NCBI GenBank assembly: GCA_026400755.1
Contig: JAPLOM010000005.1
Span: 1 to 60,274 of the forward strand
Origin: Alphaproteobacteria bacterium
GTDB taxonomy: Bacteria > Pseudomonadota > Alphaproteobacteria > CADEGL01
Direction: 5' to 3'
Length of the DNA stretch: 60,274 nt
Made by a program: the position numbers and the translations under genes. The notes under the pieces are model-generated. The model searched no databases. It worked only from the letters and a program-made list of their open reading frames with translations, and had not been told where the DNA came from. Positions 1-60,274 of the stretch are shown piece after piece (positions within the stretch are counted from its first letter, which is position 1; every line of letters starts with the position of its first letter).

Positions 1-904
1 CCAGCACCTCATCCACCGTCAGCGCATCGAGCGACATCCGTCGCAGGACGACCGGCGCGGGGCCGCCCACGCCCGCGCGCGGCGCACACAAGGCCGGGTC
101 GGATTCGTTCGAGAACAGCACGACCGCAGGACAGCCCGCCGCCGCGATGACATGCATGGGGCCGGTGTCGTTACCGACGGCCCAGGCCGCGCCGCGCGCG
201 AGCGAAGCGATTTCGGCCAGCGAGGTCTGGTCCGATAGGTCGCGCGCCTCGGGCGCCGCGGCGCGGATCGCGCGCATCACCTCGGCCTCGGCTTTGCCGC
301 CGATCAAGACCGGCGTGACGCCGCGCGAGGCCAGCACGCGTGCCAACGCGGCATAGCGTTCAGCGGGCCAACGTTTCTGCGGCCGGTGCGCCGCCCCGCC
401 CGGCACGAGCAACGCGTAGCGCTGCGGCAAGGCCAAGTGTGCCACGCTGGGACGCAGCCACGAGACATCCGGTGGCGGCACGTTCGCGATGCCGGCCATG
501 GCAAGCTGTTCGCGCTGGCGGTCGATCGTGTGCATGGCGTCGCGCGCGGGATTGACGTGGGGGTGCGAGGCGCCGGATGCGATGCCCGACCATTCGGCGC
601 GCCCGCCCATCAGGCGGAAATACCAGCCCGAGCGGTCGGAGGTTTGCAGATCGTAGACGCGGGTGAAGCCGCCGCGGCGCAGGCGCAGGCGCAGGCCGAA
701 GAAGCCGCGCACGTCCCACCAGGGAGGACGCGAATCGATCCAGACGTCGTCGAAATATCCGCTCGCTTGCGCCAGCTTCGCGAAAGGCTCGATGGTCAGA
801 AGCACGATGCGCTCGCCCGCGTGATGCGTGCGGATGGCGGCGAAGGGGCCCGTGGCCTGGATGAAGTCGCCCAGCGCGCCGAGCTTGATGACGAGGATCG
901 TCAC
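1..904 (-). CDS. Glycosyltransferase family 9 (heptosyltransferase-like), 3' end outside window
   Basis: Probably transfers a sugar, heptose in the best-known members, onto a lipopolysaccharide or other envelope glycan at the inner membrane. The N-terminus MTILVIKLGALGDFIQATGP is the typical family 9 start with the glycine-rich G-A-L-G-D-F turn. Near residue 245 there is the sugar-nucleotide motif GNDTGPMH. About 301 codons are visible and the C-terminus lies beyond base 1. I chose the GTG at 904 because it overlaps the stop of the upstream family 4 glycosyltransferase as GTGA, which implies translational coupling. Exact donor and acceptor cannot be read from the sequence. Confidence 0.85.
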   Translation of the reverse strand, partial: MTILVIKLGALGDFIQATGPFAAIRTHHAGERIVLLTIEPFAKLAQASGYFDDVWIDSRPPWWDVRGFFGLRLRLRRGGFTRVYDLQTSDRSGWYFRLMGGRAEWSGIASGASHPHVNPARDAMHTIDRQREQLAMAGIANVPPPDVSWLRPSVAHLALPQRYALLVPGGAAHRPQKRWPAERYAALARVLASRGVTPVLIGGKAEAEVMRAIRAAAPEARDLSDQTSLAEIASLARGAAWAVGNDTGPMHVIAAAGCPAVVLFSNESDPALCAPRAGVGGPAPVVLRRMSLDALTVDEVL

Positions 905-2106
905 GCCGGTTCGGTCCGGCCCGCCCGTGCCGCCACGACTTCGCGGTAGAGATCGAGCGTCTCGCCGCACATCTTGGCCTTCGAGAAGTTCTGCCGGACA
1001 TGGACGATGGATTCGCGCGCATAGGCATCGCGCGCGGCGGCATCGAGGGACAGCGCCGAGCGCAGCGCCGCGGCCAGCGCATCGGCGTCGCCGGGCGGCA
1101 CGGTCCAGCCCGTGCGGCCCTCAACGATGGTCTCGCGCGCGGCGCCATGATCGGTCGCGATCACGGGGCGGCCCATGGCCTGCGCCTCGGTGATGACGCG
1201 GCCGAACGCCTCGGGCTTGGTCGAAGCCGAGACCACCACGTCGGCCAGCATGTAGGCGGCCGCCATGTCGCGGCAGTCGGGCACGAGGCGCATGTTGCCG
1301 CCGAGACCGCGCGCGGCGGCCAGCTTCTCCAGCTCGCGCCGGTATTGCGGCCCGCGCTGGTCGGCGCCGACGATCAAGCCGCAGACATCCTTGGTGCCCA
1401 GCCGCGCCAGCGCCTCGATCAGGACCGCGTGGCCTTTCCAGCGCGACAGGCGGCCCGGCAGCATCACCACCGGCAGCCCGTCGGGCAGGCCCCAGGCGCG
1501 CGCCAGGCTGATGACTCGCGGCACGTCGACGCGCACGGGATCGAAGATGCCGACATCGACGCCGCGATGGATGACGCGCACCTGCGGCGGCACGGGGCCA
1601 TAGGTGGTGTGGATGTAATCGGCGATGAAATCGGAGATCGCGATGATGCGCTCGCCCTTCACCAGCGAGGAGTTGTAGCGCTTCTTCAAGCCGCCCGCGG
1701 AATGGGGGCTGTGCACCGTGGTGACGAAGGGGATCCCCGTGCGCTCAGCGGCCCAATAGGCCGACCAGGCCGGCGCCCGGCTGCGCGCGTGGATGATGTC
1801 GACCTTCAAGTACTCGGCCAGGCGCGCGATACGGCGGGCATTGGCGCGCATGATGAAGGGGTTCTTGGTCTTGACCGGCAGGACGAAGTGCTTGACGCCG
1901 TTGCGCTCCAACTCGCGCACCATGCGCCCGCCGGTGCTGGCCACGAAGGCCCGCCCACCCGCCGCAGCCAGCGCGCAGGCCACGTCGACCGCGCCGCGCT
2001 CGGCGCCGCCCGTCTCGAGCGCGGGCAACACCTGGAGCACGGACAAGGGTCCGCCGGTGCTAGACTGCGCACGGTCCGGAGTGCTGAGGGGATGATCGTT
2101 TGACAT
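901..2106 (-). CDS. Glycosyltransferase family 4
   Basis: A 401-residue GT-B retaining glycosyltransferase, likely building envelope polysaccharide or LPS core. The N-terminal domain opens with LQVLPALETGGAERG (residues 24-37), and the C-terminal nucleotide-sugar domain has the family E-x7-E pair at E299 and E307 in KPEAFGRVITEAQ. The gene overlaps the family 9 gene by 4 bases, so the two probably act on one glycan. The ATG chosen at 2106 overlaps, on the other strand, the start of the divergent hydrolase. An upstream in-frame start at 2148 would run inside that hydrolase and is less likely; a TTG near residue 21 is another option. Substrate unknown. Confidence 0.86.
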   Translation of the reverse strand: MSNDHPLSTPDRAQSSTGGPLSVLQVLPALETGGAERGAVDVACALAAAGGRAFVASTGGRMVRELERNGVKHFVLPVKTKNPFIMRANARRIARLAEYLKVDIIHARSRAPAWSAYWAAERTGIPFVTTVHSPHSAGGLKKRYNSSLVKGERIIAISDFIADYIHTTYGPVPPQVRVIHRGVDVGIFDPVRVDVPRVISLARAWGLPDGLPVVMLPGRLSRWKGHAVLIEALARLGTKDVCGLIVGADQRGPQYRRELEKLAAARGLGGNMRLVPDCRDMAAAYMLADVVVSASTKPEAFGRVITEAQAMGRPVIATDHGAARETIVEGRTGWTVPPGDADALAAALRSALSLDAAARDAYARESIVHVRQNFSKAKMCGETLDLYREVVAARAGRTEPA

Positions 2107-2851
2107 GACGGAGAAGCCGCAAATCTTAACACGGGGCGAGGGCGTCACAATCGCCTATCACCGCAGCCCCGGGCGGGGCCCGGGCGTCATGTTCCTGGGC
2201 GGCTTCATGTCGGACATGACCGGCACCAAGGCCGTGGCGCTGGAGGATTTCTGCCGCAAGCGCGGCCAAGCCTTCCTGCGCTTCGACTACCAGGGGCACG
2301 GCCAGTCCTCCGGCCGCTTCGAGGATGGCTCGATCGGCGTCTGGTCCGAGGATGCCATCGCGGCGTTGGACGCACTGACCGAGGGGCCGCAGATCCTGGT
2401 CGGCTCCAGCATGGGCGGCTGGATCATGCTCCTCGCGGCCTTGGCACGGCCCGCGCGCGTGGCCGCACTCGTCGGCATCGCCGCGGCGCCCGATTTCGTG
2501 ACGCGCATGTGGGACGAGTTCACGCCCGAAATCCGGCGCACGATCGTGATGGAGGGCGTCTATCGCGCGCCCTCGCAATACAGCGCCGCGCCCTATGCCA
2601 TCACCCACAGACTGATCGAGGACGGGCGGCGGCATCTCCTCCTCGGCAAGCCGATCCCCTTGCGCTGCCCCGTGCGCCTCTTGCACGGCATGAAGGACCC
2701 GGACGTGCCGTGGGACACCTCGTTGGCACTCGCGGGCGCGCTCGAATCGACCGACGTGGACGTGATCTTCGCGAAAGAGGGCGATCACCGGCTGTCGACG
2801 CCGGCCGACCTGGAGCGTTTGTTCGCGACGGTCGCGTCCCTATTCGCGTAA
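2105..2851 (+). CDS. Alpha/beta hydrolase
   Basis: A 248-residue cytoplasmic serine hydrolase of the esterase/lipase type; natural substrate unknown. The nucleophile elbow is G-S-S-M-G with Ser102. The probable acid is Asp198 in HGMKDPD and the base His228 in KEGDHRLS, so the triad looks complete. An oxyanion-type loop is present near residues 31-34 (LGGF). There is no signal peptide. The 3' end overlaps the convergent SDR gene by 12 bases. The ATG at 2105 shares the palindrome CATG with the opposite-strand glycosyltransferase start, leaving no room for a conventional leader on either side. Confidence 0.85.
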   Translation: MTEKPQILTRGEGVTIAYHRSPGRGPGVMFLGGFMSDMTGTKAVALEDFCRKRGQAFLRFDYQGHGQSSGRFEDGSIGVWSEDAIAALDALTEGPQILVGSSMGGWIMLLAALARPARVAALVGIAAAPDFVTRMWDEFTPEIRRTIVMEGVYRAPSQYSAAPYAITHRLIEDGRRHLLLGKPIPLRCPVRLLHGMKDPDVPWDTSLALAGALESTDVDVIFAKEGDHRLSTPADLERLFATVASLFA

Positions 2852-3691
2852 GGCCTTCAGACCCGCCTTGTAGTCGGGGTAGGCCAGCGCAACGCCCAGC
2901 TCCGACTTGATTCGGCCGTTCCGCACGCGCTTGCACTCGGCGTAGAAGCTGCGCGCCATCTCGGACAGCTGGGTTTCCGCGAAGGGCACGAGGGGCGGCA
3001 GCGCTGTGCCCAGAAGTTCGCAGGCATAGGCGATCACATCCTGCGGCGGTGCCGGGCAATCGTCGGCCAGATTGTAGGCGCGCCCCGGCGCAGGTTTCGC
3101 GATGGACACGCGCAAGGTTTGCACGATGTCGAGCACATGGATGCGCGAGAAGACTTGGCCCGGCTTGTCGATGCGCCGCGCGGTGCCGGCACGCACCGCA
3201 TCGAGCGCGCTGCGCCCGGGTCCGTAGATGCCGGCCAGGCGAAACAGATGCGCGGGCACGCCATGGCTTTTGTGAAGCGCGAGCCAGGCATCCTCCGCCG
3301 CGACGCGCCGCTTGCCGCGTGCACTCACCGCGTCGCGCGCCGAGTCCTCGTCGACCCAGCCGCCCTGCCGGTCGCCATAGACGCCGGTCGTCGACAGGTA
3401 GCCGACCCAGCGCGCATCGAGCGCTTGGCCGTGGAGCGCGGCAACCGGATCGCCTTCGCCATCGGGCGGGATTGAGACCAGCACCGCGTCCGCGCCCTGG
3501 AACGCCGCCGGATCGAGCGGGCAGTCGCGGCCGAACAAATGGGCCTCGATCCCCTGCCCCGCCAGCGCCGCGCGCTTGGCTTCGTCGCGGCAGGTGCCCG
3601 CCACCGACCAGCCTTCCGCGCGCAGGGCGCCGGCCAGAGCGGCGGCCGTGTAGCCAAAACCGAAACAGAACAGTTTGTGCGATGAAGTCAT
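2840..3691 (-). CDS. NAD(P)-binding SDR-family protein (YeeZ-like)
   Basis: A 283-residue atypical short-chain dehydrogenase. The N-terminus KLFCFGFGYTAAALA is a Rossmann nucleotide-binding turn. The segment STTGVYGDRQGG resembles the extended-SDR active-site region, but the canonical Y-x3-K pair is not preserved (Y-G-D-R-Q), so classical dehydrogenase activity is doubtful. The sequence RIHVLDI followed by NLADD is typical of YeeZ-like epimerase-fold proteins. I chose the ATG at 3691 because the Rossmann motif begins six residues later; in-frame sequence upstream has no family character. Substrate unknown. Confidence 0.75.
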   Translation of the reverse strand: MTSSHKLFCFGFGYTAAALAGALRAEGWSVAGTCRDEAKRAALAGQGIEAHLFGRDCPLDPAAFQGADAVLVSIPPDGEGDPVAALHGQALDARWVGYLSTTGVYGDRQGGWVDEDSARDAVSARGKRRVAAEDAWLALHKSHGVPAHLFRLAGIYGPGRSALDAVRAGTARRIDKPGQVFSRIHVLDIVQTLRVSIAKPAPGRAYNLADDCPAPPQDVIAYACELLGTALPPLVPFAETQLSEMARSFYAECKRVRNGRIKSELGVALAYPDYKAGLKALRE

Positions 3692-3735
3692 GGGCGGACT
3701 GTACCAATCACGGGAAATACGCCACAAGGTGCCCT

Positions 3736-4644
3736 GTGATTCACCCTCGAATCCTCTCTCGAATCTTCCTTGGAGCCGCCCTGGCGATGGCCTTCGCGGC
3801 ACCGCCCGCATGGGCGCAATCCACGTCGACGACCGCGCCCTTACCCTATCCCAAGAGAAAGAACACCAAGCCAAAGACAACGACACCGGCGCCGGCCCAA
3901 CCGCAAGCACAGCCTGAAAAGACGCCGGGCCAACCCGCCGCACCGAAAGCCGATCCCAAGGAAGAGGCCGAGGCCAGGCGCTATGTCGCCTGCCTCGACA
4001 GCGCCAAGAACTCCCCCGCCGTTGCCCTGCAATCGGCGGAATCCTGGAAGAATTCGGGTGGCGGCCCGCCTGCGCTGCACTGCTCGGCCATCGCGCTGTT
4101 CGAGATGAAGCGCTATCAGGAAGCCGCGCTGCGCTTCGAATCCCTGGCCGAAGCCACGCCCAAGCGCGACGTGAAGATGGGGGCCTTGGAGCAGGCCTCC
4201 CAGGCCTGGTTCCTGGCTGGTCGTCCCGACATGGCGGAAAAGCAACTCGACACCGCCCTCGCCCTCAGACCGGGCGACCCGGACCTTCTGACCGACCGGG
4301 GCATCTTCCGCGCCAATCTCGGGCGGCTGCCGGAAGCGATCGGGGATTGGACCGAGGCATTGAAGAAGGCGCCCGACCGCGACGACGTGCTGGCCCTGCG
4401 CGCGACCGCCCTGCGCAAGACCAACCAGCCGGACGCGGCGCGCGCCGACGCCGATCGCGCCGTCGCCATCAACCCGAAGAATGTCGACGCTCTTCTCGAA
4501 CGCGGCACCCTCCGTCAGATGGCAGGCGACACCGGCGGCGCGATGGAGGATTGGAACGCGGTCAAATCCCTGGCGCCCGACAGCAACGCGGCACAGACGG
4601 CGGGAACGAATCTCGCCCGTGCGGCGGCGGCGGCACCGAAGTGA
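3736..4644 (+). CDS. Exported tetratricopeptide-repeat protein
   Basis: A 302-residue secreted or periplasmic TPR protein. GTG is chosen as start because AAGGTG lies 4 bases upstream (3726-3731) and the first 27 residues form a signal peptide (positive n-region, hydrophobic core LGAALAMAFAA, cleavage after AWA). A Pro/Lys/Thr/Gln-rich linker of about 45 residues follows, then TPR helices from about residue 85, including repeats with ALALRPGDPD and AVAINPKNVD. TPR proteins hold other proteins; the partner is unknown. The first 30 bases carry three GANTC sites, and a much denser GANTC cluster begins at its stop codon. Confidence 0.78.
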   Translation: MIHPRILSRIFLGAALAMAFAAPPAWAQSTSTTAPLPYPKRKNTKPKTTTPAPAQPQAQPEKTPGQPAAPKADPKEEAEARRYVACLDSAKNSPAVALQSAESWKNSGGGPPALHCSAIALFEMKRYQEAALRFESLAEATPKRDVKMGALEQASQAWFLAGRPDMAEKQLDTALALRPGDPDLLTDRGIFRANLGRLPEAIGDWTEALKKAPDRDDVLALRATALRKTNQPDAARADADRAVAINPKNVDALLERGTLRQMAGDTGGAMEDWNAVKSLAPDSNAAQTAGTNLARAAAAAPK

Positions 4645-4718
4645 ATCGTTGATTCGCAAATCATTCGACGCTGAATCGCGAGTCGAATCTGTCGAATCAT
4701 CGACAACTAATTGGAATC
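4643..4718. repeat. Cluster of seven GANTC (CcrM-type) sites
   Basis: GANTC occurs at 4643, 4651, 4673, 4680, 4685, 4694 and 4714, seven times in 76 bases, with two more at 4791 and 4813. At about two-thirds GC, base composition alone predicts roughly one per 300 bases. The first two form an inverted repeat (GAATC-GTT-GATTC). GANTC is the target of the cell-cycle methyltransferase CcrM in alphaproteobacteria. The cluster fills the gap between the TPR gene and the convergent glutathione S-transferase gene. Whether it is a methylation-sensitive control site or a repeat by chance is not decidable here. Confidence 0.7.
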
Positions 4719-4815
4719 GCTTTCACAGCCAATGAGCGGCAAAAACACTTCGTCTTCAGGCGGATTATGAGGTGTTTGCGTCAACGCGCTGATTCGATGC
4801 GCGGTGGCCGGCGAA

Positions 4816-5484
4816 TCAGAAATCCGGATCGGCGTAATGCTTGGGCGGCGGCACGCCGGGAATATGGTCCGCGAGGATCGGACGAAAGCTCGGCTGGGAC
4901 TTGAGCCGCGCGTACCATTCGCGCGCGGGCTGGTGGTCTTCCCACGGCACGTCGCCGAGATAATCGATGCACGAGATGTGCGCGCCCGCGGCGATGTCGG
5001 CCAGCGTGAACTGGTCGCCCGCCAGCCAGTTCCGGCGCTCGGCCAGGAAGCCGATGTAGTCGAGATGGTAGTGAAGATTGGTGAGGCCGGCGCGGATCGA
5101 CGCGCCCTCGGGCTGGCCGAGGCCCAGGAACCGCTTCATGAATTTTTCGCGCAGGACCAGTTCGGACACTTCGCGAGAAAACTTGGTGTCGAACCAGGCC
5201 GCCAGGCGCCGTGCCTCGGCCCGGCCGCGCGGGTCGGTGCCGTAGAGAGGCCGCGCCTCATGCGTCTCATCCAGGTATTCGCAGATGGCGTAGGAATCGG
5301 CCAGGACGTGACCGTCTTCCTCGACCAGGACGGGCACGCAGCCGGCGGGATTGAGGGCGAGGAATTCGGGGCGGCGTTCCCACACCTTCTCGACCTGAAG
5401 CTGGCACTCGAGCCGTTTTTCGGCGAGAGCGACCCGGACTTTGCGCGAGAAGGGCGACAGCCACAGATGGTAGAGCGTGCGCAT
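4816..5484 (-). CDS. Glutathione S-transferase family protein
   Basis: A 222-residue cytosolic GST-like protein that would conjugate or reduce substrates with glutathione. The thioredoxin-fold N-terminal domain begins MRTLYHLWLSPFSRKVRVAL, with Ser10 or Ser13 as the likely thiolate-activating residue, and contains the cis-proline region VPVLVEEDG and the gamma-glutamyl contact DSYAI. The all-helical C-terminal domain follows from about residue 90, including LAGDQFTLADIAAGAHI, the conserved N-capping box region. The ATG at 5484 matches the family N-terminus; longer in-frame extensions upstream lack family similarity. Substrate unknown. Confidence 0.88.
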   Translation of the reverse strand: MRTLYHLWLSPFSRKVRVALAEKRLECQLQVEKVWERRPEFLALNPAGCVPVLVEEDGHVLADSYAICEYLDETHEARPLYGTDPRGRAEARRLAAWFDTKFSREVSELVLREKFMKRFLGLGQPEGASIRAGLTNLHYHLDYIGFLAERRNWLAGDQFTLADIAAGAHISCIDYLGDVPWEDHQPAREWYARLKSQPSFRPILADHIPGVPPPKHYADPDF

Positions 5485-5533
5485 CGGCGGCCAGTGTACC
5501 CCAACCTGTTGTGGGGAAACAGGCCGAGCAGCA

Positions 5534-8500
5534 CTAGGCCCGCTGGCGCTCCGCGGGCGGCAAGGCGGTCGGATGGGCCAGGCGGCCCACCATCTCGCGC
5601 GGCACGATCTGCCAGAAACGGCCGCGTTCCTCGCTCCAGGCGTTGAGAAGCGCGGCGGCAAGGTTGGAGCCCGTGCGCGCCGCATGCTCGGCGATCAGGG
5701 CGCGGCAGACCTCGTCCCAATGCGGCGTCTCGATACGCTGGGCCAAGACCGTGTCCGGATTGATGCGGTGCTCGAACATGCCGTCCGCGTCGTAGACGAA
5801 AGCCATGCCGCCGGTCATGCCCGCGCCGAAATTGTCGCCGACCGAACCCAGAATCGCGACCGTGCCGCCGGTCATGTATTCGCAGCCGTTGGCGCCGCAG
5901 CCCTCGACCACGGCTTCGGCGCCCGAGTTGCGCACAGCGAAGCGTTCGCCCGCCTGGCCCGCGGCGAACAGCCGCCCGGCCGTGGCGCCGTAGAGCACCG
6001 TGTTGCCGATGATGGTGTTTTCGTTGGCGCGGAAGGCGGCCGAAACCATCGGACGCAGCACGATGGTGCCGCCCGACAGGCCCTTACCGACATAGTCGTT
6101 GGCGTCGCCGAAGACCTCGAGCGACACGCCCTGGACCAGGAAGGCGCCCAGCGACTGGCCGGCCGAGCCGCGCAGGCGCACGGTGATATGGCCGGCTGGC
6201 AAAGCGCGCATGCCGTAACGGCGCGTGATCAGGGCCGAAAGCCGCGTGCCGATCGCGCGGTGCGTGTTCCGGATATTGTAGGTGAGCTGCATCTTCTCGC
6301 CGCCCTCGAGCGCCGGACTCGCGTCGACGATCATCTGGGCGTCAAGCGTGTCGGGCACCTCGTTACGGCCCTCGATGGTGCAGTAGCGCGCGTGCTCGCC
6401 CGGATCGGCCTGGGCCAGAAGCGGGTTCAAGTCGAGGTCGTCGAGATATTCGCTGCCGCGGTTAACCTGGAACAGCAGATCGCTGCGGCCGATGATTTCA
6501 TTGAGCGAGCGGAAGCCGAGCGAAGCCAGGATTTCGCGCACCTCTTCGGCGATGAAGCTGAACAGGTTGACGACCTTCTCCGGCGTGCCGGTGAACTTCT
6601 TCCGCAGCTCCGTGTCCTGGGAGCAGATGCCGACCGGGCAGGTGTTGGCGTGGCATTGGCGGACCAACAGGCAGCCCATGGCCACGAGCGCGGCCGTACC
6701 GACGCCGAACCCCTCGGCGCCCAGCATCGCGGCGATGACGACGTCGCGGCCGGTCTTGATGCCGCCGTCGGTGCGCAGCTTCACGCGATGGCGCAGGCGA
6801 TTGAGCGTCAGGACCTGATTGGCCTCGGACAGGCCGATTTCCCACGGTGTGCCCGCGAACTTGATCGAGGACAGCGGCGAGGCGCCCGTACCGCCGGTGT
6901 GGCCGGAAATCAGGATCACGTCGGCCTTGGCCTTGGCGACGCCGGCCGTGACCGTGCCGATGCCCGACTTCGAGACCAGCTTCACGCAGACCGAGGCCAC
7001 GGGATTGGCCTGCTTCAGGTCGTAGATGAGCTGCGACAAATCCTCGATCGAATAGATGTCGTGGTGCGGCGGCGGCGAGATCAGCGAAACGCCGGGCGTC
7101 GCGTGACGCAGCCGCGCGATCTCCTCGCTGACCTTGAAGCCCATCAACTGGCCGCCTTCACCGGGCTTGGCGCCCTGCGAAACCTTGATTTCGATCTCGC
7201 GGCAATTGTTCAGATATTCGGTGGTCACGCCGAAGCGGCCCGAGGCGATCTGCTTGATCGAGGAGTTGGCGTTGTCGCCATTCTCGCGCGGCTTGAACCG
7301 CTCCGCCCCCTCACCGCCTTCGCCCGAATCCGACTTCGCGCCGATCCGGTTCATGGCGATGCCGAGCGTCTCGTGCGCCTCGAGCGACAGCGAGCCGTGG
7401 GACATGCCGCCGGTCATGAAGCGCTTGCGGATCTCGGTGATCGATTCGACCTCGTCGACCGAAATGGCCTGACGGTCCGGCGCGAACTCCCACAAATCGC
7501 GCAACTGCGTCGGCGGCATTTCGCGCACGGCGGCGCTGTATTTCTTGAACGCGGAATAGGAATCCGACGAGACCGCCGCCTGTAAGAGGTGGATCAGGTG
7601 GCCTTCGAAGGCATGCGTCTCGCCGCCCCGGCGATAGCGGTAGAAACCGCCGATGGGCAAGGGCGTCGCATCGAGGCCGAACGCGCGGCGGTGCAGCTCC
7701 AGCGCCTTGCGCTGGATGCCCGACAGGCCGATGCCCGAGATGCGCGAGGGCATGCCCGGGAAGAACTCGGCCACCAGCGTCCGCGACAGGCCCATGGCCT
7801 CGAAGTTGTAGCCGCCGCGGTACGAGCTGATTACCGAGATGCCCATCTTGGACATGATCTTCAGCAGGCCCTGATCCACCGCGTTCTTGTAGGCGCGGAT
7901 GCAGTCCTTGAGCGTGCGGCCGGGCAGAAGCCCGCGGCGGTGACGGTCGGCCAGCGTCTCTTGCGCCAGATAGGCGTTCACGGTCGTCGCACCCACGCCG
8001 ATCAGGACGGCCGCGTAGTGCACGTCCATGCACTCGCCCGCGCGCACGTTGATCGAGGTATAGGTGCGCAGGCTGCGGCGCACGAGATGGCTGTGAACGG
8101 CGCCGGTCGCGAGGATCATGGGGATCGAAGCGCGCGATGCCGACTGCGCCTTATCGGACAGGATGACGTGTTCGGCGCCGTTGCGGACGGCCTCTTCCGA
8201 TTCCCGCCGCGCGCGCTCCAAGGCCGTGCGCAGCGCGTCCTCGCCGCCATCGGCGTCGAAGGTGCAATCGATCTCGACCGCCGTGTCGCCCATATAGTCG
8301 CGCATGGCGTCGAACTCGACGTTCGACAGCACGGGCGAATCGAGCTGCAGGATGCGGCACTGCGTCTCGCTCTCGGCCAGGATGTTGCCGAGGTTACCGA
8401 GGCGCGTCTTGAGGCTCATCACCTGCCGCTCGCGCAGCGAATCGATGGCCGGGTTGGTCACCTGGCTGAAATTCTGCCGGAAGAAATGGTGCAGGCCGCG

Positions 8501-10075
8501 ATAGCGCTCGGACAACACGGCCAAGGGCGAATGGTCGCCCATGGAGCCGATGGGCTCCTTGCCCTCCTCGGCCATGGGCTGCAGGACAAGCTCCAGATCC
8601 TCGAGCGACCAGCCGGCCGCGTGCTGGCGGCGGCGGATTTCCTCGGGCGCGAACTCCAGCGGCTCTTCCGCGTCGTTGCGGATCAGGCTGTCGATCTGCC
8701 GGATGTTCCCGGTCCAATCGCCGAAGGGCTGCTGGGACGCCATCCAGTCCTTCAGCTCGCGGTCGCGATAGAGCTTACCTTCGGCCAGGTTGACGGCGAT
8801 CATCTGGCCCGGACCGACACGGCCCTTCTCGACGATGTCGGATTCCTCGAGCCGCACCATGCCCGTCTCGGAGCCGACGACCAGCAAGCCGTCGCGCGTC
8901 AGCGTGTAGCGCAAGGGACGCAGGCCGTTGCGGTCCATGCCGGCCAGCGCCCAGACGCCGCCGAAAGCCGCGATCGCGGCCGGGCCGTCCCACGGCTCCA
9001 TCACCGCGTTGGCATAGGCGTAGAGATCCTTGTGCGCCTGGGGGATCGGCGATTCCGCCGTCCACGCCTCGGGCATCAGCATGGCCTTCACGAGCGGGAG
9101 GGAGCGCAAGGACCGCGCCATCACCTCGAACACCGCGTCGAGCGCGGCCGAGTCCGACCCGCCCGGCTGGATCAGCGGCTTCAGGTCGTCCATGTATTCG
9201 CCGAAGAACTCGTGCGCCATCCGCGGCTCGTGCGCCTTCATCCAATTCACGTTGCCGAGCAGCGTGTTGATCTCGCCGTTGTGCGCGATGACGCGGAACG
9301 GCTGGGCCAACGGCCAGGTCGGGAACGTGTTGGTCGAATAGCGCTGGTGATAGATGGCGAAGTTCGAGACGAAGCGTTCGTCGAGCAGGTCGGGATAGAA
9401 GGCCGTCAACTGCTCGGCCAGGAACATGCCCTTGTAGATGACCGAGCGGCAGGACAAGGAGCAGATGTAGAACTCCTTGATGGTCTCCTGCAGCGCCGCC
9501 TTCTCGATGCGGCGGCGGATGATGTAGAGGTCGCGCTCGAACAGCCGGTCGGTCACGCCGCGGTTGTTGTAGATGATGATCTGCTCGATCTCGGGCCGCG
9601 AGGCGTTGGCCTTCTCGCCGGTGACGCCCACGTTGATGGGCACCTGGCGCCAGCCATAGATGCGGTAACCGAAATTCAGGATCTCGGCTTCGACGATGCA
9701 GCGGCAGCGTTCCTGCGCAGCCAGGTCGGTGCGCGGCAGGAAGATCATGCCGACGGCCAGGCGGCCTTCGCGCGGCTCGTGGCCCATCCGGCGCACGTGC
9801 TCTTTATAAAAATCCTGCGGGATCTGGACGTGGATGCCCGCGCCGTCGCCGGTCTTGCCGTCGGCATCGACCGCGCCGCGATGCCACAGGCATTTCAACG
9901 CCGTGATGCCGGCCTCGACCACCGAGCGGCGCGGCTTGCCGTCGACCGCGACCACGAGGCCGACGCCGCAGGAATCGCGTTCCTCGGCGGGATCGTAAAG
10001 ACCGTGCTTGGCCAGATGGTCGGCGTTCGCGTGCCATTCCGCGACGAAGCGCTCGCCCTCGTTGCGAATCGTCAT
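5534..10075 (-). CDS. gltB: Glutamate synthase [NADPH] large subunit
   Basis: The 1513-residue large subunit of NADPH-GOGAT, which makes two glutamates from glutamine and 2-oxoglutarate. The N-terminal glutaminase uses Cys36 (ERDSCGVG) after removal of a propeptide. The synthase domain binds FMN and shows GGMSHGSLSLEAH, GEGGEGAERF and GAKPGEGGQ. The 3Fe-4S cluster cysteines are in CHANTCPVGIC. A glycine-rich beta-helix domain closes the protein. The ATG at 10075 follows the gltD stop by 4 bases; a longer start at 10105 would overlap gltD. Electrons come from GltD, encoded just upstream. Confidence 0.97.
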   Translation of the reverse strand: MTIRNEGERFVAEWHANADHLAKHGLYDPAEERDSCGVGLVVAVDGKPRRSVVEAGITALKCLWHRGAVDADGKTGDGAGIHVQIPQDFYKEHVRRMGHEPREGRLAVGMIFLPRTDLAAQERCRCIVEAEILNFGYRIYGWRQVPINVGVTGEKANASRPEIEQIIIYNNRGVTDRLFERDLYIIRRRIEKAALQETIKEFYICSLSCRSVIYKGMFLAEQLTAFYPDLLDERFVSNFAIYHQRYSTNTFPTWPLAQPFRVIAHNGEINTLLGNVNWMKAHEPRMAHEFFGEYMDDLKPLIQPGGSDSAALDAVFEVMARSLRSLPLVKAMLMPEAWTAESPIPQAHKDLYAYANAVMEPWDGPAAIAAFGGVWALAGMDRNGLRPLRYTLTRDGLLVVGSETGMVRLEESDIVEKGRVGPGQMIAVNLAEGKLYRDRELKDWMASQQPFGDWTGNIRQIDSLIRNDAEEPLEFAPEEIRRRQHAAGWSLEDLELVLQPMAEEGKEPIGSMGDHSPLAVLSERYRGLHHFFRQNFSQVTNPAIDSLRERQVMSLKTRLGNLGNILAESETQCRILQLDSPVLSNVEFDAMRDYMGDTAVEIDCTFDADGGEDALRTALERARRESEEAVRNGAEHVILSDKAQSASRASIPMILATGAVHSHLVRRSLRTYTSINVRAGECMDVHYAAVLIGVGATTVNAYLAQETLADRHRRGLLPGRTLKDCIRAYKNAVDQGLLKIMSKMGISVISSYRGGYNFEAMGLSRTLVAEFFPGMPSRISGIGLSGIQRKALELHRRAFGLDATPLPIGGFYRYRRGGETHAFEGHLIHLLQAAVSSDSYSAFKKYSAAVREMPPTQLRDLWEFAPDRQAISVDEVESITEIRKRFMTGGMSHGSLSLEAHETLGIAMNRIGAKSDSGEGGEGAERFKPRENGDNANSSIKQIASGRFGVTTEYLNNCREIEIKVSQGAKPGEGGQLMGFKVSEEIARLRHATPGVSLISPPPHHDIYSIEDLSQLIYDLKQANPVASVCVKLVSKSGIGTVTAGVAKAKADVILISGHTGGTGASPLSSIKFAGTPWEIGLSEANQVLTLNRLRHRVKLRTDGGIKTGRDVVIAAMLGAEGFGVGTAALVAMGCLLVRQCHANTCPVGICSQDTELRKKFTGTPEKVVNLFSFIAEEVREILASLGFRSLNEIIGRSDLLFQVNRGSEYLDDLDLNPLLAQADPGEHARYCTIEGRNEVPDTLDAQMIVDASPALEGGEKMQLTYNIRNTHRAIGTRLSALITRRYGMRALPAGHITVRLRGSAGQSLGAFLVQGVSLEVFGDANDYVGKGLSGGTIVLRPMVSAAFRANENTIIGNTVLYGATAGRLFAAGQAGERFAVRNSGAEAVVEGCGANGCEYMTGGTVAILGSVGDNFGAGMTGGMAFVYDADGMFEHRINPDTVLAQRIETPHWDEVCRALIAEHAARTGSNLAAALLNAWSEERGRFWQIVPREMVGRLAHPTALPPAERQRA

Positions 10076-10079
10076 GGCG

Positions 10080-11534
10080 TCACGCCACCGCGCGGGTGTT
10101 GGCATCGGGCCGCGCCGCGGTCTTGGCCTCGAGATAGGCGTGGATGCCGGCCGCCGCCTCGCGTCCGTCGCGGATGGCCCACACCACGAGCGAGGCGCCG
10201 CGGGTGATGTCGCCGGCGGCGAAGACGCCGTCCAGGTTGGTCATCATCGACGAGAATTCGACGCGCACGGTGCCGCGGCGGGTGATGGCCAGCTCGGGGC
10301 TTGCGAAGGCGCCGCGCAAATCCTCGGGCTCGAAGCCCAGCGCCTTGATGACGAGATCGGCGTCGACCGGAAACTGCGAGCCTTCGACCGGCACCGGCGG
10401 CTGGCGGCCCGACGGATCGGCCACGCCCAGATGGGTGCGCAGCGCGCGCACCGCGCGCACGTTGTCGTCGCCGAGCAGCGCTTCCGGCTGCGACAGCCAC
10501 ATGAATTCGACGCCCTCTTCCTCGGCGTGGCGCACCTCGCGCTGGGAGCCGGGCATGTTGCCGCGGTCGCGGCGGTAGAGGCAGCGCACGGAGGCCGCGC
10601 CCTGGCGCACCGCGGTGCGCACGCAATCCATCGCCGTGTCGCCGCCACCGATGACGACGATGCGCTTGCCCGCCGCATCCAGCAGGCCGCTTTCGAACGC
10701 GGGCACGGAATCGCCGAGGCCCGTGCGGTTCGACGCGATCAGATAGTCGAGCGCCTGGACGACGTTGCCCAAGCCGACGCCGGGCACGCCCAGCTCCAAC
10801 GCCTGGTAGACGCCGGTCGCGATCAGGATCGCGTCGTGACGCTGGCGCAGCTCGGCCAGCGAGGCGTCGCGGCCCACCTCGAAATTCACATGGAAGCGGA
10901 TGCCCGACTTCTCCAGGAGTTCGACGCGGCGCGCGACCACGCTCTTCTCCAGCTTGAAGTTGGGAATGCCGTAGACCAGCAGGCCGCCGACACGGTCGTG
11001 GCGCTCGTAGACGTCGACCGCATAGCCGCGGCGGCGCAGCTCTTCGGCCGCGGCCATGCCCGCCGGGCCGCCGCCGATCACGCCGATGCTCTGGCCGCGC
11101 TCCTCGCGCGGCGCGGGGCCTTTGACCCAGCCTTTCTGCCACGCGACCTCGGTGATGTATTTCTCGACGGCACCGATGGTGACGGTGCCGTGGCCCGACT
11201 GCTCGATGACGCAGTTGCCTTCGCACAACCGGTCCTGCGGACAGATGCGGCCGCAGATCTCGGGCATGTTGTTGGTGGCCGAGGACAGCTCGTAGGCTTC
11301 CTCCAGCCGTCCGGCCGAAGCCAGCATCAGCCAGTCCGGGATGTTGTTATGCAGCGGGCAATGATTCTGGCAGAACGGAATCCCGCATTGCGAGCAGCGC
11401 GACGCCTGCTCGGCCGCGCGCGCGGGATCGTACTCGACATAGATTTCGCCGAAGTCGTGACGGCGCGCTTCCGCCTCGCGCTTGTCGGGCGTGACGCGCG
11501 GCTGTTTCACGAATTTGAGCATTCCGGTCGGCAT
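10080..11534 (-). CDS. gltD: Glutamate synthase small subunit
   Basis: The 484-residue beta subunit of GOGAT. It oxidises NADPH on FAD and passes electrons through iron-sulfur clusters to GltB. The N-terminal cluster domain has two cysteine groups, CSQCGIPFCQNHCP and CGRICPQDRLCEGNC. The FAD-binding Rossmann motif is GVIGGGPAGMAAAEEL, and the NADPH site is IVVIGGGDTAMDCVR. The start MPTGMLKFV is the best fit to the family; an in-frame start at 11555 would add seven residues. gltD lies first and gltB second, 4 bases apart, so they form one transcription unit. Confidence 0.96.
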   Translation of the reverse strand: MPTGMLKFVKQPRVTPDKREAEARRHDFGEIYVEYDPARAAEQASRCSQCGIPFCQNHCPLHNNIPDWLMLASAGRLEEAYELSSATNNMPEICGRICPQDRLCEGNCVIEQSGHGTVTIGAVEKYITEVAWQKGWVKGPAPREERGQSIGVIGGGPAGMAAAEELRRRGYAVDVYERHDRVGGLLVYGIPNFKLEKSVVARRVELLEKSGIRFHVNFEVGRDASLAELRQRHDAILIATGVYQALELGVPGVGLGNVVQALDYLIASNRTGLGDSVPAFESGLLDAAGKRIVVIGGGDTAMDCVRTAVRQGAASVRCLYRRDRGNMPGSQREVRHAEEEGVEFMWLSQPEALLGDDNVRAVRALRTHLGVADPSGRQPPVPVEGSQFPVDADLVIKALGFEPEDLRGAFASPELAITRRGTVRVEFSSMMTNLDGVFAAGDITRGASLVVWAIRDGREAAAGIHAYLEAKTAARPDANTRAVA

Positions 11535-11665
11535 GGCGCGCCCCCGGTTCCCCATGTTGCATCGCAATACGATCCACCAGACTAAGCAAACCGCCGGGAC
11601 CGCGCGAGAGGAAAGTTGGGGGAATAGGCCTTTTTAACGCGGATTTTTCTGCCGGAGCCGCCGAA

Positions 11666-12667
11666 TCAGGCCGCGAAACGCCCTTTGACCCGGTAGCGGT
11701 CCAGGTAAAGCGGCAGGATGGCCTCGGCCGCCGTGGCCTCGATGCCCAGCTCCGCCAGCCCCGAGGCGTTGGGCGACACCACGTTGTCCTGCCGCAGCAG
11801 CCAGACCTGGTCGAGGGTCAAGGGCGGCTTGGGCAACAGGCCCAGGAATGTGGCCTTGATCGCGGCGACCCACAGCGGCACCGGGATCAGGAGGCGCTTG
11901 CGCCGGGTTTCGGCCAGGACCAGTTCCATCAGTTGCTTGAAGGAATAGACGCGCGGACCGCCCAGCTCATAGGTGCGGCCCTTGGTGCCGGGGTCGGCCA
12001 GCGCCTGGATGAACGCGTCGGCCACATCGCCGACATAGACCGGCTGCATGTGCGTGCCACCCCGGCCCCACAGATCGATCTTGGGCGGGAAGCAACCGGC
12101 GCAGCGCGGCTCGGCGCCGAACACGGGCAGCGCGGGCAGAAGCCGCGCCAGCACGGCGAAGCGGTTGAAGAAATCGTCCTCCGGCCCGAACACGACGCTC
12201 GGCCGCATGATGGTGGCCTCGGGGAAGGCCGCGCGCACGGCCTCTTCACCCGCGGCCTTACTACGCGCGTAGTGCGAAATCGAATCGCGGCCCGCACCCA
12301 GCGCCGACATCTGGATCAGGCGCGCCACGCCTGCCGTCTTGGCCGCGGCGGCGATACGGCGCGCGCCCTCGACATGGACGGCGTCGAAACCCTGGGCGCC
12401 GCGCTCGTAAAGAATCCCGACGAGGTTGATCACCGCGTCCGCGCCGTGGACCGCGGCCGCGACCAGCCGTTCGTCGTTCAGATCGGCCAGGACGGGAACC
12501 ACTTGGCCCACATTTCCCATGGGCTTCAGGAACGCGGCCCCTTCCGGATCGCGCACCGCCACGCGGACGACGCAGCCCGCGCTGGCCAACCGTTTCACGA
12601 TATGACGGCCGATGAATCCGGAGCCGCCGAACACCGTGACGCGGCGATATCTTGAAAGCGCTTCCAT
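11666..12667 (-). CDS. NDUFA9-type atypical SDR protein
   Basis: A 333-residue NAD(P)-binding protein of the family named for the complex I accessory subunit NDUFA9. The Rossmann motif TVFGGSGFIGRHIVKRL is at the N-terminus, and a Y-x3-K pair (YARSK) sits in HYARSKAAGEEAVR. The C-terminal half (YELGGPRVYSFKQLM) is typical of the family. In alphaproteobacteria such proteins are linked with complex I or quinone biosynthesis; which role applies here cannot be told. The start could be the GTG at 12679 or the ATG at 12667, which has AAGG 11 bases upstream. It lies 131 bases upstream of gltD in the same direction. Confidence 0.85.
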   Translation of the reverse strand: MEALSRYRRVTVFGGSGFIGRHIVKRLASAGCVVRVAVRDPEGAAFLKPMGNVGQVVPVLADLNDERLVAAAVHGADAVINLVGILYERGAQGFDAVHVEGARRIAAAAKTAGVARLIQMSALGAGRDSISHYARSKAAGEEAVRAAFPEATIMRPSVVFGPEDDFFNRFAVLARLLPALPVFGAEPRCAGCFPPKIDLWGRGGTHMQPVYVGDVADAFIQALADPGTKGRTYELGGPRVYSFKQLMELVLAETRRKRLLIPVPLWVAAIKATFLGLLPKPPLTLDQVWLLRQDNVVSPNASGLAELGIEATAAEAILPLYLDRYRVKGRFAA

Positions 12668-12775
12668 GCGCGTAGCCACCTTGGGGTCCCCTCGCGCGCT
12701 GCAACCGAGCGGATCGGGCGCGCTGCGCCGCGATTTCTATATCGTCTGGCCCGCGCGCGCATCCCGAAAAGGACG

Positions 12776-12804
12776 TTGACACACCCCCCGGCAGGGGATA
12801 CCCA
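12776..12804 (+). promoter_or_regulatory. Putative sigma-70 promoter of tRNA-Leu
   Basis: A perfect -35 box TTGACA (12776-12781) is followed, after 17 bases, by a weak -10 TACCCA (12799-12804). A start near 12811 would leave about 7 bases of leader before the tRNA at 12818. The spacing is ideal but the -10 is poor, as is common in GC-rich alphaproteobacteria. Confidence 0.5.
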
Positions 12805-12817
12805 AACGCCCCGCATC

Positions 12818-12904
12818 GCCCAGGTGGCGGAATTGGTAGACGCGCAGGTTTCAGGTACCTGTGGGCGCAAGCTCGTGGAAGTTCGAGTCTTCTCCTGGGC
12901 ACCA
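12818..12904 (+). tRNA. tRNA-Leu (anticodon CAG)
   Basis: An 87-base class II tRNA. The acceptor stem is GCCCAGG paired with CCTGGGC, followed by discriminator A and an encoded CCA. The anticodon stem CAGGT/ACCTG encloses loop TTCAGGT, giving anticodon CAG, which reads CUG, the main Leu codon in such a genome. The long variable arm (TGGGCGCAAGCTCG region) and the T-loop GTTCGAGTC fit tRNA-Leu. Confidence 0.96.
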
Positions 12905-12969
12905 TTCGCGCAAGGCCGTTCGCGAGCGATCGCGATACGGCGGCGCGTCATAAGACGCGGGGGCCGCCC

Positions 12970-13581
12970 ATGACCGTCCAGGTCCACGAAGGCGACTTGC
13001 CGGCCGGCCTCGATCTCGGGCCCATCGTCGCTATCGACACCGAGACGATGGGCCTGGATCCGGCGCGGGACCGGCTGTGCCTGGCCCAGCTTTCGGGCGG
13101 CGACGGCAACTGCCATCTGGTCCGCTTCCGGCCGGGCCATTACGACGCCAAGAACCTGGCCGCGCTTCTGGCCGACCCGAAAACCCTCAAGCTGTTCCAC
13201 TTCGCCCGCTTCGATGTCGCGGTGATGAAGCGCTATCTGGGCGTCCTGACCGCCCCCATCTATTGCACCAAGATCGCCTCGCGCCTGGCGCGCACCTACA
13301 CCGACCGGCACGGGCTCAAGGATCTGTGCCGCGAGCTGCTGGGCCTCGAAATCTCCAAGCAGCAGCAATCCTCGGACTGGGGCGCGGAAACCCTGACGCC
13401 CGAGCAGATCGAGTACGCGGCCTCGGACGTCCGGCACCTGCATGCGCTGAAGGCCAAGCTGGACCGGATGCTGGAGCGCGAAGGCCGGGCCCGCCTCGCG
13501 GCCGCAAGTTTTGCTTTCCTCCCCGTCCGGGCCGAGCTGGATCTGGCGGGCTGGCGCGAAGACGACATCTTCGCCCACTGA
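12970..13581 (+). CDS. rnd: Ribonuclease D-like 3'-5' exonuclease
   Basis: A 203-residue DEDDy exonuclease that would trim RNA 3' ends, tRNA precursors among them. Metal ligands are visible: Asp23 and Glu25 in AIDTET, the second Asp in FHFARFDVAV, and the Tyr/Asp pair in YAASDVRHL. It ends soon after the exonuclease domain and lacks the HRDC domains of the E. coli enzyme (about 375 residues), a short form known in alphaproteobacteria. It starts 65 bases after tRNA-Leu. The next gene, kdsD, is 160 bases downstream on the same strand. Confidence 0.9.
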   Translation: MTVQVHEGDLPAGLDLGPIVAIDTETMGLDPARDRLCLAQLSGGDGNCHLVRFRPGHYDAKNLAALLADPKTLKLFHFARFDVAVMKRYLGVLTAPIYCTKIASRLARTYTDRHGLKDLCRELLGLEISKQQQSSDWGAETLTPEQIEYAASDVRHLHALKAKLDRMLEREGRARLAAASFAFLPVRAELDLAGWREDDIFAH

Positions 13582-13741
13582 CCCCTGGGAAAGCGGCCAA
13601 AATCCGGCCTTATTTGACGCGTTACCTAGCCCTGGGCATACTGCAAAACGCGATAAGCGGGGGCTCCGGGATAGGGTAAGCCCCAGCACCGGCGCGCCGG
13701 ATTCGCGACCCAGGCCCTTTGGCAGCGCGGATAGACCGACA

Positions 13742-14725
13742 GTGAGCGCCAAGACCCGAAAAAAGACCGCCGTGGACGCCGACCTCAAGTCGGCCGAGCG
13801 CGTCCTGCGCCTGGAGGCGGACGGCATCCGTAATCTGGCGCGGGTGCTGGACGGCAAATTCAAGGAAGCGATCGACCTGTTGGCCTCGACCACCGGCCGC
13901 GTCGTCGTGACCGGCATGGGCAAGAGCGGCCACATCGCCCACAAGATCGCCGCCACCCTGGCCTCGGTCGGCACCCCCGCCGTCTTCGTCCACCCGGCCG
14001 AAGCCAGCCATGGCGACCTGGGCATGGTGACGCACGCGGATTCGATCATCGCCCTGTCCAATTCGGGCGAGACCGTCGAACTGACCGATCTTCTGACCTA
14101 TTCGCGCCGTTTCTCGATCCCCCTCATCGGCATCACCAGCAAGGCGCGCAGCGCCCTGGCCGACCATGCCGACGTGACGCTCGTCTTGCCGCCCAGCCCC
14201 GAGGCCTGCCCGATGGGCCTGGCGCCGACCACCTCGACGACCATGATGCTGGCGCTGGGCGACGCCATCGCGGTCGCGCTTCTGGAACGCAAAGGTTTCT
14301 CCAGTTCCGATTTCCAGGTCCTGCATCCCGGCGGCAAGCTGGGCCAGACGCTGTTGCGCGTCTCGGACCTGATGCGCACCGGCGACGAGATGCCGCTGCT
14401 GCCGCCCGACGCCAGCATGTCGGAAGCCATCCTGACCATGACGGCCAAGACCTTCGGCTGCGTCGGCATCGTCACCGCCGCGGGCCGCTTGGCCGGCATC
14501 ATCACCGACGGCGATCTGCGCCGGCATCTGGGCCCCGACCTGTTGAAGATGACCGCGGGTGCTGTGATGACGCGGCGCCCCAAGACCATCCGTCCGCAAG
14601 CATTGGCGTCGGAAGCCATCGGCCTCATGAACGCGCGCTCGATCACCAACCTGTTCGTGGTGAAGGACGGCGCGCCCGTCGGCATCGTCCGCCTGCACGA
14701 CTGCTTGCGGGCCGGCGTCGCCTGA
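13742..14725 (+). CDS. kdsD: Arabinose-5-phosphate isomerase (KpsF/GutQ family)
   Basis: A 327-residue enzyme that converts ribulose 5-phosphate to arabinose 5-phosphate, the first step to Kdo of lipopolysaccharide. The SIS domain spans about residues 40-175, with TGMGKSGHIAHKIA and the serine-rich phosphate loop ALSNSGET. Two CBS domains fill residues 205-325 (for example ITDGDLRRHL). The GTG at 13742 gives a family-length protein; the frame stays open upstream but has no family character. It begins a run with lptC, lptA and lptB, so Kdo synthesis is coupled to LPS export. Confidence 0.93.
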   Translation: MSAKTRKKTAVDADLKSAERVLRLEADGIRNLARVLDGKFKEAIDLLASTTGRVVVTGMGKSGHIAHKIAATLASVGTPAVFVHPAEASHGDLGMVTHADSIIALSNSGETVELTDLLTYSRRFSIPLIGITSKARSALADHADVTLVLPPSPEACPMGLAPTTSTTMMLALGDAIAVALLERKGFSSSDFQVLHPGGKLGQTLLRVSDLMRTGDEMPLLPPDASMSEAILTMTAKTFGCVGIVTAAGRLAGIITDGDLRRHLGPDLLKMTAGAVMTRRPKTIRPQALASEAIGLMNARSITNLFVVKDGAPVGIVRLHDCLRAGVA

Positions 14726-14730
14726 CCGCG

Positions 14731-15429
14731 ATGGCACCCGAACCCGCGAAAGCGGTCCCGCCCAAGAACTCGGCAGGCACATTCCTGGCGCGCGATTACG
14801 GCCTTGGGCGGCCGACCGTCGCGCGTGCGACGGCGCGCTACGGCCACCTGATGCGCTGGCTCAAGCTGGGGCTGCCGTCGGTCGCCGCGATCCTGATCGG
14901 CGTCGTCGCCATCTGGCCCCAGATCAATCCGCGCAACGACCGCATCCCCCTCGGCTTCGCCAGCGTCAGCAAGGACGAGATCGACCAGTTGCGCATGGTG
15001 CGGCCCCGCTATACCGGCATCGACGCGCGCAACCAGCCCTACGCACTGACCGCGGATTCGGCGACGCAGGTGGGCAAGGGCACCAACCTCGTGGAGCTGG
15101 AGCAGCCCAAGGCGGACATCACGATGAAGGGCGGCTCTTGGGTCGCGCTGACCGCCGACACGGGCATGTTCTCGCAGCAGCAGCACATCATCCAACTGAC
15201 CGACAATGTCAGCCTGTTCCACGACGCAGGCTACGACTTCCACACCAACTCGGCCTATATCGACCTGAACGCGGGCACCGCATATGGCCAGGAGCCGATT
15301 GAGGGCCAGGGGCCGTTCGGCAACATCAAGGCGCAAGGATTTCGCGTCATCGATCGCGGCGACCGCGTGATTTTCACCGGCAAGGCCAAGATGACGCTCT
15401 ATTCGCGCGGCGCGATGGCCAAGAAATGA
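14731..15429 (+). CDS. lptC: LPS export ABC transporter periplasmic protein LptC
   Basis: A 232-residue bitopic inner-membrane protein of the LPS bridge. One membrane segment (about residues 47-64, LGLPSVAAILIGVVAIW) is followed by a periplasmic beta-jellyroll of the LptC type with ALTADSATQVG and LTADTGMFSQQQ. It starts 5 bases after kdsD, and its stop overlaps the lptA start as ATGA. LptC receives LPS from the LptBFG extractor and hands it to LptA. lptF and lptG are not in this window, as is usual. Confidence 0.9.
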   Translation: MAPEPAKAVPPKNSAGTFLARDYGLGRPTVARATARYGHLMRWLKLGLPSVAAILIGVVAIWPQINPRNDRIPLGFASVSKDEIDQLRMVRPRYTGIDARNQPYALTADSATQVGKGTNLVELEQPKADITMKGGSWVALTADTGMFSQQQHIIQLTDNVSLFHDAGYDFHTNSAYIDLNAGTAYGQEPIEGQGPFGNIKAQGFRVIDRGDRVIFTGKAKMTLYSRGAMAKK

Positions 15430-16325
15430 GGCGCCGGAGCATCGCACGCGCTCTTGCGGCGGGTGGATTGTTGGCCGCCGTCGCGGTGCTGGCGCTACCG
15501 GAACAGGCCGGCGCCGCCCTGGGTTTCGGCCAGGGCTCCGGTCAGAACTCGGACCAGCCGATCTCCATCGACGCCGAAGACGGCATCGAGTGGCAACAGG
15601 CCAAGCAGGTCTATATCGCCCGCGGCAACGCGGTCGCGAGCCAGGGCGGCGTCACCGTGCGCGCCGATACGCTGACCGCGCATTACCGGACGGGCAAGAA
15701 GGGCGACACAGAAATCTGGCGCATCGTCGCCGACGGCAACGTCAAAATCTCGACCGACAAGGAAACCGCGACCGGCGACAAGGGCGTCTACGACATCGAC
15801 AACGGCGTCCTCGTGATGACCGGCAAGATCGTGCGCCTGGACACGCCGACCGAGAAGATCAGCGCCAATCAGAGCCTGGAATATTGGGACACCAAGCGCA
15901 TCGCGGTCGCGCGCGGCAAAGCCCTCGCGATCAAGGACGGGCGCGAGTTGCGCGCCGACGTGCTGACCGCACACCTCAAGGAGACCAAGCGCGGCGCCTT
16001 GGAGCTGGCGCGCATGGAAGCCTTCGGCAACGTCGAGGTCGCCACGCAGAACGAGGTCGCACGCGCGGAGTACGGCGACTACGACCCCGATACCGGTATC
16101 GCGAACATGGCGGGATCGGTTAAGATCAGCCGTGGAACCAGCCAGTTGAACGGAGAGTTCGCGGAAGTGAACATGAAGACTGGGGTAAGCCGCCTTCTGG
16201 CCCAACCGAAAGGCGCGCCGAGCGGCGGCAAGCGCGTTCGTGGCGTGATGCAGCCCGAGTCGAAAGGTAGCCCGAAAGGCGCGAAGACCGCCGTGCCACA
16301 GCCGCCGGCCCCGGTTAACCCGTAA
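15426..16325 (+). CDS. lptA: LPS transport periplasmic protein LptA
   Basis: A 299-residue periplasmic protein that forms the beta-jellyroll bridge carrying LPS to the outer membrane. A signal peptide covers about residues 1-30 (arginines, then AAGGLLAAVAVLALP, cleavage near AGA). The OstA/LptA domain follows, with IARGNAVASQGGVTVRAD and MTGKIVRLD. The last 50 residues are a Lys/Pro/Gly-rich tail that is longer than in the E. coli protein (185 residues). It overlaps lptC by 4 bases and is 2 bases from lptB. Confidence 0.91.
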   Translation: MRRRSIARALAAGGLLAAVAVLALPEQAGAALGFGQGSGQNSDQPISIDAEDGIEWQQAKQVYIARGNAVASQGGVTVRADTLTAHYRTGKKGDTEIWRIVADGNVKISTDKETATGDKGVYDIDNGVLVMTGKIVRLDTPTEKISANQSLEYWDTKRIAVARGKALAIKDGRELRADVLTAHLKETKRGALELARMEAFGNVEVATQNEVARAEYGDYDPDTGIANMAGSVKISRGTSQLNGEFAEVNMKTGVSRLLAQPKGAPSGGKRVRGVMQPESKGSPKGAKTAVPQPPAPVNP

Positions 16326-16327
16326 CG

Positions 16328-17116
16328 GTGCCGATGTCCTCCGACACCACGCGCCTCGTCACCGCCGCCACCGGCCCCCGTCTCGTCGCCGACAATCCCG
16401 GCCTTGTCGCCAAGAACCTGGGCAAGCAATTCAAGAAGCGCCCGGTCCTGCGCGACGTCTCGGTCAACGTGAAGCGCGGCGAGGCCGTGGGCCTTCTGGG
16501 GCCCAACGGCGCGGGAAAGACGACCTGCTTCTACATCATCACCGGACTGATCGCGCCGGACGCGGGCTCCATCTCGCTGGACGGCCACGACATCACCGAC
16601 CTGCCCATGTACCAGCGCGCGCGTCTGGGCATCGGCTATCTGCCCCAAGAACCGTCGATCTTCCGCGGCCTGACGGTCGAGGACAATATCCGCGCGGTGC
16701 TCGAGGTGATCGAGCGCGACCGGGACCGGCGCGAGGCCGCACTCGACGAGCTTCTGGCCGAATTCTCGATCACCCACCTGCGCCGCACCCCGTCGTTGGC
16801 ACTCTCGGGCGGCGAGCGCCGCCGCGTCGAAATCGCACGCGCCCTGGCCTCGCATCCGCATTTCATCCTGCTCGACGAGCCGTTGGCCGGCATCGATCCC
16901 ATCGCCGTGAACGACATTCGCGAGCTGGTTTCCCAGCTCAAGGACAGGGGGATCGGGGTCTTGATCACCGACCACAACGTCCGCGAGACTTTGGATATCG
17001 TGGACCGTGCCTATATTCTTCATAATGGTAGGGTCCTGATGGACGGCGCGCCCGCGGAAATCGTCACGCACGAGGACGTGCGCCGCGTCTATCTGGGCGA
17101 ACGGTTCAGCCTCTAG
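16328..17116 (+). CDS. lptB: LPS export ABC transporter ATP-binding protein LptB
   Basis: A 262-residue ABC ATPase that powers LPS extraction from the inner membrane with LptFG. Walker A is GPNGAGKT (residues 58-65), the signature LSGGERRR, Walker [14 protein letters not shown], and the H-loop [10 protein letters not shown]. An N-terminal extension of about 25 residues precedes the domain. The start is GTG at 16328; an ATG at 16334 is equally possible. The next gene is rpoN, 35 bases on, the classic order of this cluster. Confidence 0.95.
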
Positions 17117-17151
17117 ACGGCGCTTCGCGCGCCCCGAGCAGTTTCGGCACC

Positions 17152-18542
17152 ATGGCGCTCAACACTCGCCTCGATCTGCGGCAGACGCAGTCGCTGGTCA
17201 TGACTCCGCAACTGCAGCAGGCCATCAAGCTGCTGCAGATGTCGAACGTCGAGGTGACGCAGTTCGTCGACGAGGCGCTGGAGCAGAACCCGCTGTTGGA
17301 ACGCGGCGAGGGCGAACGCGAACCGACGGCGGTACGGCCGATGCGGTGGACGCAGGCGGGAGCGCTTACGCGTTCACGCGCGGTGCCGGTCCGACTTCCT
17401 TCGAAACCGACGAAAATGCGATCGAGCAGACGGCCAGCCGCGAGAAGAGCCTGCGCGAGCATCTTCTCGACCAGCTCCATGTCGACGTCGTCGAGCCCAT
17501 CGACCGCGTGATCGGCGTGCACCTGATCGACATGCTGGATGAGACGGGCTACCTGACCGGCGACATGGACGGCGTGGCGCAACTGCTCAATTGCAGCAAT
17601 GAGCAGATCGAGGCCACCTTGGAGCGGCTGCGCGGCTTCGACCCGGCCGGCGTCTTCGCCCGCAACTTGAAGGAATGCCTTGCGATCCAGTTGAAGGAGC
17701 GCGACCGCCTGGATCCCTCGATGGGGAAGTTGCTCGACAATCTCTACATGCTCGGCAGGCACGACTTCGCGAGCCTGAAGCGCGCCTGCGGCGTGGACGA
17801 GGACGATCTGGCCGAGATGATCGCCGAGTTGAAGGCGCTCAACCCCAAGCCCGGCTTGGCGTTCGACACGACGGTTGTCCAGGCCATCACGCCCGACGTG
17901 ATGATGCGCTCGGACAATGCCGGCGGCTGGATCGTGGAGTTGAACACCGACACCCTGCCGCGCGTGCTGGTGAACGCGCACTATTATGCGCGCGTCAGCC
18001 GCGGCGTGCGGACGAAGGAAGAGAAAGCCTACATCTCGGAATGCTTCCAGTCCGCGAGTTGGCTGGTGAAGTCGCTGCACCAGCGTGCCAACACCATCCT
18101 CAAGGTGGCCGCCGAGATCGTACGGCAGCAGGACGCCTTCTTCGCCCACGGCGTTCAGTTCCTGAAGCCGCTCGTGCTGCGCGACATCGCAGCCGCCATC
18201 GCGATGCACAAAAGCACGGTCAGCCGCGTCACCACCAACAAGTACATCGCGACGCCGCGCGGCGTTTACGAGCTTAAATACTTCTTCACCTCCGCCATCC
18301 CGAGCGCCGGCGGCGGCGCCTCCCATTCCGCCGAATCGGTTCGCTTCCGCATCCGCATGCTGATCGACGCCGAAACCCTCAACGAGGTCCTATCCGACGA
18401 CCGGATCGTCGAGATTCTGCGTGGCGAGGGCGTGGAAATCGCCCGGCGCACCGTGGCTAAGTATCGGGAAGCCATGAAAATTCCGTCGTCCGTCCAGCGC
18501 CGGCGCGAGAAAATGTTGGAGCGGCGGCCGAACCGCCCGTGA
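17152..18542 (+). CDS. rpoN: RNA polymerase sigma-54 factor RpoN, interrupted by a frameshift
   Basis: Sigma-54 directs RNA polymerase to -24/-12 promoters used with AAA+ activators. Region I is intact: [20 protein letters not shown] and [15 protein letters not shown], ending [13 protein letters not shown]. The frame then changes. Core-binding and DNA-binding regions continue in another frame from about 17325 ([10 protein letters not shown] onward), with [12 protein letters not shown] and the RpoN box [17 protein letters not shown] near the end. The shift equals loss of one base or gain of two between about 17305 and 17345, in the poorly conserved acidic linker. Both parts look otherwise healthy, so a sequencing error or a very recent mutation is likely. 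Confidence 0.85.
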
Positions 18543-18561
18543 CCGCCCGTGACCGCCCGTG
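18532..18561. repeat. Three perfect tandem copies of a 10-bp repeat
   Basis: ACCGCCCGTG occurs three times without mismatch at 18532-18541, 18542-18551 and 18552-18561. The rpoN stop codon TGA lies at the first copy boundary. Changes in copy number here would not alter the RpoN protein. Confidence 0.9.
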
Positions 18562-18659
18562 TTGACTCCGGTTAGGCGGCCCTCTTAAGGTCCGCGCCCT
18601 TGACGGTCGCAGGTTCCGTGCTCGAGGGCGCTCGACGATAACATCGGAGCGTTTTCGAT

Positions 18660-19244
18660 ATGCAAATTACGGTAGCAGGCCAGCAACTCGACGTCGGCGA
18701 AAGCCTCAGGACCCACGCGGAAGCGACCCTCGCGGGCGTGGTCGACAAGTATTTCGGTCGCGCCATCGAAGCCTCAGTCGTGTTCCACCGTGAAAGCCGC
18801 GTGATGATCCGGGCGGATATTTCGATACACGTGCATCGTGGACTGACCCTGCGCGGCCATGCCGTGGCGGCGGAAGCCTATGCCGCGTTCGACGCGGCGT
18901 CCGAGCGCCTGGCCACGCGCCTTCGCCGGCACAAACGGCGTATCCGCGAGGATCACCACACCCACCCCTCACGCGACGACGCCGTCATCACCGCCGCGCA
19001 ACAATACGTGCTGTCCGGCGAAATGGACGAGGCGGTCGAGGACGCGCACGACGCGCCGGCCGTGATCGCCGAGATGAAAACGCAGATCGAATCGCTTACG
19101 GTGAGCCAGGCCGTCGCACGGTTGGATCTGGGCGATTTGCCCGCCCTGCTTTTCCGCAACAGCGGACACGGCGGTCTAAACATGATCTACCGACGGCCCG
19201 ACGGAAATATCGGTTGGGTCGACCCAGGCCTTATCAGGAACTAG
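18660..19244 (+). CDS. hpf: Ribosome hibernation promoting factor, long form
   Basis: A 194-residue long-form HPF that binds the 30S decoding region and drives formation of inactive 100S ribosome dimers. The N-terminal domain (residues 1 to about 100) starts MQITVAGQQLDVGESLRTHA and has the basic segment RLRRHKRRI. A linker of about 30 residues leads to the C-terminal dimerisation domain (about 130-190), with LPALLFRNSGHGGLNMIYRR and GNIGWVDP. It sits between rpoN and ptsN, as in many proteobacteria. Confidence 0.92.
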   Translation: MQITVAGQQLDVGESLRTHAEATLAGVVDKYFGRAIEASVVFHRESRVMIRADISIHVHRGLTLRGHAVAAEAYAAFDAASERLATRLRRHKRRIREDHHTHPSRDDAVITAAQQYVLSGEMDEAVEDAHDAPAVIAEMKTQIESLTVSQAVARLDLGDLPALLFRNSGHGGLNMIYRRPDGNIGWVDPGLIRN

Positions 19245-19260
19245 AACAGACCCGTCACGC

Positions 19261-19725
19261 ATGGACATCGTCGACATCCTCGGCCCCGAGGCGGTTATCC
19301 CGCGCCTTAAGGCCACGAGCAAAAAGCAGGCGCTGGAAGATCTGGCCAAGCACGCGGCCGAGATCACCGGTCTGCCCGAACGCGCGATCTTCGACGTTCT
19401 TTTGGAACGCGAGCGGCTGGGGACCACGGGCGTGGGCAACGGCATCGCGTTTCCGCACGGCAAGCTGGCGGAGTTGGACAAACTCTACGGTGTGTTCGCG
19501 CGCGCGGAAAAGCCGATCCCGTTCGAATCGATCGACGACCAGCCAGTCGACTTGATTTTCCTGCTGCTGGCGCCGCAAAATGCGGGTGCCGATCACCTCA
19601 AGGCGCTGGCGCGCGTGTCGCGCCTTTTGCGTGACGCGGCGTTCTGCGAACGGCTGCGCGCCACCAACGACGCGAAAGCGCTTTACGACCTTCTCGTTCA
19701 GGGCACGGCCAGCCGCGCCGCCTAA
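19261..19725 (+). CDS. ptsN: PTS IIA-like nitrogen regulatory protein PtsN (EIIA-Ntr)
   Basis: A 154-residue regulatory phosphocarrier of the PTS-Ntr chain. It takes phosphate from HPr/NPr on His66 in GIAFPHGK and controls potassium transport, nitrogen metabolism and stress targets by protein contact. The fold is the mannitol/fructose IIA type, with GVGNGIAFPHGKLAEL and LLLAPQNAGADHLKALARVSRLL. The gene starts 16 bases after hpf. HPr and EI are encoded about 25 kb away (44182-46267), so the chain is split between two loci. Confidence 0.95.
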   Translation: MDIVDILGPEAVIPRLKATSKKQALEDLAKHAAEITGLPERAIFDVLLERERLGTTGVGNGIAFPHGKLAELDKLYGVFARAEKPIPFESIDDQPVDLIFLLLAPQNAGADHLKALARVSRLLRDAAFCERLRATNDAKALYDLLVQGTASRAA

Positions 19726-19738
19726 ACCCGGCGCGGCT
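19711..19738. terminator. Hairpin over the ptsN stop codon, possible terminator
   Basis: Perfect 10-bp arms AGCCGCGCCG (19711-19720) and CGGCGCGGCT (19729-19738) enclose an 8-base loop that contains the ptsN stop. Only a weak T-containing stretch (CTTAT) follows. It sits between the convergent ptsN and DUF1150 genes and may stop both transcripts. Confidence 0.5.
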
Positions 19739-19773
19739 CTTATCCGGCCGTTGGTGAAGGAAGCGCGTCCGGC

Positions 19774-19989
19774 TTAGTGGACGCTGACCGGCTCCAGCTC
19801 ATTCTGACGCACGGCCGCGAAGGCCACGTCACGGTCGGCCATGACGCCGACCTGGCGGCCGTCGGCCGCGTAGATGCCGAACAGTTTCTCGCCCTCTTCG
19901 CCCGTGACAGGTTTGACATAGGCGATGTCGGTGATGCCGAGGAGCGCGAACTGCTCGGGCGTGATCTGTTTCGTCGCTTGCGTATCCAT
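19774..19989 (-). CDS. DUF1150 family protein
   Basis: A 71-residue protein of unknown function. It is recognised by its sequence (FALLGITDIAYVKPV, ending NELEPVSVH) and by its position directly behind an Hsp20 gene, where DUF1150 genes usually lie in alphaproteobacteria. The ATG at 19989 has AAGG followed by a purine run about 8 bases upstream; an in-frame ATG at 20010 would overlap the hsp20 stop. The 4-base gap to hsp20 implies co-transcription and suggests a role in protein quality control, which is inference. Confidence 0.75.
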   Translation of the reverse strand: MDTQATKQITPEQFALLGITDIAYVKPVTGEEGEKLFGIYAADGRQVGVMADRDVAFAAVRQNELEPVSVH

Positions 19990-19993
19990 CTCT

Positions 19994-20440
19994 CTACCTT
20001 CCTTCCCCAACCGGCGGGGTTGAATTCCGCCTGGTGGACTTGATCTCGACCGTGCGCGTGCGCGCTTCCACGGCCGGTTGACGTAAATCGATGTGCAGCA
20101 ATCCGTCGGCCAAGGACGCGTCGATGATGTCGAGTCCGTCGGCCAACACGAAGCTGCGCTGGAACTGCCGCGCGGCGATACCGCGATGAAGATAGACGCG
20201 GTCGCCGTCGTCCGCCTGTTTCCCGCGAATCACGAGCTGCCGGTCCTCGATCTGGACGTTCAGTTCGCTTTCGGAGAAGCCGGCCACCGCCAGCGTGATG
20301 CGCACGCGGTCTTCGCCGGTCTGTTCGATGTTGTAGGGGGGATAGCCGTCGGCCGACGACTTCGCGACGCGTTCGAGCATGGTCTCGAAACGGTCGAAGC
20401 CGACCAGAAGCGGGCTGTTGAAAACGGACAGTCGGGTCAA
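19994..20440 (-). CDS. Small heat shock protein, Hsp20 family
   Basis: A 148-residue alpha-crystallin chaperone that holds unfolding proteins for refolding. The N-terminal arm MTRLSVFNSPLLVGFDRFE precedes the crystallin domain (about 38-130: YNIEQTGEDRVRITLAVAGF, ELNVQIEDRQLVIRG, GLLHIDLRQP). I chose TTG at 20440: GGGGAGG (20447-20453) lies exactly 6 bases upstream, and this gives the N-terminus usual for class A alphaproteobacterial Hsp20. The in-frame ATG at 20455 would contain that ribosome site within the coding region. The DUF1150 gene follows at once. Confidence 0.88.
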   Translation of the reverse strand: MTRLSVFNSPLLVGFDRFETMLERVAKSSADGYPPYNIEQTGEDRVRITLAVAGFSESELNVQIEDRQLVIRGKQADDGDRVYLHRGIAARQFQRSFVLADGLDIIDASLADGLLHIDLRQPAVEARTRTVEIKSTRRNSTPPVGEGR

Positions 20441-20498
20441 GGCGCACCTCCCCATGCGAGCGAGTTGCGGTTCATGGGTCCCGCCATCGGGCACCCTG

Positions 20499-20531
20499 GT
20501 TACAGACGGCCCCGGAGGCGCCGTCTGTAAC
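20499..20531. promoter_or_regulatory. 12-bp dyad upstream of hsp20
   Basis: GTTACAGACGGC (20499-20510) is repeated perfectly as GCCGTCTGTAAC (20520-20531) around a 9-base centre. It lies 59-91 bases upstream of the hsp20 start, beyond the tRNA-Ala terminator. There is no T-run, so it is not a normal terminator. It could be an operator or an mRNA leader hairpin. It does not match the CIRCE element. Confidence 0.45.
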
Positions 20532-20587
20532 GACTCTAATTTGGGCCCTGGCGGGGGCCGTTCAAGGGCTGGGAAGCCCAGAACGAC

Positions 20588-20617
20588 AAAGGCCCGATCC
20601 ACAAGGACCGGGCCTTT
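20588..20617 (-). terminator. Terminator downstream of tRNA-Ala
   Basis: Arms 20588-20600 and 20605-20617 pair at 12 of 13 positions around the loop ACAA, with AAAGGCCCG opposite CGGGCCTTT. The hairpin begins 9 bases past the tRNA-Ala 3' end. On the minus strand a short T-rich stretch (TTTGTCGTT) follows. Confidence 0.6.
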
Positions 20618-20625
20618 TGCGAGGT

Positions 20626-20701
<76 letters not shown>

Positions 20702-20744
20702 GTCTCGAAATTCGGCCGCCGGTTGGGTCTCGGCGACGGGTGGA

Positions 20745-20773
20745 AATTAAGGGTGCCGTGGCAGGCGATGCAA
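20745..20773 (-). promoter_or_regulatory. Putative promoter of tRNA-Ala
   Basis: On the minus strand, -35 TTGCAT (20768-20773) and -10 TTAATT (20745-20750) are separated by 17 bases. Transcription would start about 37 bases before the tRNA 5' end at 20701. Confidence 0.5.
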
Positions 20774-20808
20774 CTGCTATCGCCCCCAGATATGCGTGAT
20801 TAGCGCTC

Positions 20809-21138
20809 CTATTCCTCCGGAACGACCACTTCGGCCACATCCTCGTCCTCGCCAAGCTCGGACGTATCCTCGATCACGTCCTCCTCCTCCTCGTCGGAGT
20901 CCTCGACCGCGGCCTCCCCATCCTCGACGGGCACCTTAGGATCGGGCTTCGGCGGCTTGGCCTTGCCCTTCGCCGCGGCGGCCGCGGATGCGGCGCGGCT
21001 GCGGCGGCCCTTCACGAAGTCCTCGGGCGCGAACTCGCTCGCACATTTCGGGCACTTGATCGGGTTGCGGTCCAAGTCGTAGAAGCGCGCCGCGCAACTC
21101 GTGCAGATGCGTTTGGTACCCAGTGTAGCCTTGGCCAA
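20809..21138 (-). CDS. TIGR02300 family zinc-ribbon protein with acidic tail
   Basis: A 109-residue protein of unknown function, typical of alphaproteobacteria. The N-terminus holds a zinc ribbon with C12-x2-C15 and C29-x2-C32 (LGTKRICTSCAARFYDL). A Lys/Ala/Pro-rich middle leads to a strongly acidic tail rich in Asp and Glu (EDSDEEEEDVIEDTSE). TTG at 21138 is chosen because GGAGG lies 6 bases upstream (21145-21149) and the product then begins M-A-K as in the family. It diverges from aroA. Zinc binding is inferred from the cysteine pattern only. Confidence 0.83.
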   Translation of the reverse strand: MAKATLGTKRICTSCAARFYDLDRNPIKCPKCASEFAPEDFVKGRRSRAASAAAAAKGKAKPPKPDPKVPVEDGEAAVEDSDEEEEDVIEDTSELGEDEDVAEVVVPEE

Positions 21139-21299
21139 GCAGCGCCTCCGGTCGGGGGAATTTAGGGCTAATTTTCGAGCCAATTGCCATGATCCCCCGC
21201 CCCTGTCAAAAGTAAAATTCAAGGGCATGAACCTCCAGGCCCGACTCTTCGAGCGATTCCGAACATGATCCGAGCAACATCCCTCTGCAACCGACGCCG

Positions 21300-22643
21300 A
21301 TGCACGGGGTGCGCGCAGTGAAACCCCTTGTGTCGCGCACGGCCGGCGCCCTCAAGGGCGAGGCGCGGGTTCCCGGCGACAAATCCATCTCGCACCGCGC
21401 GTTGATGACGGGCGCCCTGGCGATCGGCGAAAGCCGCATCGAAGGATTGCTCGAAGGCGACGACGTGCTGCGCACGGCGGCCGCGCTGCGTGCCTTCGGC
21501 GCACGCATCGAGCGCAAGGCGCCGGGCGCGTGGTCCGTCGCGGGCCTGGGCGTCGGCGGGTTGGGCGAGCCGGACCAAGTGCTCGACATGGGCAACTCCG
21601 GCACCGGCGCGCGGCTTCTCATGGGCCTCGTCGCGACCCACGACTTCACGGCGCATTTCACCGGCGACGCCTCGCTTGTGAAGCGTCCCATGGCGCGAGT
21701 CACCGCGCCCCTCGAACGCATGGGTGCCAACTTTCTCGCGCGTTCGGGCGGTCGCCTGCCGTTGGCCGTGATCGGCACAGGCGAGCCGGTGCCGATCTCC
21801 TATCGCTTGCCGGTTCCATCAGCGCAGGTGAAATCGGCCATCCTCTATGCCGCACTGAACACGCCCGGCGAGACGACGGTGATCGAGCCGCAGCCCACGC
21901 GCGACCATACCGAGCTGATGCTGCGCCACTTTGGCGCCGAGCTGCGGATCGAAACGCACGCCGACGGCGCACGCGCCGTCACGCTGGTGGGCCAGCCAGA
22001 GCTGACCGCGCGCGATCTGCGCGTGCCGGCCGACATCTCCTCGGCCGCATTCCCGCTGGTGGCCGCGTTGCTGACACCAGACTCGGAGATCACGTTGCCA
22101 GAGGTGGGCATCAACCCCTTGCGCGCGGGCCTGATCGAATCGCTGCGCGAGATGGGCGCCGACCTGCGCCTGACCAACGAGCGGACGGTCGCCGGCGAAC
22201 GCGTGGCCGATCTGGTCGTGCGCGGCGGAACCCTGAACGGCATCGAGGTGCCGGCCGAACGCGCGCCACGCATGATCGACGAATATCCGATCCTGGCCGT
22301 GGCCGCGGCCTGCGCGCGTGGCACCACGCGGTTGCGCGGCCTGGCGGAGCTGCGGGTGAAGGAAAGCGACCGGCTAAGCGCCATCGCGCGCGGCCTGGCC
22401 GCCTGCGGCGTCAAGGTCGCGGTCGAGGGCGACGATTTGACCATCGAGGGTACCGGCGCCCCGCCCAAAGGCGGCGCGCGCGTCGAAAGCGAACTGGACC
22501 ACCGCATCGCCATGTCGTTCCTGGTCCTCGGCATGGTCGCGAAGGAGCCTGTGTCGGTCGACGATGGCGAGCCGATCGAAACCAGCTTCCCGACCTTCGA
22601 ATCACTGATGAATCGCCTCGGCGCCCGCATCGAGGCGGCCTGA
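21300..22643 (+). CDS. aroA: 3-phosphoshikimate 1-carboxyvinyltransferase (EPSP synthase)
   Basis: A 447-residue enzyme that adds enolpyruvate from PEP to shikimate 3-phosphate in aromatic amino acid synthesis. Key motifs are [13 protein letters not shown] near the start, the PEP-site loop [21 protein letters not shown], the DYP-like [13 protein letters not shown], and [10 protein letters not shown]. Overall it resembles the class II enzymes of alphaproteobacteria, but the loop is N-S-G-T-G rather than N-A-A-T-G. The start could also be GTG 6 codons further on. Its stop overlaps the cmk start as TGATG. Confidence 0.95.
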
Positions 22644-23281
22644 TGCTGGTCATCGCGATCGACGGGCCCGGCGCAGCGGGCAAGGGCACGCTTGCGCGCC
22701 GCCTGGCCGACCACCTCGGCCTCGACTATCTGGACAGCGGCAGCCTCTACCGGGCCGTGGCCTGGCGCGTCCTGCAGTCAGGCGCCGACCCGGCCGACCC
22801 CACGGCCGCGCTGGCGGAGGCCAAGGGGCTGGACCCGGCCGACCTCGGCCGGCCAGACCTGCGCACGGAGCGGGTCGCCCGCACCGCCGCCATCCTGGCC
22901 CAATTTCCGGCCGTCCGAACCGAATTGACCGGGTTCCAGCGCCGGTTCGCCGCCCACCCCCCGGGGGGAAGGGGGGCCGTGATCGACGGGCGGGATATCG
23001 GCACCGTGGTCTGCCCCCAGGCCCGGGCCAAGTTGTTCGTCACGGCCTCGTCCGCCGAGCGGGCACGGCGCCGGACCCTGGAGTTGCAGGACAGGGGCGA
23101 GAAGGCTATATATGCCGCCGTTCTGGAGGAACTTGAGGCCCGTGATCGACGCGATATGGAACGCGCCGTCGCGCCCTTGGTCGCAGCGCCAGACGCCCGC
23201 GTGCTCGATACCACGGACCTCGGTCCGGATGCCGCCTTCGCGGCGGCATTGGAGTACGTCACGGGCCTGAGCGCCGGTTAG
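22643..23281 (+). CDS. cmk: Cytidylate kinase
   Basis: A 212-residue nucleotide kinase that phosphorylates CMP and dCMP with ATP. The P-loop is DGPGAAGKGTLARRLA; substrate-site motifs include YLDSGSLYRAVAW and GRDIGTVV, and the LID region is near RRRTLELQDRG. The ATG overlaps the aroA stop (TGATG), so the two are translationally coupled. The order aroA-cmk-rpsA is conserved in proteobacteria. Confidence 0.95.
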   Translation: MLVIAIDGPGAAGKGTLARRLADHLGLDYLDSGSLYRAVAWRVLQSGADPADPTAALAEAKGLDPADLGRPDLRTERVARTAAILAQFPAVRTELTGFQRRFAAHPPGGRGAVIDGRDIGTVVCPQARAKLFVTASSAERARRRTLELQDRGEKAIYAAVLEELEARDRRDMERAVAPLVAAPDARVLDTTDLGPDAAFAAALEYVTGLSAG

Positions 23282-23410
23282 CGACACCCAACCGACTGAA
23301 TCGAATTCCGCGTCACCGGACAGCCGCGCCGGGTCCGTGGGCATTTCAACGCGGCAGACCGCCGGAGACAACCGGCCGGCCTAAACCCTCGAAAGGACGT
23401 TCTGAACACC

Positions 23411-25105
23411 ATGGCAACCGAGAATTTCGCCGCCCTGCTCGAAGAGTCGCTCCGTAACACCAAGAGTTTTGAAGGCACCGTCGTAAAGGGCATTGTCCTC
23501 TCGGTCGAGGGCGAGCATGTGCTGGTCGACGTGGGCCTGAAGGCCGAAGGCCGCATCGCTCTCAAGGAGTTCAGCGTTCCCGGCCGTCCCGCCGAGATCA
23601 AGGCGGGCGACCTGATCGACGTTTTCGTCGAGCGCATCGAGGGCCGCGACGGCGAGGCCTCGCTGTCGCGCGAGAAAGCCAAGCGCGAGGAATCGTGGAT
23701 CGAGCTCGAGCGCGCCTATAAGGCGACCGAGCGCGTCAACGGCATCATCTTCGGCCGCGTGAAGGGCGGTTTCACCGTCGACCTGTCGGGCGCGGTCGCG
23801 TTCCTGCCGGGCAGCCAGGTGGACATCCGCCCCGTGCGCGACGTGACGCCCCTGATGGGCACGCCGCAGCCGTTCCAGATCCTCAAGATGGACCGCCAGC
23901 GCGGCAACATCGTCGTCTCGCGCCGTGCCGTGCTTGAGGAAACGCGCGCCGAACAGCGCTCGGAGCTGGTCGCCAACCTGAAGGAAGGCCAAGTCTACCA
24001 GGGCGTGGTGAAGAACATCACCGACTACGGCGCCTTCATCGACCTGGGCGGCATTGACGGCCTGCTGCACGTCACCGACATCTCGTGGCGCCGCATCAAC
24101 CATCCATCCGACGCGCTGCAGATCGGCCAGACCGTGAAGGTTCAGGTCGTGCGCTACAACTCCGAGACGCAGCGCATCAGCCTCGGCATGAAGCAGCTCG
24201 AGTCCGATCCGTGGGAGGGCGCCGCGCTCAAGTACCCGGTCGGCACCAAGTTCAAGGGCCGCGTGACCAACATCACCGACTACGGCGCCTTCGTGGAGCT
24301 GGAGCCGGGCGTGGAAGGTCTGGTGCATGTCTCCGAGATGAGCTGGACGAAGAAGAACGTCCATCCGGGCAAGATCATCTCCACCAGCCAGGAAGTCGAG
24401 GTCATGATCCTCGACGTCGATACGACGAAGCGCCGCATCTCGCTGGGCATGAAGCAGTGCCAGGACAATCCCTGGGCGCACTTCGCCGAGTCCCATCCGG
24501 TCGGCAGCGAGATCGAGGGCGAGGTCCGCAACATCACCGAGTTCGGCGTGTTCGTGGCCCTGTCCGAAGACATCGAAGGCATGGTCCACATTTCCGAGCT
24601 GGATTGGGACACGCCGGGCGAAGAAGCCATCAAGCGTTACAAGAAGGGCGACATGGTCAAGGCTCACGTCCTTGAGGTCGACCCCGAGAAGGAGCGCGTG
24701 GGCCTGGGCGTTAAGCAGCTCACCGAAGACCGCTTCGAGGCCGCCTCCAAGGGCGTGAAGAAGGGCGACGTGGTCACCGCGACCGTGCTCGCCGCGCGCG
24801 ACAACGGCCTGGACGTCCAGCTGACCGACGGCACGACGGGCTTCATCCGCCGCGCCGACCTCTCACGCGACCGCAGCGAGCAGCGCCCCGATCGTTTCGC
24901 CGTCGGCGAGAAGCTCGACGCCCTCGTCACCACGGTCGACAAGAAAGAGCGCAAGATCTTCCTGTCGATCAAGCAGCGCGAGCTGGAAGAGGACAAGCAA
25001 GCCATGGCCCAGTTCGGCTCGTCCGACTCGGGCGCCTCGCTCGGCGATATCCTGGGCGCGGCCATGGAGAAGAAGTCCAAGAAGGGCAAGGACGCCGACG
25101 AGTAA
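23411..25105 (+). CDS. rpsA: 30S ribosomal protein S1
   Basis: A 564-residue RNA-binding ribosomal protein that unfolds and captures mRNA on the small subunit. Six S1 (OB-fold) repeats can be followed, at about residues 20-90, 105-170, 190-260, 275-345, 360-430 and 445-515. The central ones carry the repeated motif NITDYGAFIDLGGIDGLLHV or variants. The best Shine-Dalgarno match (AAAGGA) lies about 13 bases before the ATG, which fits the weak, self-regulated start known for rpsA. The 129-base gap from cmk leaves room for its own promoter. Confidence 0.97.
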   Translation: MATENFAALLEESLRNTKSFEGTVVKGIVLSVEGEHVLVDVGLKAEGRIALKEFSVPGRPAEIKAGDLIDVFVERIEGRDGEASLSREKAKREESWIELERAYKATERVNGIIFGRVKGGFTVDLSGAVAFLPGSQVDIRPVRDVTPLMGTPQPFQILKMDRQRGNIVVSRRAVLEETRAEQRSELVANLKEGQVYQGVVKNITDYGAFIDLGGIDGLLHVTDISWRRINHPSDALQIGQTVKVQVVRYNSETQRISLGMKQLESDPWEGAALKYPVGTKFKGRVTNITDYGAFVELEPGVEGLVHVSEMSWTKKNVHPGKIISTSQEVEVMILDVDTTKRRISLGMKQCQDNPWAHFAESHPVGSEIEGEVRNITEFGVFVALSEDIEGMVHISELDWDTPGEEAIKRYKKGDMVKAHVLEVDPEKERVGLGVKQLTEDRFEAASKGVKKGDVVTATVLAARDNGLDVQLTDGTTGFIRRADLSRDRSEQRPDRFAVGEKLDALVTTVDKKERKIFLSIKQRELEEDKQAMAQFGSSDSGASLGDILGAAMEKKSKKGKDADE

Positions 25106-25126
25106 GGCGATCCCGCGGACACTCCC

Positions 25127-26044
25127 ATGTCCTTCGAAGCCGACACGCTGGTGGACAGGCGGCGCTTGAAGCGCCGCCTGTCGCTCTGGCGCGGGGCCGC
25201 CGTTCTGGCCCTGGTCGCGCTGGTCGCCCTTCTGTTCGGCGGTCCGCGCGTGCTGTCGGGCCGCGACCACATCGCGCGCTTCAGCGTCGAGGGCATCATC
25301 CTCGAGGACGAGAAGCGCGACGAATTGCTCGACAAGCTGGCGGTGGACGATTCGGTTAAGGCGTTGATCGTCCGCATCGACAGCCCCGGCGGCACCGTCG
25401 TCGGCGGCGAGACCCTCTATCTGAGCCTGCGCGACGTCTCCGCCCATAAGCCGGTCGTGGTCGTCATGGGCACGACGGCGACCTCGGCAGGCTACATGGT
25501 GGCGCTGGGCGGCGACATGATCCTGGCGCACGAGGGCACGGTCACGGGCTCGATCGGCGTCATCCTGCAATCGGCCGACGTGACGGGCCTGCTCAAGAAG
25601 CTGGGCGTCGACATGGAGGCCATCAAGAGCGCGCCACTCAAGGCCACGCCCTCACCCTTCGAACCCCTGACCCAAGAGGCGCGCGAGGCCGCCAAGGTGG
25701 TGATCATGGACATGTTCGACATGTTCGTGACGCTCGTGGCCGAGCGCCGGAACATGCCCAAGGACCAAGTCCTGCCCCTGGCCGATGGCCGCATCTTCAC
25801 CGGCCGCCAGGCCCGCGAGGCCAAGTTGATCGACGCCATCGGCGGCGAAAACGAGGCCTTGCTCTGGCTTGAGACCGAGCGGGGGGTGGCCCGGGACCTG
25901 CCCGTGCGCGAGATCAAGGTCCGCGAGGACGGCGAGCTTTTGTCCGGTGCCGTGGCCGCTTTGACCGGAAAAGCAAAGCTTATTGAACGACTTACCCTTG
26001 ACGGCCTAGTATCCCTCTGGCACTTTGACGCCGGTCGGCCCTAA
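25127..26044 (+). CDS. sppA: Signal peptide peptidase SppA, short form
   Basis: A 305-residue membrane-anchored serine protease of family S49 that degrades cleaved signal peptides. One membrane segment at about residues 24-40 (AAVLALVALVALLFGG) is followed by the protease domain: RIDSPGGTVVGGETLY, the nucleophile serine in TATSAGYMVALGGD, and the catalytic lysine in AIKSAPLKATPS. It is a single-domain enzyme, half the length of E. coli SppA. It starts 21 bases after rpsA and precedes ihfB. Confidence 0.92.
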   Translation: MSFEADTLVDRRRLKRRLSLWRGAAVLALVALVALLFGGPRVLSGRDHIARFSVEGIILEDEKRDELLDKLAVDDSVKALIVRIDSPGGTVVGGETLYLSLRDVSAHKPVVVVMGTTATSAGYMVALGGDMILAHEGTVTGSIGVILQSADVTGLLKKLGVDMEAIKSAPLKATPSPFEPLTQEAREAAKVVIMDMFDMFVTLVAERRNMPKDQVLPLADGRIFTGRQAREAKLIDAIGGENEALLWLETERGVARDLPVREIKVREDGELLSGAVAALTGKAKLIERLTLDGLVSLWHFDAGRP

Positions 26045-26053
26045 GGTCACACG

Positions 26054-26389
26054 ATGACCGACTTGGCTGGCCCCGACGACGACAGCGAGAACGGGACGCC
26101 GCGCATGACGAGGTCGGAGCTGATCCAGCGCTTGTCGGAGATGAACCCGCACCTCTACCAGCGGGACGTCGAGCGCATCATCGCCACTGTTTTCGACGAA
26201 GTGTCCGCCGCCCTGTCCCGCGGAGACCGGGTTGAGTTGCGCGGATTCGGCGCTTTTTCCGTAAAGCGCCGCGGCCCCCGGGTGGGACGCAACCCGCGCA
26301 CCGGAAGCTCCGTCCAAGTGTCGGAAAAGCACGTTCCCTTTTTCAAGGCGGGCAAAGAGCTGCGCGAGCGGCTCAACACCGAAGACTAA
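26054..26389 (+). CDS. ihfB: Integration host factor subunit beta
   Basis: A DNA-bending protein that forms IHF with the alpha subunit and helps sigma-54 promoters, recombination and replication. The core [20 protein letters not shown] starts at residue 18, followed by the DNA-binding arm with [10 protein letters not shown] and GRNPRTG. The ATG at 26054 has AAGG about 8 bases upstream and gives 111 residues with an acidic N-terminal extension; the internal ATG at 26105 would give the canonical 94-residue protein and may be the true start. Confidence 0.93.
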
Positions 26390-26445
26390 CGCCCGCCCGC
26401 CGGCGGCCGACCCCGCCGCCTGAAGCAAGCCATCGAGGCCGGCCG

Positions 26446-26751
26446 TTGCGTATCCTGCGCCTGATCCTGGTCGTGCTCATCGCCGCACCCGTCATTGCGT
26501 TCGCGGTCGGCAATCGTCAGGTCGAGAAATTCCAACTCTGGCCTTACGAGATCGACCTTCCCATCTTCATGGTGGTCTTCGGCGCGTTGCTGGCCGGTTT
26601 GGTCCTCGGCGCGCTGGTGACCTGGATGGCCTCGATCGGACCGCGCCGCCGGATCCGCGCCGAGACCAAGAAACTGCGGGCGGAATTGGCCGCCCTCAAG
26701 GCCGCGCCGAAATCCAGCGCGGCCAACACGCCGGAGACCTATCTGCCGTGA
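26446..26751 (+). CDS. lapA: LapA-domain inner-membrane protein
   Basis: A 101-residue protein with two membrane helices (about 3-21 and 40-62), a short loop (EKFQLWPYEIDLP), and a basic cytoplasmic coiled tail (RRRIRAETKKLRAELAALKA). In E. coli the related LapA helps control LPS synthesis with LapB. The TTG at 26446 is chosen because GAGG (26435-26438) lies 7 bases upstream and the first helix begins at once. It is 56 bases after ihfB, and its stop overlaps the GTG of pyrF. Confidence 0.82.
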   Translation: MRILRLILVVLIAAPVIAFAVGNRQVEKFQLWPYEIDLPIFMVVFGALLAGLVLGALVTWMASIGPRRRIRAETKKLRAELAALKAAPKSSAANTPETYLP

Positions 26752-27443
26752 GCGGCCCTGTTTACGTCGCGCTCGACATGACCGACGCCGCCGAGGCCGC
26801 CTCCCTGGCGAAACGCCTGCGCGGCCATGTGGGCGGGGTGAAGCTCGGCCTCGAATTCTTCGTCGCCAACGGACCCGGCGGTATCCGCGCCGTGTCGGAT
26901 GCCGGGCTGCCGGTTTTTCTGGATCTCAAGCTGCACGACATTCCCAACACGGTCGCCGGCGCCATGGCGTCGGCCGCGGCCTTGAACCCCGCCATCGTCA
27001 CCACCCATGCAGGCGGGGGCGCCGCCATGATGCGCGCCGCGTCCGAGGCCGCTGCTGCGGCAAAGCATCCACCCTTGGTAATCGCCGTCACCGTCCTGAC
27101 CAGTCTGGACGATCAAGATCTAGAAGCGGTGGGCCAGCGTTCGCCCGCGCTAGAGCAAGCCGTGCGCCTCGCCTTGTTGGCGAAGGAATCGGGCCTGGGC
27201 GGCGTGGTCTGCTCGCCGCACGAGGTGGCCGCCATCCGCGCGCGGTGCGGCACGGACTTCAAGCTGGTGGTGCCCGGCATCCGCCCCGCTTCCGCGGCGC
27301 TCGGCGATCAGAAGCGCGTGATGACACCAGCCCAGGCCATTGCCGCGGGCGCCGATCATCTGGTCATCGGCCGCCCGATCACCCAGGCCCCGGACCCGGT
27401 CGCGGCGGCGCAAGCGATCGCGGCCGAGCTGCGCGCGGGCTGA
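26748..27443 (+). CDS. pyrF: Orotidine 5'-phosphate decarboxylase
   Basis: A 231-residue TIM-barrel enzyme that makes UMP from OMP. The catalytic Asp-Lys-Asp region is FLDLKLHDIPNTV; the phosphate loop is VVPGIRPASA with HLVIGRPITQAPDP near the end. The start is a GTG that overlaps the lapA stop (GTGA). It is followed 6 bases later by trpF, placing pyrimidine and tryptophan synthesis in one unit, an order common in alphaproteobacteria. Confidence 0.96.
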   Translation: MSGPVYVALDMTDAAEAASLAKRLRGHVGGVKLGLEFFVANGPGGIRAVSDAGLPVFLDLKLHDIPNTVAGAMASAAALNPAIVTTHAGGGAAMMRAASEAAAAAKHPPLVIAVTVLTSLDDQDLEAVGQRSPALEQAVRLALLAKESGLGGVVCSPHEVAAIRARCGTDFKLVVPGIRPASAALGDQKRVMTPAQAIAAGADHLVIGRPITQAPDPVAAAQAIAAELRAG

Positions 27444-27449
27444 GATTCC

Positions 27450-28097
27450 ATGACGGTCGCGGCCAAGATTTGCGGCGTGAATTCGCGCGAGGCGCTGGAC
27501 GCAGCCATAGCAGGCGGTGCCGATTTCGTCGGCTTCGTCTTCTACGCGCGCTCGCCGCGCTATCTGACCGTGCCGCAGGCCGCCGCCCTTGCCGCCGCCA
27601 CACCCAAGACGGTCAAGCGCACCGGCCTGTTCGTCGACGTGGATGACGCGACGATCGAGACGGTTCTGAAAGATGCGCCGCTGGAGCTGTTGCAGTTCCA
27701 CGGCGCCGAGACGCCCGCGCGTTGCCGCGCCGTCAAGGCACGCTTCGGCATGCCCGTGATGAAGGCGGTCAAGATCGGCGGGCCGGACGATCTGGCCCAG
27801 GCCACGCCGTTCTTCGACGCAGCCGACTGGCTGCTGTTCGACGCCAAGACACCGCCCTCGATGACGAACGCATTGCCAGGCGGCAATGCCATCTCCTTCG
27901 ACTGGACCGTCCTGGCCGGCGTCACACTGCCCTTGCCCTGGATGCTGTCGGGCGGCCTTACGCCGGACAACGTGGCCGAGGCCGTGCGTGTGTCGGGGGC
28001 GCGCGCGGTCGACGTCTCCTCGGGCGTCGAGAGCGCGCCCGGGCGCAAGGACCCCGCGCGGATCGCGGCTTTCCTGGCCGCCGTCCGGAGCCTCTGA
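27450..28097 (+). CDS. trpF: Phosphoribosylanthranilate isomerase
   Basis: A 215-residue TIM-barrel enzyme of tryptophan synthesis that performs the Amadori rearrangement of phosphoribosylanthranilate. The general-base cysteine is in KICGVNS (Cys8) and the general-acid aspartate in GLFVDVDD. Substrate and phosphate motifs LLQFHGAETP, MLSGGLTPDNV and AVDVSSGVESAPGRKD are present. It stands upstream of trpB and trpA; trpC, trpD and trpE are not in the window. Confidence 0.96.
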   Translation: MTVAAKICGVNSREALDAAIAGGADFVGFVFYARSPRYLTVPQAAALAAATPKTVKRTGLFVDVDDATIETVLKDAPLELLQFHGAETPARCRAVKARFGMPVMKAVKIGGPDDLAQATPFFDAADWLLFDAKTPPSMTNALPGGNAISFDWTVLAGVTLPLPWMLSGGLTPDNVAEAVRVSGARAVDVSSGVESAPGRKDPARIAAFLAAVRSL

Positions 28098-28177
28098 GGC
28101 GGGCGTTTTCGCTGGCCGGACGGGGCCTCTATGCTTACTTTCGCCCTCTCCAAAGGGACTGAGCGGCACGGCCTTAC

Positions 28178-29389
28178 ATGAACAAGATCAACACCTATCG
28201 CGGCGGACCGGACGAGCACGGCCATTTCGGCCTGCACGGCGGGCGCTATGTCGCCGAGACGCTGATGCCGCTGATCCTAGCGGTCGAGCGAGCCTATAAC
28301 GACTGCAAGGCCGATCCCGCGTTTAAGGCCGAGTTCGAGCGTCTGCTGACCCACTATGTCGGCCGGCCGAGCCCGCTTTATTTCGCCGAGCGCCTGACCG
28401 AGCATTTCGGCGGCGCCAAGATCTACTTCAAGCGCGACGAGCTGAACCACACGGGCAGCCACAAGATCAACAACTGCCTCGGCCAGATCATGGTCGCGCG
28501 GCGTATGGGCAAGACGCGCATCATCGCCGAGACGGGCGCCGGCCAGCACGGCGTGGCGACGGCCACCGTCTGCGCCCTCTTCAACCTGCCCTGCATCGTC
28601 TACATGGGCGCCAAGGACATCGAACGCCAGGCGCCCAACGTGTTCCGCATGAAGTTGTTGGGCGCCGAGGTCCGGCTCGTCACCAGCGGCTCGCAGTCGC
28701 TAAAGGATGCGCTGAACGAAGCGCTGCGCGATTGGGTCGCGAACGTGGACGACACGTTCTACATCATCGGCACCGTGGCCGGGCCGCATCCCTATCCCGC
28801 CATGGTGCGCGACTTCCAATCCGTCATCGGCCGCGAGGCGCGTGAGCAGATCCTGGCCCAGGAAGGCCGCCTGCCCGACCAGCTTGTCGCCTGCGTCGGC
28901 GGCGGCTCCAACGCCATGGGCCTATTCCATCCATTTCTCGACGATCCCGGCGTGGCCATGGATGCGGTCGAGGCCGCAGGCCTCGGGCTCGATACCGACA
29001 AGCACGCGGCGTCCATCACCGGCGGACGGCCGGGCATCCTCCACGGCAACCGCACGTATCTCCTGCAGGACGACGACGGGCAGATCCTGGAGGCGCACTC
29101 GATCTCGGCCGGTCTCGATTATCCCGGCGTGGGCCCCGAGCATTCCTGGCTGCACGACATGAAGCGCGTGAACTATGTCTCGGCCACCGATGCCGAGGCG
29201 CTGGACGCGTTCCAGCTTTGCTCCAAGCTCGAAGGCATCATCCCGGCGCTGGAGCCCGCGCATGCCTTGGCGCACGTGGCGAAGATCGCGGGCAAGATGG
29301 CGCGCGACAAGATCATCGTCATGAACATGTGCGGGCGCGGTGACAAGGACGTCTTCACGGTCGCCGAGAAGCTGGGCGTCAAGCTGTGA
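28178..29389 (+). CDS. trpB: Tryptophan synthase beta chain
   Basis: A 403-residue PLP enzyme that joins indole and serine to tryptophan. The PLP lysine is Lys96 in HTGSHKINN, the phosphate-binding loop is [11 protein letters not shown], and the conserved segment EAAGLG is present. It begins 80 bases after trpF and ends overlapping the trpA GTG (GTGA), which suits the tight alpha-beta complex. The short leader before it holds no tryptophan-rich peptide, so classical attenuation is not evident. Confidence 0.98.
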
Positions 29390-30216
29390 GCGGCGAACGG
29401 CGCATCGCGCAGCGCTTTGCGGCACTAAAATCTCAGGGACGCGGCGGCCTGGTCACCTTCGTGACCGCAGGCGATCCCGATTACGAAACATCCGAGAAGA
29501 TCCTGGCCGGCCTGCCGGAAGCGGGCGCCGACCTGATCGAGATCGGCATGCCGTTTTCCGATCCCATGGCCGACGGGCCGGCGATCCAGGCCGCCAATCT
29601 GCGCGCGCTGGCGTCGGGCATCACACTCAAGCGCACGCTCGACCTTGTGCGCGGTTTCCGTAAACGCGATGCGGAGACGCCGATCATTCTCATGGGTTAC
29701 TACAACCCGATCTATTCCATGGGCGCGGAGAAATTCTCCCAGGCCGCGCGCGAAGCCGGCGCCGACGGCGTCATCATCGTGGACCTGCCGCCCGAGGAAG
29801 AGACCGAGTTGAAGGCGCCGATCGACAAAGCAGGGCTCGATTTCGTGCGCCTGACCACGCCGACCAGCGACGACCGCCGGCTCGACCGCATCCTGCCCGG
29901 CGCCTCGGGCTTCATCTATTACGTCTCGGTCGCCGGCATCACCGGCACCAAGTCGGCCGCGCAGACCAGCATCGCCGACGCGGTCGCGCGTATCCGCCGC
30001 AAGACCAAGCTGCCGGTCGCCGTCGGCTTCGGCATCCGCACGCCCGAGCAGGCGGCGGAGACAGCGCGCACGGCGGACGCCGCCGTGGTCGGCTCGGCGC
30101 TGGTGGGCGAGATCGCGGCCGCCGAAGCCGCAGGCAAGCCGCGCACGGAAGCCGCCGCCGCGGTCCTTGGGCTGACGCGCCGCCTCTCCACGGCCGTGCG
30201 CGCGGGCAAGCCATGA
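29386..30216 (+). CDS. trpA: Tryptophan synthase alpha chain
   Basis: A 276-residue TIM-barrel subunit that splits indole-3-glycerol phosphate into indole, passed to TrpB, and glyceraldehyde 3-phosphate. The catalytic acids are Glu52 in [11 protein letters not shown] and Asp63 in PMADGPAIQ, matching E. coli Glu49 and Asp60. The phosphate loop [11 protein letters not shown] is intact. The start is GTG inside the trpB stop; the stop overlaps the accD start as ATGA. Confidence 0.97.
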
Positions 30217-31136
30217 ACTGGATCACCAACTACGTCCGGCCCAAGCTGCAGCAGCTCGTCCGCAAGACGGACGTGCCCGACAATCTTTGGACCAAGTGCC
30301 CGAAATGCGAGCAGATGCTCTATCACCGGGAACTCGAGTCCAACCTGTATGTCTGTCCGAAATGCGATCACCATTTGCGCCTGCGCGCGGCCAAGCGGCT
30401 GGAGCTTCTGTTCGACGAAGCCACGTATGAGACGATCGAAGCGCCCGCCGAGGTGTTGCTGGATCCGCTTTGCTTCCGCGACCGCAAGCGCTATGCCGAC
30501 CGGCTGAAGGAAACCCAGGCCGCGACCAACGTGAAAGACGCGATCATCGTCGGCGAAGGGCGCATCGGCGGCCTGTCGGCCGTGGTGGCCGTGTTCGATT
30601 TCGAGTTCATGGGCGGCTCCATGGGCATGGCCGTGGGCGACGCGTTCATCGCGGGCGCACGGCGCGCGGTCGAGACGCAGGCCAGCTTCCTGGCCATCTC
30701 CTCCTCCGGCGGCGCACGCATGCAGGAGGGCATCCTGTCGCTGATGCAGCTGCCGCGCACCGTGATCGGCGTGCAAGAAGTCAAGGAAGCCGGCTTGCCC
30801 TATATCGCCATCCTGGCCGATCCGACCACGGGCGGCGTCTCGGCTTCCTTCGCCATGCTGGGCGACATCCAGATCGCCGAGCCCGGCGCGGTCATCGGCT
30901 TCGCCGGCGCGCGCGTGATCGAGGAGACCATCCGCCAGACCTTGCCCGACGGGTTCCAGCGCGCCGAGTATCTGCGCGACAAGGGCATGCTGGATTTGAT
31001 CGTCCATCGCCGCGAGCTGCGCAACACGCTGATCCGCATTTTGCGCCTGATCCGCAACCCGTTGCCCTCGGGCCAGGTGGTCAAGATCGGCGACGCTGGC
31101 GCCTGGAACGCCAAGCGCGGCCGGCCGGGGACGTGA
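30213..31136 (+). CDS. accD: Acetyl-CoA carboxylase carboxyltransferase subunit beta
   Basis: A 307-residue subunit of the carboxyltransferase that makes malonyl-CoA with AccA. An N-terminal zinc ribbon has C29-x2-C32 and C48-x2-C51. The crotonase-fold domain shows [27 protein letters not shown] and [13 protein letters not shown]. Both ends overlap neighbours (ATGA with trpA, GTGA with folC), so fatty acid, tryptophan and folate genes are translationally chained here. Confidence 0.97.
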
Positions 31137-32416
31137 GCGCGGGCAGCGACGTTCTGCTCGAACGTCTCTCGCGTCTGCATCCCAAGATCATCGACCTCTC
31201 GCTCGAACGCATCGAGCGCCTGCTGGCGCGCCTCGGCCATCCTGAACGCAACCTGCCACCCGTGGTCCACGTGGCGGGCACCAACGGCAAGGGTTCGACC
31301 GTGGCCTATCTGCGCGCCATCGCAGAGGTCGCCGGTTTGCGCGCCCATGCCTACACCTCGCCGCACCTGGTGCGGTTCCACGAGCGCATCCGCCTGGCCG
31401 GTGCGCTGATCGGCGAGGACGCGCTGTCCGCGCTTCTCGACGAATGCGAGCGCGCGAACGGCGATGCACCGATCACGTTCTTCGAGGTGACCACGGCCGC
31501 CGCCTTCCTGGCCTTCTCCCGCACGACGGCCGATCTTCTGCTGCTGGAGGTGGGTCTGGGCGGACGGCTGGACGCAACCAACGTGATCGCGGCGCCCGCC
31601 TTGTCCATCATCACGCCCATCTCCATCGACCACGTCCAGTTCCTGGGCGAAACGCTGAGCGAAATCGCGGGCGAGAAGGCCGGCATTCTGAAGCCGGGCG
31701 TTCCGTGCGTGATGGGGCCGCAGCCGCCTGAAGCGGTCGCCGCGATCGAAAAGCGCGCGAAAGAGATCGGCGCACCGCTTCTGCGCCACGGCGTGGAATG
31801 GCATGTCGACGTGACCGGCAACGGCTTCGTCTATCGCGGCAAGGCGCGGCGGATCGACCTGCCCCACCCCGTCCTGCCCGGCGTGCACCAGATCGCGAAT
31901 GCGGGCATGGCCGTGGCCGCCGTGGATGCCTTGGCCGCGCGCTTCGCCATCGGCGAGGATGCGATCCGCGCGGGCCTGCAAACCGCCGAATGGCCTGCGC
32001 GGCTGCAACGTCTGGTACGCGGACCCTTGATCGAACTCCTGCCGACGGGATGGGAGCTTTGGCTCGACGGCGGGCACAACCCCGCGGCCGGCGAAGCCCT
32101 GGCCGAGACGGCGCGGGGTTGGCGCGACCGGCCGTTGCATCTGGTCGTCGGCATGATCAACACCAAGGACCTGGCGGGCTTCCTGCGCCCACTGGCCCCC
32201 CACGCCGCGTCGCTGACCGCCCTGACCATTCCCGGCAATCGGGCCGCCGTGAAGCCGGAAGAGATCGCCGCCGCCGGGCAGGCGCTCGGTCTCGCATCCG
32301 GCATCGCGCCCGATGCCGGCGCCGCGTTGACACATATCGCGACGGGCGCGCCCGCGCGCGTCCTCATCTGCGGTTCGCTTTATCTGGCAGGAAAGGTTTT
32401 AGAAACAAGCGATTGA
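31133..32416 (+). CDS. folC: Bifunctional folylpolyglutamate synthase/dihydrofolate synthase
   Basis: A 427-residue ATP-dependent ligase that makes dihydrofolate from dihydropteroate and glutamate and lengthens the glutamate tail. The P-loop is VAGTNGKGSTVAYL, followed by YTSPHLVRFHERI, the metal/ATP motif LLLEVGLGGRLDATN, and the C-terminal WLDGGHNPAAG typical of Mur ligases. GTG at 31133 overlaps the accD stop. It ends the co-directional block; the next gene, on the other strand, is of quite different base composition. Confidence 0.95.
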   Translation: MSAGSDVLLERLSRLHPKIIDLSLERIERLLARLGHPERNLPPVVHVAGTNGKGSTVAYLRAIAEVAGLRAHAYTSPHLVRFHERIRLAGALIGEDALSALLDECERANGDAPITFFEVTTAAAFLAFSRTTADLLLLEVGLGGRLDATNVIAAPALSIITPISIDHVQFLGETLSEIAGEKAGILKPGVPCVMGPQPPEAVAAIEKRAKEIGAPLLRHGVEWHVDVTGNGFVYRGKARRIDLPHPVLPGVHQIANAGMAVAAVDALAARFAIGEDAIRAGLQTAEWPARLQRLVRGPLIELLPTGWELWLDGGHNPAAGEALAETARGWRDRPLHLVVGMINTKDLAGFLRPLAPHAASLTALTIPGNRAAVKPEEIAAAGQALGLASGIAPDAGAALTHIATGAPARVLICGSLYLAGKVLETSD

Positions 32417-33142
32417 TTAACGAGAGCCTACTTGGCTTCGTTCTCATTAGCGGTCAGCACAGAGGCAAGCATTTCATCTGACATCAAAAAATCCTTACTC
32501 AATACATCGCCGGCAGATGCATTTGCCGCAGCAAGGGTCTTTGTTGCCTCAATGACCTTGTTTACAGATTCTTGGTACTCGCTCTTCGCGGTTGAAAGCT
32601 AAGTCATTGATCTAGTGAGCGATTTGATAGCGTAGGAATATCCGTATCCACCACGCTCCGCGCTTGCCTCTTCCGTTGCTCTCGTTACTGCCTTTAAAGC
32701 AACAGTTAAATTTAGCTGCTTTCTAAATTTACCAACTAGAGATCGCAAATACTCCTGCCCTGCTTCCATATATTTTATGCAGGGCTCTACTTGCTTTTGA
32801 GTATCGCGCGTGGAAATCGTCTGGACGTCTAATATGCGTTTGCCGATCTCAGAAATGTCACCGTCCAATTTTTCAAATAGCTCCCGATAGGTAATATTTG
32901 CTTGCTGATCCACCTAATGTTTTGAAGCGTTAGTAAGCCTCAGAGAAACATTCTTAACGTTTGGAGCAATCGTTTCTATGAACTTGCGTTCTTGATATTC
33001 CTGATATCCGTAATACCCGCCTACGATCAAAATTATCGCAAATAAGAGCAACAGAACTTTCTTCATATTCCTCCTCCCCCAAGGATTATTTTAGTCATCG
33101 TAAAATATTCTCGATCATTCCAGTCAAGATTTCCTACGGAAA
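32417..33142. other. Low-GC island between folC and cspA
   Basis: Base composition falls sharply here, with many A/T runs and rare codons, against strongly GC-rich sequence on both sides. The stretch holds one minus-strand frame (32428-33066) and its leader. No integrase, direct repeat or inverted repeat was found at its edges. It interrupts otherwise conserved alphaproteobacterial gene order after folC, so acquisition by transfer is the simplest reading. Confidence 0.7.
32428..33066 (-). pseudogene. Foreign membrane-anchored helical protein gene with two in-frame TAG codons
   Basis: One frame of 213 codons runs from an ATG with a strong ribosome site (GGAGGAGG about 5-12 bases upstream) to TAG at 32428-32430. 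It is broken only by TAG at 32914-32916 (codon 51) and at 32599-32601 (codon 156); no frameshift is needed. The product would begin MKKVLLLLFAIILIVGGYYG, a signal anchor or membrane helix. It would continue as charged, mostly helical segments (YRELFEKLDGDISEIGKRI; VNKVIEATKTLAAA). I do not recognise a family. TAG is an ordinary stop in neighbouring genes, so nonsense decay is the default explanation. Confidence 0.6.
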
Positions 33143-33174
33143 ATAAAAAAGCCCGGCGCTTGCGCGCCGGGCTT
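33141..33174 (-). terminator. Rho-independent terminator of cspA
   Basis: Perfect 11-bp arms AAGCCCGGCGC (33149-33159) and GCGCCGGGCTT (33164-33174) enclose loop TTGC. On the minus strand the hairpin is followed by a T-run (TTTTTTATTT), placed 29 bases after the cspA stop. Confidence 0.9.
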
Positions 33175-33202
33175 CTCTGTCCGCGATGCGGACTCGTCTT
33201 GC

Positions 33203-33406
33203 TTAGACGACCTTCAGGTTCGCAGCCTTGGTCTTGCCGCGATCGCTGACGATGTCGTAGCTGACCTGTTGGCCTTCGTTCAAACCACGCAGACCCGCAG
33301 CCTCAACCGCACTGATGTGCACGAACACATCGGCACCGCCCTCGCTGGGCTGGATGAAGCCGAAGCCCTTCTGCGAGTTGAACCACTTAACCGTACCGTT
33401 CGCCAC
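33203..33406 (-). CDS. Cold-shock protein, CspA family
   Basis: A 67-residue single OB-fold RNA chaperone. RNP1-type GFGFIQP and RNP2-type VFVHISA are both present, and the N-terminus MANGTVKWFNSQKGFGF is canonical. GTG at 33406 is the start: GGAGA lies 5 bases upstream, and a longer TTG start would include that ribosome site. A strong terminator follows. The 250 bases upstream, back to trxA, hold no gene and are AT-richer (TATATAAAT near 33540), so a long regulated leader is possible but unproven. Confidence 0.92.
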   Translation of the reverse strand: MANGTVKWFNSQKGFGFIQPSEGGADVFVHISAVEAAGLRGLNEGQQVSYDIVSDRGKTKAANLKVV

Positions 33407-33628
33407 CGTAGTCTCCTTCAAAAAGCGCCTTGGCGCATATCAAGCCCCGCGACCATCACAGGGCCTGCTCCACGTTCGGCATTGCTTTTGTGAGGAGCCC
33501 AAAGGGCCTGCACGTGCGAGCCGAAAGTTTCGACCGTATTTATATACGATGCTTTTGCGGGAACGGAAACAGGGTCAAACGAAAAAGGGGATAAATCCCT
33601 ATTTACGAATTTGCGCCCCAAACAGGAA

Positions 33629-33646
33629 CCCCCGCATCAACGGGGC
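33629..33646 (-). terminator. Weak hairpin after trxA
   Basis: CCCCG (33630-33634) pairs with CGGGG (33641-33645) around loop CATCAA. On the minus strand it is followed by GTTCCTGTTT. The position, 13 bases past the trxA stop, suits a terminator, but the stem is short. Confidence 0.4.
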
Positions 33647-33658
33647 TTTGAGACCGTG

Positions 33659-33982
33659 TCAGAGAACCGACTGGACCCACTCCACCAGCTTGCTCTTGGG
33701 CAGACTGCCGACCTTCTGGGCGACCACCTGGCCGTCTTTGAAGATGAGGAGCATGGGAATGCCGCGCACGTTGTAGCGCAGCGGCGTCTTCTGGTTCTCG
33801 TCCACGTTCATCTTCGCAACCGTCAGCTTGCCGGCCAAATCCTTGGCCAGATCTTCCAGCGCGGGCGCGATCTGTTTGCAGGGGCCGCACCATTCGGCCC
33901 AAAAATCCACCAGAACCGGGCCACTGGCCTTGAGCACCTGGTTCTCGAAGGAATCGTCGGTGACGGCAGTGGTGGCGCTCAT
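33659..33982 (-). CDS. trxA: Thioredoxin
   Basis: A 107-residue thiol-disulfide oxidoreductase. The active site is WCGPC in VDFWAEWCGPCKQIAP, with the cis-proline in RGIPMLLIFKDG. The ATG at 33982 gives canonical length and has AGAAGGGAA 8 bases upstream. It lies downstream of addA on the same strand, a conserved order in alphaproteobacteria. Confidence 0.96.
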   Translation of the reverse strand: MSATTAVTDDSFENQVLKASGPVLVDFWAEWCGPCKQIAPALEDLAKDLAGKLTVAKMNVDENQKTPLRYNVRGIPMLLIFKDGQVVAQKVGSLPKSKLVEWVQSVL

Positions 33983-34073
33983 GGGTGTTCCCTTCTGTCC
34001 TGGATCAACGGTTCCACCCGATGGCGGGTCGTGGGCGGACGCCGACAATATGTAGGGTCGGCGCGAAACTGGG

Positions 34074-37000
34074 TCAAGGCGCGTGGGTGTCCATCAACCC
34101 ATTGGGAATCATCATGAAATTTGGACCATCCGTCCACACCAGGGCACATTCGACCGGCCGACCCGGATAGATTTGCCGCAACAGCGCCCGATAGCAGGCC
34201 ATCTGGCGCAGATAGAGGGGCGAGACGTCCTCCACCCGTTTGGGCGGCGGACGATTCGTCTTGTAGTCGGCGATCAGGATGCCGGACGCATCGACAATCA
34301 ACCGGTCGACCTGACCGGCAATGACCGTCTCATTCACCCGGCCGATGATCGGCACCTCGGCGCGCGAGCCGGGTCCGAAGAGACGCGCAAAGCCGGGCGC
34401 ATCGAGCAGGCGCAGCGCCTCCTGCGCCAGCGAAGCGCGCGCCGCTTCATCGAGGCCGAGGCCACCTTGCGCCAAGTAGCGCCGGGCGGCGGAAACGCGC
34501 GCGGCGGGCTCCAGGTCCGGCAAAGTTTGCAGCAAACGGTGGATGATCAGACCACGGCGGAAGCGCGCGCCGTCGTCGCCGGCGAGCGGCGATTGCACCG
34601 CAGGCTCGTCCGCGGACGGGCGCGAAGGCGCGAGCGGGCGCGACGGGATCGGCTCTGGTGGCGGCGGATGGGCGATCCATGCGGGCATGGGTTCGGCCGA
34701 TCTCGCCACGGATGCGGCGCGCGCAGCACCTTCCGGCTTGGCGCTTTGCGGATTGACCAGGCGCAAACCTGCTCCTTCCGGAAATTCCACTTCCTCCGCC
34801 ACGGGCGCCAAGCCAGCGCGGATCAGTTCGTACCAGTTGCCGGATGGTGGCGCCTTTCCACCGCGCCAACCGGCGACATACAGGCGGTCTTCGGCGCGCG
34901 TCATGGCGACATAAAGCAGACGCCGGTATTCACGGTCGCGCTCGGTTCGCGAGGTTGCGCGCATCGTGGCGCTGAACGGGTCTTCCAGCGCCTTCCGTGG
35001 CGGCCATAGCAGAAGCCCGTCCGGCCACAGAAGCGCCTCGTCCTGTGTCGGCGGCTGCAACGTATCGGGCAGAAAGACGATGGGCGCCTGCAACCCCTTG
35101 GCGCCGTGCACGGTCATCACACGCACGGCCCCCTCCGCGCGATCCAGTTCGCGTTTGATCTCGGCCGCGCCCGCACGCACCCAATGGAGGAACCCTTGCA
35201 GCGAAGGCGGCGAAACCCGCTCGTAGCTCAACGAAAGCGACAGGAATTCCTCGATCGGATCGGCGGCTTCGGTGCCCAGCCGCGCCAGCAGCTTTTTCCG
35301 CCCGCCGCGGTTGAGCAGGTCGGCATACAACTCATAGGGCCGCACGAAATCGACTCGGGCGCGTAGCTTCGCAAGGAAATCGTAGGCGTCGTGGAACGAC
35401 ACGCGCTCTCCGGTGCGCGCCTGCAAGCTGTCCCACAGCTTTCCGTCGCGACCGTGGGCAAGGTCGAACAAATCCTCCTCGCTCAAGCCGATCAATGGCC
35501 CCTTGAGCACAGTGGCCAAAGTCAGATCGTCATCGGGTAGGAGCAACGTCTCGCCCAGCGCGATCAAATCCATGACCGCGAGCTGCTCGGCCAGCACCAT
35601 GCGGTCGACGCCCGCGACGGGAACGTCGAGGGCTTTCAACTCGCGCACCAGCTCCTCGACGAAATCGCCGCGCCGCCGCACCAAGACCAAGATGTCGCCG
35701 GCCTGGATGCGGCGCGCTTTCGAATCGAGCCAAGCCGCGTCGCCGGGCTTGGCGTCCTCCGTGATCCAATCTCGGACGCGCCGCGCGATCGTGCGCGCGA
35801 CGCGCAGGCGCGGCACGGGTGGCGCCGGGCGGCTGACCGGCAGCGCCCAGGGCGTCATCTCCGTGCCGTCCACGGGTTCGGCGATGGGCCAAACCTCCAC
35901 AAGGCCCGCCTGGCCTTTGCGATTCGCCTCGTGGTGAACCACCTCGCCTTCAGGCACGACGCCATCCTTGGCCACATCGCGCGCGAAGACCGCATCGACC
36001 GCGTGCAGCACTGCCGCGGTCGAGCGGAAGGATAGATCGAGCGCGACCGATGCCCAGTCCAGGTCGGCCGCATGGGCCGCCGTCTCCAGCGCCTCGCGCG
36101 TGGCGGCGAAGCGCGCGGGGTCGGCGCGCTGGAAGCTGAAGATCGACTGCTTGGGATCGCCGACGGCGAAGACGGTGCGCGCCACCTCGCGCGCGCCGGC
36201 ACCCGCGAAGAACTCAGCAGCCAGCGCGGTCACGACGGCCCATTGCTCCGGATTCGTGTCCTGCGCTTCGTCCACCAGGATATGGTCGAGACCGCCGTCC
36301 AGTTTGTAGAGCACCCAGGGAGCCGAGCCCGGCCGTTCGAGCAGCTCGACCGCGGCCAGGATCAGATCGTCATAGTCGAGCGCGCCGATGGCGCGCTTGC
36401 GCCGCTCGTAACGGTCGAGGATGGCCTCGGCCAGCGTCAATACGGCCTCGGTCGCGCGCAACGTGGCGGCGGCCTTGCGGCGCTCCATCACGCGCGCGAG
36501 CCGCGCGGCCTCTTCCTGCAGAACGTCGCCCGTCTCGGCCCACGCGGCCAGCGCATCCTTGGTGGCCAGGCGGGCGCGCGGCTGATGCTCCTTGGTCAGA
36601 AACGCAGCCACGCATTCCTCGAAGCGGCCGCCGCGGCTATCGGCCGCGCAGGCAAGCCACGCCGAGAGGAATACCGAACGCTCCTTGTCCGTCTTGCCGC
36701 CATGCGCCAGCGCCTCGGCGGCCCGCTTGAGCTTGGTCGCGTCGAACGCGCCGTCAGCGACCGCGTCCGCCGTGACCCTTTCCATCGTGGCGCCGGGGTC
36801 GACATCCAGGCGCGAGGCCAGCGCCTTCACGATTCCTTCGACGCCGCGCTTCGCGGACAGCAAGCGCTGGAGCCGCCCACGCTCGCGGATCAGCGCGGCC
36901 ATCAATTCGCCGAAGCGGCCCTCGTCCACCAGGGTAGTGACGCGCGCCAGCGCGTCTCGCAGGGGTGCGGGCCCGCCGCCGTCCCATCGCGCCGCCTGCA

Positions 37001-37472
37001 ATACCTCCTCGCGCGCCGCGTGCAGCAGCTCCTCGGCCGTGCGTTCTTCGGCCAGCTTGAAGTGCGGCGGAATGCCGGCCTCAAGCGGGAAGCGCGCGAC
37101 GAGCGATTGGCAGAAGGCGTGGATGGTCATGATCTTGAGGCCGCCCGGTGCGTCCAGCACGGCGGCGAACAGGCGGCGCGCGCGGTCGATCTGGCCTTCG
37201 CGCGCGGCTTCGCCCATCAGCTCGCCCAGCGCGGCGGCCAGCTTCTCCTGCGGCATCACCGCCCATTCGGCGAGACGGTCGTGCAGGCGGTTCGACATCT
37301 CCGCCGCCGCCGCCCGGGTGAAGGTGAGGCACAGGATGCGCGCAGGGAGCGTGCCGGCCAGCATCGCGCGCAGGACGCGATCGGTCAGGACCTTGGTCTT
37401 GCCGGTGCCGGCCGAGGCCGACACCCAGGCCGATTGGCGCGGATCGGCCGCGCGCTGCTGCGATGCGGTCAC
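34074..37472 (-). CDS. addA: Double-strand break repair helicase-nuclease AddA
   Basis: A 1132-residue UvrD-type helicase with a C-terminal nuclease. With AddB it resects double-strand breaks for RecA, replacing RecBCD in this class. Walker A is WVSASAGTGKTKVLTDRVL near residue 25; Walker B and motif II are HILVDEAQDTNPEQW; motif III is AVGDPKQSIFSFQRAD. The RecB-type nuclease motif is ILIADYKTNRPP at the C-terminus, with the catalytic Asp and Lys present. GTG at 37472 overlaps the addB stop (GTGA), so the subunits are translated together. Confidence 0.95.
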   Translation of the reverse strand: MTASQQRAADPRQSAWVSASAGTGKTKVLTDRVLRAMLAGTLPARILCLTFTRAAAAEMSNRLHDRLAEWAVMPQEKLAAALGELMGEAAREGQIDRARRLFAAVLDAPGGLKIMTIHAFCQSLVARFPLEAGIPPHFKLAEERTAEELLHAAREEVLQAARWDGGGPAPLRDALARVTTLVDEGRFGELMAALIRERGRLQRLLSAKRGVEGIVKALASRLDVDPGATMERVTADAVADGAFDATKLKRAAEALAHGGKTDKERSVFLSAWLACAADSRGGRFEECVAAFLTKEHQPRARLATKDALAAWAETGDVLQEEAARLARVMERRKAAATLRATEAVLTLAEAILDRYERRKRAIGALDYDDLILAAVELLERPGSAPWVLYKLDGGLDHILVDEAQDTNPEQWAVVTALAAEFFAGAGAREVARTVFAVGDPKQSIFSFQRADPARFAATREALETAAHAADLDWASVALDLSFRSTAAVLHAVDAVFARDVAKDGVVPEGEVVHHEANRKGQAGLVEVWPIAEPVDGTEMTPWALPVSRPAPPVPRLRVARTIARRVRDWITEDAKPGDAAWLDSKARRIQAGDILVLVRRRGDFVEELVRELKALDVPVAGVDRMVLAEQLAVMDLIALGETLLLPDDDLTLATVLKGPLIGLSEEDLFDLAHGRDGKLWDSLQARTGERVSFHDAYDFLAKLRARVDFVRPYELYADLLNRGGRKKLLARLGTEAADPIEEFLSLSLSYERVSPPSLQGFLHWVRAGAAEIKRELDRAEGAVRVMTVHGAKGLQAPIVFLPDTLQPPTQDEALLWPDGLLLWPPRKALEDPFSATMRATSRTERDREYRRLLYVAMTRAEDRLYVAGWRGGKAPPSGNWYELIRAGLAPVAEEVEFPEGAGLRLVNPQSAKPEGAARAASVARSAEPMPAWIAHPPPPEPIPSRPLAPSRPSADEPAVQSPLAGDDGARFRRGLIIHRLLQTLPDLEPAARVSAARRYLAQGGLGLDEAARASLAQEALRLLDAPGFARLFGPGSRAEVPIIGRVNETVIAGQVDRLIVDASGILIADYKTNRPPPKRVEDVSPLYLRQMACYRALLRQIYPGRPVECALVWTDGPNFMMIPNGLMDTHAP

Positions 37473-40441
37473 TCGCCCTCCTCCACCGCCCATTCCTTGA
37501 CGCGCACCAGATGGGCGTAATCGTCATAGGGAACGGGCCGATCCGGGTCCGGATGGGCGGCATAGGGCTGGGCCGGATCGTCGAAGGCCGCTACCAACGC
37601 GCTCAATCCCGTTAGCGCTTCGGCGGCGGACATCATCGGGTCGCCGTCGAGCGGCCTGATCTCGCCCGCCGGATCGCGCCCCGTCAGGCGCCAATAGGCC
37701 AGTTCCGCGACCATGCCTTCGGGCACGCCTTCGAAACCGCCCGCGCTCGCGATCAAGGCTTCGAGCGGAAGCTGCGGTTCGATTCCAGCTGCCACGTCCG
37801 CCGCGCGCGGCACGCCACCCGTCTTGTAGTCGATGACCACCAAACCGCCGTCCGGCAACCGGTCGATGCGGTCGGCGCGCGCGCGCAACACGAATTTTCC
37901 AGCCGGGGCATCGATCTCGATCCGCCCGCTCACCTCCGTCGCCAAGGTGCGCACGCCAGGCAGAGCCGCGGCTTCGACGAACCAGCGCGCCACGCGCTCG
38001 AAGCGCGGCCACCAGAACGCCGCGACGCCGGGCCGCTCCAGCGCGGCGCCGAAGGCGGCACGCCCGGCGACGAGAAGCTTCTCCAGCGCATTCTCCGGCA
38101 TGCCGTTGGGATAGGCCTTGAGGAACTCGTGCAGCGCCTTGTGAAGGATCGTGCCGCGCTCGGCCGCGCCGGGATCGGCATCGATGGGATCAAGCGGTTT
38201 CAGCGCGAGGATGTGGCGCGCATAGATCGCATACGGATTGCGCATCCAAGTTCCGATCTCGGTCAGGCGCAATTCGCGCGGCCGCGCGGCGACAGGCGGG
38301 CGCGGCTCCGGCCGCGTGGCCCGCACACCCGCTTCGGCGGACGCATCGAGCGCGCGCTGCCACGCGCTCCACCGCGAATCGCCCCAGGCGCCCTGCGCCA
38401 CCATGCCGTCGAGCAAGCCCGCGCCCTTCAGCACGGTGCCGAGGCGCAGGAGCCAGCGCGAGGGAACAGTCGGCGCACCCTCGGCGCGCGCCGCACGGGT
38501 CAGCACCACCTCGGCGCCCGAAGCGGCCTGGACGAAATCATGCGCCGACTGGCCGATGCGCCGCTCGGGCTCCGGCAGACCGAAGTCGGACTGCATGGGC
38601 CGGCTCATCCACGGATCGGACGCAGCCAGGCGGGGCCATATGCCTTCGTTCAACCCGCCCAGCACCATAAGATCGGCCGACTGCAGCCGCGCCTCGATCG
38701 GTCCCCAAATATGCAGACGCGGATGGCGGCCATAGCGCGGCCGCACGACTGTGCCGTCCAACAACGCGCCCAGCACGGCGGCATAGACTTCGCCGGCCTC
38801 GTCCGGCAACAGGGACGCCGAGGCATGAAGCTCGGCCACGAAGCGCGCCGCGGCCTCGCCATCGTCACCCGCCCACAATCGATCGGCGCCGCTTTTCTCG
38901 TGCGAAGCGGCTAGCGCCTCGGCGGCCTGCACATGGACGGTCAGCGCGGCGTCAAAGGCTACATCGCTGCGCGACAGAATCTCCACGAACGGCACCACGA
39001 GGCGCGCGATCCGGTCGACGAAGCCTTCCAGCCGCTTGCGCTCCGCCGCCTTTACGGGCGCGTCGGTCAGCGCCGCCCGCACGCCAGCCAGGCCCGCCGC
39101 CGGGCGCGGGCCGCGCAGGACGGCTGTTTCGAGCGCGCGCGCATGCGCACGAAACGCGCCGGGATCGAGGCCGCCCGCGGCCAACGGGTGCTTCAACAAA
39201 GCCAGCAACGGCACGGGCGCGAAACGATCAGCCACGGCCGCTGCGAAGAGGCGCAGGAACGTGCCGGACGGCGTCGCCGCCAGCGGCATGCCCGCGGAAT
39301 CGTCGACCTCGATCTCCCAGCGGCGCAACTCCGCCGCGACGCGACGCGCCAGTTCGCGGTCGGGCGTGACCAGGGCCGCGGTCTTGCCCGGCGTCTCCAA
39401 CGCGTGGCGCAGGTGCAGCGCGATGACGCCGGCTTCCTCCATCGGACCCGGACAATCGATGCGCTCAAGCCCATCAAGCGCGGCCGGCGAAATCGTGCCC
39501 TCGGCTTGGCGCCAAGCCTCGCTCGTGGCGGCGGGCCGCATGGTCTCGGTCAACAGCGGACCCCGCGTAAGCATTTTCAGATCGTGCCAAGGCATCACGC
39601 GGTCTCGTGGCACCTCGAGCCGTTCGAGCAGAAAGCGAAGCGCGAACTGCGGATGGCTCGGCTCCAGCTTCTCCCAGCTTTCGCCGTCCATCGCCGTGTC
39701 GAGGCCGGGCAGGACGATGCGGCCCTGGGGCAGGCGCGCGATCACCGACAGAAGCTCCGCCGTCGCGGGGATGGAGCCGGTCGAACCGGCCGCGATCACC
39801 GGCTCATGCGGCGGCGCCTCGCGCCAACGCGCGGCCTGGGCTTCCAGCAACCGGTTGCGTCGCTGCGCCGGATCGAACGCGTTCTCCGCGTCCAGCACGG
39901 CCGGCCAGTGCTCGGTGACGATGCGCAGGAAGTCGAGCGTGACGCGCCAATGGGCCGCGTATTCAGCCGGCACCAGGCTTGCCAGCCGGTCGAAGCCCAG
40001 CCGCTCCGTCTCCACCCGATCGAGCAAGCGCGCCAATTCGGCGGCCAGGCGCAAGGCATGGTCGGCGCCGCGCTTCTGCCCCGTCGTGCGCCGCTCGAAC
40101 GTCTCGATCAGCCGCGCCAGCAAAAGCCGCCGCCGCATCTCGGGCAGCGCGGGCGGCAACTCGGCGCCCTCGAACCCTTCATCCTCGCTGGCGGTGAGCA
40201 AAAGATCGTCGGCATCCACGTCGCCCAGCGGCGTCAAGCGCGGCAGCAGCAAAGCGGCGCCCTCGCTTTGGCGCAAGAATGCTTCCGAAAGCGTGCGCAC
40301 CGAACGCCGGGTCGGCAGAAAGATGCGGACTTGCGACAGAGCTTCCGGCTTGCCCGCGAACTCCGCCAAGAGACCTCTGGCAAGCGCGTCGAGAAACGGC
40401 ACGCCGGCCGGAATGGAAAAGACGTGCGGCGCGCGCGTCAT
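37469..40441 (-). CDS. addB: Double-strand break repair protein AddB
   Basis: A 990-residue partner of AddA, with an inactive helicase-like region and a second nuclease. The C-terminal nuclease motif GGLVVIDYKTGGVPRAADV carries the Asp and the Q/K-type lysine. The N-terminal part (RIFLPTRRSVRTLSEAF) matches alphaproteobacterial AddB, which lacks a clear Walker A. The ATG overlaps the stop of the nucleotidyltransferase gene (ATGA), and the stop overlaps addA, forming one chain of overlapping genes. Confidence 0.93.
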   Translation of the reverse strand: MTRAPHVFSIPAGVPFLDALARGLLAEFAGKPEALSQVRIFLPTRRSVRTLSEAFLRQSEGAALLLPRLTPLGDVDADDLLLTASEDEGFEGAELPPALPEMRRRLLLARLIETFERRTTGQKRGADHALRLAAELARLLDRVETERLGFDRLASLVPAEYAAHWRVTLDFLRIVTEHWPAVLDAENAFDPAQRRNRLLEAQAARWREAPPHEPVIAAGSTGSIPATAELLSVIARLPQGRIVLPGLDTAMDGESWEKLEPSHPQFALRFLLERLEVPRDRVMPWHDLKMLTRGPLLTETMRPAATSEAWRQAEGTISPAALDGLERIDCPGPMEEAGVIALHLRHALETPGKTAALVTPDRELARRVAAELRRWEIEVDDSAGMPLAATPSGTFLRLFAAAVADRFAPVPLLALLKHPLAAGGLDPGAFRAHARALETAVLRGPRPAAGLAGVRAALTDAPVKAAERKRLEGFVDRIARLVVPFVEILSRSDVAFDAALTVHVQAAEALAASHEKSGADRLWAGDDGEAAARFVAELHASASLLPDEAGEVYAAVLGALLDGTVVRPRYGRHPRLHIWGPIEARLQSADLMVLGGLNEGIWPRLAASDPWMSRPMQSDFGLPEPERRIGQSAHDFVQAASGAEVVLTRAARAEGAPTVPSRWLLRLGTVLKGAGLLDGMVAQGAWGDSRWSAWQRALDASAEAGVRATRPEPRPPVAARPRELRLTEIGTWMRNPYAIYARHILALKPLDPIDADPGAAERGTILHKALHEFLKAYPNGMPENALEKLLVAGRAAFGAALERPGVAAFWWPRFERVARWFVEAAALPGVRTLATEVSGRIEIDAPAGKFVLRARADRIDRLPDGGLVVIDYKTGGVPRAADVAAGIEPQLPLEALIASAGGFEGVPEGMVAELAYWRLTGRDPAGEIRPLDGDPMMSAAEALTGLSALVAAFDDPAQPYAAHPDPDRPVPYDDYAHLVRVKEWAVEEGE

Positions 40442-41157
40442 CCGCCTTGGCCGACCAGGGCGCGCTCGGCCGCCGCCAGCCCGTCCATGGTGCCGACATG
40501 GAGCCAGCCGCCGTCATGCGCCAGGCCGAACAACCGCCCGGCCGCATGCGCGCGGTCATAGAGCAGATTGAGCGAGAACGCGCCCGAAGGCGCATTCTCA
40601 AACAAGCGCGGGTGCAGGATCTGGACGCCCGCGAACACGAAGGGCGCCGACGGCGCCGAGCCGCGGCGTTCGAGTCTTCCATCGCCCGTCAGCGTGAAAT
40701 CGCCCACGCCGTCATAGCCGACCGCGCGCGCGACCGGCTGAACCAGGAGAAGCGCATCCATGCGGCCGCCGTCCCATGCTTCGGCCAGGCGTGCGAGCGC
40801 GGGTGTCTTGCCATCCAACCAGACGATGTCGGCATTGGCGGCAAAGAACGGCTCATCATCGAAATGGGAAATCGCCTTGGCGATGCCGCCGCCCGTCTCG
40901 AGCAATTCATCCTCGCGTGAGATGCTGATCGCGGGCTTCTCGCGCGTCGCCAGACGCGCTTCGATCTGCAGCGCCAGATGATGGACGTTGACGACGGCTT
41001 GGGATACGCCGGCGCGCGCCAGCGCATCGAGCGCCCGGTCCAGCATGGCGATGCCGCCGATGGGAACCAGCGGCTTGGGCAAGTGGTCGGTCAAGGGACG
41101 AAGGCGCACACCGCGCCCCGCGGCCAAGACCATGGCGCGTTCGATGCGGCCGGCCAT
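40438..41157 (-). CDS. murU: N-acetylmuramate 1-phosphate uridylyltransferase (MurU-like)
   Basis: A 239-residue nucleotidyltransferase. The signature AMVLAAGRGVRLRPLT with the PKPLVPIGG lysine is at the N-terminus, and the metal-binding aspartate is in ANADIVW. Together with the adjacent kinase it matches the AmgK-MurU peptidoglycan recycling pair described in Pseudomonas, which converts MurNAc to UDP-MurNAc while bypassing de novo synthesis. Start and stop overlap both neighbours by 1-4 bases. Specificity for MurNAc 1-phosphate is inferred from context. Confidence 0.87.
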   Translation of the reverse strand: MAGRIERAMVLAAGRGVRLRPLTDHLPKPLVPIGGIAMLDRALDALARAGVSQAVVNVHHLALQIEARLATREKPAISISREDELLETGGGIAKAISHFDDEPFFAANADIVWLDGKTPALARLAEAWDGGRMDALLLVQPVARAVGYDGVGDFTLTGDGRLERRGSAPSAPFVFAGVQILHPRLFENAPSGAFSLNLLYDRAHAAGRLFGLAHDGGWLHVGTMDGLAAAERALVGQGG

Positions 41158-42152
41158 CAACCCGCCGCCGCGGGCACGATGCGGCGTTCCGGCGGCAAAT
41201 GCCGGTCGAACCACGCGCACACAGGCGCGAGCGCAGGGTGCTTCAAGTCGCCTTCCAGCAGGCGCCAGACGCGCGGGATATGGCTCAGGTAGCGCGGCTT
41301 GCCGTCGCGCCGGCACAGGCGGGTGAAGATGCCGACGATCTTCGCGTTCCGCTGCGCACCCATGATGGCATAGGAGGCGCGGAAGGCGTCGTGGTCGAGT
41401 TTCGGGAATGCCGCCAAGTAACGCGCAAGCATGTCGCCGACCAAGCCTGGCGCCAGATCGCGGCGCGCATCCTCCAGCAGCGAAACCAGATCGTAGGAGG
41501 CCGGCCCGATCACGGCGTCCTGGAAATCGAGCAGGCCGCAGGCCGCGAACCCTGCGCGCCCGGCGACGACCATCAGATTGTCGACGTGGTAATCGCGCAA
41601 GACCAGCGTGTCCGGCACGCGGCGTGCGAGCGGCAACACCGCGCGCCACGCGGCGAGATACGATTCGCGCGCATCGTCGGTCACGGCCGCGCCGTCGACG
41701 GCAGGCATGTACCAATCGATCAAAAGCGCCGCCTCGGCCAGAAGCCGCGCATCGTCATAGGGCGGGACGCCCGACGCCATGGCATCCGCGCGGCGGTGGA
41801 GGTCAATCAGAAGATCGACGGCCATGGCATAGAGCGCACGCTCGTCGGCGCCGCGCGCCAGTTCGCGTGTGTAGGTGGCGTCACCCAGATCTTCCAAAAG
41901 CAAAAAGCCCGCGTCTTCGTCTTCGGCCAGAAGTCGGGGCGCGCTGTAGCCCATGGAAGCCAGGTGCCGCGCAACACGAGCGAAGGGGCGCACGTCCTCG
42001 TGCGCGGGCGGCGCGTCCATCAGCATGGCGCTGCCTTCCGGCAAATGAAGTCGCACATAACGCCGGAATGACGCATCGCCCGGCAGCTTTTCCCGCCGCG
42101 CGGCCTCCCAGCCGGCACCGGTCAGGAACGCATCGATCGCGGCATCACGCAT
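41157..42152 (-). CDS. amgK: Anomeric sugar kinase (AmgK-like aminoglycoside phosphotransferase fold)
   Basis: A 331-residue APH-fold kinase. The Brenner-type catalytic loop is LVLRDYHVDNLMV and the metal site GLLDFQDAVIGP, equivalent to HxDxxxxN and DFG. In the AmgK family the substrates are MurNAc and GlcNAc, phosphorylated at the anomeric carbon; antibiotic phosphorylation is not implied. The ATG at 42152 overlaps the tsaE stop by 8 bases. The order tsaE-amgK-murU-addB is conserved in alphaproteobacteria. Confidence 0.87.
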   Translation of the reverse strand: MRDAAIDAFLTGAGWEAARREKLPGDASFRRYVRLHLPEGSAMLMDAPPAHEDVRPFARVARHLASMGYSAPRLLAEDEDAGFLLLEDLGDATYTRELARGADERALYAMAVDLLIDLHRRADAMASGVPPYDDARLLAEAALLIDWYMPAVDGAAVTDDARESYLAAWRAVLPLARRVPDTLVLRDYHVDNLMVVAGRAGFAACGLLDFQDAVIGPASYDLVSLLEDARRDLAPGLVGDMLARYLAAFPKLDHDAFRASYAIMGAQRNAKIVGIFTRLCRRDGKPRYLSHIPRVWRLLEGDLKHPALAPVCAWFDRHLPPERRIVPAAAG

Positions 42153-42633
42153 GGGACACGCGCGAAACCAGGTCCGCCCACCGGCCGAAGCCCGACAGGG
42201 TGACGCGCCGTTCCTCCGGCGCATCGCCGTAGGTCAGCGCGATCTCCAGCCGGTCGGCGGGAACCGTACCGCCCAGACGGTCGGGCCATTCCACCAAGCT
42301 GATCCCATCGGCGAAGGCCTCGTCGATCCCAAGCTCGGCCGCGTCCTGCGGCCGCTCCAGCCGATAGAGATCAAAATGCCAGACGGCACCGCCTGGAAGC
42401 TCGTAGGTCTGGACCAAGGTGAATGTCGGGCTGGGCACGTCGAGTGCGCGGCCCGCACGCGCCGCGATGAAACCGCGCGCGAAGTGCGTCTTGCCGGTGC
42501 CAAGGTCGCCTTTGAGCAGGATGACGTCGCCCGGACGCACCAACGCGGCCACGGCGGCAGCCAGCCGGTCGGTCGCGGCGATGTCGGCCAGACGGAGTTT
42601 TTGTATTCGCGGCTCGTGACCGCTGGTCGCCAT
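42145..42633 (-). CDS. tsaE: tRNA threonylcarbamoyladenosine biosynthesis ATPase TsaE
   Basis: A 162-residue P-loop ATPase needed with TsaB and TsaD for t6A37 of ANN-reading tRNAs. Walker A is LLKGDLGTGKTHFARGF; the family motifs SPTFTLVQTY, HFDLYRL and LVEWPDR follow. The ATG at 42633 has GGGGAG 5 bases upstream, better than the in-frame start at 42699. It starts the five-gene chain tsaE-amgK-murU-addB-addA. Confidence 0.93.
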   Translation of the reverse strand: MATSGHEPRIQKLRLADIAATDRLAAAVAALVRPGDVILLKGDLGTGKTHFARGFIAARAGRALDVPSPTFTLVQTYELPGGAVWHFDLYRLERPQDAAELGIDEAFADGISLVEWPDRLGGTVPADRLEIALTYGDAPEERRVTLSGFGRWADLVSRVSHA

Positions 42634-42759
42634 GGGCGCTCCCCGCGTCGCGGGCGCCGACGGGGTGATGGAATCGAGGCGGGCGGTCATGCGGCGCACG
42701 GTGCGGCGTTCATCTTCCGCCCCCGACGAATCGTGTCAAGGGCGGCCGGCCGCACGCCG

Positions 42760-44058
<1,299 letters not shown>

Positions 44059-44181
44059 TCAGCTCCAGCGGGTCTATTCTGCGTGGGGGTCGCGACGGGG
44101 CGGCGAATGTGCCGCGCGAGACCGCGAGGCCGTATACCAGCCCCATCTTCCGGGGGCAACCAAGAAGGCGTTCGAACGGGC

Positions 44182-45981
44182 TCAGGCCAAGGCGTTGAAG
44201 TCGTCCAAAAGGGCCGTGATCCGGCCCGAATCCCACTGGTCCATGATCAGGCGCGCACGCTGGGTCGCGGCCAAAATATCCACGCTGCGTACGCGCTGTT
44301 TCACGCGCAGGAGGCTGCCCGCGTTCATCGAAAGATCACGGATGCCGAGCCCGAGCAAAAGCGCGGCATAGCGCGGATCACCAGCCATCTCGCCGCAGAC
44401 GCTGACCGGGATGCGCGCGCGCAAGGCGGCTTCGGTCGCGAACTGGATCAAGCGCAGCACGGCCGGATGCAGCGGGTTGTAAAGATGCGCCACGCTGTCG
44501 TCCGCCCGGTCGATGGCCAGCGTGTACATGGTGAGGTCGTTGGTACCGATGGCAAAGAAATCGCAAGCGCGCGCCAGCGCGTCCGCGGTCAACGCGGCGC
44601 CCGGCAGCTCGATCATGACCCCGAGCGGAGGCAGAGGATCGGCGATGGCGACATGCTTGCGCACCAGCCGGCGCGCGGCCTTCATCATGATCTCGCGCAC
44701 CTGGCGCACTTCCGACACGGTCGAGACCATGGGCAGCAGGATGCGCACGGGTCCGTGCGCCCCCGCCCGCAGGATGGCGGCAAGCTGGGTCTCCAAAAGC
44801 TTCGGCACCTTGAGCGTCAGGCGAATCGCGCGCAGGCCAAGCGCCGGGTTGTTGCCTTGGGACACGGGAATGTCGGGCGAGCTGGCCAGCTTCTCGCCGC
44901 CGAGATCCAAGGTACGGATGGTGGCGGGCTTGCCCGCCATGCCGGCGATGATGGAGAGAAGGCCGCGATACTGCTCCTCCTCGTCCGGCAATTCCTCGCG
45001 GTTCATGAACAGGAACTCGGTGCGCAGCAAGCCGATGCCGCTGGCTCCCGCTTCCAGCGCGGCATCCAGCTCGCGCGGCAGTTCCAAGTTGGCCTGCAGG
45101 CGAACCTCGGTGCCGTCGCGCGTGACGGCGGGAAGATTCTTGAGGCGGGCGAGTTGCCACCGCTCCTGGATCAGCTCTTCGCGCCGGCGCTCGTAAGCAG
45201 CCAAGGTCGCGGACGTCGGGTTGACGACGACGCGGCCGGCAGCGCCGTCGATCACGACCGTATCGCCCGTGCGGATCGAACCCATAAGCCCGTGCACGCC
45301 GAGGACGGCGGGCAGGCCCAGCGAGCGCGCCATGATGGCGGTATGGCCGTCGGTGCCGCCGAGGGCGGTTGCGAAGCCGCCGATCCGGCGCGGGTCGAGC
45401 AGCGCCGTGTCGGCCGGCGTCAAATCCTCGGCGACCACGATGCTGCCTTCGGGCAAAACGGAGAATGCGTGATACGGCGTCTTGGTCAGATTGCGGATCA
45501 GCCGGTCGCCCACGTCGCGGATGTCGCGCGCACGGCCAGCCAGATAGGCGTCGTCGACGGAATCGAAACCGCGTGTGATGTCGTGGATCACGGCCTGCAC
45601 CGCGGCCTCGGCGTTGACGCGGTCGGTGGCAATCTTCTCATCCACGCCGCGCACCAGGCGCGAATCGGCCAGCATCTGCAGATGCGCGTCGAGCAGGTAG
45701 CCCAATTCCTCCACCGCCACGGGCGGCAGGGTCGACATCTTGCCCTTGATCTTCGTGATCTGGTGCGATGCCTTGGCAACCGCGGCGGCAAAGCGCGCGC
45801 GCTCGGCCGCCACCTCGCCCGTCGGCACCTGATACTCGCGCACCTCGGCGCGCCCGCCAGTGCTGACATGAGCCGGGCCGATCGCGATGCCCTGCGAAAC
45901 GCCCAGCCCGTCCAGTGCAACGGGACCTTCGCGCCGCTTAGCGGCGCTGCGCGCACGCTTGGCGGGCGGTTTAGTCTTCAT
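44182..45981 (-). CDS. ptsP: Phosphoenolpyruvate-protein phosphotransferase (EI), without GAF domain
   Basis: A 599-residue enzyme I that passes phosphate from PEP to HPr. The phosphohistidine is His213 in GGTDGHTAIMARSLGLP; the PEP-binding barrel shows GLLRTEFLFMNRE, NPALGLRAIR, GVMIELP and FAIGTNDLTMY, with the C-terminal cysteine in PVSVCGEMAGD. EI-Ntr proteins normally carry a GAF domain in front and are longer; none is present here, so the chain looks like standard EI. It overlaps the HPr gene by 11 bases. No PTS permease gene is nearby, so its role is probably regulatory. Confidence 0.94.
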   Translation of the reverse strand: MKTKPPAKRARSAAKRREGPVALDGLGVSQGIAIGPAHVSTGGRAEVREYQVPTGEVAAERARFAAAVAKASHQITKIKGKMSTLPPVAVEELGYLLDAHLQMLADSRLVRGVDEKIATDRVNAEAAVQAVIHDITRGFDSVDDAYLAGRARDIRDVGDRLIRNLTKTPYHAFSVLPEGSIVVAEDLTPADTALLDPRRIGGFATALGGTDGHTAIMARSLGLPAVLGVHGLMGSIRTGDTVVIDGAAGRVVVNPTSATLAAYERRREELIQERWQLARLKNLPAVTRDGTEVRLQANLELPRELDAALEAGASGIGLLRTEFLFMNREELPDEEEQYRGLLSIIAGMAGKPATIRTLDLGGEKLASSPDIPVSQGNNPALGLRAIRLTLKVPKLLETQLAAILRAGAHGPVRILLPMVSTVSEVRQVREIMMKAARRLVRKHVAIADPLPPLGVMIELPGAALTADALARACDFFAIGTNDLTMYTLAIDRADDSVAHLYNPLHPAVLRLIQFATEAALRARIPVSVCGEMAGDPRYAALLLGLGIRDLSMNAGSLLRVKQRVRSVDILAATQRARLIMDQWDSGRITALLDDFNALA

Positions 45982-46267
45982 TGAACTTGGCCGCGAACAG
46001 AGCGGCCACGGCATCGAGGGCAGCGGACGCGTCACTCCCCTTAGCGCGCACATCCAGCGTCACCCCAGGCGAGGCACCAAGTGTCATCAAACCCATGATG
46101 GACAGGGCCGACACTGTGTTGCCGTCGCGCGTGACGGTGATCGCGGACTCGAACTTGCGCGCGCACTCGACCAGTTTGGCCGCCGCGCGCGCGTGCAAGC
46201 CGCGGCGGTTGAGCACGGCCACGCGGCGCTCGATCTCGGACGAAGCGGCGCCCGCGTCCACGCTCAT
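45971..46267 (-). CDS. ptsH: HPr family phosphocarrier protein
   Basis: A 98-residue phosphocarrier. His25 in NRRGLHARAAAK is the EI phosphorylation site (canonical His15), and Ser56 in SALSIMGLMTLGA is the HPr kinase site (canonical Ser46); the spacing of the two is exact. With the kinase gene hprK encoded 1.4 kb upstream in the same direction, both modifications can occur. The start overlaps the EIIA stop (ATGA), and its 3' end overlaps ptsP. Confidence 0.95.
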   Translation of the reverse strand: MSVDAGAASSEIERRVAVLNRRGLHARAAAKLVECARKFESAITVTRDGNTVSALSIMGLMTLGASPGVTLDVRAKGSDASAALDAVAALFAAKFNED

Positions 46268-46671
46268 TGCTTTTCCCCGCACAAAAGGCGCGACGGCACA
46301 TTGATGTAGCGGCGGCCGGCTTCCTGCGCCTGGATGATGGCCGCGGCCAGGTCCGACTTCTCGCGCACGCTGGCCAGCTTCACCAACATAGGCAGGTTCA
46401 TCCCGGCGATGACCTCGACCTTGCGGCCGTTCATGACTGAGATCGCCAGATTGGACGGTGTGCCCCCGAACATATCCGTGAGCAACGCGACGCCGTCGCC
46501 CGACTCCGTTCTTTCCACGGCATCGATGATGTCCTGACGCCGCCGCTCCATGTCGTCTTCCGGGCCGATGCAGACGGCGGCCACCTGCTTCTGCGGGCCG
46601 ACGATGTGGCTGAGGACCGCGAGAAAGTCGTCCGCGATCTGGCCGTGGGAAACCAAAACGATGCCGATCAA
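46264..46671 (-). CDS. PTS IIA component, mannose/sorbose family, regulatory
   Basis: A 135-residue EIIA-Man-type domain standing alone. The phosphohistidine is His9 in GIVLVSHG; LLTDMFGGTPSNLA is the second family motif. There are no IIB, IIC or IID genes in the window, so it probably acts as a phosphorylation-state sensor and not in sugar uptake. It lies between rapZ and the HPr gene. Alphaproteobacteria often have this arrangement. Confidence 0.93.
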   Translation of the reverse strand: MIGIVLVSHGQIADDFLAVLSHIVGPQKQVAAVCIGPEDDMERRRQDIIDAVERTESGDGVALLTDMFGGTPSNLAISVMNGRKVEVIAGMNLPMLVKLASVREKSDLAAAIIQAQEAGRRYINVPSRLLCGEKQ

Positions 46672-46698
46672 GAAATACCCCGCTTCACGAACAAAGGA

Positions 46699-47625
46699 TC
46701 AGGATTGGACGGTGGCGCGTTCGACGTCGCGATGATGGACGCCGACCCGCTGGCCCTTCGCACCGAGCCAAGCCGTCAGTTTTTCGGCCACGAAGACCGA
46801 ACGATGCCGCCCGCCGGTGCAGCCGACGGCAATGGTCAGGTAGCTTTTGCCCTCCAGATCGAAGCGGGGCAAGAGGGGCTCGATCAGGCGGCATAAGTCA
46901 TTGAAAAACTGGAGAAAACCAGCGTCCTTCTCGATGAAGGCCGCGACCGCCTGGTCCCTGCCGGTGAGCGCGGACAACGCCGGCTCGTAATGGGGATTGG
47001 TCAGGAAGCGGACGTCGAAGACCAGGTCGGCCTCGCGCGGCAGGCCCAGGCCGTAGGAAAAAGAGGTGACCACGACATTGAGGGACGATTCGGCATCGAG
47101 GGCGAAATGGTCGCTGAGCACCGCCCGCAGTGGCCCGAGCGTTAGGCTGGAGGTGTCCACCGCCACGTCGGCGAAGCCGCGCAAGGGCGAGATCAGCGCA
47201 CGCTCGCGTTCGATGCCGTGGGTCACGGGACGGTCGAGCGCCATCGGGTGACGTCGCCGCGTCGCGGTGAAACGGCGGCGCAGGATTTCGTCATCGCAAT
47301 CGACGAACAGAAGCTTCACCTCGATCAGCGGATTGGCGCGCAGGGAACCCAGCCGTTCGATGAAACTGTCGATGCCGAAATCGCGCGTGCGGATGTCGAC
47401 GCCGATCGCGAGTGGGCGCGGCAATTCACCCTCCGTCTGCACCAACCCGCCGAGAAGCGCGAGAGGCAGATTATCGACCGCTTCGTAACCGATATCCTCG
47501 AGCGCCTTGAGAGCGGAAGACTTGCCCGCGCCCGACATTCCCGTGACCAGTACGACGCGGCTTTTCGCCGCCGCGGGCTGGCCGGCGCCGGCCGCATTCG
47601 GATCGGTCGCGGGTGAGGCGTTCAT
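46699..47625 (-). CDS. rapZ: RNase adapter / nucleotide-binding protein RapZ
   Basis: A 308-residue P-loop protein. Walker A is VTGMSGAGKSSALKALED (residues 27-44), followed by EAVDNLPLALL; the C-terminal domain shows SFSYGLGLPREADLVFDVRF and IAVGCTGGRHRSVFVAE. In E. coli RapZ senses glucosamine 6-phosphate and targets small RNAs to RNase E; in alphaproteobacteria the role is less clear. The ATG overlaps the hprK stop (ATGA), and the EIIA gene follows 27 bases on. Confidence 0.94.
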   Translation of the reverse strand: MNASPATDPNAAGAGQPAAAKSRVVLVTGMSGAGKSSALKALEDIGYEAVDNLPLALLGGLVQTEGELPRPLAIGVDIRTRDFGIDSFIERLGSLRANPLIEVKLLFVDCDDEILRRRFTATRRRHPMALDRPVTHGIERERALISPLRGFADVAVDTSSLTLGPLRAVLSDHFALDAESSLNVVVTSFSYGLGLPREADLVFDVRFLTNPHYEPALSALTGRDQAVAAFIEKDAGFLQFFNDLCRLIEPLLPRFDLEGKSYLTIAVGCTGGRHRSVFVAEKLTAWLGAKGQRVGVHHRDVERATVQS

Positions 47626-48074
47626 CGGGCGAAGACTACACCTTTGCCCTGGGAGCGCACAGCCAGCGCGACCTTGGTTGTGGCCGAGGCTTCGAAGGGC
47701 GCCAGTCGCAGCAAGGGCAATGTGACGGTCGCGAGACGGCAACGCCGCGCGGACGGCAAACGCTCCACCGCGCTCGGCTTCACCAGATCGATCACCAGGG
47801 AAACCGGCGCCTTCGCCCGGTGACGCATGGCGAGGATGCCGAGGCCCCGCACCTCGAGCAGGCCGCGGATCGCGGCCGGCGCCGAAACGAACAGGCGACC
47901 GCGCGCCACGGAAAGATCGCAGCGGTCATCCGCCACCAAAACCGCGCCGGCCTGAATCAGCCGCAGCGCCAGGTCGGACTTGCCGCTGCCGGACGGGCCG
48001 CGCAGCAGCACGGCCACCCCGCCGATCGCCACCGAAGTGGCGTGAATCTGGCGCGCGTCAGCGCGGCGTGCCAT
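47622..48074 (-). CDS. hprK: HPr kinase/phosphorylase, short alphaproteobacterial form
   Basis: A 150-residue kinase that modifies the regulatory serine of HPr. Walker A is LRGPSGSGKSDLALRLI (residues 25-41), the catalytic aspartate pair is in LVADDRCDL, and the signature LEVRGLGILAM is intact. The N-terminal domain of the Gram-positive enzyme (about 310 residues) is missing, as known for this class. The ATG at 48074 lies 17 bases inside the end of chvG, which couples the kinase to the sensor gene. Confidence 0.92.
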   Translation of the reverse strand: MARRADARQIHATSVAIGGVAVLLRGPSGSGKSDLALRLIQAGAVLVADDRCDLSVARGRLFVSAPAAIRGLLEVRGLGILAMRHRAKAPVSLVIDLVKPSAVERLPSARRCRLATVTLPLLRLAPFEASATTKVALAVRSQGKGVVFAR

Positions 48075-49725
48075 CGGGGGCCAGCGGCAGGCGGACGATG
48101 AAACGCGCGCCCAGCACTTGGCCGTCAGGGCCGGTGCGGTTCTCCACGCGGATCGCGCCGCCATGGGCTTCGACGATCTGCTTCGAGATCGAAAGGCCGA
48201 GGCCGGAGTGGGTGCCAAACTTCTCGCCCGAGGGGCGTTCGCTGTAGAAGCGCTTGAAGATGGCCTCGAACTTGCCGGCTGGAATACCGGGCCCGTCATC
48301 CTCGACGGTGATCTCAATGTCCTTCCCGCGTACTGCAGTGACGAGGCGGATGGTGCCGCTGGCCGGGGCGAACGACACCGCATTCATGATCAGATTGCGC
48401 ACCACCTGGCCCAAACGATCTTCCAGCCCCAGCACGATGGGCCTCGGCCCGGCGCGATCGTAAATCATGCGCGGTCCGTCGGGATGGGTCTGCAGATGAA
48501 CCTCGGCCATGGTCGCGAGCAGCCGGTCGATGTCGACCGAGCCGGTCTCCTCGCGCGACAATTCCGCGTCCAGACGCGATGCGCTGGAGATATCGGTGAT
48601 CAGCCGGTCGAGCCGCGCCACGTCCTCCAACACGATCGTCATCAGCTTGCGCTGCTGCTCGGGGTCTTTCACCCGCGCGGCGGTCTCGACCGCGCTGCGC
48701 AGGGAGGAAAGCGGATTCTTAATCTCATGCGAGACGTCGGCGGCGAAACGCTCGATCGCATCCATGCGCTGCCACAAGGCATCGGTCATGTCGCGCAGCG
48801 TCATGGCCAGTTCGCCGATCTCGTCGTGCCGGACGACGGAAAACTCGGGCCGCGGCTGGCGTCCGCCCGTGGTGCCGGAACGGATATGTTCGGCCGCGGA
48901 GGCCAAGCGCCGGATCGGTCGCGCGATGGTGCGTGCCAGATAGAACGACAGAAGAATGGTGATCGTGAGCGAGACGGCGAAGACCTTAAGGATGTCCTCG
49001 CGCACCGAGCGCAAGCCGCGCTCGACCGAACGCCCGTCGGTCGACAGAAGCAAGGCGCCCGCGATCTTGCGGTAGTGCTGGACCGGCACCGACGCGGTCA
49101 GGACCATGCCGCCGCGCAGATCGCCCCGCACGCCGCCCGCCGAGACGCCACCCAGGGCATGCATCACCTCGGGATAGTCGTCGGCCACTTGGTCCGCAGC
49201 CTCGCGATAGGGCTCAAGATTTTCACGACGCGGCACCCAGTTCACCACCCAGTCGAAGGCGCGCCACAGCCGTTCGACCAAGGGATACTCCGTGCGCGGC
49301 GGCGGCAGTTCCTCCAACCGCACGACGGAGCCGGGGCCCAGCGTCTGGCTATCGACCAGCAACTCGCCCGTCGTCGCGAACAACCGCGCGCGGGTGCGCG
49401 TCTCGGCGACCGCGCGGCGCAGGATGGTGCGCACGATGGGCGGATCGAAGCGCACGTATTCGACGCTGGAACCGCCTTCATCATCTTCGGCGGTGATGGG
49501 AACCGAGGTCATGCCCTCGGCCAGCGCGATGGCGATGATGTCGCCCTGCCGGCGCAACGCCTGAAGCTCAGCGTCGACCAATCGGGATTCATAATCGTTG
49601 AGATAGAAAACGCCACCGAACAGGGTGGCCAGCGCGAAGACGTTTACCGCCAGTATGCGGCGCGTGATCGGCGAGCCCAGCGCGCGTTTCCGCGCGCGCG
49701 GCTTGGCCTCCCCCCCGCCGGCCAT
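48058..49725 (-). CDS. chvG: Sensor histidine kinase ChvG
   Basis: A 555-residue membrane kinase. Helix 1 is at about residues 24-42 and helix 2 at about 246-266, enclosing a periplasmic sensor domain of about 200 residues; a HAMP domain follows. The phosphoacceptor is His333 in AADVSHEIKNPLSSL; the ATPase domain shows NLIMNAVSFAP, DDGPGIP and HSGLGLSISKQ. ChvG/ExoS controls acid- and envelope-stress, exopolysaccharide and host-interaction genes in rhizobia. It begins directly after chvI. Confidence 0.94.
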   Translation of the reverse strand: MAGGGEAKPRARKRALGSPITRRILAVNVFALATLFGGVFYLNDYESRLVDAELQALRRQGDIIAIALAEGMTSVPITAEDDEGGSSVEYVRFDPPIVRTILRRAVAETRTRARLFATTGELLVDSQTLGPGSVVRLEELPPPRTEYPLVERLWRAFDWVVNWVPRRENLEPYREAADQVADDYPEVMHALGGVSAGGVRGDLRGGMVLTASVPVQHYRKIAGALLLSTDGRSVERGLRSVREDILKVFAVSLTITILLSFYLARTIARPIRRLASAAEHIRSGTTGGRQPRPEFSVVRHDEIGELAMTLRDMTDALWQRMDAIERFAADVSHEIKNPLSSLRSAVETAARVKDPEQQRKLMTIVLEDVARLDRLITDISSASRLDAELSREETGSVDIDRLLATMAEVHLQTHPDGPRMIYDRAGPRPIVLGLEDRLGQVVRNLIMNAVSFAPASGTIRLVTAVRGKDIEITVEDDGPGIPAGKFEAIFKRFYSERPSGEKFGTHSGLGLSISKQIVEAHGGAIRVENRTGPDGQVLGARFIVRLPLAPDGTPR

Positions 49726-50418
49726 TTACGTCTCGCGGTAGCGGTAGCCGATGCCGTAAAGCGTCTCGACCTGATCGAAGTCGGTGTCGACCACCTTGAA
49801 CTTCTTCCGCAGGCGCTTGATGTGGCTGTCGATCGTGCGGTCGTCGACGTAGATGCTTTCGCCATAGGCCGCGTCGATCAACTGGTCGCGGTTTTTCACG
49901 ATGCCCGGCCGCTGGGCCAGGGCCTTGAGGATGAGGAACTCGGTGACCGTCAGGTCGACCTGCTGGCCGCGCCACGTACAAAGGTGGCGCGTGGGGTCGA
50001 GCAGAAGATCGCCGCGCATGATGGCGCTCTTCTTGTCATTGGCGTCGGGCGTCAGATCCAGCCGCCGCAGCACGGCGCGGATGCGCTCGACCAGAAGCCG
50101 CTGTGAGAACGGCTTGGTGATGTAGTCGTCAGCGCCCATCTTGAGGCCGAGCGCCTCGTCGATCTCATCATCCTTGGAGGTCAGGAAGATGACCGGCGTC
50201 GGCGTCTGCCGGCGCAGGCGCGTCATCAACTCGAGCCCGTCCAGGCGCGGCATCTTGATGTCGAGCACGGCCAGATCCACCGGACGCGCCAGCAACTCGC
50301 GCAGCGCCTCTTCGGAATCGGCGTAGGGACGGACGGTGAAGCCTTCGGCCTCCAGCGACATGGTGACCGAGGCCAGGATGTTCTTGTCGTCGTCGACGAG
50401 CGCAATCGTGCGGCGCAC
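49726..50418 (-). CDS. chvI: Response regulator ChvI
   Basis: A 230-residue OmpR-type regulator. The receiver domain has the acidic pair Asp10-Asp11 (ALVDDDKNI), the phosphoacceptor Asp53 in [12 protein letters not shown], and the lysine of YITKPF. The winged helix ends [15 protein letters not shown] and [13 protein letters not shown] at 50418 is chosen because GGGGGAG (50425-50431) lies 6 bases upstream and the receiver fold starts immediately; in-frame ATGs at 50493 and 50514 would add unstructured residues. It diverges from hugZ. Confidence 0.93.
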
Positions 50419-50597
50419 CGCAGTCTCCCCCTGATTTTCCACGGGCTGGGCCGGTGGGACTTCGATTGTAGGCTGTTGGAGCGCAATTGCCATGGTCGGA
50501 TCATGGTCGGCCAATATGGCGCTATTGGGGCGTCCCCAGGGCCGCGCGAAGGCGCGATTCCTTATAAACTGGCTTTTTTGCCGAGCGGAGCATGGTC

Positions 50598-51308
50598 ATG
50601 AACGAGTGGGGACGACAGGTGCGCGATCTGATCCGCGGGGCGGATCGCGCGGCGCTGGCGACCGCATTGGCCGGCCAGGCGTCGCACCCTTATGCCTCGC
50701 TGGTGCTGACGGCATCGGCCATGGACGGCAGCCCGCTTCTCCTCATTTCCGATTTGGCGGAGCACACCAAGACCCTTCTGCGCGATGCGCGTTTGTCGCT
50801 TCTGTTCGACGGCACAGGCGGGCTGGACGATGCGTTGAGCGGCTCACGCGCGGGCGTCCTGGGCCGCGCCGTGCCGTCCGCGGATGCCGGCGAGCGCGTG
50901 CGCTTCCTGACGCGCCATCCGTCGGCCGAGGACTATGCCGGCTTCGCCGATTTCCACCTCTATCGCGTGATCGTGGACCGCGCCCGCCTGATCGCCGGAT
51001 TTGGACAAATCCGCTGGGTCGCGGCCGACCAGATTCTTCTTGGGGATGCCGGAACGCTGGCGGCGGACGAAACCATGATCCTGGACCACATGAATGCAGA
51101 CCATGCGGACGCCATTCGAGGCTATGCGACCGCGCTTCTGGGCCTTCCGGACGAAGCTTGGCGGATGGTGGGGATCGACCCCGAAGGCTGCGATTTGCGG
51201 GGCGGCGGCTGTTTGGCCCGCCTGCCCTTCGAGGCGCCCGTCCGTTCCGCCGAAGAAGCGCGGCGCGAACTGGTGCGTCTGGCCAAAGCCGCGCGGGGCA
51301 AGCCTTAA
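50598..51308 (+). CDS. HugZ-type heme-associated protein, PNPOx-like fold with DUF2470 domain
   Basis: A 236-residue protein with an N-terminal split-barrel flavin/heme-binding domain (YASLVLTASAMDGSPLLLIS and AEHTKTLLRDARLSLLFDG) and a C-terminal DUF2470 domain (ILDHMNADHADAIRGYA). Relatives bind or degrade heme, helping iron use. The second ATG, 50598, is chosen because GGAG (50587-50590) lies 7 bases upstream; the ATG at 50592 is too close. It stands between the divergent chvI and the downstream pckA. Confidence 0.83.
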   Translation: MNEWGRQVRDLIRGADRAALATALAGQASHPYASLVLTASAMDGSPLLLISDLAEHTKTLLRDARLSLLFDGTGGLDDALSGSRAGVLGRAVPSADAGERVRFLTRHPSAEDYAGFADFHLYRVIVDRARLIAGFGQIRWVAADQILLGDAGTLAADETMILDHMNADHADAIRGYATALLGLPDEAWRMVGIDPEGCDLRGGGCLARLPFEAPVRSAEEARRELVRLAKAARGKP

Positions 51309-51315
51309 GCCTTTG

Positions 51316-51326
51316 TTGCAATGCAA
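51316..51326. promoter_or_regulatory. Palindrome TTGCAATGCAA upstream of pckA
   Basis: A perfect 11-bp palindrome (TTGCA-A-TGCAA) lies 8 bases after hugZ and about 165 bases before the pckA start. The 180-base gap is the likely pckA promoter region. The form suits a dimeric repressor site, but I cannot assign a regulator. Confidence 0.35.
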
Positions 51327-51491
51327 TAAACGCAAGGGACTTTGCCCGGGGGTCCATTGCATGGAACTTGGCCTCCCGGCTATGTTCGGCCTGCCCACGA
51401 CGGCGACCGGCCTCAGCGACGGCGCGTAAACCCAAGGGCGGCGTTCCGGCGCCCTGGCCGGGGCTTCTTTTACTCTAGACGGAGATTTAGC

Positions 51492-53099
51492 GTGCAGAAG
51501 TTCGGCCATTCGAGCCAGCACGGCCTCGACGACCACGGCATCCGCAACGTCAACGCCGCCTATTGGAACCTGAGCCCGGCGGCTTTGTATGAAGAGGCGA
51601 TCCGCCGTGGCGAGGGTCAAATCTCCGCGGGCGGCGCCTATGTGGCGCGCACGGGCCAGCACACCGGCCGTTCACCCAACGACAAGTTCATCGTCGACGA
51701 CGCGACCACCGACGACACCGTGGCCTGGGGCAAGGTGAACGTCCCCATGACGCCGGCCAATTTCGGCAACCTGCGCCAGCGCGCGCAGGCCTATCTGCAG
51801 GGCCGCGACGTCTTCGTCCAGGATCTCTATGCCGGCGCCGATCCGAACTACCGTCTGTCGGTTCGCATCATCACCGAGCAGGCTTGGCACAACCTTTTCG
51901 CGCGCAACATGTTCATCCGCCCGCGCGTCGAGGAGCTGGCCAACTTCAAACCCGACTTCACGATCATCCAGACGCCGCGCCTTCTCGGCGGCGGCAAGGC
52001 CGATGGCCTGACCTCCGAAACCTTCGTCCTGGCCAACTTCACCGAGCGGCTAGTGCTGATCGGCGGCACCTCCTATGCTGGTGAGATCAAGAAATCGGTC
52101 TTCTCGATCCTCAACTATCTTCTGCCCGCGCGCGGCGTGCTGCCCATGCACTGCTCGGCCAATATCGGCCCCAAGGGCGACTGCGCCATCTTCTTTGGCC
52201 TGTCGGGCACGGGCAAAACGACGCTGTCGGCCGATTCGACGCGAACGTTGATCGGCGACGACGAACACGGCTGGAGCGACAACGGCGTGTTCAACTTCGA
52301 GGGCGGCTGCTACGCGAAAGTCATCCGCCTGTCGCCCACGGCCGAGCCCGAGATTTACGCCACGACCAAACGCTTCGGCACCATCCTCGAAAACGTCGTC
52401 ATGCATCCCGACACGCGGGAATTGGATCTGGACGACGCGAAGTACACCGAGAACACCCGCGCCTCCTACCCCATCGATTTCATTCCGAACACCAGCGAGA
52501 CCGGATCGGGCGGCCATCCGGAAAACGTCATCATGCTGACCGCCGACGCGTTCGGCGTTTTGCCGCCGATCAGCCGCCTGAGCCCCGAGCAGGCCATGTA
52601 TCATTTCCTCTCCGGCTATACCGCGCGCGTCGCGGGCACCGAAAAGGGCATGGGCAACGAGCCGCAGGCCACCTTCTCCACCTGCTTCGGCGCGCCCTTC
52701 ATGCCGCGCCATCCCACCGTCTACGCCAAGCTGCTTGGCGAGAAGATCGCGCGCCACGGCGCCAAGTGCTGGCTGGTCAACACCGGCTGGACCGGCGGCG
52801 CCTATGGCGTCGGCAAGCGGATGCAGATTTCCTATACCCGCGCCATGATCCGCGCGGCGCTGGACGGCCGCCTAGCCCAGGTCTCGACCAAGGCGGACCC
52901 AGCCTTCGGCCTGCATATCCCCGAGGCCTGCCCGGACGTGCCCGCCGAGGTGCTGAACCCCAAGAGCACCTGGAGCGACAAGGGCGCCTACGACCGCGCG
53001 GCCCAGGACGTGGCCAAGCGCTTCGAGGCCAACTTCAAGCAGTTCGAAAGCCACGTCGACGACAAGGTGAAGTCGGCCGCGGTGCGCGCCGCCACCTGA
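51492..53099 (+). CDS. pckA: Phosphoenolpyruvate carboxykinase (ATP)
   Basis: A 535-residue gluconeogenic enzyme that makes PEP from oxaloacetate and ATP. The kinase-1a loop is [15 protein letters not shown], the kinase-2 region [11 protein letters not shown], and [12 protein letters not shown] follows; the metal-binding His and Lys sites are within HCSANIG and upstream. GTG at 51492 has GGAG 7 bases before it and gives family length. In Agrobacterium and Sinorhizobium pckA also neighbours chvI-chvG, so control by ChvI is plausible but inferred. A strong terminator follows. Confidence 0.97.
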
Positions 53100-53126
53100 T
53101 CTGACCCGACTTTCTATTTAAGAAAG

Positions 53127-53155
53127 CGGCGCCGGAGCAATCCGGCGCCGTTTTT
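53127..53155 (+). terminator. Rho-independent terminator of pckA
   Basis: Perfect 10-bp arms CGGCGCCGGA (53127-53136) and TCCGGCGCCG (53141-53150) enclose a GCAA tetraloop and are followed by TTTTT. It ends 3 bases before the convergent polA stop and may serve both strands. Confidence 0.92.
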
Positions 53156-53157
53156 CT

Positions 53158-55953
53158 TTAATGCGCCTGGGCCCAGTTGTCGGCCGTGCCGGCCTCGACG
53201 ACGAGCGGCACCGACAGATGCGCGGCCGCCTCCATCACGCGGCGCACGGACGTGATCGTCTTCTCGGCCTCGTCCTCCGGCACCTCGAACAGAAGTTCGT
53301 CGTGGACCTGGAGCAGCATGCGGCCCTTGAGGCCGGCCATGGCGGACGGCACCTGGATCATGGCACGCTTGATGATGTCGGCCGCGGCGCCCTGGAGCGG
53401 CGCGTTGATGGCCTGACGCTCGGCGAAACTGCGCCGCGCGGGATTCTTGTCGGCGATGCCCGGCAGATGGATGCGGCGGCCGAACACGGTCTCCACATAG
53501 CCATGCGTCCGGCAGAAGCTCTTCATGCTTTCCATGTAGTCGCGGATGCCGGGATAGCGTTCGAAGTAGGCCTGGATGTAGGCGCGCGCTTCGGCTTGCA
53601 CGATGCCGAGCTGGCGCGCCAAACCGAACGGGCTGATGCCGTAGATGATGCCGAAATTGATGGCCTTGGCCTTGCGGCGTGTCTCGGCGCTCATCCCCTT
53701 CACGGGCTCGTTGAACACCTGGCTGGCCGTCAGCGCATGAATGTCGGTGCCGTCGCGGAACGCGCCCTTCAGCGCCGCGATGTCGGCCACGTGCGCGAGC
53801 AAGCGCAATTCGATCTGGGAATAGTCGAGCGAGAGAAGCTTCTTGCCCTTCTCGGCCACGAACGCGCCACGGATCTTGCGTCCTTCCTCCGTGCGGATCG
53901 GGATGTTCTGCAGATTAGGGTCGGTCGAGGACAGGCGGCCGGTGTTGGCGATCGCCATCGCATAGGACGTATGGACCCGGCCGGTGTCGGGATTGATCTG
54001 GCTCACGAGTGCGTCGGTATAGGTGCTCTTCAGCTTCGCCAATTGGCGCCAGTCGAGCACGCGTGCGGGCAACTCGTGGCCACCGTCGGCCAAATCTTCC
54101 AGCACATCGGCGCCGGTCGCATAGGCGCCAGTCTTCGAACTTTTCCTGCCGCCCTCTAGCCCCAGCTTGTCGAACAACACTTCACCCAGTTGCTTGGGCG
54201 AGCCGATGTTGAACTCCTGCCCGGCCAGCTTGTAGATGACCTTCTCCAGTTCGGCCAGGCGCGTGCCGAAATCGTCGGACAGGCGCTTCAGCTCCGCCGG
54301 ATCGACGCGGATGCCCGCGCGCTCCATCTCAACCAGGATCGGGATCAGCGGCCGCTCGATGGTCTCGTAGACCGTCGTCATCTTCTCGGTCAAAAGGCGC
54401 GGCTTCAGAGCGCGGGCGAGGCGCAGAGTGACGTCGGCGTCCTCGGCCGCATAGTCGCGCGCGGCTTCCAGCGGCACTTGATCGAAGGTGACCTGTGCTT
54501 TGCCGCTGCCGGCCACGTCCGCGTACTTGATCGTCTCGACGCCGAGATGCAGGCGCGCCAGATCGTCCATGTTGTGGGCGTTTTTTCCGGCATCCAGCAC
54601 ATAGGAGAACAGCATGCTGTCATCCACCGGCGCGATCGGCGCCTCGTAAGGCGGCCGCGCCAGAACCAGCATGTCGTATTTGATGTTGTGGCCGATCTTC
54701 AGCACGCCAGGGTCGGCGAGCAACGGCCGCAGCAGCACCAGCGCGCGCTCCAGCGGAATTTGTTTCGGCGCATCGGCCGGCTTTGCCTGCTGGTCGAGAT
54801 CGAGGCTGCCCTGCCCCACAGGCGCGCCATGACCGACCGGCACATAACAGGCGTGGCCCGGCTCGACCGACATCGAGAAGCCGACCAGCCGCGCGCGCAT
54901 GGCGTCGAGCGAGGTGGTTTCCGTGTCGAAGGCGAAGACGCCCGCCGCGCGCGCACGATCGATCCAGACCTTCAGCGCATCCTCAGTCTGCACCAGCTCG
55001 TAGACCGTCTTGCCCGGTGCCTCCTTGGGCACGGACGCGGTCGCGGCCGGCGAGGAGCGTTCGAATTTGCCGCCCAGGCGGTTGATGAGGGACTTGAAGC
55101 CCTGCTCTTCCAGAAACGCGACCAGGGGTTCGCGCTCGGCGGGCTTCAGCATCAGCGATTCGAGCGTGTCCTTGACGTCGACGTCGTCCCTGAGCTTCAC
55201 CAGCTCGCGCGAGATGCGCGCCTTGTCGGCATGGGCGATCAGGTTCTCGCGCCGCTTGGGCTGTTTGATCTCGGACGCACGCGCCAGCAATGTTTCCAGG
55301 TCGCCATATTGGTTGATTAGCTCAGCCGCCGTCTTGATGCCGATACCTGGCACGCCGGGCACATTGTCGGTCGAATCGCCAGCCAGCGCCTGGACCTCGA
55401 CGACTTTGTCGGGGCCGACGCCGAACTTCTCGCGCACTTCGTCGGGGCCGATCTTCCGCGCCTTCACCGGATCGAACATCGTGACCGTGCCGCCCACAAG
55501 CTGCATCAGGTCCTTGTCCGAGGAAACGATGGTGACCTCGGCGCCCTGCGCGGCCGCCATGCGGGCATAGGTCGCAATCAGATCGTCCGCCTCGAAGCCG
55601 CTCTGTTCGACCGAGGGCAGGCCCAGCGCCTTGGCCGCATCGCGGATGAGCGCGAATTGCGGCACTAGCTCCTCCGGCGTCTCGGGCCGGTGCGCCTTGT
55701 AGTCGGCGTAGATTTCGTTGCGGAAATTCAAGCGCGCGGAATCGAATACCACGACGACGCAATCAGCGTCGGTCTCCTCACGCAGCTTGAGAAGCATGCT
55801 GGTGAAGCCGTAGACGGCGTTCACCGGCGTGCCGTCCGGCCGCGTCATGGGCGGCAGCGCATGAAAGGCACGAAAGATATAGCCCGACCCGTCCACCAGA
55901 TAGACGTGGCGGGGGCCGTTCTTCACGTCAGGAGCTTCGGTTTTTTTCGCCAT
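53158..55953 (-). CDS. polA: DNA polymerase I
   Basis: A 931-residue three-domain polymerase for Okazaki fragment maturation and repair. The 5'-3' nuclease domain (1 to about 290) starts HVYLVDGSGYIFRAFHALPP. The 3'-5' proofreading domain (about 325-515) keeps its acids: FDTETTSLD, GHNIKYDML and YAAEDADVTLRL. The polymerase domain shows motif A LSLDYSQIELRLLA, motif B RKAKAINFGIIYG and motif C LLQVHDELLFE. All three activities therefore look intact. Confidence 0.98.
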   Translation of the reverse strand: MAKKTEAPDVKNGPRHVYLVDGSGYIFRAFHALPPMTRPDGTPVNAVYGFTSMLLKLREETDADCVVVVFDSARLNFRNEIYADYKAHRPETPEELVPQFALIRDAAKALGLPSVEQSGFEADDLIATYARMAAAQGAEVTIVSSDKDLMQLVGGTVTMFDPVKARKIGPDEVREKFGVGPDKVVEVQALAGDSTDNVPGVPGIGIKTAAELINQYGDLETLLARASEIKQPKRRENLIAHADKARISRELVKLRDDVDVKDTLESLMLKPAEREPLVAFLEEQGFKSLINRLGGKFERSSPAATASVPKEAPGKTVYELVQTEDALKVWIDRARAAGVFAFDTETTSLDAMRARLVGFSMSVEPGHACYVPVGHGAPVGQGSLDLDQQAKPADAPKQIPLERALVLLRPLLADPGVLKIGHNIKYDMLVLARPPYEAPIAPVDDSMLFSYVLDAGKNAHNMDDLARLHLGVETIKYADVAGSGKAQVTFDQVPLEAARDYAAEDADVTLRLARALKPRLLTEKMTTVYETIERPLIPILVEMERAGIRVDPAELKRLSDDFGTRLAELEKVIYKLAGQEFNIGSPKQLGEVLFDKLGLEGGRKSSKTGAYATGADVLEDLADGGHELPARVLDWRQLAKLKSTYTDALVSQINPDTGRVHTSYAMAIANTGRLSSTDPNLQNIPIRTEEGRKIRGAFVAEKGKKLLSLDYSQIELRLLAHVADIAALKGAFRDGTDIHALTASQVFNEPVKGMSAETRRKAKAINFGIIYGISPFGLARQLGIVQAEARAYIQAYFERYPGIRDYMESMKSFCRTHGYVETVFGRRIHLPGIADKNPARRSFAERQAINAPLQGAAADIIKRAMIQVPSAMAGLKGRMLLQVHDELLFEVPEDEAEKTITSVRRVMEAAAHLSVPLVVEAGTADNWAQAH

Positions 55954-55998
55954 GGCGAGCGAGGGGCACCATGCAACAACGTCCGACGGGAGTCGAGC

Positions 55999-56193
55999 CT
56001 AGTGGCCGCCGCCGTGACGCGCGCCTGGCTTCAGCTTAAACAGGCGGTCGCAATAGGGGCATTCGACCCAGCCCTTGTCGCCCATGGTCAGGTAGACGCG
56101 CGGATGGCCGAGCGCGCCGTTACCGCCGTCGCAGGCGACGGTGGCGCTGTCGGTCTCGATCGTCTCCGGCGCGTTGGGGGCGGGCTGGCTCAT
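55999..56193 (-). CDS. CHCC-type zinc-finger protein
   Basis: A 64-residue protein with the zf-CHCC pattern Cys21, His30, Cys45 and Cys48 (VACDGGNGALGHPRVYL, then WVECPYCDRLF). The domain is shared with the small complex I subunit NDUFS6; the bacterial stand-alone form is of unknown role. The ATG at 56193 gives the family length; longer in-frame starts run into the divergent ABC gene. It precedes polA on the same strand with a 45-base gap. Confidence 0.85.
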   Translation of the reverse strand: MSQPAPNAPETIETDSATVACDGGNGALGHPRVYLTMGDKGWVECPYCDRLFKLKPGARHGGGH

Positions 56194-56272
56194 GACGTCT
56201 CCCTGCGGTCGGTTGACCGCCGTCGCGGGCGGATGATACGCATTGGCGCGGCGCTCGCAACCGTCTCCGCCC

Positions 56273-57271
56273 ATGCGCCGCCCCCAAGGAATGCCCGCTC
56301 CCGCCACAACCGCCTCCGCCGACGCGCCCGCCTTCGCCATCGAGGCCAAGGGGTTGCGCAAGCTCTATGGCGGGCGGAACGGCATGACGCGCGAGGCGCT
56401 GGCGGGCATCGACCTGCAAATTCCGCGTGGCTCGATCTTCGGTCTTCTGGGCCCCAACGGCGCGGGCAAGTCGACCTTCATCAACATCCTGGCCGGCCTG
56501 GTCCGAAAATCCGCCGGCTCGGCCCATGTTTGGGGCATCGATATCGAGCGGTTTCCCCGTGCCGCACGCGGGGCCATCGGCATCGTGCCGCAAGAGCTGA
56601 ACATGGACCCGTTTTTTACGCCTTACGAGCTGCTGGAGTTGCATGCCGGACTGTACGGCGTGCCCAAGGCCGAGCGGCGCACGATGGAAATCCTCGACGC
56701 GCTGGCGCTCGGCGACAAGGCGCACGCCTATTCGCGCTCGTTGTCGGGCGGCATGCGGCGGCGGCTTCTGGTCGCCAAGGCCATGGTGCATGACCCGCCC
56801 GTCCTGATCCTGGACGAACCGACCGCGGGCGTGGACGTCGAGCTGCGCCGCCACCTTTGGGCCTATGTGCGCCAGCTCAACGCGCGCGGCACGACCATCA
56901 TGCTGACGACGCATTATCTGGAAGAAGCCGAACAGCTTTGCGACCACATCGCGATCATCGACCGCGGCAAGCTGGTGGCCCACGACACGACCGAAGCGCT
57001 GCTGAAGCGGCTCGACCACAAAGAGATGTCGATCACGGTCGCCGAGGAGATCGGCGCCCCGCCCGAGGCGCCGCCCGACGTCGAAATGACGGTCGATCCG
57101 CCCCGGCGCCTGGTCTTCCGCTACCGGCCCAGCCAGACGCGGATCCGCGCCATTCTCGATTCGGTGCGCAACGCGGGCTACACGATCGCCGACCTGACCA
57201 CGGTCGAAAGCAAGCTCGAGGACATCTTCCTGCAGTTCACGGGCAAGAAGCCCGACAAGGACGAAGGTTGA
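56273..57271 (+). CDS. ABC transporter ATP-binding protein (CcmA/DRA type)
   Basis: A 332-residue ABC ATPase. Walker A is [17 protein letters not shown], the Q-loop IGIVPQELN, the signature SLSGGMRRRLLVAKAM, Walker B VLILDEPTAGVDVELR, and the H-loop LTTHYLEEAEQ. A C-terminal segment of about 90 residues ends EDIFLQFTGKK, as in exporters that work with an ABC-2 permease. No permease gene is adjacent: the next gene is a lipoprotein hydrolase whose start overlaps this stop (TGATG). The start could also be the ATG at 56291. Confidence 0.88.
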   Translation: MRRPQGMPAPATTASADAPAFAIEAKGLRKLYGGRNGMTREALAGIDLQIPRGSIFGLLGPNGAGKSTFINILAGLVRKSAGSAHVWGIDIERFPRAARGAIGIVPQELNMDPFFTPYELLELHAGLYGVPKAERRTMEILDALALGDKAHAYSRSLSGGMRRRLLVAKAMVHDPPVLILDEPTAGVDVELRRHLWAYVRQLNARGTTIMLTTHYLEEAEQLCDHIAIIDRGKLVAHDTTEALLKRLDHKEMSITVAEEIGAPPEAPPDVEMTVDPPRRLVFRYRPSQTRIRAILDSVRNAGYTIADLTTVESKLEDIFLQFTGKKPDKDEG

Positions 57272-58281
57272 TGCGGTTCGCCGTACGCGCCGCCGCGGCG
57301 TTGCTGTTTGCCGCCTTGGCCGCCTGCGCGCCCACGATCAAAACACCGGGACCCACAGTGGAAGCGTCCAGCATCGCACCCGATGCCTTCACCGCCACCG
57401 ACGGCACCCGCCTGCCCATGCGGCGCTGGCTGCCGGACGGCGCGCCCAAGGCCGTCATCTTGGCCCTGCACGGCTTCAACGATTATTCGAACGCCTTCGA
57501 GGATTCGGGCCTCTATCTGCGCGGCAAGGGTGTCGCGACCTACGCCTACGACCAGCGCGGCTTTGGCGCGGCGCCCAACACCGGCTATTGGGCGGGCACC
57601 GAGGCTTATGTCGACGATTTGCGCGCGGCGACCGCTGCCTTGCGCGCGGCCTATCCCGACACGCCGCTGTTCATCATGGGCGAAAGCATGGGCGGCGCGG
57701 TCGCCATGGCCGCCTTCGGCGGCCCCAACCCGCCGCGCGCCGACGGCACGATCCTGATCGCGCCCGCCGTGTGGGGCCGCGAGACGATGGACGTCACCAA
57801 GACCGTCGCGCTGTGGGTTTCCGTGCGCACGGTTCCCTGGATGCGCCTGTCCGGCGAAGGCCTCGACATCGTGCCCTCGGACAATAAGGAGATGCTGCGC
57901 AAGCTGTTCCGCGATCCGCTGGTGATCAAGAAGACGCGGGTCGACGCGATCTGGGGCTTGGTCAACCTGATGGACGAGGCGCTGGACCGCGCGCGCACGT
58001 TCGGGCCGCCATCCCTCATCCTCTATGGCGAGAAGGACGAGATCATTCCGAAAGGACCCACGAAGGAGATGCTGGAACGGCTGCCGCCCGTGCCGCCCGG
58101 CACGCGCCGGGTCGCCATCTATCCCAACGGCTATCACATGCTGTCCCGCGACCTGGAAGCCCGGGTTGTGCTGGACGACATCGCGGTCTGGGTCAGCGCC
58201 CATTCGCGGGGCGCCGACCTGCCGCTCCCATCTGGCGCGGACAAGCGCGGTTGGGACGTCCTGGAAAAAAAGGGCGGCTAG
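57271..58281 (+). CDS. Lipoprotein alpha/beta hydrolase (monoacylglycerol lipase-like)
   Basis: A 336-residue serine hydrolase with a lipoprotein signal: a hydrophobic stretch ending in the lipobox LAAC, with Cys19 as the lipidated residue. The lid-type fold HGFNDYSNAFEDSG and the elbow GESMGG, with the nucleophile serine, are typical of monoacylglycerol lipase-like enzymes. The acid is probably in YGEKDEIIP and the base in PNGYHMLSRD. Being tethered in the envelope, it may act on lipids or peptidoglycan-linked esters. It overlaps the ABC ATPase stop and converges with the amidohydrolase. Confidence 0.85.
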   Translation: MRFAVRAAAALLFAALAACAPTIKTPGPTVEASSIAPDAFTATDGTRLPMRRWLPDGAPKAVILALHGFNDYSNAFEDSGLYLRGKGVATYAYDQRGFGAAPNTGYWAGTEAYVDDLRAATAALRAAYPDTPLFIMGESMGGAVAMAAFGGPNPPRADGTILIAPAVWGRETMDVTKTVALWVSVRTVPWMRLSGEGLDIVPSDNKEMLRKLFRDPLVIKKTRVDAIWGLVNLMDEALDRARTFGPPSLILYGEKDEIIPKGPTKEMLERLPPVPPGTRRVAIYPNGYHMLSRDLEARVVLDDIAVWVSAHSRGADLPLPSGADKRGWDVLEKKGG

Positions 58282-58282
58282 C

Positions 58283-59644
58283 TCACGACGCCTTGGCGAT
58301 CGGGCCGCCGTATTTCTTCTCGAAGCGGCTCCAGGCCGAGTTCGACGCCTTCGCGGCCGCGGCGATGACGGCCTTGCGATCCGCGCTGGTCACCTCGCCG
58401 CCATCGACCAGGATGCGCCCGTCCACCATCACCAGTTCCACGTCCCGCGCATGGGCGTGGTAGGCCAGGTTCTGGACGGGATCGAGCATGGGCACGAGGC
58501 CGAGCGAATTGTAGTCGAGCATCATCAGGTCGGCGCGCTTGCCCTTTTCCAGCGAGCCGATCTCTGTTTCCATTCCCATCGCGCGCGCGCCGCCCATCGT
58601 CGCCATCTCCAGAGCGTCGGTCGCCATCAGCGCGGTCGGATGCGCCATCTTGATGCGGGCGCAGGTGACGGCCGAACGGATCACGTCGAAGAAGTCGGCG
58701 AACATGTTGTCGATGCCAAGCGCCACGTTGATACCGCGCTTGCGGAACTCGTTGGCCGGGGCGATCAAGCCGCGGAAGGCGTTCATCAGCGGGCAGTGGG
58801 CGACGTGCGAACCCGTCTTGGCCAAAAGGTCGATGTCGGAATCGTCGACCACATAGCAGTGGGTCGCCACCACGTCCTTGCCCAGGAAGCCGTTGTCGCG
58901 CGCGAACTCGAACGAACCCGTGCCGTGGATCTTCTTGGCCGTCTTTTTCTCGAAATCGCTCCAACCGAGATGGATGGTCAGGCGCAAGCCATGCTTGTCA
59001 GCCACGGCGCGCGCCTGGCGCAACTGCTCGCGAGACGAACTGATCGTCATGTTGGGCGCGATGATCGCGGTGATGCGGCCATCGGCTTTGCCATGCCAGC
59101 GTTCGGCGAAACCCGCCGCGCGCTTCATCTGTTCGGCGTTGGCCTTCTCGTCGAACTTGAATTCGCCCTTTACCATGGCGTCAGGATCGGCGTCGCTCAG
59201 CAGTTCGCCCATGGCGCTGCGCACGCCCAGCTTCTCGACGAAGGGGGCCAGAACCTCGACGTCCTCTTCCAGCTCCATCACCGTGGTGACGCCGCTGCGC
59301 AAAAGCTCGACATAGTTGAGCGCGCCGATGGCCATGCGGTCCTCACGCGTCATCACGGTGGCCATGGGGAAATAGAGGCCGGTCGGCGCGTTGAAGCCCG
59401 CGTCCTCTGAGCGGCCGCGGAAAATCGTGAAACCGACATGGCTGTGGGCATTGACCAGGCCCGGCGCCACCACCTTGCCGCGCCCGTCGATCACCCGCTT
59501 GGCGTTCGCGTGGCGCGCGGCGACCGCGTCGCTCGGCCCCACCTCGACAATGCGGCCCTTCTCCACATAAATGGCGCCCGGGTCGTAGATCGTGCCCTTG
59601 GCGTCGACCGTCAGGACCGTCGCGTTCTTGATCAGAAGACTCAT
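58283..59644 (-). CDS. Metal-dependent amidohydrolase (ATZ/TRZ, chlorohydrolase type)
   Basis: A 453-residue amidohydrolase-superfamily enzyme with a TIM barrel. Metal ligands are His67 and His69 in VNAHSHVGF, a histidine in TIHLGWS, a histidine in THCYVVDD, and Asp in ALGIDNMF. The C-terminal part closes the small beta-sandwich with EIGSLEKGKRADLMMLD. Related enzymes deaminate guanine derivatives, S-adenosylhomocysteine or triazines; the substrate here is not clear. The ATG at 59644 has GGGGGA 4 bases upstream. The gene stops one base after the convergent hydrolase. Confidence 0.86.
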   Translation of the reverse strand: MSLLIKNATVLTVDAKGTIYDPGAIYVEKGRIVEVGPSDAVAARHANAKRVIDGRGKVVAPGLVNAHSHVGFTIFRGRSEDAGFNAPTGLYFPMATVMTREDRMAIGALNYVELLRSGVTTVMELEEDVEVLAPFVEKLGVRSAMGELLSDADPDAMVKGEFKFDEKANAEQMKRAAGFAERWHGKADGRITAIIAPNMTISSSREQLRQARAVADKHGLRLTIHLGWSDFEKKTAKKIHGTGSFEFARDNGFLGKDVVATHCYVVDDSDIDLLAKTGSHVAHCPLMNAFRGLIAPANEFRKRGINVALGIDNMFADFFDVIRSAVTCARIKMAHPTALMATDALEMATMGGARAMGMETEIGSLEKGKRADLMMLDYNSLGLVPMLDPVQNLAYHAHARDVELVMVDGRILVDGGEVTSADRKAVIAAAAKASNSAWSRFEKKYGGPIAKAS

Positions 59645-59757
59645 CACATCCCCCATCGCTTGAAGCACAAATGATAGCGCTCCAGCGAAGCCACCGACAG
59701 GCACGGAGAACAGGGATTTTTGCCGAAGAATCGCGTTTCCCCAGCCGGTTCGGGGGT

Positions 59758-59785
59758 TTGCGCGGACGGGCGCTTGCGTTAAGGT
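59758..59785 (+). promoter_or_regulatory. Possible promoter of tRNA-Arg
   Basis: TTGCGC (59758-59763) and TAAGGT (59780-59785) are 16 bases apart, and a start near 59791 would give a 6-base leader. Both boxes are weak matches, so this is tentative. Confidence 0.3.
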
Positions 59786-59796
59786 CCGGCCTCCGT

Positions 59797-59873
59797 GCGC
59801 CCGTAGCTCAGTTGGATAGAGCGCTAGCCTCCGGAGCTAGAGGTCGTGAGTTCGAGTCTCGCCGGGCGCGCCA
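59797..59873 (+). tRNA. tRNA-Arg (anticodon CCG)
   Basis: A 77-base tRNA. Acceptor GCGCCCG pairs with CGGGCGC, followed by discriminator G and an encoded CCA. The anticodon stem CTAGC/GCTAG encloses CTCCGGA, giving CCG, which reads CGG. The D-loop and the T-loop GTTCGAGTC are normal. The 3' part is overlapped on the other strand by a recombinase remnant, suggesting use as an integration site. Confidence 0.97.
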
Positions 59874-60137
59874 CTCCTGTACAAAACTGGGCACTAAAGC
59901 TGCAGGGGCCGGAACTGGTTCAGCAGAGGCCTTGGCCAATGCCGCTTTAGGGCCGGTTATCTGGATCACCGTGTCGCCCACGTCGATCTTATCGATAAAC
60001 AGGTTTAGGTAGGCTCGCCGGAACTCCTTGGTACCATTCCGGAGCTTCTCTCGCATCGCACTTGCGAAGCGCTCAACCTTCTCGGGGGTCACGTCACGGC
60101 GTTTTGACCCAAGCTCCTGCTCTAGGAGGCCTATGTG
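59808..60137 (-). pseudogene. C-terminal remnant of a site-specific (serine-type) recombinase
   Basis: About 109 codons stay open from just after a TGA at 60138-60140 to a TGA inside tRNA-Arg. The segment KVERFASAMREKLRNG, FRRAYLNLFIDKIDV and IQITGPKAALAKA resembles the C-terminal end of alphaproteobacterial serine recombinases. The last 20 or so residues are read from the complement of the tRNA. The catalytic resolvase domain is missing: upstream sequence changes at about 60136 to what looks like an insertion-sequence end. Family assignment is from memory of such C-termini. Confidence 0.6.
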
Positions 60138-60142
60138 TCAAC

Positions 60143-60188
60143 GGCGGAGTAAAAACCGGCCAGTGTGGCGGAGCAAAAGCAGGCCAGT
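60143..60188. repeat. Two 22-bp direct repeats
   Basis: 60143-60164 (GGCGGAGTAAAAACCGGCCA plus GT) and 60167-60188 (GGCGGAGCAAAAGCAGGCCA plus GT) match at 19 of 22 positions, with a 24-base period. Such repeats serve as transposase-binding sites in IS21-type ends, which is the suggested role here. Confidence 0.7.
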
Positions 60189-60203
60189 AGCGAGGGGAAG
60201 CGC

Positions 60204-60243
60204 CGACATGCAAAGGGGCCCGATCGGGCCCCTTTGTATGTCG
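60204..60243. repeat. 40-bp inverted repeat (strong hairpin)
   Basis: Arms 60204-60223 and 60224-60243 are complementary with a single G-T mismatch; the inner 26 bases (60211-60236, centred on CCCGATCGGG) are perfect. It could end read-through transcription into the element or form part of the element end. There is no T-run beyond TTTG. Confidence 0.75.
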
Positions 60244-60274
60244 CGGCGAAACTTTTGCAATACTACCGGCTGGT

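Follow-up and report, generated by a model that had tools for sequence, protein, structure and literature searches.

Two in-frame amber codons in a probably acquired gene between folC and trxA of an alphaproteobacterium

Described systems and the interrupted frame

Failed horizontal transfers have been named as a large source of prokaryote pseudogenes (PMC522871). Phages that translate TAG as glutamine are also established (PMC9523058, PMC11210395). A survey of bacterial genes argues that in-frame stops are common in them and frequently revert, and it gives a case of TAG and CAG (PMC7918605). The frame examined here can be compared with all of these. It lies in a window that comprises the whole analyzed stretch of 60,274 nucleotides of contig JAPLOM010000005.1, from an Alphaproteobacteria bacterium (assembly GCA_026400755.1).

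The frame occupies 32428..33066 on the minus strand and has 213 codons, including the final TAG. It begins with an ATG at 33066-33064, is interrupted by a TAG at codon 51 (32914..32916, minus) and again at codon 156 (32599..32601, minus), and ends in TAG at codon 213 (32428..32430, minus). No TAA or TGA occurs between the ATG and the final TAG, and TAG is the sole interrupting codon. A Shine-Dalgarno-like sequence, GGGGGAGGAGG (33070..33080, minus), is situated 3 bases upstream of the ATG. The encoded protein would start with a signal-anchor-like helix, MKKVLLLLFAIILIVGGYYGY, and continue into further helical segments. A preliminary description made from the sequence alone had reported a single 213-codon frame interrupted by TAG at codon 51 and again at codon 156, a strong ribosome site and a signal-anchor start, and these features are all borne out by the reading of the sequence and the shuffles described below. 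It had given no strand; the frame it reported is real, and it is placed here on the minus strand, from the ATG to the TAG at 32430-32428.

Each of the remaining five frames over 32428-33066 contains between 9 and 19 stops. The 720-base island was shuffled 20,000 times with its dinucleotides preserved, and all six frames were read. A run of 212 codons or longer with no more than two stops appeared in 0.65% of the shuffles, and one whose two stops were of one type in 0.2%; neither figure requires an ATG or a ribosome site. The GC content at the third codon position is 0.42, 0.42 and 0.50 in the three pieces of the frame, and is thus similar on either side of each TAG. An AlphaFold2 model was made from the single sequence with Q placed at both TAGs. 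It is mostly helical (H3-49, H60-82, H87-136, H141-185 and H197-211), and its pLDDT reaches about 94 near residue 156 and stays under 50 over almost the whole of residues 1-62. The confident model was one of five, with a mean of 66 versus 34-44 for the others. The model thus lends a measure of support to a continuous protein through codon 156 and is hardly informative on codon 51. Fold searches matched nothing but proteins with long helices of a generic kind, none of them reaching E <= 0.001. Because of the rarity of such a stretch among the shuffles (0.65%), the predicted helix through codon 156, the ribosome site and the signal-anchor-like N-terminus, 32428-33066 is one gene or former gene.

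It is scarcely credible that the three pieces are separate small genes. A 104-codon open reading frame could start from the GTG that immediately follows the first TAG (32599-32913), but that GTG has no Shine-Dalgarno-like sequence before it, and the predicted helix passes unbroken through codon 156. It is also very unlikely that errors of sequencing or assembly, or a minority strain variant, account for one or both TAGs and that the living population carries an intact gene. With its 87 contigs, the draft assembly leaves some room for error, but two independent errors that each make a TAG in one gene, with no insertion or deletion, are improbable, and the neighbouring genes are intact.

Genetic code of the host and the all-TAG pattern

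The assembly amounts to 3.36 Mb and is rated 100% complete. We found 40 tRNA genes in it (E 0.001) and read all of their anticodons, which are ordinary; none (0/40) has the CTA anticodon of a UAG-reading tRNA. A pattern search of the assembly for amber tRNAs, using an exact and narrow pattern, gave no match. Profile matches to PylS stayed under the cut-off (33 bits versus 178), as they did in most control genomes. TAG is the normal stop of the nearby genes lptB, hpf and cmk, and the family match of lptB reaches its last residue. General or dedicated decoding of TAG in the host genome is not supported. The preliminary description had taken TAG to be a normal stop nearby and a general code change to be unlikely, and both views agree with these findings. 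The suppressor tRNA that it suggested looking for is not among the 40 genes. It is possible that an atypical amber tRNA was overlooked by both searches or falls in an assembly gap.

The all-TAG pattern needs no special explanation. Of the single substitutions that turn the sense codons of this frame into stops, the fraction giving TAG is 0.43, compared to 0.40 for TAA and 0.16 for TGA. With this codon make-up, two nonsense hits would both be TAG with a probability of 0.19 and would be alike in any way with a probability of 0.38. Two identical stops in one gene are therefore weak evidence for a changed code. Decay by C-to-T changes of CAG had been offered as one reading in the preliminary description. 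The decay part of that reading is favoured, while an origin from CAG cannot be shown, there being no homologue; sense codons besides CAG are also one step from TAG.

The gene might still be in use. Near-cognate tRNAs could read through TAG at a low level and yield traces of the complete protein, or the stops could be a reversible, short-lived off state. The 213 codons without other damage and the intact ribosome site would fit such use, as would the widespread and often reversed stops of the survey cited above. With two TAGs to pass, however, the losses would multiply, and a search of the region with Rfam matched no family. The survey itself takes functional recoding not to be the case for most such stops (PMC7918605). 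We consider continued use of the gene unlikely.

Composition, neighbours and relatives

The interrupted gene is contained in a low-GC stretch of 1.24 kb bordered on the left by folC (31178..32416 as searched, plus strand, stop at 32414-32416) and on the right by trxA (33659..33982, minus). A 600-base window over the gene has 43.5% GC, versus 63-73% for windows outside 32.4-34.2 kb and about 67% for the region around it; the AT-rich island in GC-rich core sequence that had been described is thus confirmed. The adjoining stretch with the cold-shock gene and trxA is at 53-60% GC. The cold-shock protein gene (33203..33406, minus) is intact, starts with GTG and is located in the same inserted stretch. 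Between it and the interrupted gene is a terminator-like hairpin (33145..33178, minus); since this is downstream of the cold-shock gene, expression of the interrupted gene would call for a separate promoter. A promoter scan upstream of the interrupted gene gave one promoter-like site, at 33114-33085, a number not above chance expectation. From the cold-shock gene to trxA (33407-33658), there are about 250 bases without a recognised gene and with GC below the surroundings, and another terminator-like hairpin is present there at 33630-33645.

The same locus could be compared in just two relatives that have both flanks on one contig, G002 and G003, both of the same family. In each, folC and trxA are convergent. 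In G002, fewer than about 10 bases lie between them, the folC frame reaching contig position 9042 and the match to trxA starting at 9051, and in G003, there are 64 bases between the frames. Neither relative has, between folC and trxA, the stretch that holds the cold-shock gene and the interrupted gene. Gain in the present lineage is judged likelier than loss in the lineages of these two relatives because of the base composition. The cold-shock gene, also missing from that gap in the two relatives, may have arrived with the interrupted gene or separately. In another relative, G004, trxA sits at a contig end. The folC-trxA locus was not found in the draft of the genus relative G001. The best thioredoxin match in that draft (G001:C11:35325-35588) has 41% identity, compared to 70-72% in three family relatives, so the trxA locus has either diverged in G001 or is missing from its draft. 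The label "foreign" in the preliminary description stands as to atypical composition and absence of the stretch from the same place in two relatives, but no donor was found.

Homologues were sought for the translation. The family libraries Pfam, NCBIfam, PHROGs and PADLOC gave no convincing match to the interrupted protein; the Pfam matches to REX1-B and Nsp1_C are under the curated cut-off and coiled-coil-like. Plasmids, E. coli genomes at the DNA level and PDB sequences held no relative. A phage match, pAN_12, is weak (29% over 82 residues, E 0.01) and covers just 38%. Octamer scans of GTDB and IMG/VR, which detect close relatives only, gave no true relative, and the sole GTDB pattern match is an exonuclease-like frame in which the shared octamer, RILDVQTI, is a chance occurrence. 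Proteins were also searched across whole genomes: 60 relatives, 398 members of the phylum and 385 of the class gave no convincing homologue, and three further classes gave none (78 and 48 genomes of two small classes, and 369 of a different class in the same phylum); the sets overlap, and about 1,000 different genomes were covered by our estimate from the genome handles. Five of the weak genome matches, whose frames were read, seem by eye to be unrelated helical proteins that resemble OmpH/Skp, HlyD-type or AtpF-type proteins, with one phage-lysis-like or unknown protein. The database search proposed earlier was thus carried out over libraries, phages, plasmids and genomes, and it yielded no homologue with residues at the TAG sites. 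The lack of a match among the searched sets does not show that the family is absent elsewhere, and a family without a match in these libraries would matter only if intact members turn up.

These searches also bear on whether the gene, untranslatable in its present host, stems from an element such as a phage in which TAG was decoded as an amino acid, either by the element's own tRNA or by the host of that element. TAG as the only interrupting codon, and the existence of phages that read it as glutamine, would suit such a donor. Against this, the frame itself terminates in TAG, no phage, plasmid, recombinase or tRNA gene was recognised beside it, IMG/VR gave no octamer match, and the one phage match is weak and partial. 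The recoded element put forward in the preliminary description thus finds no support, and we regard such an origin as highly improbable. It is equally improbable that the gene represents a family unseen in the searched libraries, from the element of a TAG-decoding donor, caught after transfer to a standard-code bacterium.

Probable acquisition and decay compared with known systems

In the most likely reading, the interrupted frame is a gene gained by horizontal transfer that coded for a small helical protein with a membrane anchor and lost its function through two nonsense mutations, both to TAG. This decay is favoured because no suppressor tRNA is among the 40 tRNA genes, PylS is under the cut-off, TAG is a normal stop and two TAGs have a chance of 0.19. 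The gene would have entered a GC-rich host by horizontal transfer, and two nonsense mutations, each yielding TAG, would then have abolished its function. Ribosomes would stop after 50 codons and make little beyond the membrane helix. The broken gene would not yet have been deleted or frameshifted. A long-dead gene should have a frameshift or deletion, and this one has neither, which counts against decay; the lack of insertions and deletions suggests that the loss is recent. No intact relative turned up in the searched sets, and this too counts against decay.

The readthrough genes of PMC7918605 likewise have a TAG within an otherwise open frame, but their stops are shared among orthologues and selection on them was measured, whereas here there are two stops and no orthologues were found. 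The code 15 phages (PMC9523058, PMC11210395) also have TAG within an otherwise open frame. They differ from this locus, where neither a phage context nor a suppressor tRNA turned up and where the frame and nearby host genes stop at TAG. TAG recoding in the genome's own code would be marked by a CUA-anticodon tRNA or pyrrolysine machinery, neither of which was found, and TAG is an ordinary stop in it. The failed-transfer pseudogenes of PMC522871 differ in that no intact parent gene was found for the present one. A nonsense pseudogene is indicated by the one coding frame with stops, the atypical composition and the absence from two relatives. The likeness to the failed-transfer pseudogenes extends over atypical composition, restricted distribution, in-frame disablements and intact flanking core genes (PMC522871). 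The finding is ordinary in kind (PMC522871), and its significance is slight beyond annotation; it illustrates how nonsense mutation can remove an accessory gene that was probably acquired.
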